A stretch of DNA of 46,824 nucleotides from Actinomycetes bacterium (lineage in GTDB: Bacteria > Actinomycetota > Acidimicrobiia > Acidimicrobiales > Bog-793), in the NCBI GenBank assembly GCA_021803215.1, contig JAJZLV010000102.1:1-46824 (forward strand), in the 5' to 3' direction. The notes below the pieces were generated by a model. That model worked only from the letters and a program-made list of their open reading frames with translations. It was not told the origin of the DNA and made no database searches. Below are positions 1 through 46,824 of the stretch, in pieces (the first letter of the stretch is position 1; each line of letters begins with the position of its first letter). The translations under genes were made by a program, and so were the position numbers.

Positions 1-1
1 C

Positions 2-433
2 GTCCTGCGCGAGCGGGTGGAGGCGATGAAGGCGATCTGGAGCGAAGACGAGGCCAGCTACCACGGCGCCCACGTCCACTTCGACCGGATCTGGTCGTGG
101 CCGAAGCCGGCGCAACGCCCCCACCCGCCGGTGCTGGTCGGCGGCAACGGCCCGACCGTCACCGACCGGGTGCTGGCCTTCGGCGACGCCTGGATGCCCA
201 ACTACGCCCGCGAGGACGGCATCTTGGAGCGGGCCGCGCAGCTGCAGAACCGGGCCGAACGCCCCATAGACCTGATGGTGATGGGCGTACCGGCCGATGC
301 CGGGGTGCTGGCCCGCTTCGAGCAGGCCGGCTTCCGGCGGGCCGTCCACTGGCTGCCGTCGGCCCCCCAGGGTCCGGTCGAGGCCGCCCTCGACCGCTTC
401 GAGGCGGCGGTGGCCGAGCTCCACGGAGAGTGA
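2..433 (+). CDS. LLM-class (F420-dependent-like) flavin oxidoreductase, C-terminal part (5' truncated by window edge)
   Basis: Frame open from base 2; translation VLRERVEAMKAIWSEDEASYHGAHVHFDRIWSWPKPAQRPHPPVLVGGNG is typical of luciferase-like monooxygenase family proteins. Confidence 0.85.
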   Translation, partial: VLRERVEAMKAIWSEDEASYHGAHVHFDRIWSWPKPAQRPHPPVLVGGNGPTVTDRVLAFGDAWMPNYAREDGILERAAQLQNRAERPIDLMVMGVPADAGVLARFEQAGFRRAVHWLPSAPQGPVEAALDRFEAAVAELHGE

Positions 434-849
434 CCCCGGCCGAGGCCAAAGGCCGCTTCGCCACCGGCCGGGTGGCCCATCTGGCCACCGCCGACCGGGA
501 CGGCCGCCCCCACCTCGTGCCGCTGGTGTTCGCCGTCGACGGCGAGAGCGTGGTCAGCGCCGTGGACCACAAGGCCAAGCGCACAACGGCGCTACGGCGG
601 CTGGCCAACGTCGCCGTCAACCCGTCGGTGGCGCTGCTGGTCGACCACTACAGCGAGGACTGGGAGCAGCTGTGGTGGGTCCGGGCCGACGGCCGGGCGG
701 CGATCCTAGAAGCCGGCTCGAGCTCCGCCGAACGAGCCGTCGACCTGCTGGTGGCCCGCTACGCCCAGTACGGCCGGCAGCGGCCGGCCGGGCCGGTGCT
801 GGCCGTCACGGTGCTGCGCTGGACGGGCTGGTCGGCCAGCGCCCGCTGA
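430..849 (+). CDS. PPOX-class F420-dependent oxidoreductase (pyridoxamine 5'-phosphate oxidase-like fold)
   Basis: GTG at 430 overlaps the TGA of the upstream gene; VTPAEAKGRFATGRVAHLATADRDGRPHLVPLVFAVDGESVVSAVDHKAKRT... matches the family pattern. Confidence 0.8.
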   Translation: MTPAEAKGRFATGRVAHLATADRDGRPHLVPLVFAVDGESVVSAVDHKAKRTTALRRLANVAVNPSVALLVDHYSEDWEQLWWVRADGRAAILEAGSSSAERAVDLLVARYAQYGRQRPAGPVLAVTVLRWTGWSASAR

Positions 850-1182
850 CGCCCGCCCTGGCGGGCCGGCCACGGGTGGTGGACCTCGGGTGCAGCTTGC
901 CGGCGACCAGAGCGATCCCTCGTGCCGGCAGCTCTTTCGAGCGCGCTCGCGTAGTTGCACGAAAGCCTTCGGAGAGAGCCTCGGACCTCCTCGAATCTGC
1001 CGGGTCAATCACCGTTCCCGGCCGTCTGGAAGGACTCCAGCGCATCTTGTCAATGATCCTCAGTGCATCCGGCTGGACGCTTCTGGCTACAGGCGACAGA
1101 GCCGGAGTCGTCGTCGCGGCTCTGCAGCTTCCTCCGCTCTGCCAGCGCCGGGCGAGCTCTGCGATGAGGTCGGTGGCGCTGC

Positions 1183-1216
1183 CGCCTGATTGCCCTGGTA
1201 GGGGCGTTGTCAGGCG
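1183..1216 (-). terminator. Candidate hairpin terminator / 3' processing structure overlapping the rpsJ stop codon
   Basis: Nested inverted repeats CGCCTGA(1183-1189)/TCAGGCG(1210-1216) and GCCC(1192-1195)/GGGC(1202-1205); no clear U-tract. Confidence 0.45.
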
Positions 1217-1524
1217 GTTATCTTGATCTCGATGTCTACTCCGGCCGGCAGGTCGAGGCGCTGGAGGGAGTCGACGGTCTTCGGCGAGTGCTCGACGATG
1301 TCCACGAGACGCTTGTGGATCCGCATCTCGAAGTGCTCGCGGCTGTCCTTGTACTTGTGCGGGGACCGGATGACCGTGTAGCGGTGCTTCTCGGTCGGCA
1401 AAGGCACCGGGCCCCGGATCTTCGCCTGGGTGCGGAGCACCGTCTCGACGATCTTCTTCGTCGACTGGTCGATGATCTCGTGGTCGTAGGCCTTGAGCCT
1501 GATCCGGATCCGCTGGGCAGCCAT
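1210..1524 (-). CDS. rpsJ: 30S ribosomal protein S10
   Basis: 104 aa, [56 protein letters not shown]... Confidence 0.98.
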
Positions 1525-1542
1525 CTGCTCGCCTGCCCTCTC

Positions 1543-2730
1543 CTACTTGATGATCTTCGTGACCCGGCCGGCGCCGACGGTGCGGCCACCTTCCCGGATG
1601 GCGAAACGGAGACCCTCGTCCATGGCGATCGGCTTTTGCAGCTCGACGGTCATCGTCGTGTTGTCGCCCGGCATGACCATCTCGGTGCCCTCGGCCAGCT
1701 GGATCGTCCCGGTGACGTCGGTCGTCCGGAAGTAGAACTGCGGGCGGTAGTTGGAGAAGAACGGCTTGTGGCGGCCACCTTCCTCCTTGGTGAGCACGTA
1801 GACGTTCGCCTCGAAGTTCGTGTGGGGCGTGATGGAGCCCGGCTTGCAGAGCACCTGACCCCGCTCGACGTCCTCCTTCTTCGTCCCACGGAGCAGCGCG
1901 CCGATGTTGTCGCCGGCCTGGGCCTGGTCGAGGAGCTTGCGGAACATCTCGACGCCGGTGCAGACCGTCTTCTGGGTCGGGCGGAGGCCGACGACCTCGA
2001 CATCGTCGCCCACCTTCAAGACGCCCTGCTCCACCCGGCCGGTCACGACGGTGCCACGCCCGGTGATGGTCATGACGTCCTCGACCGACATGAGGAAGGG
2101 CTTGTCGATCTCACGGACCGGCTCGGGGATGTAGTCGTCCACGGCCTCCATGAGGTTGAGGATGCCCTGAGCGGCCTCCGCGTCGCCCTCGAGCGCCTTG
2201 AGGGCGCTCACCCGGACGACCGGGGTGTCGTCGCCGGGGAACTCGTACTCGTTCAGGAGCTCACGGACCTCCAGCTCGACCAGGTCGAGCAGCTCCTCGT
2301 CGTCGACCATGTCGGCCTTGTTGAGGGCCACCACTATCGAGGGGACGCCCACCTGGCGGGCGAGCAGCACGTGCTCGCGAGTCTGAGGCATCGGGCCGTC
2401 GGCGGCCGAGACGACGAGGATGGCCCCGTCGACCTGGGCGGCGCCGGTGATCATGTTCTTGATGTAGTCGGCGTGGCCAGGCATGTCGACGTGGGCGTAG
2501 TGACGCTTGTCCGTCTCGTACTCCACGTGGGCGATCGAGATGGTTATGCCACGGGCCTTCTCCTCGGGGGCCTTGTCGATCTCGTCGAAGGCCGTGAAGG
2601 CGACGTTCGGGTTGTGGTCGTGAAGGACCTTGGTTATGGCCGCAGTCAGCGTCGTCTTCCCGTGGTCGATGTGACCCATCGTGCCGATGTTGATATGCGG
2701 CTTGGTCCGCTCGAACTTCTGCTTGGCCAT
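1543..2730 (-). CDS. tuf: Elongation factor Tu
   Basis: 395 aa, [36 protein letters not shown]... with GTPase motifs. Confidence 0.99.
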
Positions 2731-2835
2731 TGGTGCCGACCGCTCCGTTTGGTGTCCGGGCGACGCCCCCTTGGCGTCGCGTCGTAGTTGCTTCTGGTCT
2801 TGTTGATCACTTCGCCGACGAGGTCGCCGGCTTGG

Positions 2836-4926
2836 TCACTCGCCGGTGACCCGGGCGACGATCTCCCGAGACACCGACTCAGGGACTTCTTGGTACGAGT
2901 CGAACTGCATCGTGTACGTGGCGCGACCCTGAGTGCGCGAACGCAGGTCAGTAGCGTAGCCGAACATATCCGACAGCGGGACCTGCGCCGACACGACGTG
3001 TGACGAGCCTCTCTGCTCCATGCCCTCGACCCGGCCGCGACGGGAGGAGAGGTCGCCGATGACGTCGCCCAGGTAGTCGTCGGGCGTCACCACCTCGACC
3101 GCCATGATCGGCTCGAGCAGCACGGGGCGGGCGGCCCGGCAGGCCTTCTTGAAGGCGAGCGAGCCGGCGATCTTGAAGGCCATCTCGGAGGAGTCGACGT
3201 CGTGATAGGAGCCGTAGGTGAGGGTCACCCGCAGGTCGACGACCGGGAAGCCGGCGAGCACACCGGAGTTCATGGCCTCCTGGATTCCCGCGTCGACCGA
3301 CGGGATGTACTCCTTCGGGATGACCCCGCCGGTGATCTTGTCGACGAACTCGTAGCCGCCGCCCGGCCCGGTCGGCTCGAGGTCGATGACGACGTGGCCG
3401 TACTGGCCCCGGCCGCCGGTCTGGCGGACGTAGCGCTCCTCGATCTTGGTGACGGCGTCTCTCACCGTCTCGCGGTAGGCGACCTGGGGCTTTCCGACAT
3501 GGGCGTCGACCTTGAACTCTCTGAGCATCCGGTCGACCAGCACCTCGAGGTGGAGCTCGCCCATGCCGGAGATGACCGTCTGGCCGGTCTCCTCGTCGGT
3601 GCGGACCCGGAAGGTCGGGTCCTCCTCGCTCAGGGCGTGCAGCGCCTTGCCGAGCTTGTCCTGGTCGGCCTTGGTCTTCGGCTCGACGGCGACGTGGATG
3701 ACCGGGTCGGGGAACTCGAGCGTCTCGAGGAGGATCTTGTGGCTCGGGTCGCAGAGGGTGTCGCCCGTCGTGGTCGACTTGAGGCCCACCACAGCCACGA
3801 TGTCGCCGGTGTGGATGTGGTCCTTGTCCTCCCGGTGGTTGGCGTGCATCTGGAGGATGCGCCCGATCCGCTCGGTGCGGTCCTTGGTCGAGTTGAGCAC
3901 CGTGGTGCCCTTCTCGAGGGTGCCCGAGTAGACCCGCAGGTAGGTGAGCTTGCCGACGAAGGGGTCGGACATGATCTTGAAGGCGAGGGCCGAGAAGGGC
4001 TCGTCGTCACGGGCCTCCCGGATGATCGGCTCGCCGCTCTTCACGTCGGTACCGGTCGTCGGCGGCACGTCGAGCGGGCTCGGCAGGTACTCGACGACGG
4101 CGTCCAGCATCGGCTGGACGCCTTTGTTCTTGAAGGCCGAGCCGCAAAGGACCGGGACGGCCACGCTCGCGATGGTCGCCTTGCGAAGGGCGCTCTTCAG
4201 GTCGTCGGCGGTGATCTCCTCCTCGCCGACGTACTTCTCCATGATCGTGTCGTCGAAGTTCGACAGGACGTCGATCAGGTCGTGGCGGGCCGCCTCGGCG
4301 GCGGGCTGGAGCTCGGCCGGGATCTCCTCCTCGGACCACTTCTCGCCCATGCCCTCTTCCCAGATGAGGGCCTTCATCGCCGTGAGGTCGATGACGCCGG
4401 CGAAGTCGCCCTCGGCGCCGATCGGCAGCTGGACGACGGCCGGCAGGGCCTCGAGGCGGTCCTTGATCATCTCGACCGTGCGCTCGAAGTTGGCGCCCAC
4501 CCGGTCCATCTTGTTGATGAAGCAGATGCGCGGGACGTGGTACTTGTTCGCCTGGCGCCAGACGGTCTCGGTCTGGGGCTCGACGCCGGCGACGGCGTCG
4601 AAGACGGCGACGGCGCCGTCGAGGACCCGCAGCGAGCGCTCCACCTCGACGGTGAAGTCGACGTGACCGGGGGTGTCGATGATGTTGATCCAGTTGTCCC
4701 GCCAGTTGCAGGTCGTGGCGGCGGAGGTGATGGTGATCCCCCGCTCCTGCTCCTGGACCATCCAGTCCATGGTGGCGGCGCCCTCGTGGACCTCGCCGAT
4801 CTTGTAGTTGCGGCCCGTGTAGTACAAGATCCGCTCGGTCGTCGTCGTCTTGCCGGCGTCGATGTGGGCCATGATCCCGATGTTGCGGGTCCTGGCTAGG
4901 GGGAACTCACGGAGTGGGGGGGACAT
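2836..4926 (-). CDS. fusA: Elongation factor G
   Basis: EF-G motifs ([31 protein letters not shown]). Start chosen at [21 protein letters not shown]; the ORF track extends to 5007. Confidence 0.97.
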
Positions 4927-5079
4927 TGGGCAGCTCTTCTTCGGGTTTCTTCTCTGTCTTGTGGACGGCGCTGTCTTCTGGACGGCTCTCGGCAGCGGGC
5001 CGGCCAAGTGTCCAGAGCGCCGAGAGCTCTCTCGACCGGCTGGGTGGCCGGCCGGACCGGGGGGCCGGCCCGGCCCCGC

Positions 5080-5550
5080 TCACCAGCGGTAGTGGGCGAA
5101 CGCCTTGTTCGACTCGGCCATCTTGTGCATGTCCTCGCGGCGCTTCACGGCGGCGCCGAGACCGTTCGAAGCATCGAGGATCTCGTTCGCGAGACGTTGG
5201 GCCATCGTGCGCTCACGGCGCTGGCGGGAGTAGGTGACGAGCCAGCGGATCGAGAGGGTGGTCGCCCGGCGGGGCCGGACGTCGACCGGCACCTGGTAGG
5301 TGGCCCCACCAACTCTACGGCTCTTGACCTCGAGCTCCGGCCGGGTGTTGTCGAGGGCCCGCTTCAAGGTGGCGATCGGCTCGGAGCCGGTCTTCTCGGC
5401 CACGATGCCGAGCGCCTCGTAGACGATCCGCTCGGCGAGCGAGCGCTTGCCCCGCGAGAGGATCTTGTTCACCAGCTGGGTCACGATGACCGAGCGGTAG
5501 ACAGGGTCCGGGACGAGCTCCCTGCGGGCCGGGGGGCCGTTGCGGGGCAC
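5080..5550 (-). CDS. rpsG: 30S ribosomal protein S7
   Basis: [47 protein letters not shown]... GTG start at 5550, directly after the rpsL stop. Confidence 0.96.
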
Positions 5551-5551
5551 G

Positions 5552-5923
<372 letters not shown>

Positions 5924-6028
5924 GCGCTACCTCTCGAGACGTACTTCGCTTAGAGCCGCCGGCGCCAAAAGCCGCGCCAATGCAGCCTGACAACTATACC
6001 AGGGCGAAATCGCCTCGCCACCAGGCGT

Positions 6029-6604
6029 TCAGCCGGTCCGGACGTTCAGCTCGCCCATCAGACCGCCGACCCGCAGGCGAAGGCGCGGCACCCCGGGGCG
6101 GGGCTGGACCGGCTTCACCTCGAGCCGCCGGCTCCCCATGACGACGAGCCCGGTCACCTCTACCTCGACCCCCTCGGGGACGATGACCTCCTGCTTTCCC
6201 ATGAGGAGGAAGATCGAGATCTCGATCTCGTTCCCCTCGATGACGGCCTGGCCGAGGTCCAAGAGGGTCTCGCCCATCACTGTCACCACCTTCGCCCGGG
6301 AAGGAAGCCGCCAGTGGCCGCGGCGCGTGGTCTCGCCCATGACCGAGACGATCCAGCTCGATGGCTCTCTCTTCTTCTCCGGCGCCGGGCGGGCCGGGCC
6401 GGCCGCCGGCTCGGGCAGGTCGGCCAGGAGCGGGCCGAGCTCGCCTCTCGCCCTGGCGCTGTAGGCGGCCTCGATCCGGGCTCCGAGCTCCTCGAGGGTC
6501 AGCCGCCCCTCGGCGCAGGCGAGGCTCAGCCGCTCGACCACCTGCTCGCGCTCGCCGTCGGAGGCCCTCAGGTGCTCGAGGCCCTCCCCCTCCTCGCCAG
6601 CCAT
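6029..6604 (-). CDS. DUF1707 (SHOCT-like) N-terminus plus LiaF/cell-wall-active-antibiotic-response-like C-terminus
   Basis: LRASDGEREQVVERLSLACAEGRLTLEELGARIEAAYSARARGEL (DUF1707 pattern) followed by the beta-rich MGKQEVIVPEGVEVEVTGLVVMGSRR. Confidence 0.8.
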   Translation of the reverse strand: MAGEEGEGLEHLRASDGEREQVVERLSLACAEGRLTLEELGARIEAAYSARARGELGPLLADLPEPAAGPARPAPEKKREPSSWIVSVMGETTRRGHWRLPSRAKVVTVMGETLLDLGQAVIEGNEIEISIFLLMGKQEVIVPEGVEVEVTGLVVMGSRRLEVKPVQPRPGVPRLRLRVGGLMGELNVRTG

Positions 6605-6713
6605 CGACCGCAGGCTAGCGGTTGGCCCGGCCCGCCTTGAGGAAGGCCGGCTCGACCCCAGGGCCCCTGCCAGGCGGTGTGCACGCGCCTGGCGCGCGGC
6701 CGATACTTGGCGG

Positions 6714-8015
6714 GTGCAATCGAGAAGCCATGCGCGCCGCCGGACGCCCTCGTTCGCCCCCGGCCGCTACAGCACCCTTTACGGGCGGACGCCCAAGAGG
6801 CGCTTTCGCCGGTTGGTGAACGTCTTTCTCCCGCTCCTGCTCATCTGCTTCGCCCTCAGCATCCTCGTCGGCACCCTCTTGGAGGCCAGCCCGCCGATAA
6901 AGCTGACCAGCCTCATTACGGGCCGGGTCGACGCCGCCGGCAAGGCCGTCTCCCCGCCCTGGCCCCCTTCCGGCGAGGCCGCCCTCGCCTCGAGCACCGG
7001 CCAGCTCATCGGCACTCACGGCCCGACCCGCTCGGTGCCGATCGGCTCGCTGGCAAAGATCATGACCGCCTACCTCGTTTTGAAGAAGTACCCGCTCGCA
7101 AAGGGGCAGGCGGGCTTCACGATGACGGTGACGGCCTCGGACTTCGCCTCGATGGCCCAAAGAGAGGCAGAGGGACAGTCGATGATCGGCGTCTACCAGG
7201 GAGAGACCCTCACCGAGCGCCAGGCCCTCGAGGCCATGCTGATCCCCTCGGCCGACAACATCGCCGCCTTCCTGGCCGCCTACGTCGGGCCGAGCGTGCG
7301 GGCCTTCGTCGCCAAGATGAACGCCACGGCCCGAGCGCTCGGGCTCGACCACACCCACTTCACCGACGCCAGCGGCTACGCCCCGGGCAGCCGCTCCAAC
7401 TCGACCGACCTCATAAAGCTCGGCCGGATCGCCATGGAGAACCCGACCTTCGCCCAGATAGTCGGCACCTACACCGTCTACCTCCCCAACGGGGTGCCGG
7501 GCGCCAAGCCGATCAAGTTCACCAACTACAACGGCCTCGTCGGCTCCTACGGCTTCACCGGGATCAAGACCGGCTCGACCCCCCAGGCCGGCCAGGCCCT
7601 GTTGTTCTCGGTCCACCGGAAGGTGAAGGGCCGGGAGGTCTCCCTCCTCGGAGACGTCCTCGAGCAGCACGGCCCGGGGATCGTCGGCGGCGCCCTCAGC
7701 TCGGCCCTCAGCCTGGTCGACGGCTACTACTCCCGGCTCGGCTGGCGGACCGCCCTGCCGGCCGGAACCGTCGTCGCCCGCCTCAGCCGGGCCGGCCGGA
7801 CGGTGTTCATGACGCTCAGGTCTCCCCTCCGGGTCTTGAGCCTGCCGGGCGCCAAGGTCGCCATCTCGGTGCGCTTCGACACGAAGAACCCCGGCAAGGG
7901 CGAGAGCGCCATCGTGCGAGGCGAGACGCCCGGCTCGCCTCTCGCCAGAGCCGTCGGACGGGCCAAGGCGCTGCCCGGCCCGGGCTTTTTCTGGAAGCTC
8001 GAGCACTTCTTCTGA
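6714..8015 (+). CDS. D-alanyl-D-alanine carboxypeptidase (peptidase S11 / PBP5-like), N-terminal TM anchor
   Basis: SLAKIM (SxxK), SADN (SxN) and KTGS motifs in order; hydrophobic N-terminal segment. Confidence 0.88.
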   Translation: MQSRSHARRRTPSFAPGRYSTLYGRTPKRRFRRLVNVFLPLLLICFALSILVGTLLEASPPIKLTSLITGRVDAAGKAVSPPWPPSGEAALASSTGQLIGTHGPTRSVPIGSLAKIMTAYLVLKKYPLAKGQAGFTMTVTASDFASMAQREAEGQSMIGVYQGETLTERQALEAMLIPSADNIAAFLAAYVGPSVRAFVAKMNATARALGLDHTHFTDASGYAPGSRSNSTDLIKLGRIAMENPTFAQIVGTYTVYLPNGVPGAKPIKFTNYNGLVGSYGFTGIKTGSTPQAGQALLFSVHRKVKGREVSLLGDVLEQHGPGIVGGALSSALSLVDGYYSRLGWRTALPAGTVVARLSRAGRTVFMTLRSPLRVLSLPGAKVAISVRFDTKNPGKGESAIVRGETPGSPLARAVGRAKALPGPGFFWKLEHFF

Positions 8016-8096
8016 TCGGCCGGCGCCAGCCCTGAGGGTACCGGCGACTCGAGGGCGATCGACCGCCTAGCCTGGTGGATCTCGGGAGGGGGGGAG

Positions 8097-11000
8097 ATGA
8101 TCTGCAGCCGCTGTGGGGGCAGGACACCGGAGGGGAAGCGCTTTTGCAAGGACTGCGGGGCGCCCCTCGGGACCCGCTGTCCCGGCTGCGGCGCCGAGAC
8201 CATCCCGGCCAGCCGTTTCTGCGCCGACTGCGGCACCCCGCTCGAGGAGGCCGCCGCCCCGGGCTCCGCGCCGAGCGAGAGCCGGACCGAGCCGGCGCCG
8301 GCGGCCGGTCTCAAGGCAGAGATGCGCCACGTCTCGGTCCTCTTCTGCGACCTGGTGGACTTCACGCCGCTTTCTGAGTCGCGAGACCCGGCCGACATGC
8401 GGGAGTTCCTCTCGGGCTACTTCGAGATGGCCCGCTCGGTCGTCGGCCGCTACGGCGGGGTGATCGAGAAGTTCATCGGGGACGCCGTCATGGCCGTCTG
8501 GGGCGTGCCGGTCGCCAACGAGGACGACGCCGAGAGGGCCGTGCGAGCCGGCCTCGAGCTGCTCGACGGCATCGCCGAGTACGGCGAGAGCCTCGGGACG
8601 GCCCTGCAGGGCCGGGTCGGCATCGTGACCGGCCGGGCGGCCACCGCCGCCAGCCAGTCGGAGGGCCTCGTCGTCGGCGACCGGGTGAACACGGCGGCCC
8701 GCATCCAGTCGGTCGCCCCTGCGGGCTCCTGCTACGTCGACGAGACCACTCGGTCCGCCACCTCGGCCGCCATCGCCTACGAGGACGCCGGCAGCCACCA
8801 GTTGAAGGGAAAGGCCGAGCCGGCCCACCTCTACCGGGCGCTCAGGGTCGAGGCGGCGATCGCCGGCTCGCAGCGCCCGAGCGTCATAGAGGCTCCCTTC
8901 ACCGGCCGGGAGTACGAGCTGCGGCTGTTGAAAGAGCTGCTGCACGCCTCGATCGAGCGCTCCTCCGCCCGGCTGGCCCTCGTGTCGGGCGTGGCCGGCA
9001 TCGGCAAGAGCCGCCTCGCCTGGGAGCTGTTCAAGTACGTCGACGGCATCGCCCAGGAGCTCTTGTGGCACACGGGGCACTGCCTCTCCTACGGAGACGG
9101 CGTCAGCTACCGGGCGCTCTCGGAGATGGTGCGGGCCCGCCTCCAGATCGGCGAGGAGGACTCGCACGAGGTGGCGGCCGAGCGGCTGAAGACCGGCCTC
9201 GAGCGCTGGATCCAGTCTCCAGAGGACCGGGAGTTCATCGCTCCTCGCCTCGCCCAGCTGCTCGGGATACCGACCGATCACAACCTGATGCGCCAGGAGC
9301 TCTTCGCCGGCTGGCGGCTCTTTTTCGAGCGCCTCGCCGAGCACCTCCCGGTCGTAATGGTCCTCGAGGACCTGCAGTGGGCCGATCCCGGCCTGGTCGA
9401 GTTCCTCGACCAGCTGCTCGACTGGTCGGCCGATCACGCCATCTTCCTGCTCGTGCTCACCCGGCCGGAAGGGATCGACCGGGCGGCCTCGATGCTCTCT
9501 CGCCGCAACACGACGAACCTCTCGCTCGACCCGCTCCCAGACGAGGTGGTCGCAAGGCTGCTCGACAGCCTGGTCGAGAACCTGCCGGCCGACGCCCGGG
9601 CCCGCATAGTCGAGCGGGCCGAGGGGATCCCGCTCTATGCGCTCGAGACGATCCGAGCCCTCATCGACCGCGGGGCCATCGCCCGGGGAGAGGCCGGCCT
9701 CCGGGTGACCGACGAGATCGGCACCCTCGACGTCCCGCCCGAGCTGACGGCTCTCATCTCCTCGCGCCTCGACACCTTGGCACCAAAAGAAAGGCAGCTC
9801 GTGAAGGAGTGCGCCGTCCTCGGCGACGCCTTCCCCCGCCATGCCGTCGAGGCGGTGAGCGACCTCGAGGCCTCCGAGATAGACAGCCTCCTCGCCACCT
9901 TGGTCCGCCGGGAGGTGCTCACGGTCCGGGCCGACAAGCTCTCACCCGAGCGGGGCCAGTACGCCTTCACCCAGTCTCTCATCCGCCAGGTCGCCTACGA
10001 GATGCTCACGACCGCCGAGCGCAAGGCGAGGCACCTCCGCACGGCCCAGCACCTCGAGCAGTCCTTCGCCTCCGAGGGGATCGAGGCCGCCGAGGTCATC
10101 GCCTCCCACCTGCACGACGCCTACCTGGCGGCCGGGAGCGACCCCGACGCCGAGGAGATCCGCCGGCGGGCCGAGCGGGCGGCGGTGGCGGCCGCCGAGC
10201 GGGCCGGCAAGGTCGGCGCCAACGAGCGGGCGGCGGCCGCCTACCTGCGGGCGGCCGACCTGGCGGCTGTGGACAAGGACCGGGGCGAGCATCTCGTGAA
10301 GGCCGCCCGCATGTCGAACGAGATGGAGGACCACGCCGCCACCATCGCCCACGCCAATCGCGCCCGCCAGCTCTTCGAGGCGATCGGCGAGAAGCCCGGG
10401 ATCGCCGCCGCCGAGCTGGCGAGGGCGCTCGGCGTCTACTTCTCGGGCAGCTTCGAGGAGGCCAGCCAGATAATCCGGGCCGCCATCGACCTGACAGAGA
10501 GCGTCGAGCTGGACCCCCTCCTCGAGGCCGAGCTGTACACCTACCACGGCGCCGCCTGCGCCTTCACCGGGCGCTACGAGGAGAGCCGCCAGGCGCTCGA
10601 CAGGGCTCTCCTGCTCGCCCAGCAGCACGAGCTCGAAGAGGAGCTCGTGATAGCGCTCAACTTCCGCTCCATGGTGCTGCGGGCCGAGGGCCGCCACACA
10701 GAGGCGCGCCTCTACCTCGAAGCAAGCGTCGCCGCCGTCGAGGAGGGAAGCCGCCTCGGGGCGATCCTGGAGAACAACCTCGGCTGGAGCTATGCCGGGC
10801 GGGACCTGCCGGCCGCCGAGGAGCACCTGAGGAAGGCGCTCGCCATCGCCCGGCGGCGTGGCTCGCGCATGGCCGAGGCGGCTTCGGCGGACAGCCTCAT
10901 CTCGGTGCTGATGGCCAAGGGCAGCTTCGCCGAGGCGGCCGCCCTCATAGACGAGGTGATCGACGTCGCCCCGCAAGGGCGCTTCGGGAACTGGACCAAG

Positions 11001-11642
11001 ATGCGCCTCGCGAGCTTGAAGGCGATCTACGGAGAGACCGATGGCGCGAGGCAGCTGCTGGTGGAGTCCGCCCGGGAGCGGGAGTCAGACGAGCTGCAGA
11101 ACCGCTCGGCCTACCTGTGGATCGAGGCGCTGGTCCGCCTGGCGGGGGGCGAAGCCGCCGCCGCCCTCGAGTCGGTCGACGACTTCCGGGAGGTGGCCAG
11201 GCTCGAGGGCAACCTGGGCGAGGACATGCGCGAGGCCATCCCGGTCGCCGTCGAGGCCGCGATAGCCCTCGGGACCCCCGAGCGGGCCGAGCCCCTCTTG
11301 GCCGAGGTCGGACAGCACCCGCCCGGCGTGCTCCCTCCCTCGGTCAAGCTGCAGCTGAGAAGAGGGTGGGCGCTTTTGCGGGCCGCCGCCGGTGAGACAG
11401 AGGGGATCGAACAAGAGCTGCGCCAGGTCGAGGCGGGCTTCGCGGAGCTCGGATACGAGTACTGGAGAGCCCGGACCGCCCTCGACCTCGCCGAGCACCT
11501 GAGCAGGCAGGGACGGACAGAGCAAGCCCACGAGGAGGCCGCCGGCGCCGCCGAGGCCTTCGCCCGCATCGGGGCGCTCCCGATGAGAGAGCGCGCCGAC
11601 AAGCTCGTAGCCTCGCTCTCTCATCTCGTCTCCTCCTCCTAG
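8097..11642 (+). CDS. Multidomain protein: double zinc ribbon, class III adenylate/guanylate cyclase, AAA/STAND-type ATPase, TPR-like C-terminus
   Basis: CXXC pairs (ICSRCGGRTPEGKRFCKDCG...CPGCGAE...FCADCG); VSVLFCDLVDFT...VIEKFIGDAVMAVWG; Walker A GVAGIGKSRLAWE; Walker B VVMVLEDLQWAD; helical repeats to the end. Confidence 0.9.
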   Translation: MICSRCGGRTPEGKRFCKDCGAPLGTRCPGCGAETIPASRFCADCGTPLEEAAAPGSAPSESRTEPAPAAGLKAEMRHVSVLFCDLVDFTPLSESRDPADMREFLSGYFEMARSVVGRYGGVIEKFIGDAVMAVWGVPVANEDDAERAVRAGLELLDGIAEYGESLGTALQGRVGIVTGRAATAASQSEGLVVGDRVNTAARIQSVAPAGSCYVDETTRSATSAAIAYEDAGSHQLKGKAEPAHLYRALRVEAAIAGSQRPSVIEAPFTGREYELRLLKELLHASIERSSARLALVSGVAGIGKSRLAWELFKYVDGIAQELLWHTGHCLSYGDGVSYRALSEMVRARLQIGEEDSHEVAAERLKTGLERWIQSPEDREFIAPRLAQLLGIPTDHNLMRQELFAGWRLFFERLAEHLPVVMVLEDLQWADPGLVEFLDQLLDWSADHAIFLLVLTRPEGIDRAASMLSRRNTTNLSLDPLPDEVVARLLDSLVENLPADARARIVERAEGIPLYALETIRALIDRGAIARGEAGLRVTDEIGTLDVPPELTALISSRLDTLAPKERQLVKECAVLGDAFPRHAVEAVSDLEASEIDSLLATLVRREVLTVRADKLSPERGQYAFTQSLIRQVAYEMLTTAERKARHLRTAQHLEQSFASEGIEAAEVIASHLHDAYLAAGSDPDAEEIRRRAERAAVAAAERAGKVGANERAAAAYLRAADLAAVDKDRGEHLVKAARMSNEMEDHAATIAHANRARQLFEAIGEKPGIAAAELARALGVYFSGSFEEASQIIRAAIDLTESVELDPLLEAELYTYHGAACAFTGRYEESRQALDRALLLAQQHELEEELVIALNFRSMVLRAEGRHTEARLYLEASVAAVEEGSRLGAILENNLGWSYAGRDLPAAEEHLRKALAIARRRGSRMAEAASADSLISVLMAKGSFAEAAALIDEVIDVAPQGRFGNWTKMRLASLKAIYGETDGARQLLVESARERESDELQNRSAYLWIEALVRLAGGEAAAALESVDDFREVARLEGNLGEDMREAIPVAVEAAIALGTPERAEPLLAEVGQHPPGVLPPSVKLQLRRGWALLRAAAGETEGIEQELRQVEAGFAELGYEYWRARTALDLAEHLSRQGRTEQAHEEAAGAAEAFARIGALPMRERADKLVASLSHLVSSS

Positions 11643-11718
11643 CCGCGCCCGGCCGGGCCGGGCCGGCCGGGCTCGGCAGACCAGCCAGCCGGCCTGCGAC
11701 CTCCCGGCCGGTGACGCG

Positions 11719-11749
11719 AAAGCGCCGCCGGCCAAGCCGGCGGCGCTTT
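11719..11749. terminator. Bidirectional intrinsic terminator-like hairpin between convergent cyclase gene and rpoC
   Basis: Perfect 14-bp stem AAAGCGCCGCCGGC-CAA-GCCGGCGGCGCTTT. Confidence 0.85.
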
Positions 11750-11771
11750 GTCGGATCGCTTCGGCCTCGGC

Positions 11772-19418
<7,647 letters not shown>

Positions 19419-19606
19419 GGGTCTACTCCTCGGGAAAGCAGTTGGACCGGAAGAGGGCAGACCGTGTCTGGGCGCGCGTCAAGGCGCTGGGAGAGTCACG
19501 TCAAGACGCGGGAAGGGCACGGCAACGAGATAGCTTACCCGCGCGTCGACGCGCGAGCAACACCCCGGCGCTCTTGCCCCGGGGAAGGGTACGGGAACGG
19601 GGGCTC

Positions 19607-19632
19607 GGCGTCAAGGCTTCTCGCCTGACGCC
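19607..19632 (-). promoter_or_regulatory. Strong hairpin in the rplL-rpoB intergenic region (candidate attenuator / RNase site)
   Basis: GGCGTCAaGGC-TTCTC-GCCTGACGCC: about 10 paired positions with one bulged A, within the ~240-nt spacer. Confidence 0.5.
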
Positions 19633-19660
19633 GGGCGCCCGCCGCCCGCCTGGAAGGGCT

Positions 19661-20050
19661 CTACTTGAGCTCGACCGCAGCGCCGGCGCCCTCGAGCTGC
19701 GCCTTCGCCTTCTCGGCCTCCTCCTTGGAGACCTTCTCGAGCACCGGCTTGGGTGCTCCGTCCACGAGGTCCTTGGCCTCTTTCAGCCCGAGGCTCGTGA
19801 GCGCCCGCACCTCCTTTATGACCTGGATCTTCTTGTCGCCGGCCGAGGTCAAGATGACGTCGAACTCGTCCTGCTCCTCGACCTCGGCCGCCGCCTCGCC
19901 GCCGCCGGCGGCACCCGGGAGGGGCGCCGCCACGCTCACCGGGGCGGCCGCGCTGACGCCGAAGCGCTCCTCGAACTCCTTCAAGAGCTCGGAGAGCTCG
20001 AGGACCGTCATCTGAGAGATGCCGTCGAGGATCTCTTCTTTGGTTGCCAT
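19661..20050 (-). CDS. rplL: 50S ribosomal protein L7/L12
   Basis: 129 aa, [37 protein letters not shown]...[20 protein letters not shown]-type C-terminal domain. Confidence 0.98.
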
Positions 20051-20086
20051 TGGATTGCTCCTGTTCTCTCGGTCTCGATCGATCTG

Positions 20087-20770
20087 TCAGGACTCGGCGC
20101 TCTCGCCGGCCTCGGCGCTCGGCTCGGGCACCTCGGCTGCCACTTCCGGCGCCGCTCCTTCTGGCAGCGGGGTGCCGGACTCCCCCGCCGCCGGCTCCTC
20201 GGCCCCGGAGGCCGCCGGCGCCGCCTCGGTCCCGGAGGTGCCGCCGGCCGCCTCTTTCTGGTCGATGAGGGCGGCAAGGCCGTAGGCGAGGTTCTGGGGC
20301 AGCGCCTTCAAGAGGCCGGCCATCTGCCGGAGGGGAGCCGCCAGGGCGCCGGCCAGCTGGGCGAGGAGGGCCTCGCGCGAGGCCAGCTCGGCGAGGCGCC
20401 CGGTGGTGGCGGCATCGAGCAGGCTGCCGCCGACGAGGCTCCCCTTCACGACGAGGGCCGGGTTGGTGCGGGCGAAGTCCCGCAGCACCTTGGCGGCCGC
20501 CGCCACGTCGGTCTCCACGAAGGCGATGGCGGTCGGCCCGGCGAGCAAGGAGTCGATCTCGGCCGTGCCGGTCTCGGCGGTCGCCCGGCGCACCAGGGTG
20601 TTCTTGAAGATCTTGTACTCGGCCCCGGCGCTCCTGAGCGACCGGCGCAAGGTGGCGAGGTCCGCCACCTTGAGGCCGCGGTACTCGGTCAGGATGGCCG
20701 CCTCGGCGCGCTCGAGGCGCCCCTTCGCCTCCTCGACGGCGGCGACCTTCTCGGCTCTTGGCCCAGGCAC
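20087..20770 (-). CDS. rplJ: 50S ribosomal protein L10 with long Ala/Pro/Glu-rich C-terminal tail
   Basis: AEKVAAVEEAKGRLERAEAAILTEYRGLKVADLATLRRSLR...; about 50-residue low-complexity tail; GTG start. Confidence 0.95.
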   Translation of the reverse strand: MPGPRAEKVAAVEEAKGRLERAEAAILTEYRGLKVADLATLRRSLRSAGAEYKIFKNTLVRRATAETGTAEIDSLLAGPTAIAFVETDVAAAAKVLRDFARTNPALVVKGSLVGGSLLDAATTGRLAELASREALLAQLAGALAAPLRQMAGLLKALPQNLAYGLAALIDQKEAAGGTSGTEAAPAASGAEEPAAGESGTPLPEGAAPEVAAEVPEPSAEAGESAES

Positions 20771-20811
20771 CTCGGCTCCTCTCGTCCGGTCTTGCTCTTG
20801 GCGATCTCGTC

Positions 20812-20922
20812 GCCGTAGACGGCCAAGCGGCGCAAGAGGACGAGTGGAAGCCGGGCTCGACTTCGCCTCGTCGGGCGGGCCGGTGGCCCCTTAGGCACTC
20901 GCGTGCACCGGATGTCTACGGC
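20812..20922 (-). promoter_or_regulatory. Ribosomal protein L10 leader-like structured RNA upstream of rplJ
   Basis: Perfect 9-nt closing helix GTCTACGGC (20914-20922) / GCCGTAGAC (20812-20820) within the ~220-nt rplA-rplJ spacer, the position expected for the L10/L12 autoregulatory leader. Confidence 0.65.
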
Positions 20923-20989
20923 GAGCAGTTGCTCTGTTGTGGCCCCGAGATGCTAGCCGACGGGACCGGGGCCTCCCGCCGCTCTGCCG

Positions 20990-21712
20990 CTAGGCCGGTA
21001 CGGCCAGCTCCTCGTCGGTCACCCGGGCCTTCGCCGGGTCGATCGGGATGCCCGGGCCCATGGTGGAAGAGAGCGTCACCGAGCGCACGTAGCGGCCCTT
21101 GGCGGCGGCCGGCTTCACCCGGATGAGCTCGTCGATGACGGCCCGGTAGTTGTCGAGCAGCTGCTGGCGGGTGAAGGAGGCCTTGCCGATCGGCACGTGG
21201 ACGTTGCCGACCCGGTCGGTGCGGTACTCGACCCGCCCGCCCTGGAACTCGGTGACCGCCCGGCCGACGTCGGTCGTGACGGTGCCGGTCTTCGGGTTGG
21301 GCATGAGTCCGCGGGGGCCCAGCAGCCGGCCGAGCCGGCCCACCTGGGCCATCAGGTCGGGCGTGGCGATCGCCACGTCGAAGCCCAAGAAGCCTTCCTT
21401 CTCGATCCTCGCCACGAGGTCGTCGGCCCCGACCACCTCGGCACCGGCCGCCCGGGCCTCGGCGGCTGCCTCGCCCGAGGCGAAGACCGCCACCCGCAGC
21501 GTCCGGCCGGTGCCGGAGGGCAGGGCGAGCGAGCCCCGCACGATCTGGTCGGCCCGCCGCGGGTCGACGCCCAGTCGCACCGCCAGCTCGATCGTCTCGT
21601 CGAACTTGGCGGTCGCCAGCGACTTCACGAGGTCGATCGCCTCGGCCGGGGTGTGGAGCTGCTGGCGGTCGAAGCGGGCCGCCGCGTCGTCGTAGCGCTT
21701 TCCCTTGCTCAT
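20990..21712 (-). CDS. rplA: 50S ribosomal protein L1
   Basis: 240 aa, MSKGKRYDDAAARFDRQQLHTPAEAIDLVKSLATAKFDETIELAVRLGVDPRRADQ... Confidence 0.98.
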   Translation of the reverse strand: MSKGKRYDDAAARFDRQQLHTPAEAIDLVKSLATAKFDETIELAVRLGVDPRRADQIVRGSLALPSGTGRTLRVAVFASGEAAAEARAAGAEVVGADDLVARIEKEGFLGFDVAIATPDLMAQVGRLGRLLGPRGLMPNPKTGTVTTDVGRAVTEFQGGRVEYRTDRVGNVHVPIGKASFTRQQLLDNYRAVIDELIRVKPAAAKGRYVRSVTLSSTMGPGIPIDPAKARVTDEELAVPA

Positions 21713-21723
21713 CTCGTCCCCTC

Positions 21724-22149
21724 TCAGGCGACCTGGATGCCCATGGAGCGGGCGGTCCCGGCCACCTGGGCCTTGGCGGCCTCGATGTCGTTGGCGTTCA
21801 GGTCTGGCATCTTCTTGCGGGCGATCTCCTCGAGCTGGGCGTCGCTGATGGTGCCGGCGCCCTCCCGGCCGGTGGCGGCTGAGCCCTTCTCGATCCCGGC
21901 CGCCTCGCGCAAGAGCACCGTTGTGGGCGGAGTCTTCAGGATGAACGAGAACGAGCGGTCCTCGTAGATGGTGATCTCGACCGGGACGATCGTCCCCCGC
22001 TGGTCCTCGGTGGCGGCGTTGTACTGCTTGCAGAACTCCATCGTCTGCACGCCGTGGGGACCGAGCGCGGTCCCGACCGGGGGAGCCGGGGTGGCTGCCC
22101 CGGCTGGGAGCTGGATCTTCACGACTGCAACGACGCGGCGGCGTGCCAT
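21724..22149 (-). CDS. rplK: 50S ribosomal protein L11
   Basis: 141 aa, [36 protein letters not shown]... Confidence 0.98.
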
Positions 22150-22180
22150 TCGGGCGCCCTTCCTCTTTCTCTCTCTCGCC

Positions 22181-22960
22181 TTAGAGCTTGGCGACCTGGC
22201 TGAATTCGAGCTCGACCGGGGTCTCCCGGCCGAAGATGTTGACGAGGACCTTGAGCTTCAGCTGGTCCTCGTTGATCTCGGCGATCTGGCCCGAGAAGTC
22301 GGCGAAGGGGCCCTCTTTCACCCGCACGGTCTCGCCGAGCTCGTGCTCGAGGCGAGCACGGGCCCTCCGCGGCGCCTCGGCGGTGCCCTCGGGGCGGACC
22401 TGCAGGATGCCCTCTATCTCCGCGCGGGAGAGCGGGGTCGGCCGGGTGCCCGGGCCGACGAAGCTCGTGACGCCGGGGGTCTGACGGATGACCGACCAGG
22501 AGTCGTCGTCGAGGTCGGCCCGGCAGAGCAGGTAGCCGGGGTAGACCTTGCGCTGCACCGAGACCCGCTTGCCGTTCTTCACCTCCATGACCTCTTCCAT
22601 GGGGATGACGACCTCGTAGATGCGGTCCTCCATGTTCATCGACTGGATACGGCTCTCGAGGTTCGACTTCACCTTGTTCTCGTAGCCGGCGTAGGTGTGG
22701 ACCACGTACCAGCTGCCGGGACGGTCGTAGGGAGAGGGTGGACGCTCGACCGGCTCCTCCTCCTCTTCTTCGCCCTCCTCCCCCAAGAGCTCCTCGAGGG
22801 CGTCGCCGTCGATCTCGTCGCCGGGACCGCCGTCCGAGCCCGCCCCGTCGGCCCCGAGCTCGGGCGCGTCGGCGCCCGCCTCGTCGCCGCCGATGGCCTG
22901 GCCGGCCCCGCTCGTGTGATCAGTTGTCTCTCGGTCGAAGGCCATTGCCTCGTCACTCAC
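22181..22960 (-). CDS. nusG: Transcription termination/antitermination protein NusG with acidic N-terminal extension
   Basis: [37 protein letters not shown]...[17 protein letters not shown] (KOW); ~80-residue acidic N-terminus. Confidence 0.97.
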
Positions 22961-22978
22961 TTCTCTCGGCTCCGCTTG

Positions 22979-23296
22979 TCAACGGAAGAGGTAGATGATG
23001 CCCTTGGCGAAGCCGTAGTCGAGCCCGTAGATGAAGGCCGTCAGCAAGACGACCGCCAGGAACACGACGACGGTGTAGTTGGCTACCTCGCTCCGCCCGG
23101 GCCAGGCGACTCTTTGCAGCTCGGAGCGCACCTCGCGCATGTACTCGACAGAACGGGCGGCGATCGGCTCCTTCGGGCCCGCCTGGCGGCGCCGGCCGGC
23201 CTCGCCCGCGACCCGGCCCCGCCTGGCCCCGCTCGGGCTCCCGTCGGGCCCGAGCGCACCCTGGCGCTGCAGCAATCGCTTCGACTGTCGGTTCAC
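22979..23296 (-). CDS. secE: Preprotein translocase subunit SecE
   Basis: 105 aa; C-terminal EYMREVRSELQRVAWPGRSEVANYTVVVFLAVVLLTAFIYGLDYGF is the SecE signature. Confidence 0.95.
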   Translation of the reverse strand: MNRQSKRLLQRQGALGPDGSPSGARRGRVAGEAGRRRQAGPKEPIAARSVEYMREVRSELQRVAWPGRSEVANYTVVVFLAVVLLTAFIYGLDYGFAKGIIYLFR

Positions 23297-23330
23297 GTCT
23301 TCTCCGGCTCGGAATGCTTGGAGCTAGGAG

Positions 23331-23403
23331 CAGGGCAGGAGGGACTTGAACCCCCAACCGCCGGTTTTGGAGACCGGTGCTCTGCCAATTGAGCTACTGC
23401 CCT
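23331..23403 (-). tRNA. tRNA-Trp(CCA)
   Basis: Cloverleaf AGGGCAG TA GCTC..GAGC CCGGT CTCCAAA ACCGG ..GGTTCAAGTCC.. CTGCCCT; anticodon CCA; CCA tail not encoded; immediately upstream of secE. Confidence 0.96.
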
Positions 23404-23528
23404 CCGCTCGGCCACCGGATCCGCGCGAGGCGGAGCACCGATGACCTGGGCACGTCAAACTTACCACCGGCGAGAGGGCCCTCGTCCGGGCGCCCGGCGG
23501 CCCCGACGGCCCAGCCGACCCCGACCTC

Positions 23529-23960
23529 TCAGCAGGCGGCCTCGCCGGCGGCCCTTTTCGCCCTCGTAAGCATGACGAGGGCAGCCGCCGCCCCGCCGGC
23601 CGCCACGACCGCCCCCCCGTAGGCGACCCTGCGCCCGGTGAGGACGGAGCGGACGGCCGAACGGGCGGCCGCCTTCTCGAGGGCGGAGAGGACCTCGGCC
23701 ACCACGCCCTCGGGCAGCGCCACCTCGCACGTGCGGAGCTGGTGCAGGTGGCGCAGCAGCTTGTGGTAGCGGGCCAGCTCGGCCTGGCAGGAAAGACAGC
23801 ACTCCACGTGGCCGACGACCTCTGGAAGGGCGGCCGCTCCCTCTGCCATCTCGGCCAGGTAGGCGGCCGCCTGCTCGCAGGAGATCGGGGAGCTGCTCCT
23901 TTTCGGGCGAAGCCAGCTCCTTGCTCGCAAACGCTCGGTCTCGAGGCGAAGAGAGCTCAA
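23529..23960 (-). CDS. Anti-sigma factor, zf-HC2 type, single C-terminal TM
   Basis: HVECCLSC (HX3CX2C) zinc motif and a hydrophobic segment AYGGAVVAAGGAAAALVML; start overlaps the sigma stop. Confidence 0.85.
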   Translation of the reverse strand: MSSLRLETERLRARSWLRPKRSSSPISCEQAAAYLAEMAEGAAALPEVVGHVECCLSCQAELARYHKLLRHLHQLRTCEVALPEGVVAEVLSALEKAAARSAVRSVLTGRRVAYGGAVVAAGGAAAALVMLTRAKRAAGEAAC

Positions 23961-24604
23961 AGCGCCACCTCGTCGCCCGCGTCGACGGCGCTCCCGAGCT
24001 CGCTCGGGCGCCGGCCGGGGAAGAAGCGCTCTCGCAGAAGGCGCCGCCCCCGGTGGAGCCGTACCTTGGCAGCCGACTGGGAGATGCCGAGCTGGTGGGC
24101 GATCTCCTTGTGGGGGAGGTCGTAGACGTCTCGCAGCACCACGACGGCCCGCAGGCCGTCCGGCAGCCCCTCGAGCGCCTTCACGAGCCGGCTCCGCTCG
24201 TCGGCCGCCCAGATGGCGGCCTCCGGGTCGCCGGTCGGTCCCTCGTGGGCGAAGTCGACCGACTCCCCGAGCTCGGTGGTGCGCGAGCGGCTCCTCCGCT
24301 CCAGGTGGCGGGCCGCCACGTTGGCGGTGATGCGATAGAGCCAGGTGGTGACGGCCGCCTCCCCCCGGAAGCGCCGGAGCCCCCGGTAGGCGCGGAGATA
24401 GGCCTCCTGCACCACGTCGCGGGCGTCGTGCTCGTTGCCGACCAAGCGGTAGGCGAGCTGGTAGCAGGCCGCCGAGGTCGCCACGACCAGCTGCCCGAAG
24501 GCTTCCCGGTCTCCCTCCCGGGCTCGCCGGGCCAGCTCGTCGAGCTCGCCCTGGCCGAGCCTGCCCCCGCCCAGCTGGTGCCGTTCGAGGCCCAGAGCGC
24601 TCAA
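23957..24604 (-). CDS. ECF sigma-70 family RNA polymerase sigma factor
   Basis: Region 2 DARDVVQEAYLRAYRGLRRFRGEAAVTTWLYRITANVAARHLER and region 4 GLPDGLRAVVVLRDVYDLPHKEIAHQLGISQSAAKVRLHRGRRLLRE. Confidence 0.93.
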   Translation of the reverse strand: MSALGLERHQLGGGRLGQGELDELARRAREGDREAFGQLVVATSAACYQLAYRLVGNEHDARDVVQEAYLRAYRGLRRFRGEAAVTTWLYRITANVAARHLERRSRSRTTELGESVDFAHEGPTGDPEAAIWAADERSRLVKALEGLPDGLRAVVVLRDVYDLPHKEIAHQLGISQSAAKVRLHRGRRLLRERFFPGRRPSELGSAVDAGDEVAL

Positions 24605-24611
24605 GAGCGGG

Positions 24612-24776
24612 TCAGCGAGTCTCTTTGTGGAGGGTGTGCTGGCGGTCGAAGCGGCAGTACTTCTTCATCTCGATCCGCTCACGGTCGTTGACCTTGTTCT
24701 TGGTGGTTATGTAGTTGCGCCGCTTGCAGACCTCGCAGGCGAGCGTCACCTGGACCCGCTTCTCGTTCTTGGCCAT
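24612..24776 (-). CDS. rpmG: 50S ribosomal protein L33 (absent from the supplied ORF track)
   Basis: 54 aa, [54 protein letters not shown]. Confidence 0.96.
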
Positions 24777-24807
24777 TGGTCTTCTTCCTCGCGTCCTTCG
24801 TTCCTGG

Positions 24808-24881
24808 TAGCGGCGCCGGGGCTCGAACCCGGGACCTCACGATTATGAGCCGTGCGCTCTTACCAACTGAGCTACGCCGCC
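24808..24881 (-). tRNA. tRNA-Met(CAT); genomically encoded CCA follows (24805-24807)
   Basis: GGCGGCG TA GCTCAGTTGGTAAGAGC G CACGG CTCATAA TCGTG ... GGTTCGAGCC ... CGCCGCT A CCA. Confidence 0.93.
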
Positions 24882-24885
24882 AGGG

Positions 24886-24958
24886 AGCCCCCTGTCGGAA
24901 TCGAACCGACGACACCAGCCTTACCATGGCTGTGCTCTGCCGACTGAGCTAAGGGGGC
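24886..24958 (-). tRNA. tRNA-Thr(GGT)
   Basis: GCCCCCT TA GCTCAGTCGGCAGAGC A CAGCC ATGGTAA GGCTG GTGTC GTCGGTTCGATTCCGAC AGGGGGC. Confidence 0.96.
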
Positions 24959-25033
24959 CGGCCGGGCGAGCAGGCCGCCCTCTCGACCAAAGTGTATCCG
25001 GTGGCAAATGGCACTTCCGTCTAGGATCGATCG

Positions 25034-25519
25034 ATGGAGATCCGGCGGGCGAGCGAGCTGGACGGCGAGGCCATCCGGCAGATCTACAACGCCGAGGTGC
25101 TGACCTCGACGGCCACCCTCGACCTCGTGCCCCGCAGCCCGACCGAGCACCAGGCCTGGATGGCGGCCCACTCGGGCGTCTACCCGGTCCTCGTGGCGAC
25201 AGAGGGCCTCTCTGTCCTCGGCTTCTCCTCGCTCTCCCCCTACCGGCCCCGTCCCGGCTACTCGACGGCCGTCGAGGACTCGATCTACGTGGCCGCTGCG
25301 GCCCGGAGAAAAGGCGTCGGCCGGGCCCTGCTCGGCGCCATCGTCGAGGCGGCGCGCCAGCACGGCTTCCACTCGGTGATCGGCCGGATAAGCGCCGAGC
25401 AGGAGGCCTCCATCAAGCTCCACGAGGCCTGCGGCTTCACCTACGTCGGAGTCGAGAGGCAGGTGGCCCGCAAGTTCGGTCGCTTCATCGACGTCGCCAT
25501 CGTCCAGCTCCTCTTGTAG
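25034..25519 (+). CDS. GNAT family N-acetyltransferase (phosphinothricin-acetyltransferase-like)
   Basis: MEIRRASELDGEAIRQIYNAEV...YVAAAARRKGVGRALLGAIVEAARQHGFHSVIGRISAEQEASIKLHEACGF. Confidence 0.92.
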   Translation: MEIRRASELDGEAIRQIYNAEVLTSTATLDLVPRSPTEHQAWMAAHSGVYPVLVATEGLSVLGFSSLSPYRPRPGYSTAVEDSIYVAAAARRKGVGRALLGAIVEAARQHGFHSVIGRISAEQEASIKLHEACGFTYVGVERQVARKFGRFIDVAIVQLLL

Positions 25520-26305
25520 CTATCCAGAGCCGTTGCCGTGCCGGCCGGCCCCCGCCGTGAAGCGCGCCGCCCCGGCCCTCGTCTCGCCCGAGGCGATGGT
25601 GCCGAGGCCCCTTTCCAGCTCGTTCGCCATCGCTGCCTCCTCCGAGAGCCCCTCCTGCTCGAGGAGGCTCAGCCGGTCGCTTCTGAGACAGGCTTGCGGC
25701 AGACGAGCCAGCTCCTCGCCCAAGGCGACCGCCTCGGCGAGAGCCTCGCCCGCCGCCACGAGGCGGTTGGCGAGGCCGATGGAAAGAGCCTCCTCCGCCC
25801 CCACCTGGCGGCCGGTGAGGACGAGGTCCATCGCCCGGCTCAGCCCGATGAGGCGCGGCAGGCGCACCGTCCCGCCGTCGACGAGCGGGACTCCGAAGCG
25901 GCGGCAGAAGACGCCGAAGACCGCCGTTCGAGAGGCGATCCGCAGGTCGCACCAGAGGGCGAGCTCGAGACCGCCGGCGACGGCATAGCCCTCGATCGCC
26001 GCTATGACGGGCTTCGAGAGGCGCATCCGGGTCGGACCCATCGGGCCCTCTCCCTCTCTCTCCACCCGGTTTCCCCGCCCGTTCGCGATCGCCTTCAGGT
26101 CGGCTCCGGCCGAGAAGTTGCCGCCTCGGCCGCCGAGGACGGCGACCGCCAGGTCATCGTCGCCCTCGAAGCCCCTGAAGGCCTCGACGAGGGCGGCGCC
26201 CGTCGGGCGGTCGACGGCGTTCCTCACCTCGGGACGGTCGATCTCGACGATGAGGACGGCGCCCTCCCGCCGCGTCGCGACGGTGGGCCGCAGCCCGGCC
26301 GTCAC
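25520..26305 (-). CDS. Enoyl-CoA hydratase/isomerase (crotonase) family protein
   Basis: GGRGGNFSAGADLKAIA, PVIAAIEGYAVAGGLELALWCDLRIAS, CRRFGVPLVDGGTVRLPRLIG. GTG start at 26305 overlaps the upstream stop; the 615-aa ORF in the track is an extended reading. Confidence 0.93.
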   Translation of the reverse strand: MTAGLRPTVATRREGAVLIVEIDRPEVRNAVDRPTGAALVEAFRGFEGDDDLAVAVLGGRGGNFSAGADLKAIANGRGNRVEREGEGPMGPTRMRLSKPVIAAIEGYAVAGGLELALWCDLRIASRTAVFGVFCRRFGVPLVDGGTVRLPRLIGLSRAMDLVLTGRQVGAEEALSIGLANRLVAAGEALAEAVALGEELARLPQACLRSDRLSLLEQEGLSEEAAMANELERGLGTIASGETRAGAARFTAGAGRHGNGSG

Positions 26306-28035
26306 AGCCCCGCCCCCGCCTCTTCGGGGAACGGGGCCGGCCTGAGCTCCTCTCTCCTCCTCAGGGCTGCGAGGCCACGGCGAAGCCGCGACCAGCAGGG
26401 CCAGATGAGGACGACGAGCGCCGCCGCCACCACCGCACCGAAGACGGCCAGGTTGACCGAGCGGAGAGCCGAGACGAAGTAGGTGGCGTCGCCGACGCCG
26501 AGGAAGGTGACCGCCACGGTGAGCCAGATGATCCAGCCTCTCAGGCGACCCTCTGCCACGATGCCGAGCAGCACCACCCCCCAGGCGAGGTACCACGGCT
26601 GCATGACCGGTCCGAGGATGACGACGGCCAGCATCGTCAGCCCGATGGCCCGCAGGCCCGAGAGCCCTCCCCTCGAGCGCCAGAGCAGGACGAGGCCGAT
26701 CGAGACCGCCGCCACCGCCCCAGCCGCTCGGAAGAGGAAGAGGAAGGTGTCGGGGTGGTTGCCGAGGCCGATCGCCGCCACGATCTTGGCCAGGCCGAGG
26801 CCGATCGCCGTCACCGGGTCGAGGTAGGAGCGGATGGCATCGGCGTTGGTGAGGGCCGCCACCCAGCCCCAGCCGATGCCGACGGCCTGGGTGACTGCCA
26901 CCATGACGACGAGGGCTATCGCCCCGGCGTAGAAGACGTAGCGGACCCGCTCTCTCCAGCTGGCCGACGAGCCGAGCCAGTCCCAGCCTATGTAGATCAC
27001 CCCCACCATGGCGGGGACCTTCACCAGAGCCGCCGCCGTCACGAGCACCGTGCCGAGCACCGGGTGGCCCTCCTTGGCGAGGACGAGGCCGACGAGCATG
27101 AGGCCGAGCATGAGAGCGTCGTTGTGCTCGCCGCCGATCAGGTGGATGAGGATTATCGGATTCATCACCGAGTAGGCGAATGCGGTCGAAGCGTCCCGCC
27201 CTACTCCTCTCGCGAGTCGGGGGATGGAGAACCCGATGAGGCTCACCCCGAAGACGGCCACCAGGCGGAACATCACCAGACCGCCGAGCTCGCTGTGGCC
27301 GACGAGGTTCTGGATCCCGCCTGCCATGGCGAGGAAGATCGGCCCGTAGGGAGAGGTGACGTTCCACCAGAGCTTGTCGGTGAGGACCGTGTAGCTGTTG
27401 CCCCCGGTCCCGAGGACGGAAGGCCCGTAGACGTACGGGCTGATGTGCCGGCTCATCATCTCGCCCTGGGCGACGTAGGAGTAGGCGTCTTTGGAGAGGA
27501 GCGGGACGACGAAGAGCATCGGGAGGGTCCAGGCGACCATCACGCAGGCGTAGAGCCGAACCGGGATGCCGGGATACTCCCGGGCGAGGCGCCCGAGGCG
27601 GATCCAGGAGCGCATGAGAAGGACCATCCCGCAGTAGAAGGCGAAGAGGGCCAGGTAGAAGCTCGGGGAGGGCGCCACATGCAGGTTCGGCACCACCGAG
27701 CGCCCAGGCACCCCGAAGAACCAGACGGGCGGGGTGGTCGGGGTGATGGCGATCGCCTGGCGGGAGAAGCCCGGGAAGGGCGAGGTCGGCTGGGAGGCTC
27801 CCCAGAAGATCCCGAGGCTCCCGACAAAGCCGATGACGGCGTTGGTGAGGTAGCGGCGCCGGAAGACGGGGTCGTGCGGTACGTAGGGCTTCGGGGCCCC
27901 TAGCGGGTCACGAAATGGAGCAACCTTCGCCTCGAGCCGGTCGAAGCCGCCGGCCACGGGGCGCCAGAGGCGCCCTGGCCAGCCGGTCAGACCTTCGGAG
28001 AAGAACGGGGATTCTCGCCGCGTGGATGTGAGCAT
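26302..28035 (-). CDS. Polyprenol-phosphate-mannose-dependent alpha-mannosyltransferase, MptB-like multi-TM
   Basis: 577 aa polytopic; PMLFVVPLLSKDAYSYVAQGEMMSRHISPYVYGPS...LWWNVTSPYGPIFLAMAG pattern of the GT-C MptA/B family. Confidence 0.82.
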   Translation of the reverse strand: MLTSTRRESPFFSEGLTGWPGRLWRPVAGGFDRLEAKVAPFRDPLGAPKPYVPHDPVFRRRYLTNAVIGFVGSLGIFWGASQPTSPFPGFSRQAIAITPTTPPVWFFGVPGRSVVPNLHVAPSPSFYLALFAFYCGMVLLMRSWIRLGRLAREYPGIPVRLYACVMVAWTLPMLFVVPLLSKDAYSYVAQGEMMSRHISPYVYGPSVLGTGGNSYTVLTDKLWWNVTSPYGPIFLAMAGGIQNLVGHSELGGLVMFRLVAVFGVSLIGFSIPRLARGVGRDASTAFAYSVMNPIILIHLIGGEHNDALMLGLMLVGLVLAKEGHPVLGTVLVTAAALVKVPAMVGVIYIGWDWLGSSASWRERVRYVFYAGAIALVVMVAVTQAVGIGWGWVAALTNADAIRSYLDPVTAIGLGLAKIVAAIGLGNHPDTFLFLFRAAGAVAAVSIGLVLLWRSRGGLSGLRAIGLTMLAVVILGPVMQPWYLAWGVVLLGIVAEGRLRGWIIWLTVAVTFLGVGDATYFVSALRSVNLAVFGAVVAAALVVLIWPCWSRLRRGLAALRRREELRPAPFPEEAGAGL

Positions 28036-28391
28036 GGAACCTCTCGTGCACCCCTTGAGCCGGCGAGCCTAATCCCAAGAGAGCCGCCGAGTCGGCCCGA
28101 CCGGACACTTCAACGCTGCCCGGCGGCGAGCCCGGAGGTTCCATCGACCCGCCTGGCTCATCTCCGGCTGAACCACGGCGGCGAGTCTTCATGCCTGCCG
28201 CTCCCCCGGCCACGAGAGCCGGCCGCGAGGACCGACACTTGGAGCCGTCCTCGTCGGCCTCTGGTTGTCGACCCGGCCGGCCCGCACCTGGCACGACTGC
28301 CCGGCGAGGGCCTCCGCGAGAGCTGTGGTGGGCTAGTCGCTCGGGTTCGACCCGAGAGGAAGGCTCCGGACTCGAGCCGGCCCGGCACCTA

Positions 28392-28434
28392 TTGACAGGA
28401 ATCTATCGAGAGATAACAATCGAGACATGTCTCG
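28392..28434 (+). promoter_or_regulatory. Promoter plus candidate operator for the HTH regulator/MFS operon
   Basis: TTGACA (28392-28397), 17-nt spacer, AACAAT (28415-28420), then the 14-bp perfect palindrome CGAGACATGTCTCG (28421-28434) with the ATG at 28427 inside it. Confidence 0.6.
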
Positions 28435-29050
28435 TAATGTCAAGCAGGGCCCGGCGGCCTCCGCCAGGTCGGTGACGCCCGAGCTGCGACAGGTCTCCGA
28501 CGTCCGCGCGATCCGGGCGCTCGCCCACCCTGTCCGCATCGCGCTCATCGAGACGCTCAGCCTGCACGGCCCGCAGACCGCAACGGAAGCAGGGGAGCGC
28601 ATCGGAGAGTCGCCGACGACCTGCTCGTTCCATCTCCGCCAACTTGCCAAGTACGGCTTCGTGGAAGAGGCCGGCGGCGGGACGGGCCGGGCGCGCCCCT
28701 GGAAGATGACCTCAATCGGCCTGAGCATCCACGGCGGTGACGACGCGGAGAGCGAGCTCGCCGCCGCCACCTTGGCCCGGTTGCTGAGAGAGCGCCAGCT
28801 CGCGAGGTACCAGACCTGGCTCGAGACCCGTTCGATGTTCCCCCAGCGGTGGCGGACAGCAGCGACGGAGAGCGAGCACGTCTTCTACGTGACGCTTGAG
28901 GAATTCGAGGCTCTGAACGAAGAGCTTCACCTGCTCCTCACGAGCCGCTTCAGAGAGCGACTCACCGACGCTTCGACGCGCCCTGCGGGGGCGATCCCCG
29001 TCGAGCTGCTGCTCTACACCTATCCGATCGCGCCCGGGCCCGAGGCCTGA
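28427..29050 (+). CDS. ArsR/HTH_20-like winged-helix transcriptional regulator
   Basis: VSDVRAIRALAHPVRIALIETLSLHGPQTATEAGERIGESPTTCSFHLRQLAKYGFVEEAGGGTGRARPWKMT. Confidence 0.88.
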   Translation: MSRNVKQGPAASARSVTPELRQVSDVRAIRALAHPVRIALIETLSLHGPQTATEAGERIGESPTTCSFHLRQLAKYGFVEEAGGGTGRARPWKMTSIGLSIHGGDDAESELAAATLARLLRERQLARYQTWLETRSMFPQRWRTAATESEHVFYVTLEEFEALNEELHLLLTSRFRERLTDASTRPAGAIPVELLLYTYPIAPGPEA

Positions 29051-29053
29051 GAG

Positions 29054-30478
29054 GTGGCGCTCCCGCGGGGGCTGGCGCCGCTGCGCCACCGAGCGTTCCG
29101 CCTCCTCGCCGGCGGCCAGCTGGCGTCCAACGTCGGCGACGCCTTCTACGCGGTGGCGCTCCCGTGGTACGTCTTAGCCGACCACGGCGGGCCGCTCCTT
29201 CTCGGGGCGGTGCTCGCAAGCTATGGCGTGCCCCGGACCGCGCTCGTCGCGGTCGGCGGCCATGCCTCCGATCGCTGGAGGCCATGGACTGTGATGATGG
29301 TCGCCGACACGGTGCGCGCCCTCGCCGTCGGTGCGCTCGCCGTGCTGGCCGTGCTCGGCCCCGCGAGCGCAGCCCTCCTCGTGCCGGTGGCCGCCGTCCT
29401 CGGCGCGGGAGAGGGGCTCTTCGTTCCCGCCTCCATCGCGATCGTACCGTCGCTCGTGCCCGATGAGGATCTCCAAGCAGGTAACGCGCTTACTTCGGGG
29501 GGCACCCAGTTAGCCATGCTGGTCGGGCCGGCCGTCGGCGGCGCGGTCGTGGCAGTCGTCGGGCCAGCCTCCGCGTTCGGAGTCGACGCCTTCACGTTCT
29601 TCATCTCTGCGCTCACGCTCTTCGGCGTCCGGGCTTTCCAGCGACGTCCCGTTCCGGGCGCATCGGGCGCCGGGGATCCCGTAGCCGACTCGGCGGCCGT
29701 CGGCTCGGCCGGGGTGCTCGATCTAAAGGCCGGCGCTGCTCCCGGCCATGGCACAGTCGCATCCCCTCTCCCCTCGCCCGCCGCCCAGGCCGACACACCC
29801 GCGAGCCTCTGGCGAATGGTGCGCTCCGAGCGCGTGCTCCAGGTGATCTTCGTCGTGACCATCGCCGCCAACCTCGGCTCGGGCGGTATGGGAGAGGTGG
29901 CGCTACCGTCGCTCGCCCGCGGCCCGTTCCATGTCGGCGCCAGCGGATACGGCGCCCTCATCGCCGCCATGGGTGGGGGCGCCCTGGTCGGGACCCTGCT
30001 CGCGGCGCAGGCACGGCGCGCCCGCCACCCGGCGGTGCTCGCGTCGCTCGTCTTCCTCGCCGAGGCCGTGCTCATGGCGCTCGTGCCCTATCTCGGAGGC
30101 GCGCTCCCTGCCGGCGCGGCGCTCGCTGGCTTCGGTGCGCTGAACGGTCTCGGTAACGTCGTGACGATCACCGCGTTTCAACGATGGGCTCCCCGCGCGC
30201 TGCTCGGCCGCCTGATGGGGTTCATCATGCTCGGGAGCTTCGGCATCTTCCCGGTCTCGGTGCTGCTCGGTGGTGTCGTCGTGCGCTCGCTCGGTGCCGC
30301 CGCGTTCTTCCCTCTCTCTGCCAGCATCCTGGCGGTCGCGGTGCTCGGCGGCCTCACGCAGTCGAGCTGGCGCCACTTCGGGGAGGCCGACGCCGCTCAG
30401 CTCGAGCCCGCGCCGCGGGTGACAGCGCTGGCGTCGCAGGCCCCGCCGGCGCGGGAGAGTCTCCCGCAGGCGCCGTAG
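29054..30478 (+). CDS. MFS transporter (MdfA/Tet-like exporter family)
   Basis: LAPLRHRAFRLLAGGQLASNVGDAFYAVALPWYVLAD...GGHASDRWRPWTVMMVADTVRALAVG; 12-TM hydrophobicity. Confidence 0.9.
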   Translation: MALPRGLAPLRHRAFRLLAGGQLASNVGDAFYAVALPWYVLADHGGPLLLGAVLASYGVPRTALVAVGGHASDRWRPWTVMMVADTVRALAVGALAVLAVLGPASAALLVPVAAVLGAGEGLFVPASIAIVPSLVPDEDLQAGNALTSGGTQLAMLVGPAVGGAVVAVVGPASAFGVDAFTFFISALTLFGVRAFQRRPVPGASGAGDPVADSAAVGSAGVLDLKAGAAPGHGTVASPLPSPAAQADTPASLWRMVRSERVLQVIFVVTIAANLGSGGMGEVALPSLARGPFHVGASGYGALIAAMGGGALVGTLLAAQARRARHPAVLASLVFLAEAVLMALVPYLGGALPAGAALAGFGALNGLGNVVTITAFQRWAPRALLGRLMGFIMLGSFGIFPVSVLLGGVVVRSLGAAAFFPLSASILAVAVLGGLTQSSWRHFGEADAAQLEPAPRVTALASQAPPARESLPQAP

Positions 30479-31291
30479 GGGCGGACGGCGCCGTCGGCTG
30501 CGGCCCAGGTCGACCTGGAAAGGCCCACGCCGGCCCGGAAAGAACAGCCCGAGCTCGCAAACCGTCTCCAAGTCACCGGGCCCGAGGCAGGCCGAGGCTT
30601 ACGACCATCAGCCGATGCTTGTCGAGGCTCTCGCCGAGGCCGGCCGCTTCAACTGCGAGGTATCGGGCTGCGCACGCCGCTCTTTCGCTCGTCGCACCGG
30701 CGTCGAGCGCTCGAGCTCCCGGGTGAAGATCTGGCGACGATCGACAGCGGGAAAGGTTGCTGCCGGCTGATGGGCCTGGTCGGACCGAGGCTGCTGCTCG
30801 CCGCGGCCCTCGCCATCGGCAAGCTCGCTGTCGCCGACGCCTTCGAGGCGCGACGGGCCGGCCGCAAGGGCCATCGCCAGCGCGTAAGTAAGGCCTGCTC
30901 CACGAAGCCGGTGCCCTCGGCGGACCACGCTCGGCGACCTCGTCGGCGCGACGGGCGCAGCGCCGTGGTACTCAGGCGTTCTTGTGCGAAGCTCGGCGGC
31001 CGGCGCATCGGCGCGCCCGGCGGGGGCCCTCGGCCGGCGCCAGAGGTGACCCGGGTGACGAGCAAACCTCGGGCGGTGGCGGCACCCAGAGGTGAAGGGG
31101 GCTGCCAACGCTCCACGCCGTTGAAGGCCGCCGTGGTGGGCCGTAAAGGCTCGTGTTCGAACTTCAGCGACTTGCGAGAACGGCCCGTCGGACTCGGTCT
31201 CTCGGTGCCTCCTCTTACAGAGTATAACGCTTTCTAAGATCGAGTAATGAATAACCTTACATATAGCTACAAATCCTGATACGCTCGCGCT

Positions 31292-32470
31292 GTGAACCCG
31301 GTCGACAACCCGTACCGACCCGGAGCCGGACGACGGCCCCCCCTCCTCGCCGGTCGGGGCGCTCTCCTGGAGAGCTTCCGGGTGCTCGAAGCTCGAGTCG
31401 AAACCAAGGGAGAAGGTGATCGAAGCTGGGTCCTCAACGGTCTCCGGGGAGTAGGAAAGACGGTGCTCCTCGGCGAGCTGTTCGCTCGGGCGACGACACG
31501 TCAATGGATCACGGCGAAGATCGAGCTGGGTGCGAGCGGACCGCTACCGGCCGCTCTCAGCCGGGCGCTCACGGCCAGTATGCGACGAGCAACGGGTCAG
31601 CATCCAGAGGCTCGCCTGCGACGACTGCTCGGAGTGCTCAAGGGTTTCAGCCTGCGGGTCGACCCGACCGGTGCTTTCTCGGTAGGGGTCGACATCGACG
31701 CCATGCGTGGCATCGCCGACAGCGGGCGACTCGGAGACGACCTTTCCAGCTTGCTTGAAGTCATGTCCGAGACTGCCCGCGACCTCGGGATCGGCGTGCT
31801 CATCCTCATAGATGAGCTCCAGGAGGCACCCCGAGAATCCCTGGCGGCGATCAACGCCGCTGTCCACCATCTCGGCCAGCTCGACCCAGTACCCCCGGTT
31901 CTCTTCGTCGGGGCCGGATTGCCTTCTTTGCCGGCTCAACTTGCGGACGCCACGAGCTATGCCGAACGGCTGTACGAATTTCGAAACATCGGCCTCCTCG
32001 ATCCGGACGCCGCCAGAGAGGCACTCGTCGTTCCCGCTCACGATCTGGACGTCGAGTGGAGCTCCGATGCGCTGGAGATGGCACTCGATGTTGCTCGCGG
32101 CTATCCATACTTCCTGCAAGCAGTCGGCAAGCACGTATGGGACGCCGCTCGGACCGACCTCATCGATCCCGACGACGTGGAAGTCGGCCTCGAGGGCGCA
32201 AGACGAGAGGTCGACGACGGCCTCTATCGATCTCGATGGGAACGCGCGACTCCCGCTCAACGCGACGTGATGCGGGCGCTCGCCCAGCTCGGTGGCGAGG
32301 AGCCAGCACCCGTCGCCGACATCGCCATCGCAGCAGGCAAGGCGAGGACCTCGGACATCTCGGTTGCTCGCGTCGAACTCATCAAGAAGGGCCTCGTCTA
32401 CGCTCCCGAGCGAGGCCTTCTGGCATTCACCGTTCCAGGCATGCACGCCTTCGTGGCTCGCCAGAGTTAG
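31292..32470 (+). CDS. AAA family ATPase (archaeal-ATPase/ORC-like) with C-terminal winged helix
   Basis: Walker A GLRGVGKTVLL, Walker B VLILIDELQEA, C-terminal PAQRDVMRALAQLGGEEPAPVADIAIAAGKARTSDISVARVELIKKGLVY. Confidence 0.88.
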   Translation: MNPVDNPYRPGAGRRPPLLAGRGALLESFRVLEARVETKGEGDRSWVLNGLRGVGKTVLLGELFARATTRQWITAKIELGASGPLPAALSRALTASMRRATGQHPEARLRRLLGVLKGFSLRVDPTGAFSVGVDIDAMRGIADSGRLGDDLSSLLEVMSETARDLGIGVLILIDELQEAPRESLAAINAAVHHLGQLDPVPPVLFVGAGLPSLPAQLADATSYAERLYEFRNIGLLDPDAAREALVVPAHDLDVEWSSDALEMALDVARGYPYFLQAVGKHVWDAARTDLIDPDDVEVGLEGARREVDDGLYRSRWERATPAQRDVMRALAQLGGEEPAPVADIAIAAGKARTSDISVARVELIKKGLVYAPERGLLAFTVPGMHAFVARQS

Positions 32471-32533
32471 CCGGCCGTCAACCACACCTGCGGCGCCGGG
32501 AGCTCGGGCGAGCCAGCACCTGCGACTGGGCTG

Positions 32534-32563
32534 TTGTGGTTGTGGTTGTGGTTGTGGTTGTGG
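32534..32563 (+). repeat. Hexanucleotide tandem repeat (TTGTGG)x5
   Basis: Five perfect TTGTGG units followed by TT. Confidence 0.97.
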
Positions 32564-32664
32564 TTCTCACGTTTGGGGCGCGCTGCCCGTTGGCGCTGTG
32601 ATCAGCCACCGCCAGCGCCTTCGGCCGGCGCCGTTCAGGCCATGAACTTCGGCTGGCGGGGCGA

Positions 32665-33318
32665 TCAGCCCGGCGGACCGAGGGTCACTCCGAAGTCGGC
32701 TTCACCGGGGGGCGGCGAGGTCGGTGAACACGAATACGAGCTCTGCCTGATAAGCGCCGCCACCATCTGGCGTTGCCCGGAGCTCAGTTGGAAGATGCCG
32801 AAGCTGAGCTCAGTGCCAACCGGCAGCTCGGCGGGGTTGATTGTGATCGTCGGCACCACGCCGGAGCCGACGATCACGGTGCTCGGCCCCGCCGGCGAGA
32901 CCGAGACTGCCTGGTCGAAACCGCTCGGCGAAGGTTGCGAGGAGCAGAAGCTCCCGACTGTCACCTTGGCCGGGATGCTGTGGTCTGAGAGCTCCTGCTG
33001 CAAAGCGACAGAGTCGAACGTCGCGGCCGGGCTGAGGGTAAGGGTGTCCGTTCCGTTCTCGTTGCTCGTGAGCTCGAAGCCCCTCGATTGGAGGCTGTGA
33101 GGGATCGGGGCCGAGCTGAGGGCGAGTGGGAGGCCGATCGCCAGGGCGCCCCCGAGGGCGCCCGCGGCGCCCGCCGTACCTCTCCTCCGGCGGCTGAGCC
33201 GTCTTCCCCGAGCTGTCACCTGCCCGATGGGCGGCCTCGGCGGCACCGCCATCCGAGAGAGCTGCTCCCTCAGGTCGTCACCCTCGGGCTCCTCGATCAG
33301 CTGATCGCCTTCGAGCAT
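32665..33318 (-). CDS. Single-TM protein, putative anti-sigma partner of the adjacent sigma factor
   Basis: 217 aa; basic/cytosolic N-terminus, one TM (GTAGAAGALGGALAIGLPLALSSA), extracytoplasmic C-terminus; overlaps the sigma ORF by 22 nt. Confidence 0.65.
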   Translation of the reverse strand: MLEGDQLIEEPEGDDLREQLSRMAVPPRPPIGQVTARGRRLSRRRRGTAGAAGALGGALAIGLPLALSSAPIPHSLQSRGFELTSNENGTDTLTLSPAATFDSVALQQELSDHSIPAKVTVGSFCSSQPSPSGFDQAVSVSPAGPSTVIVGSGVVPTITINPAELPVGTELSFGIFQLSSGQRQMVAALIRQSSYSCSPTSPPPGEADFGVTLGPPG

Positions 33319-33815
33319 CTCTCCTCCTTGGTCGCCTCGAACTTCGCAATCTCGCCCCGCAGCGCCGCGATGGCCCGCGAAAGGTGGGCCCGCACGGTCC
33401 CGGGCGCCAGGCCGAGCTGATCAGCCGTCGTCTCGACGTCGAGGTCGAGGATCAAGCGCAGCACGACCACCTCCCTCTGTCGCCGGGGCAGCCGCCCGAG
33501 CGCCCCGAGCAGGGACGGGTCGACGGCTCCAGGCTCGCTCTTTTGTTCGGCCGCCAGCTGCTGACCGGCCAGCGGCAGCTCCCTCCGCCGCTTGCGCCAT
33601 CGCGAGGCGCCGACGTTGAGGGCCGTGCGCACTATCCAGGCCGGCAGGGCCGGATGATTGCGGAGCTTCGGCCACGACGACCAGGCGCGGGCAAACGCCT
33701 CGGCCACCTGCTCCTCGGCGAGCGACAGATCGCCAGTGGTGGCAAGGACAGCCCGGGTGCACGGATCCCAGCTCGCCTCGAAGAATGCGGCGAAGGCCTC
33801 CTCGTCTTGGCTCAC
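33297..33815 (-). CDS. Sigma-70 family (SigE/ECF-like) RNA polymerase sigma factor
   Basis: EEAFAAFFEASWDPCTRAVLATTGDLSLAEEQVAEAFARAWSSWPKLRNHPALPAWIVRTALNVG...LPRRQREVVVLRLILDLDVETTADQLGLAPGTVRAHLSRAI; GTG start chosen at 33815. Confidence 0.88.
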   Translation of the reverse strand: MSQDEEAFAAFFEASWDPCTRAVLATTGDLSLAEEQVAEAFARAWSSWPKLRNHPALPAWIVRTALNVGASRWRKRRRELPLAGQQLAAEQKSEPGAVDPSLLGALGRLPRRQREVVVLRLILDLDVETTADQLGLAPGTVRAHLSRAIAALRGEIAKFEATKEERCSKAIS

Positions 33816-33970
33816 AGGTAGATAACTCCTCAGCCCCGCGAAAGGCTTACCTCCCCGCTCGGCCGGAGAATTCGCCGGAGCCGGGCGGGCGGGCCGAGGC
33901 AGTCGCATTCGAACTGGTCGGATGTCAATGTCAAGCTCGACGCGCTCGAGCGAGACCCGGTCATCGCGCT

Positions 33971-33993
33971 TTGTAAGTCACCCCGTATTACAA
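33971..33993 (+). promoter_or_regulatory. Inverted repeat TTGTAA-N11-TTACAA overlapping a -10-like TACAAT upstream of the AbrB-type gene
   Basis: TTGTAA 33971-33976, TTACAA 33988-33993; TACAAT 33989-33994, 6 nt before the GTG at 34001. Confidence 0.5.
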
Positions 33994-34000
33994 TGCACGC

Positions 34001-34243
34001 GTGTCCTCCCGGGTCGTTCATGCGAAGGTGTCAAAGAGGGGTCAGACCAGCCTTCCCGCGGAGCTGCGGCATCGCTGGGGCATCGAGGCCGGGGGCGATG
34101 TCGCGTTCGTCGACCTCGGGAACGCGGCGCTGATATTGCCCGGCGGGATGGCTCAAGCCAAGGCCGAGCTGAAGCGCGTCCTGGCCCAGCGTTACGACGC
34201 CGGACTCGCGGCCATCGCCGATCCTGACCTCGCCGACCAGTAG
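34001..34243 (+). CDS. AbrB/MazE/SpoVT-type DNA-binding protein (putative antitoxin)
   Basis: VHAKVSKRGQTSLPAELRHRWGIEAGGDVAFVDLGNAALILPGG: SpoVT/AbrB swapped-hairpin pattern. Confidence 0.85.
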   Translation: MSSRVVHAKVSKRGQTSLPAELRHRWGIEAGGDVAFVDLGNAALILPGGMAQAKAELKRVLAQRYDAGLAAIADPDLADQ

Positions 34244-34668
34244 TGGATGTCGTCCTCGACGATCGACTGTTGATCGAGGAGCTTCTGGTCGGCCTCGATC
34301 GCCGAAACGCTCAGCTGCACACGACGTCGTACTGGTACTACCGCGCCTGCCGGGCCGCGGTGGCTGGAGCCGGCGGCCATCTCTCCGGGCCGTTTCGGGA
34401 ACTGCCGCCAGCCGAGCAGGGACGGGCTATTGCTTCGATGCTGCAGCTTCCCGAGGAGATCGGCCTGCCGCGACCGCGCGACGTCGTTCCGATCATGGTG
34501 AGGGTGGCCGGTCGGCATCCCGCGCTCAACGTGCTCAACCTCGAGGCGGTCGCGACCGCACACTTGCTTCACGCAACCGTCTGGCTCTCGCCCAGGGGAG
34601 CAACGGGAATGCTGCCCCATGTGCTCGGTGCAGAGGGATTGACCTGGGAGACGATCAAGCCGAACTGA
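34243..34668 (+). CDS. Uncharacterised protein, possibly a divergent PIN-like toxin partner
   Basis: Start overlaps the AbrB-type stop codon. N-terminal VDVVLDDRLLIEELLVG and C-terminal LNVLNLEAVATAHLLHATVWLSPRGATGMLPHVLGAEGL are loosely PIN-like. Confidence 0.5.
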   Translation: MDVVLDDRLLIEELLVGLDRRNAQLHTTSYWYYRACRAAVAGAGGHLSGPFRELPPAEQGRAIASMLQLPEEIGLPRPRDVVPIMVRVAGRHPALNVLNLEAVATAHLLHATVWLSPRGATGMLPHVLGAEGLTWETIKPN

Positions 34669-34722
34669 GCTCAAGGGTCGTTCTCCGAGCAGTATGCCAT
34701 ATGCTCTGGCAGATTGAGCGGG

Positions 34723-34803
34723 TGGGCCGGGTAGGATTCGAACCTACGAAGCTTTCGCGACAGATTTACAGTCTGCTCCCTTTGTCCACTTGGGTACCGA
34801 CCC
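34723..34803 (-). tRNA. tRNA-Tyr(GTA) with long variable arm
   Basis: GGGTCGG ... CAGA CTGTAAA TCTG ... GTAGGTTCGAATCCTAC CCGGCCC; anticodon GTA. Confidence 0.95.
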
Positions 34804-34964
34804 GCGGCCGATCAAGATAGCCGAAGCTTCGGAATCCTCGATCCGCGATCCTGCTGGCGTCGCGCCGTCGCACGGCAGGGCTGCGAGAGCGCTGCCCCCG
34901 GTGTCCAGCCGGCCAGGAGCCTTCGACTGGACCAGCAACCAGGCGGGCGAGGTAGCTTTCGGGC

Positions 34965-35453
34965 ATGCCGTCTTTCGACGTCACATCAGAGATCGACCTG
35001 CAAGAGGTGAGAAACGCCGTCGACCAGGCGAGCCGTGAGGTCGCCACCCGATTCGACTTCAAGAACACCGGCTCCAGCCTCGAGCTCGGCGAGAACGAGA
35101 TAACCCTCAACGCGCCGACGGAGGACCGGCTGCGGGCGCTCAGCCAGGTTCTCGAAGAAAAGCTCGTCCGCCGACAGGTCTCCTTGAAGGCGCTCAGCTA
35201 CGGCAGGATCGAGGAGGCCTCCAAGGGCGCCGTCCGTCAGGTGGCCACCTTGAATGCCGGCATCTCCTCGGAGAAGGCGAAGGCGATCAACAAGAAGGTG
35301 AAGGAGCTCAACCTCAAGGGCGTCAGCTCTCAGACACAGGGCGACCAGGTCCGAGTGACAGGGAAGAAGCGCGATGACCTGCAGGCGGTCATCGCGGCCT
35401 TGAAGGCCGCCGACTTCGACATCCCGCTCCAGTTCGGCAACTTCCGCGACTGA
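34965..35453 (+). CDS. YajQ family nucleotide-binding protein (UPF0234)
   Basis: MPSFDVTSEIDLQEVRNAVDQASREVATRFDFKNTGSSLELGENEITLNAPTEDRLRALSQVLEEKLVRRQVSLKAL. Confidence 0.95.
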   Translation: MPSFDVTSEIDLQEVRNAVDQASREVATRFDFKNTGSSLELGENEITLNAPTEDRLRALSQVLEEKLVRRQVSLKALSYGRIEEASKGAVRQVATLNAGISSEKAKAINKKVKELNLKGVSSQTQGDQVRVTGKKRDDLQAVIAALKAADFDIPLQFGNFRD

Positions 35454-35685
35454 CCCCGGCCCCCGCCCGGCGACCACCAGCGGTCGCTCCTCGTGAATCG
35501 CGTGAGCCGAGGGATGGAGCCTCGGCGGCTCGGGCGCCGGGCCACCTGCGGCCTTTTCCTCCGAGAGCTCGGGCCGGACGGACCTTCTCCACCCGGTGCT
35601 GGCTGCCAGCTCCGGCGCGCCGAGTGGCAGCGATCCCCGGCGGTCCATCGGCTCGTGGGCCCGGGTCGTGGCGGTCGGGGAGGCC

Positions 35686-36180
35686 TCAGCCGTAGTAGCC
35701 GGAGTGGACGTACAGGCAGGGAACGCCCTCGTCCTCGAACATCTGCAGGTTGACGGGATCGTCCTCGAGCGCCAAACGGAGCTCGAAGCCATAGCTCCGC
35801 AGCGCCTTCACCTCCTTGCGCTTGAAGTCGACCGCCTTCAGATAGTCGCCGCCCGAGCGCATCACGAGCAGGTCGTGGCGAAGCTCGAAGCGCTCGAGCC
35901 ACTCCCGGGTCGTCTCTTTTATGGAGGCAGGCCGGGCTGTCAGCAGCACCACCTGGAGCGAGCGATCGAGGAGCTCGAGCAGGCGGGCCACCTCCGGGAT
36001 GAGCGGGTCGCCCCCGGCCGCCTCGAAGAAGGCGTCCCAGTCCCTTCGCAAGCCCGCCAGGTGGTGCTGGCGGCCCGAGGCGTCGGAGAGCACCCCGTCG
36101 AGGTCGAAGACGACGGCCGGGCCGGGCGCGACCGGCCCGGCCGGCCAGTGCCAGTGGAGGGGTGAGCCGGTCGGGCTCAC
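35686..36180 (-). CDS. HAD-superfamily phosphatase (polynucleotide 3'-phosphatase-like motif)
   Basis: VVFDLDGVLSDASGRQHHLAG (motif I DLDGV), VVLLTARPASIKETTREWLERF (motif II), ALEDDPVNLQMFEDEGV (motif III). Confidence 0.82.
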   Translation of the reverse strand: MSPTGSPLHWHWPAGPVAPGPAVVFDLDGVLSDASGRQHHLAGLRRDWDAFFEAAGGDPLIPEVARLLELLDRSLQVVLLTARPASIKETTREWLERFELRHDLLVMRSGGDYLKAVDFKRKEVKALRSYGFELRLALEDDPVNLQMFEDEGVPCLYVHSGYYG

Positions 36181-36785
36181 CCCTCACCCGGCTGGAAGGC
36201 CGACCGTCTGCGCAGCTCTCCTACGACGCCCGGGCCCGCCAGGGTCGTCGTGTCGCCGAGGTCTCGACCCTCGGCGACGTCGCGAAGCAGGCGGCCCGCT
36301 CTCTTGCCCGAGCGGGTCTTCGGGAGGTCTTCTGTGAAGATGGCCGTCTCCGGCCGGGTGATCGGGCCGATGCGGGCGGCCCCGTGCTCGCGCCGCGCCT
36401 CGCCGTGGGCGGCGTCGGCCGCCACGCCCGAGCTCACCGTGAGGTAGGCGACGACCGCCTGGCCGCTCGGGGCGTCCTTGGCACCGTCGCCGGCGGAGCA
36501 GCGAGCGGGAAAGCGGCTCCAGTAGCTCTCCTGGCAGCGCTCGGGGTCGCGGTAGCTCCCCCGCGCCATGGCGGGCCAGGGGCGGGTCACGGTGAGCCGG
36601 CCGCCACCCCGTCCGACCGGCCTTTCGGCGTCGTCCGCCGCCTCGGCTTCGATCCCGGGCAGCGGGAAGGTGGCAGAGCCGGGCTCGAGGGTGACGAGGG
36701 CCCCGCCCTTTATGCGTCCATCGGGGGGAGATCTCCTCTCTTCGGCGAAGAAGTCCGCGATCGCCGCCCTCTCGTCACCAGACAT
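36177..36785 (-). pseudogene. Acetyl-CoA synthetase remnant, N-terminally truncated and internally deleted
   Basis: Retains EPGSATFPLPGIEAE, RPWPAMARGSYRDPERCQESYWSRFP, AGDGAK, GQAVVAYLTV, FTEDLPKTRSGKRAGRLLRDVAEGRDLGDTTTL in order. It lacks the ~400-residue adenylation N-terminus and the segment normally between GDGA and GQA. Confidence 0.8.
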
Positions 36786-36826
36786 GTGGTCATGGTAACG
36801 AGGTCGCCTGGCAGACTTGTGATCCG

Positions 36827-39817
36827 ATGCCAGCGGTGAGGACGGCCTGTGACGAGGCGACGGTGGCCCTGCCGATCGGCGGGAGAGCGCTCGTCGTGAG
36901 CGACCTGTTCCTGCAAGGCGTCGAGACCCCCGCCTCGAAGAACGCCGTGGCTGCCCTCGTGGCGGCCCTCTCGGCCGTGCCGGCCGACGGCGTGCTCGTC
37001 GTGGCCGGGAACGCCTTCGACCTGCTCGGGGAGAAGCCCGAGCCGTCCGGCGTGGCCGCCGCCCTGGCTGCCCACCCGAGCCTGGCGGCGGCCCTCTCCT
37101 CTTTCACCTCCGAGCCCGGACTTTGCCGCCGGGTGATCTTCCTTCCCGGCCTGAGGGACAGGGCCATCTATCACGACGCCGACGAGGCGGCCTGCCTAGG
37201 TCCTCTCGGAGCCGAGGTGGCGCTGGCGGCCGAGATCACCGTCGAGACCGGCGCCGGACCCCGGCCGGTGCGCGTCGAACCGGGGTGGCGGTACGACTCA
37301 CGCTCGGCCTTCGCCAAACCAGAGGACCCCCACGACACGCCGCTCGCCGAGCACATGCTGACCGAGATCTTCCCGCTCGTCGAGCCGGCCCGGCGGGGCT
37401 GGCTGGCGGGCATCGAGCGGCTGCAGGACCCGGCCGGCCTCCCCCGCTTCATCGCCTCTCGGATCTTCTACCGCATGACGAGCCGCTGGGCCTGGCTGGC
37501 CTTGCTGCCCCTGGCGGCCATAGTCCTGGGACACCTGCCCGGCTTCTGGCTCTACGGCGCGCCGAGCAGGCTCCGGGGCCTCAGCCACCTTTTCATCGAC
37601 ATCGTGGTCACCTTCCTCCTCGAGCTGACAGTCGTGGCCGGGCTGCTCGCCTACGCCAGCCGCTGGCTCTGGCGAGGGGCCGGTCGGGCCCTCCTCGGAC
37701 AGTCGGCCGCGCGGGCGAACGACGCCGCCAGGGAGGCGGCTCGCAGCTACGTGGCCGGCGGCGGGGCCGGCTTCGTGACCGGCCACAGCCTGCAGGCGGA
37801 GATCGGCGACGTCGGCGGAGGCTTCTTCGCCAACACGGGCGCCTCCTCGGAGGTCGTCGAGGAGCGGCCCGGCCTCGTCGGCCTCCCGCCCGTCTTCGCC
37901 CCGAGCACGCAGGTGTCGATGGTGACTGTCGAGGGCGGAGCCGACCTGCACGCCCGGCTCACCCTCTCGAGCGACCCGAGCCCGGCGGCCACCCGCCTCG
38001 AGCGCCTGGCGACGGGACCCCGTCGGAGCCGGCTCGCTCCGAGGGTCGTCGGCTCCTACCCGGGCCAGAGCTGGCCGCCGGTGGCCGACCTGTCCCGCCA
38101 GCGCCGGCTCATCCGGCGGCTCGTCGCCGCCCTCGTCGGGCTCATCGGGATCTTCGACGTGGTCTCAGCCCTCGTGCCCCCCCAGGTGCGGGGGCGCCTC
38201 CACCCCTATCTCGGCTACGTGCCCCTCGGGGTGAGCGCCGCCGCCGGCACGCTCGTCGCCCTCGCCGGCGTGATGCTCGTCCTGCTCGCCCGGGGGCTTC
38301 GCAAGGGACAGCGCCTCGCCTGGACGATCGCCCTCGTGACGATCGGGTTCACGGCCGTGCTCCACATCGTCCGCGACGGCCAGATCCTCTCGAGCCTCGC
38401 CTCGCTCGTGGTGATGGCGGCTCTCTGGTGGGCACGGGACTCCTTCAAGGCCCGCTACGAGCCCACGGCGGTGCGCACCGCCCTGTTGACCCTTCTCGCC
38501 GGGGCCGTCGCCGTCCCTCTCGTGGCGACGGTCGGGCTCGAGATCGCCGTCCGGGTCGACCGCGACCACAACCCCCATCCCCTTCCCCTCCCGACCGCCT
38601 TCCTGGCGGCCCTCGAGCGCCTGGTCGGCATCGACACCGTCGCCCTGCCACACAAGGTGGCGGTCTTCCTCAACCCGGCCGAGCTGGCCGTCACGATCGC
38701 TCTCGTGGTGATCGCCCTCGTGATCGGCTTTCGCCCGGTGGCCGCCCGGCGCCTGGCGGCCAGGAGCACGAGCGAGGCGGCCCCGGCCGAGCGGGCCCGC
38801 GAGATCGTCGCCCGGCGGGGGGCCGGCACGCTCGACTACTTCGCCTTGAGGAGCGACAAGCAGTACTTCTTCGACCGGGACGGGCTCGTCGCCTATGCCG
38901 TCCGCAACGGCATCGCCCTCGTCTCTCCCGACCCGATCTGCCCGCCCGAGGAGAGGAGCTCGCTCTGGACCGCCTTCAGGTCGTTCGCCGACTCCCAGGG
39001 TTGGGCCGTGGCCGTCCTCGGGGCCGGCGAGGAGTGGCTCGCGGTCTACCAGGCGACCGGGATGCGGGAGCTCTACATAGGAGACGAGGCAGTCGTCGAC
39101 GTGGCCGCCCTGGACCTCTCGGGCGGCCAGAAGAAGGGCCTCCGCCAGGCCGTGAACCGGATCGCCCGCTACGGCTACACGATCTCGTTCCACGACCCGG
39201 CCGAGGTCGAGCCCGAGCTGGCGGAGGAGCTGGCCGCTCTGATGCGAAAGAGCCGCCGGGGCGGCGTCGAACGGGGCTTTTCCATGACGCTCGGGCGCAT
39301 CTTCGACCCGGCCGACAAGGGGCTCCTCCTGGCGGTCGCCCACGCGCCGGGAGACAAGGGGCCGGTCGCCTTCTGCCAGTTCGTCCCGGCGCCCGGGGTC
39401 GGCGGCTACTCGCTCGACCTCATGCGTCGCGACCCGGACGACCACCCGAACGGCCTCTCGGACTTCGTGCTGGTGAAGACCATGGAGCACCTGGCCGATG
39501 AGGGCTACCAGGGACTCGGGCTCAACTTCGCCATGATGCGGGCGGTCATGGCGGGCGAGGCAGGCGACGGAATCGCCACCCGCCTGGAGCGCTTCGTGCT
39601 GAAAAGGATCTCCGACTCGATGCAGATCGAGTCCCTCTGGCGCTTCAATGCCAAGTTCGATCCCCGCTGGCTGCCCCGCTTCGTCGTCTGGGACTCGGCC
39701 GAGCAGTCGCTGGCGGCCGCCCTCGCCATAGCCCGGGCCGAGAGCATCTGGGAGCTGCCCGTCATCGGGCGCTTCCTCGTCCCGGCCGAGCCCGAGCCGC
39801 CTGTGCGCCAGGCCTGA
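36827..39817 (+). CDS. Fusion: degenerate metallophosphoesterase (LpxH-like) plus polytopic membrane region plus MprF/LysX-like DUF2156 phosphatidylglycerol lysyltransferase domain
   Basis: N-term VVSDLFLQG/VVAGNAFDLLG/FLPGLRDRAI; TM segments; C-term DYFALRSDKQYFFDRDGLVAYAVRNGIALVSPDPICP...GLSDFVLVKTMEHLADEGYQGLGLNFAMM (DUF2156). Confidence 0.82.
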   Translation: MPAVRTACDEATVALPIGGRALVVSDLFLQGVETPASKNAVAALVAALSAVPADGVLVVAGNAFDLLGEKPEPSGVAAALAAHPSLAAALSSFTSEPGLCRRVIFLPGLRDRAIYHDADEAACLGPLGAEVALAAEITVETGAGPRPVRVEPGWRYDSRSAFAKPEDPHDTPLAEHMLTEIFPLVEPARRGWLAGIERLQDPAGLPRFIASRIFYRMTSRWAWLALLPLAAIVLGHLPGFWLYGAPSRLRGLSHLFIDIVVTFLLELTVVAGLLAYASRWLWRGAGRALLGQSAARANDAAREAARSYVAGGGAGFVTGHSLQAEIGDVGGGFFANTGASSEVVEERPGLVGLPPVFAPSTQVSMVTVEGGADLHARLTLSSDPSPAATRLERLATGPRRSRLAPRVVGSYPGQSWPPVADLSRQRRLIRRLVAALVGLIGIFDVVSALVPPQVRGRLHPYLGYVPLGVSAAAGTLVALAGVMLVLLARGLRKGQRLAWTIALVTIGFTAVLHIVRDGQILSSLASLVVMAALWWARDSFKARYEPTAVRTALLTLLAGAVAVPLVATVGLEIAVRVDRDHNPHPLPLPTAFLAALERLVGIDTVALPHKVAVFLNPAELAVTIALVVIALVIGFRPVAARRLAARSTSEAAPAERAREIVARRGAGTLDYFALRSDKQYFFDRDGLVAYAVRNGIALVSPDPICPPEERSSLWTAFRSFADSQGWAVAVLGAGEEWLAVYQATGMRELYIGDEAVVDVAALDLSGGQKKGLRQAVNRIARYGYTISFHDPAEVEPELAEELAALMRKSRRGGVERGFSMTLGRIFDPADKGLLLAVAHAPGDKGPVAFCQFVPAPGVGGYSLDLMRRDPDDHPNGLSDFVLVKTMEHLADEGYQGLGLNFAMMRAVMAGEAGDGIATRLERFVLKRISDSMQIESLWRFNAKFDPRWLPRFVVWDSAEQSLAAALAIARAESIWELPVIGRFLVPAEPEPPVRQA

Positions 39818-39922
39818 GCCGCTTTTCGGCCTCGCAGCTCGCCTCGGGCCGGGGCCGCCACAAGAGCCGGCCGGGTCGCTGGCCTACGATGGGCCGCCGC
39901 CCGCCGACGACCCGGAGAGCTC

Positions 39923-40516
39923 ATGTTCCACGCCATCGCACCGGAGATCCTCGAGCGAATGCACGAGCTCGAACGCCGCGACGAGGCCGACCGCACCGAC
40001 GGCACCCCGCGCCTCGAACGGCTCCGCCAGATCCCCGAGGAGACCGGGCGCTTCATCGCACTCTGGGCAGCCTCGGCCCCCGAGGGCGCCGTGATCGAGA
40101 TAGGGACCAGTGCGGGCTACTCGGCTCTCTGGCTCTCGCTCGCCTGCCGGGCCACGGGCCGCAGGCTCACGACCTTCGAGCTCCTGGCGAACAAGGCGGC
40201 CATGGCGCGTCAGACCTTCTCACGAGCGGGCGTCGACGACCTGGTGACGCTCGTCGAAGGCGACTTCCTCGATCATGCAGAGAGGATCGGCCCGGTCGGC
40301 TTCTGCTTCCTCGACGCCGAGAAGGAGGCATACGCCGCCTGTTACGACGCCGTCGTGCCACTCCTCGTCCCGGGCGGTCTTCTGGTGGCGGACAACGCCA
40401 TCAACCACCGCGAGACCCTCCAGGAGATGATCGACGCCGCCCTCGGCGACGAGCGGGTCGACGCCCTCGTGGTCCCCATCGGCAAGGGAGAGCTCGTTTG
40501 CCGCCGGAGGTCTTGA
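39923..40516 (+). CDS. O-methyltransferase family 3 (SAM-dependent)
   Basis: [20 protein letters not shown]...[50 protein letters not shown]. Confidence 0.88.
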
Positions 40517-40625
40517 AGGAGCCTCGCGGTCGACCAGAAGGAGGCGGGCGCCCCCTAGCCCATTTCGGTAGGCCCTGGCCGGGCGGCCCGGCGCGGGCTC
40601 GGTCTCAGCCGGCTGCTGGGCTCTC

Positions 40626-43600
40626 TCATCGGCGCCTTTGCCTGACGAGGCGACGGGCCCTTGCGACCACGAGCACGACCTTGAGCGAGACCGAGCCGGC
40701 GACAGAGCGGTTTCCCTCGTAGAGCGCCTTCAGGGTGTAACGGCCCGGCTTGAGCTCTCGCCTCCCGAGCCGGCAGCTGGCCCTTCCTCTCGAGAGGGTG
40801 CGCAGGCAGAGCCGCCGCCCGGAGAAGAACTTCACGACCACCCTGCCGGTGGCGCCGGGCGGCGTGACGGCGACGTAGAAGTGCTCGGCCCCCTCCTGGC
40901 CGAAGATCACCCGCGGCCTCGAGCGCGAGAGCTTTGCGTGAGAGAGCGCCCGCGGCGTGACGGCATTCGAGCGAGCCGAGGTGGCCCCGGTGCCGGCCGC
41001 TGAGATTGCGGCCACCGTGAAGCTGTAGCTCGTCCCGTTCGTGAGGCCGGTGAACGTCTCGGCGGTGGCCGGGGTCTTGTAGGTCCTCACGATCGGGTTG
41101 CCGGCAGCCGGCTCGGCGGTCACCTGGTAGCCGGTTATGGCCGACCCGCCGGTGTTGCTCGGAGCCGTCCAGCTCACCCTCGCCGAGCGGTGACCGGCCT
41201 TGGCCGACACATGGGTCGGGGCGGCGGCCGGTGCTATCTCGTCGTAGCTGTAGGGGAAGGCCTGCAGCGTGTCGCCGGTGAGCCCGAACTCCGCCTGCGA
41301 CTGGTCGTCGAGGTAGAGGGTGCCCGAATGGACCCCGGGCGGCCCCTGCGGGGTGATCGCGACGGTGATCGTCCCGCTCTGGCCCGGGTTGAGGGTCAGC
41401 CCGCCCGAGAAGCTGCTCGTGAGGCCCACCAGGTCGGACCAGAGGTTGCCGGTGCTCGAGCTGACGCTCGGGTCGAAGGCGTTGGTCGTGACCTCGAAGC
41501 TGGCCGTCACGTTGGTGCTGCCGGCCGGGGCCGAGAAGGGGCCGCACTCGGCCGGCTGCAGGAACCAGAGCCCGTAGGCCGCTCCCGAGCCGGTCGGCTG
41601 GCTGATGTCGAGCGATGCGGTGTCGCTGCTGGCGCAGTTGCTGGTCGCCTCGTAGTCCGGGTCCCCGAGGTAAAGACCGGTGTCGAAGGTGACCGGCAGA
41701 GCCGCGCTGGCGCCGCTCGCCGGCGTGGAGACGAGCCCGGCGCTTATGTTGCTCGTGAAGGGCGGCACCGCGTAGATAAAGCCGTTGTCCTTCGGCAGGG
41801 TCGCCCGGTCGTTGCTGCCGGACAGGTCGGTCACGGCATAGGTCGCCTTCGTCGTGAGCCGCGGGTCGACGAAGTAGGACTCGGGCGAGGTGCCGTTGTT
41901 GGTCACCCTCACCGGGTAGCTCGTCGTCCTCCCCTCGACGAGCGTCGTCGCCGAGCTGGTGGGCAGGCTGGCGCTGTCGTTCACCTGGTTGTAGGTGACC
42001 ACGCCGTCGAAGCGCTGGCTGAGCTCGTCCCCACTGACAGGGTTCTGCCAGAAGAGGCTGAGCGTCCACAGTCCGGCCTGCGGATCGAGGTGGTAGGCGT
42101 TTATCACCGAGTAGCCCGCCCGGTTGACGTCGGTCGACACCACCTGGCCGCTCGGGTTCGTGAGGGTGGCCACCAGCGCGTCCTTCGGGTCGTTGAAGTG
42201 CAGGTAGACGTCGAGGTTCGACTCGCCCGCCGGCACCTCGAACTGGTAGGTGTTCGTCTGGGCCGGGCTGCCGGCCCGCCCGTTCCCGCCTGTGAGCAGG
42301 CCCGAGAAGACGCCGTCGGCCGGCACGAGGGTGCGCACCGTGACCGGGATGTTCGGGCTGTTGGCGCTCGGGCTGCTCGCGTCGACCGCCTGCACGAGCT
42401 GGTTCGTGTCGCCGGCGTACTGCGAGCTCGTGACGCTCATGGTGAAGGTGCCCGAGGAGCCGGCCGGGATCGTGAGCGCCTGGGGCGAGAAGCTCGTCGA
42501 GCTCGGCGTCGTGTACCCGTAGGAGTCAGCCTGCCACTGGACGTTGCCGCTCGTGCCGGTCTGTCCGGGCGTGGTGTCCTGGTCGATGGTGAAAAAGACC
42601 GCCGTCCAGGGGCCCGGAGCCGGGTTGTTCACCTCCACCTGGGCGTAGTCGCCCACCCCCTGCGGGAGGCTGTAGCCGGCCAGGTTGCCGCTCGGGTCGA
42701 ACAGCGAGACGTGCAAAGGAGAGCTCTGGCCCGTGTTCTGGTAGTCGGCCCGGAACACGAGCTGGTTGGCGCCGCTCGAGGGGACCGTGAAGGTCTCGTT
42801 CTGGTAGACCTCCGTCACCCCGCTCCAGATCGTCATCGTCCCGGTGTTGGCCGGGCAGCCGCTCGTGGCGCTCGAGGGCGAGGGCTGCATGCAAAAGCTC
42901 CCGCTCTGGCTGAGAAGCGGCGTCTCGGAGCGGGTGGTCGCCTGCAGCTTGACGCTTTGGCTGGAGCCGCTCGTGTTCTCGATCGTGATCGGGACGGTGC
43001 TGGTGGCTCCGGCCGCCTGGGTGATGTTCACCTGGGGCGCCGAGGTCACCACGAGGCCGGCGCTCGCGCCGGTGGTGCTACCGGGCATCGCCTCGGCCGC
43101 GGACACGGCGGCGCTCACGTCGAGCAGACCGGCACCCTGCTCGACGGCGGTCGCGCCGATGTTCCGGGCCGTGGACATGAGGATCTCCTTCACCATGGCC
43201 GGGCTCGGGTCGGTGCCGCCGTGAGTGGCCGCGTAGGCCTGAATGACGTCGGCGGCCGCTGCCGCGGTGAGGGGAGCCGCCTCGCTCGTCCCCCCGGTGA
43301 GCTGGATCGGCTTGCCGCCGCAGTCGGCGAAGCTCGACGAGGTGCTGCACACGGCCCAGTTCAGGTCGCCCGGGGCGACGAGGTCGACGGTGCGGGCGTT
43401 CAGCTGCGAGTAGCCGCCCGAGGAGAGCGAGGAGATGTTGTTGTCGCTGTAGCCCCCGCTGGCGCCCGGCCAGCCGGCCCCGCCGAAGTCGTTCTGCTCG
43501 TAAGCCCGGAAGGTGGTGCTGGCGCCGACGTCGATGACGTTCGGGTCGGTGGCCGGCGAGCCCTGGGTGCTGCGAAAGCCGCCGTCGCCGGCGCTCACGA

Positions 43601-44693
43601 CCACGGTGACGCCGGCCGCCACCGCGGCGTTGTCGGCCTGCTTGACGAGGTCGGCCGTCGTCTCGGGCATCTCGGTGGCCCCGAAGGACTCGTCGAGCAC
43701 CTTCACCTTCTGGCTGACGGCGTACTGGATCGCCTGCACGAAGGCCGAGTTGGTGGTGGTGTTCGTCTGGGCGAAGACCTTGAGGCCGAGCACGCTGGCG
43801 CCCGGAGCCGCCCCGACGATCTTGATGTAGCAGTCGGGCGAGCTCGGGACGGTGTTGAACTCCGAGTTGAGGTTGTAGACATTGTTGCCCTGGGCCGCGA
43901 TCGAGCTGGCGTCCAAGAAGGCCTCGCCGCCTCCGGTGGGGGCGCTCGGACCGTCGGAGGAGAAGTCCACCTGCTTGACGACCGGGGCGGAGGCCGGCGA
44001 GGCCGGCGAGGCGTAGGCCGGGTTGCGCAGGAAGTCCAGGCTGGAGGTGTCGATGCCGTCGGCCAGATAGGCGACGGTGACGCCGCTCCCGTCGATGGGG
44101 ACGCCGTTCACCGTGGCCGTGCCGTTCGTCTCAGCCACGGCGTTTATGTTGCTGAGCGCCTGGGGGTCGAGCTCTGGCGCCGAGGGGCTGGTCGACGAGC
44201 AGAACGAGGTGGAGGCGCCGCCGGTGCTCTGCGCCAGGCGGGAGCCGCCCAGGGCGCCCAGGCGGGAGCCGCGCGGGGCGACCGATGCCAGGCTCGGGCC
44301 GGTGATGGTGCCGTTCGGCACCACCGCGGAGACGGCCGGATCGTGGCGAAGGGCCGCCACCTGGTCAGCCGAGAGCGAGGCGGCCACGGCGTTCACGAGA
44401 GCAAGCGAGGTGGCGCCCCGCACGCCGGCCGCCTTCAGCGCCGAGACGACCGGCCGCTGCACCGACCGCTCGGCCCGCGCCCTGGCCGGCAGGCTGTGAA
44501 GCGCCCCGAACTGGTCCTTAAAGATGACGATCATCTTCCTTCTCGCCCCGCGGAGCGCCGGCAGCGCCGCACGAGGCGCCGTTGCTCGGGCCACCGGGGC
44601 CGCCATCGCGCTCGCCCCGGGCAGGGCCAGCGTGAGCGCCGCGCACGAGGCGGCGCCTGCCACGAGCAGACGACGAAGCCTTCGAGAGAACAT
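40626..44693 (-). CDS. Secreted subtilase-like peptidase with I9-like propeptide, FnIII and Ig-like C-terminal domains; active-site residues look sedolisin (S53)-like
   Basis: Signal peptide MFSRRLRRLLVAGAASCAALTLALPGASA; propeptide KMIVIFKDQFG...; GEAFLD, SAGDGG, TGGTSEAAPLTA; FnIII APTHVSAKAGHRSARVSWTAPSNTGGSAITGYQVTAEP. Confidence 0.88.
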   Translation of the reverse strand: MFSRRLRRLLVAGAASCAALTLALPGASAMAAPVARATAPRAALPALRGARRKMIVIFKDQFGALHSLPARARAERSVQRPVVSALKAAGVRGATSLALVNAVAASLSADQVAALRHDPAVSAVVPNGTITGPSLASVAPRGSRLGALGGSRLAQSTGGASTSFCSSTSPSAPELDPQALSNINAVAETNGTATVNGVPIDGSGVTVAYLADGIDTSSLDFLRNPAYASPASPASAPVVKQVDFSSDGPSAPTGGGEAFLDASSIAAQGNNVYNLNSEFNTVPSSPDCYIKIVGAAPGASVLGLKVFAQTNTTTNSAFVQAIQYAVSQKVKVLDESFGATEMPETTADLVKQADNAAVAAGVTVVVSAGDGGFRSTQGSPATDPNVIDVGASTTFRAYEQNDFGGAGWPGASGGYSDNNISSLSSGGYSQLNARTVDLVAPGDLNWAVCSTSSSFADCGGKPIQLTGGTSEAAPLTAAAAADVIQAYAATHGGTDPSPAMVKEILMSTARNIGATAVEQGAGLLDVSAAVSAAEAMPGSTTGASAGLVVTSAPQVNITQAAGATSTVPITIENTSGSSQSVKLQATTRSETPLLSQSGSFCMQPSPSSATSGCPANTGTMTIWSGVTEVYQNETFTVPSSGANQLVFRADYQNTGQSSPLHVSLFDPSGNLAGYSLPQGVGDYAQVEVNNPAPGPWTAVFFTIDQDTTPGQTGTSGNVQWQADSYGYTTPSSTSFSPQALTIPAGSSGTFTMSVTSSQYAGDTNQLVQAVDASSPSANSPNIPVTVRTLVPADGVFSGLLTGGNGRAGSPAQTNTYQFEVPAGESNLDVYLHFNDPKDALVATLTNPSGQVVSTDVNRAGYSVINAYHLDPQAGLWTLSLFWQNPVSGDELSQRFDGVVTYNQVNDSASLPTSSATTLVEGRTTSYPVRVTNNGTSPESYFVDPRLTTKATYAVTDLSGSNDRATLPKDNGFIYAVPPFTSNISAGLVSTPASGASAALPVTFDTGLYLGDPDYEATSNCASSDTASLDISQPTGSGAAYGLWFLQPAECGPFSAPAGSTNVTASFEVTTNAFDPSVSSSTGNLWSDLVGLTSSFSGGLTLNPGQSGTITVAITPQGPPGVHSGTLYLDDQSQAEFGLTGDTLQAFPYSYDEIAPAAAPTHVSAKAGHRSARVSWTAPSNTGGSAITGYQVTAEPAAGNPIVRTYKTPATAETFTGLTNGTSYSFTVAAISAAGTGATSARSNAVTPRALSHAKLSRSRPRVIFGQEGAEHFYVAVTPPGATGRVVVKFFSGRRLCLRTLSRGRASCRLGRRELKPGRYTLKALYEGNRSVAGSVSLKVVLVVARARRLVRQRRR

Positions 44694-44767
44694 GCCCCCA
44701 CCTTTGGACAGCAACTGAGCCACCTGGCCCAGGCTCTGTAACCTACCGGCCACGCCCAGCGTTGTCA

Positions 44768-44815
44768 CAGCCCAGCCTTCTCCCAGCCCAGCCGTGTCCC
44801 AGCCCAGCCTTCTCC
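44768..44815 (+). repeat. Three tandem copies of a 16-bp repeat (CAGCCCAGCCTTCTCC and variants)
   Basis: 44768-44783 and 44800-44815 identical; 44784-44799 differs at 2 positions (GTG for TTC). Confidence 0.95.
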
Positions 44816-44951
44816 CAGCGGGTCGCAGCCGGGAACCGGCTCTTCTCGCCCCCCTCCCGGCCCGGCGACCCGAAGCCCCCGCGACTCCTAGGCGGGCAGG
44901 GGCCGGCCCTCACCCTCGCTGGGCGGGACCGCCGGTCGCGGCCGGCGAGCC

Positions 44952-46625
44952 TTACACGAACAAGAGGCCGGCGGCGTGGGCGAGGGAGAAGATCGGTGCC
45001 GGCCAGATGCCGAAGACGACCGTGAACCCGACCGTGAGCAAGAGCCCGAAGGCGGTGGCGGGCGAGAGGTGGATCCGCTCGGCCGGGGCCGGCTCGACAG
45101 CCGCCGTCTCGAGAGCGGCCGGCTCGAGAGCAAGGAGGGTGGCCGCCGGGAGCGGCGAGTGGGAGGCTCCGGCCGGCGAGCCGATCTCAGAGGAGGCGCC
45201 GGCGAAAGCGAGGCCCTCGCCCCCCGGCCCCTCGGCTGGAAGCGCCGGCGCCGCCTGGCTCGGGGCCGCCTGGCGCGAGCCGTACATGACGAAGACGACC
45301 CGAAGGTAAAAGGCGGCCGCGATGGCGCCGGTCAGCATGGCGATCACGGCGAGCGCGTAGGAGTGGGCCGAGACAGCCGCCTCGACGACGTAGAGCTTCC
45401 CGAGGAAGCCGGTCGTGAAGGGGGCGCCCGCCTGGGCGAGGAGGAGGATGGCGAAGCCGAGTGCGAGCAGCGGCTGGCGCCGGCCGAGGCCGCGGAAGGA
45501 CTCGATCGAGTGCTCCCTGTCACCCCGGCCGCCGACCAGCATGACGACGGCGAAGGAGCCGAGGACCAAAAAGGCGTAGATGAAGACGTAGTAGAGGCTG
45601 GCGGCGATCCCCTCCGTCGAGGCCGCCTGCAGGCCGAGCAGGATGAAACCGGCCTGGTTTATCGAGGAGTAGGCGAGCATCCTCTTTATGTCACGCTGCA
45701 CGAGGCCGAGCACGGCGCCCACGACAAGGGTGAGGATGGCCACGACCCAGATGATCGGTTGCCAGGAGGCGGCCAGGGAGTGGAAGGAGGTGAAGAAGAC
45801 CCTGAGGAGGGCGGCGAAGCCTCCCACCTTGGCGATCGAGGCCATGAAGCCGGTCGCCGGTGTCGGAGAGCCCTGGTAGACGTCGGGCGTCCACATGTGG
45901 AACGGGACGGCGGCCACCTTGAAGAGGAAGCCGACCAGTAACAGCCCGGCGCCCGCCAGCAAGAGGCCGTCGTTCGTCGAGACGTTGTGGGCGAGGTAGG
46001 CGGCCACCTGGGCGAGGTTGGTCGAGCCGGTCGCCCCGTAGGTGAGGGCGATGCCGTAGACGAAGATGGCAGAGGAGAAGGCCCCGAGCACGAAGTACTT
46101 CATGCCGGCCTCGCCCGACTCGGCCCTCCGCTGGTCGAGGGCGGCCAGGATGTAGAGCGGGATCGAGAGGATCTCGAGGCCGAGGAAGATGACGATGAAG
46201 TCGTTGGCGGCCGCCATCAGCATGGCGCCCGAGGCCGACAAGAGCGCCAGGGCGTGGTACTCCGGGCCGATGATGCCCTCGCGCTCGAGGTAGTCGTTCG
46301 AGAGGAAGGACGAGACGATGATGATCGCCGAGGCCAGTATCACGAAGGCGGTCGAAAAGCCGTCGATGGCGAGCGACTTGGCGACGGCGGCGAAGGGGTG
46401 GCCGGCCCCGTGCACCTTGTCCCACAAAACGATGCCGCAGACGAGCGAGGCGACCCCGATCGCCCCGGTCAGCACGGAGTAGACCCGGGGCGGCAGCTGG
46501 CGCACCCGCATGGCCCCGACGCCGAGGAGGAGGATCGCCCCGCCGATCATGATCAGCTCGGGGTAGATGGCGGTGTAGTCGATGTGCGGGATCACCAGGC
46601 CGGCCGCCGCCAGAAGCCCGCTCAC
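44952..46625 (-). CDS. nuoN: NADH-quinone oxidoreductase subunit N
   Basis: 557 aa polytopic; ALLSASGAMLMAAANDFIVIFLGLEILSIPLYILAAL...KYFVLGAFSSAIFVYGIALTYGATGSTNL...VQRDIKRMLAYSSINQAGFILLG. Confidence 0.95.
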   Translation of the reverse strand: MSGLLAAAGLVIPHIDYTAIYPELIMIGGAILLLGVGAMRVRQLPPRVYSVLTGAIGVASLVCGIVLWDKVHGAGHPFAAVAKSLAIDGFSTAFVILASAIIIVSSFLSNDYLEREGIIGPEYHALALLSASGAMLMAAANDFIVIFLGLEILSIPLYILAALDQRRAESGEAGMKYFVLGAFSSAIFVYGIALTYGATGSTNLAQVAAYLAHNVSTNDGLLLAGAGLLLVGFLFKVAAVPFHMWTPDVYQGSPTPATGFMASIAKVGGFAALLRVFFTSFHSLAASWQPIIWVVAILTLVVGAVLGLVQRDIKRMLAYSSINQAGFILLGLQAASTEGIAASLYYVFIYAFLVLGSFAVVMLVGGRGDREHSIESFRGLGRRQPLLALGFAILLLAQAGAPFTTGFLGKLYVVEAAVSAHSYALAVIAMLTGAIAAAFYLRVVFVMYGSRQAAPSQAAPALPAEGPGGEGLAFAGASSEIGSPAGASHSPLPAATLLALEPAALETAAVEPAPAERIHLSPATAFGLLLTVGFTVVFGIWPAPIFSLAHAAGLLFV

Positions 46626-46824
46626 TTGGCACCTCCGCTGCCGGCCCGGTGGGCGGCCGCCGTGTAGATCGGGCGGCCGTTCGCCGGGATCTTCGGGTGG
46701 GCCACCTGCTCTATGTGGGTCACGATGCGGTCGACCGAGGGGGTGATCCGGTTGAGGACCGGGCCCGGGTAGACGCCGAGGAAGACGATGACGGCCACGA
46801 GAGGCGCCATGTAGAGCCCCTCTC
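46622..46824 (-). CDS. nuoM: NADH-quinone oxidoreductase subunit M, C-terminal end (truncated by window edge)
   Basis: MAPLVAVIVFLGVYPGPVLNRITPSVDRIVTHIEQ; stop overlaps the nuoN start, standard nuoM-nuoN order. Confidence 0.85.
   Translation of the reverse strand, partial: EGLYMAPLVAVIVFLGVYPGPVLNRITPSVDRIVTHIEQVAHPKIPANGRPIYTAAAHRAGSGGAK

Follow-up and report, generated by a model that had tools for sequence, protein, structure and literature searches.

The window, a 46,824-nucleotide stretch of an Acidimicrobiia contig, carries a gene (36827–39817, forward strand; 996 aa) that encodes a split pseudo-metallophosphoesterase (MPE), a six-transmembrane block and an LPG_synthase_C (DUF2156) domain within a single open frame, which contains the entire stretch reported here. 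The explanation favored for the whole is that the protein is a lipid aminoacyltransferase whose N-terminal pseudoenzyme descends from a membrane-hairpin MPE and has a role in lipid handling. Confidence in this explanation is somewhat better than even, a compromise between two figures: fold, descent and ligand loss, taken jointly, are very likely right, and the lipid role is proposed more tentatively. An MPE and an MprF-type synthase, each alone, are known kinds of protein. Their fusion, the hairpin inside the fold and the erosion series described below appear to be new as judged from literature searches, which found no paper linking MPE and MprF.

The first part of the MPE core, delimited by the AF2 model and homologues, spans residues 8–200 (36848–37426), with modeled strands at 8–15, 20–24, 55–61, 101–107, 129–141 and 144–151. 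It contains motif I (VVSDLFLQG, residues 23–31, 36893–36919), in which D26 is kept and the His ligand is replaced by F28, and motif II (VVAGNAFDL, 36998–37024; VVAGNAFDLLG starts at residue 58), in which the bridging Asp has become N62. Motif III (FLPGLRDRA, 37139–37165; FLPGLRDRAI starts at residue 105) has L109 for the Asn ligand and R110 at the usual position of the MPE His, and keeps D111; in motif IV (VEPGWRYD, 37274–37297), P152 replaces the His ligand, and canonical relatives read VEHGHxxDP (EHGH). A membrane hairpin follows (helices 202–242 and 249–290; 37430–37696), its hydrophobic cores lying at about residues 222–242 and 255–277 (37490–37657). The second part of the core (residues 299–411, 37721–38059), supported by AF2 and by the Metallophos_2 second half of canonical relatives, bears motif V (VTGHSLQAE, 37775–37801), with H320 and E325 kept and the second His replaced by L322. 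GFVTGHSLQAEIGDVGGGFFANTGAS begins at residue 315 of the frame. All of these features lie on the forward strand. An earlier note on this DNA had quoted motif strings from this region and placed two hydrophobic segments after the N-terminal motifs; every string is indeed in frame in the open reading frame, and both segments are present. Motif IV (VEPGW for HGH) was absent from its list, and because this motif occupies residues 150–154, the hairpin sits exactly between motifs IV and V.

Structural modeling bears out the idea, raised in the same note, of one phosphoesterase fold interrupted by a hairpin. For window residues 1–418, AF2 with 43 sequences gave a pLDDT of 91.1 and a pTM of 0.90, and the strands on either side of the two long helices form a single MPE core. 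The first Foldseek match in the PDB is LpxH–lipid X (5k8k; prob 1.00, E 3e-4, TM 0.56 by target length). This alignment runs over 359 columns for a 237-residue target and must therefore span the hairpin. Further matches are mostly of the MPE fold and include PptH, GpdQ, Pol B-subunits, Rv0805, Mre11 and Vps29. The Foldseek E-values are modest and the superposed RMSDs high, as is to be expected of an alignment broken up by a long insertion, and the case for the fold rests on the agreement of AF2 model, Pfam and motif order.

Sequence profiles contribute through relatives of the window protein. Pfam returned no match in the first 408 residues of the window protein, NCBIfam and PDB sequence searches with its N-terminus gave nothing significant, and a PDB profile search with canonical relatives yielded no convincing match. 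The assignment accordingly relies on the structural model, its Foldseek matches and what Pfam finds in relatives. PF00149 (Metallophos) matches before the hairpin in a fused relative (L103, 1e-7) and a stand-alone one (L060, 2e-7), both above the cut-off, and in L096 and L060 the part behind the hairpin matches profile positions 93–142 of Metallophos_2 (PF12850). These three proteins exceed the PF00149/PF12850 cut-off and align end to end with the window protein. The LpxH-like motif order pointed out earlier is kept in most of about 80 relatives, the canonical ones passing the Pfam Metallophos cut-off; a chance resemblance is rejected, given the conserved family and the confident model. By modeled fold and by descent, the window N-terminus can be placed in the calcineurin-like metallophosphoesterase superfamily.

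LpxH, a UDP-2,3-diacylglucosamine pyrophosphohydrolase and the best Foldseek match, shares with the window protein a calcineurin-like core that is interrupted after the motif IV His and before the motif V GHxH; in LpxH this insertion deals with lipid. The LpxH cap, which occupies the same interval as the hairpin, binds acyl chains (PMC6286764). The cap is a soluble helical lid, whereas the window insertion is a transmembrane hairpin; by analogy, the hairpin may be a membrane version of the LpxH cap. Unlike catalytic LpxH, which has seven ligands and the sequence GNRD, the window copy retains two of seven, at about 10% identity to LpxH. Membership in the LpxH family was rejected: the NCBIfam LpxH model scores only 20.3 and 15.7 bits in canonical relatives against a cut-off of 134, and it gives no match to the window protein. 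Chlamydial LpxG, another MPE, is likewise linked to the membrane and carries an insertion at a comparable position (PMC6286764), but its transmembrane helix is N-terminal and outside the fold, and the enzyme is catalytically active and unfused.

Comparison across relatives reveals a graded loss of the metal site. A search of 60 genomes found the N-terminal region in 19, counting that of the window, down to 34–40% identity. A scan of named genomes with full-length alignment kept the best 80 of 437 relatives, and almost all of these 80 carry titles of Acidimicrobiia or Actinomycetota MAGs. Seven metal ligands (D, H, D, N, H, H, H) were assigned after LpxH (PMC6286764), the non-ligand His of GNHD not being among them. 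The window copy keeps only D26 and H320 and has lost the other five (H to F28, D to N62, N to L109, H to P152, H to L322), in agreement with the loss of metal ligands suggested at the outset; by its sequence it lacks the full set that defines a catalytic MPE. Aligned homologues, proposed earlier as a check, show motifs ranging from intact to degenerate. All seven ligands occur in fused copies L125, L103 and GL064, and scanning the whole phylum with a canonical profile added further intact fused copies (L153, L154) as well as stand-alone proteins of about 450–500 aa in other lineages. Below these, L096 has 6/7, L086 and GL069 have 4/7, many have 3/7 or 2/7, and about half of the fused proteins scored retain one ligand or none.

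The stand-alone relatives are uniformly intact: all 22 copies examined keep the seven ligands, although they represent a few lineages rather than 22 independent events. Together with the intact fused copies they show that canonical ligands did occur in this family, and neither of the two outcomes named in the note as refuting its reading was obtained. One of them (L017/L060) has the textbook motifs DLH, GDCFE, PGNHD, EHGH and GHTHxPE. Their neighborhoods contain no conserved gene family, and no LPG synthase gene adjoins them. In intact stand-alone copies as in fused ones, the hairpin is located between motifs IV and V, so it is an old family feature, and its reading as a mark of degeneration was rejected. 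In a few fused members (among them L123, L139, L143 and L145), parts of the first MPE half, the region of motifs I–III, are missing or unalignable, while the second half remains, motif V included.

The six-transmembrane block (residues 422–634, 38090–38728, forward strand), defined by PF16995 (431–568), the MprF model and AF2, resembles MprF subdomain 2 and the LysX membrane region. It is followed by the double-GNAT aminoacyl-lipid synthase domain (residues 659–954, 38801–39688, forward strand), where PF09924 (LPG_synthase_C) matches at 4.6e-67 over model positions 2–297 of 298 and the structural matches are A-PGS, L-PGS and MprF (4v34, 4v36 and 9goe). A full-length AF2 model (pLDDT 84.4, pTM 0.78) aligns with MprF structures over about 560–580 columns, with a TM of 0.86 by target length for L-PGS 4v36. 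The synthase core is nearly invariant among 37 members, for example in SLDLMRR, HPNG and ERGFSMTL. On this evidence, the domain is best read as an intact aminoacyl-lipid transferase, predicted to be tRNA-dependent; a literature search for catalytic residues of the alanyl-PG synthase gave nothing useful.

Two known architectures come close to this module. MprF, a lysyl/alanyl-PG synthase-flippase, has the same subdomain 2 block and C-terminal double-GNAT synthase, yet it also has an N-terminal flippase half, whose place the hairpin MPE takes here. The MprF model NF033480 matches only from position 319 of 841 (score 228.9, cut-off 600), so the flippase half (positions 1–318) is missing, and with it the flippase domain of a bifunctional MprF. 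LysX of mycobacteria and corynebacteria is an actinobacterial MprF homologue with a short transmembrane block (PF16995 similarity) and a synthase. Unlike LysX, which carries a C-terminal lysyl-tRNA synthetase, the window frame stops after the synthase domain (PRK02983 match 13–575 of 1102) and has the N-terminal MPE. The loop charges fit two plus six membrane passes with the MPE core and the synthase both in the cytoplasm; MprF likewise has a cytoplasmic synthase (PMC8131360), and inverted topologies exist in LysX2 (PMC8974105). Given the even pass number and the positive flanks, the MPE and synthase domains would both face the cytoplasm. The same genome holds a second LPG_synthase_C gene (G000:C28:3802–4710, L002), with an 810-aa frame and a membrane region and without an MPE.

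A synthase-domain tree places the window protein in a clade of nine (support 98), whose N-terminally complete members share the replacements H to F, D to N, H to P and H to L (DF.N.P.HL). Intact rows lie nearest the root, with the outgroup so distant that the root and the order of losses are unsure. Because all 22 stand-alone copies and five fused relatives keep the seven ligands, the family probably started from a hairpin MPE with an intact site, and ligands were lost after fusion to a flippase-less, MprF-type membrane and synthase module. Median dN/dS over 24 pairs of eroded copies is 0.25 for the first MPE part, 0.16 for the hairpin, 0.13 for the second MPE part and 0.08 for the synthase, and intact pairs give 0.14–0.36 for the first MPE part; with dS near saturation in many pairs, these values are rough. 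By these estimates, the MPE domain is under relaxed constraint relative to the synthase, yet not neutral.

Among possible functions, the one preferred, although at slightly less than even confidence, is that the pseudo-MPE would bind or gate the acceptor lipid. The ancestral MPE, working at the inner leaflet, would have hydrolyzed a lipid phosphate; the lipid, perhaps diacylglycerol or phosphatidylglycerol, would then have gone to the synthase domain to be aminoacylated. The window copy would since have given up catalysis but kept its hairpin and core, which would either bind, gate or position the acceptor lipid or keep the synthase membrane-bound, as a substitute for the absent flippase half. 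Diacylglycerol is aminoacylated by actinobacterial LysX and by a related synthase (PMC10580965), so it is plausible that an ancestral lipid phosphoesterase supplied the aminoacyltransferase fused to it. A more specific version remains doubtful: in a bifunctional Actinomycetota enzyme, the acceptor lipid (e.g. diacylglycerol) would be made by a phosphoesterase that has a transmembrane lid and be aminoacylated by the fused tRNA-dependent transferase, and the window lineage would have lost the first of these activities and kept the eroded domain as a lipid-binding or gating module.

The main rival, considered unlikely, is a pure scaffold in which the pseudo-MPE and hairpin bind no lipid and only anchor, dimerize or position the synthase. 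The MPE fold occurs without a working catalytic site in the B-subunits of DNA polymerases delta and epsilon, in Vps29 and in GAP50, and inactive MPE folds serve as scaffold in the polymerase B-subunits or Vps29. All of these proteins are among the Foldseek matches, although none has a fold split by a transmembrane hairpin or a fusion to a lipid enzyme. The missing flippase half and the tighter constraint on the hairpin and second half than on the motif-bearing first half also favor a scaffold. Against the lipid-binding reading, the most eroded fused copies have lost first-half parts, so the pocket cannot be essential, at least there. Against a scaffold, nonrandom site residues suggest a kept pocket, several of them maybe structural: across 81 rows, G61 is present in 75, D111 in 70 and E325 in 71, and the bridging metal-ligand Asp at column 62 is Asn in 49, strikingly uniform for an eroded site.

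Further from the preferred lipid-binding role, a neutral relic, with the MPE part as functionless, decaying cargo, is very improbable. The graded ligand loss and the disappearance of whole first-half stretches in members such as those named above would fit decay, but frames stay open through the domain, and for almost every eroded pair dN/dS falls far short of 1, much as it does for intact pairs; values mostly at 0.25 or lower argue against neutrality. That the domain is still a hydrolase with a rearranged or single-metal site (D26, N62, D111, H320) is barely credible. The window clade does keep D26, D111 and H320, and LpxH itself normally has Arg for the GNHD His (PMC6286764), but the loss of five of seven ligands touches both metal sites, and in LpxH a single ligand-to-Ala change costs 3–5 orders of magnitude (PMC6286764).

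The family offers a natural series from an intact to an almost fully eroded domain within one fused protein family, which allows a direct test of why an enzyme domain is retained once it is dead. It also comprises MPEs whose fold encloses a membrane hairpin at the position of the LpxH cap and gives MprF-type aminoacyl-lipid synthases a new partner in the poorly cultured Acidimicrobiia, where the substrate of intact members could reveal the lipid that these bacteria aminoacylate.

The surroundings of the gene show further features. Divergent to it, a 202-aa frame (36177–36785, reverse strand) is an acetyl-CoA synthetase remnant: its residues 1–32 correspond to positions 27–58 and its residues 30–75 to positions 463–508 of the long frame found at the same place in a sister genome (G001, L005), relative to which about 400 codons are missing. 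Downstream, adjoining a methyltransferase gene, lies a gene for a 1380-aa subtilisin-like S8 protease with a fibronectin III domain (40626–44768, reverse strand).
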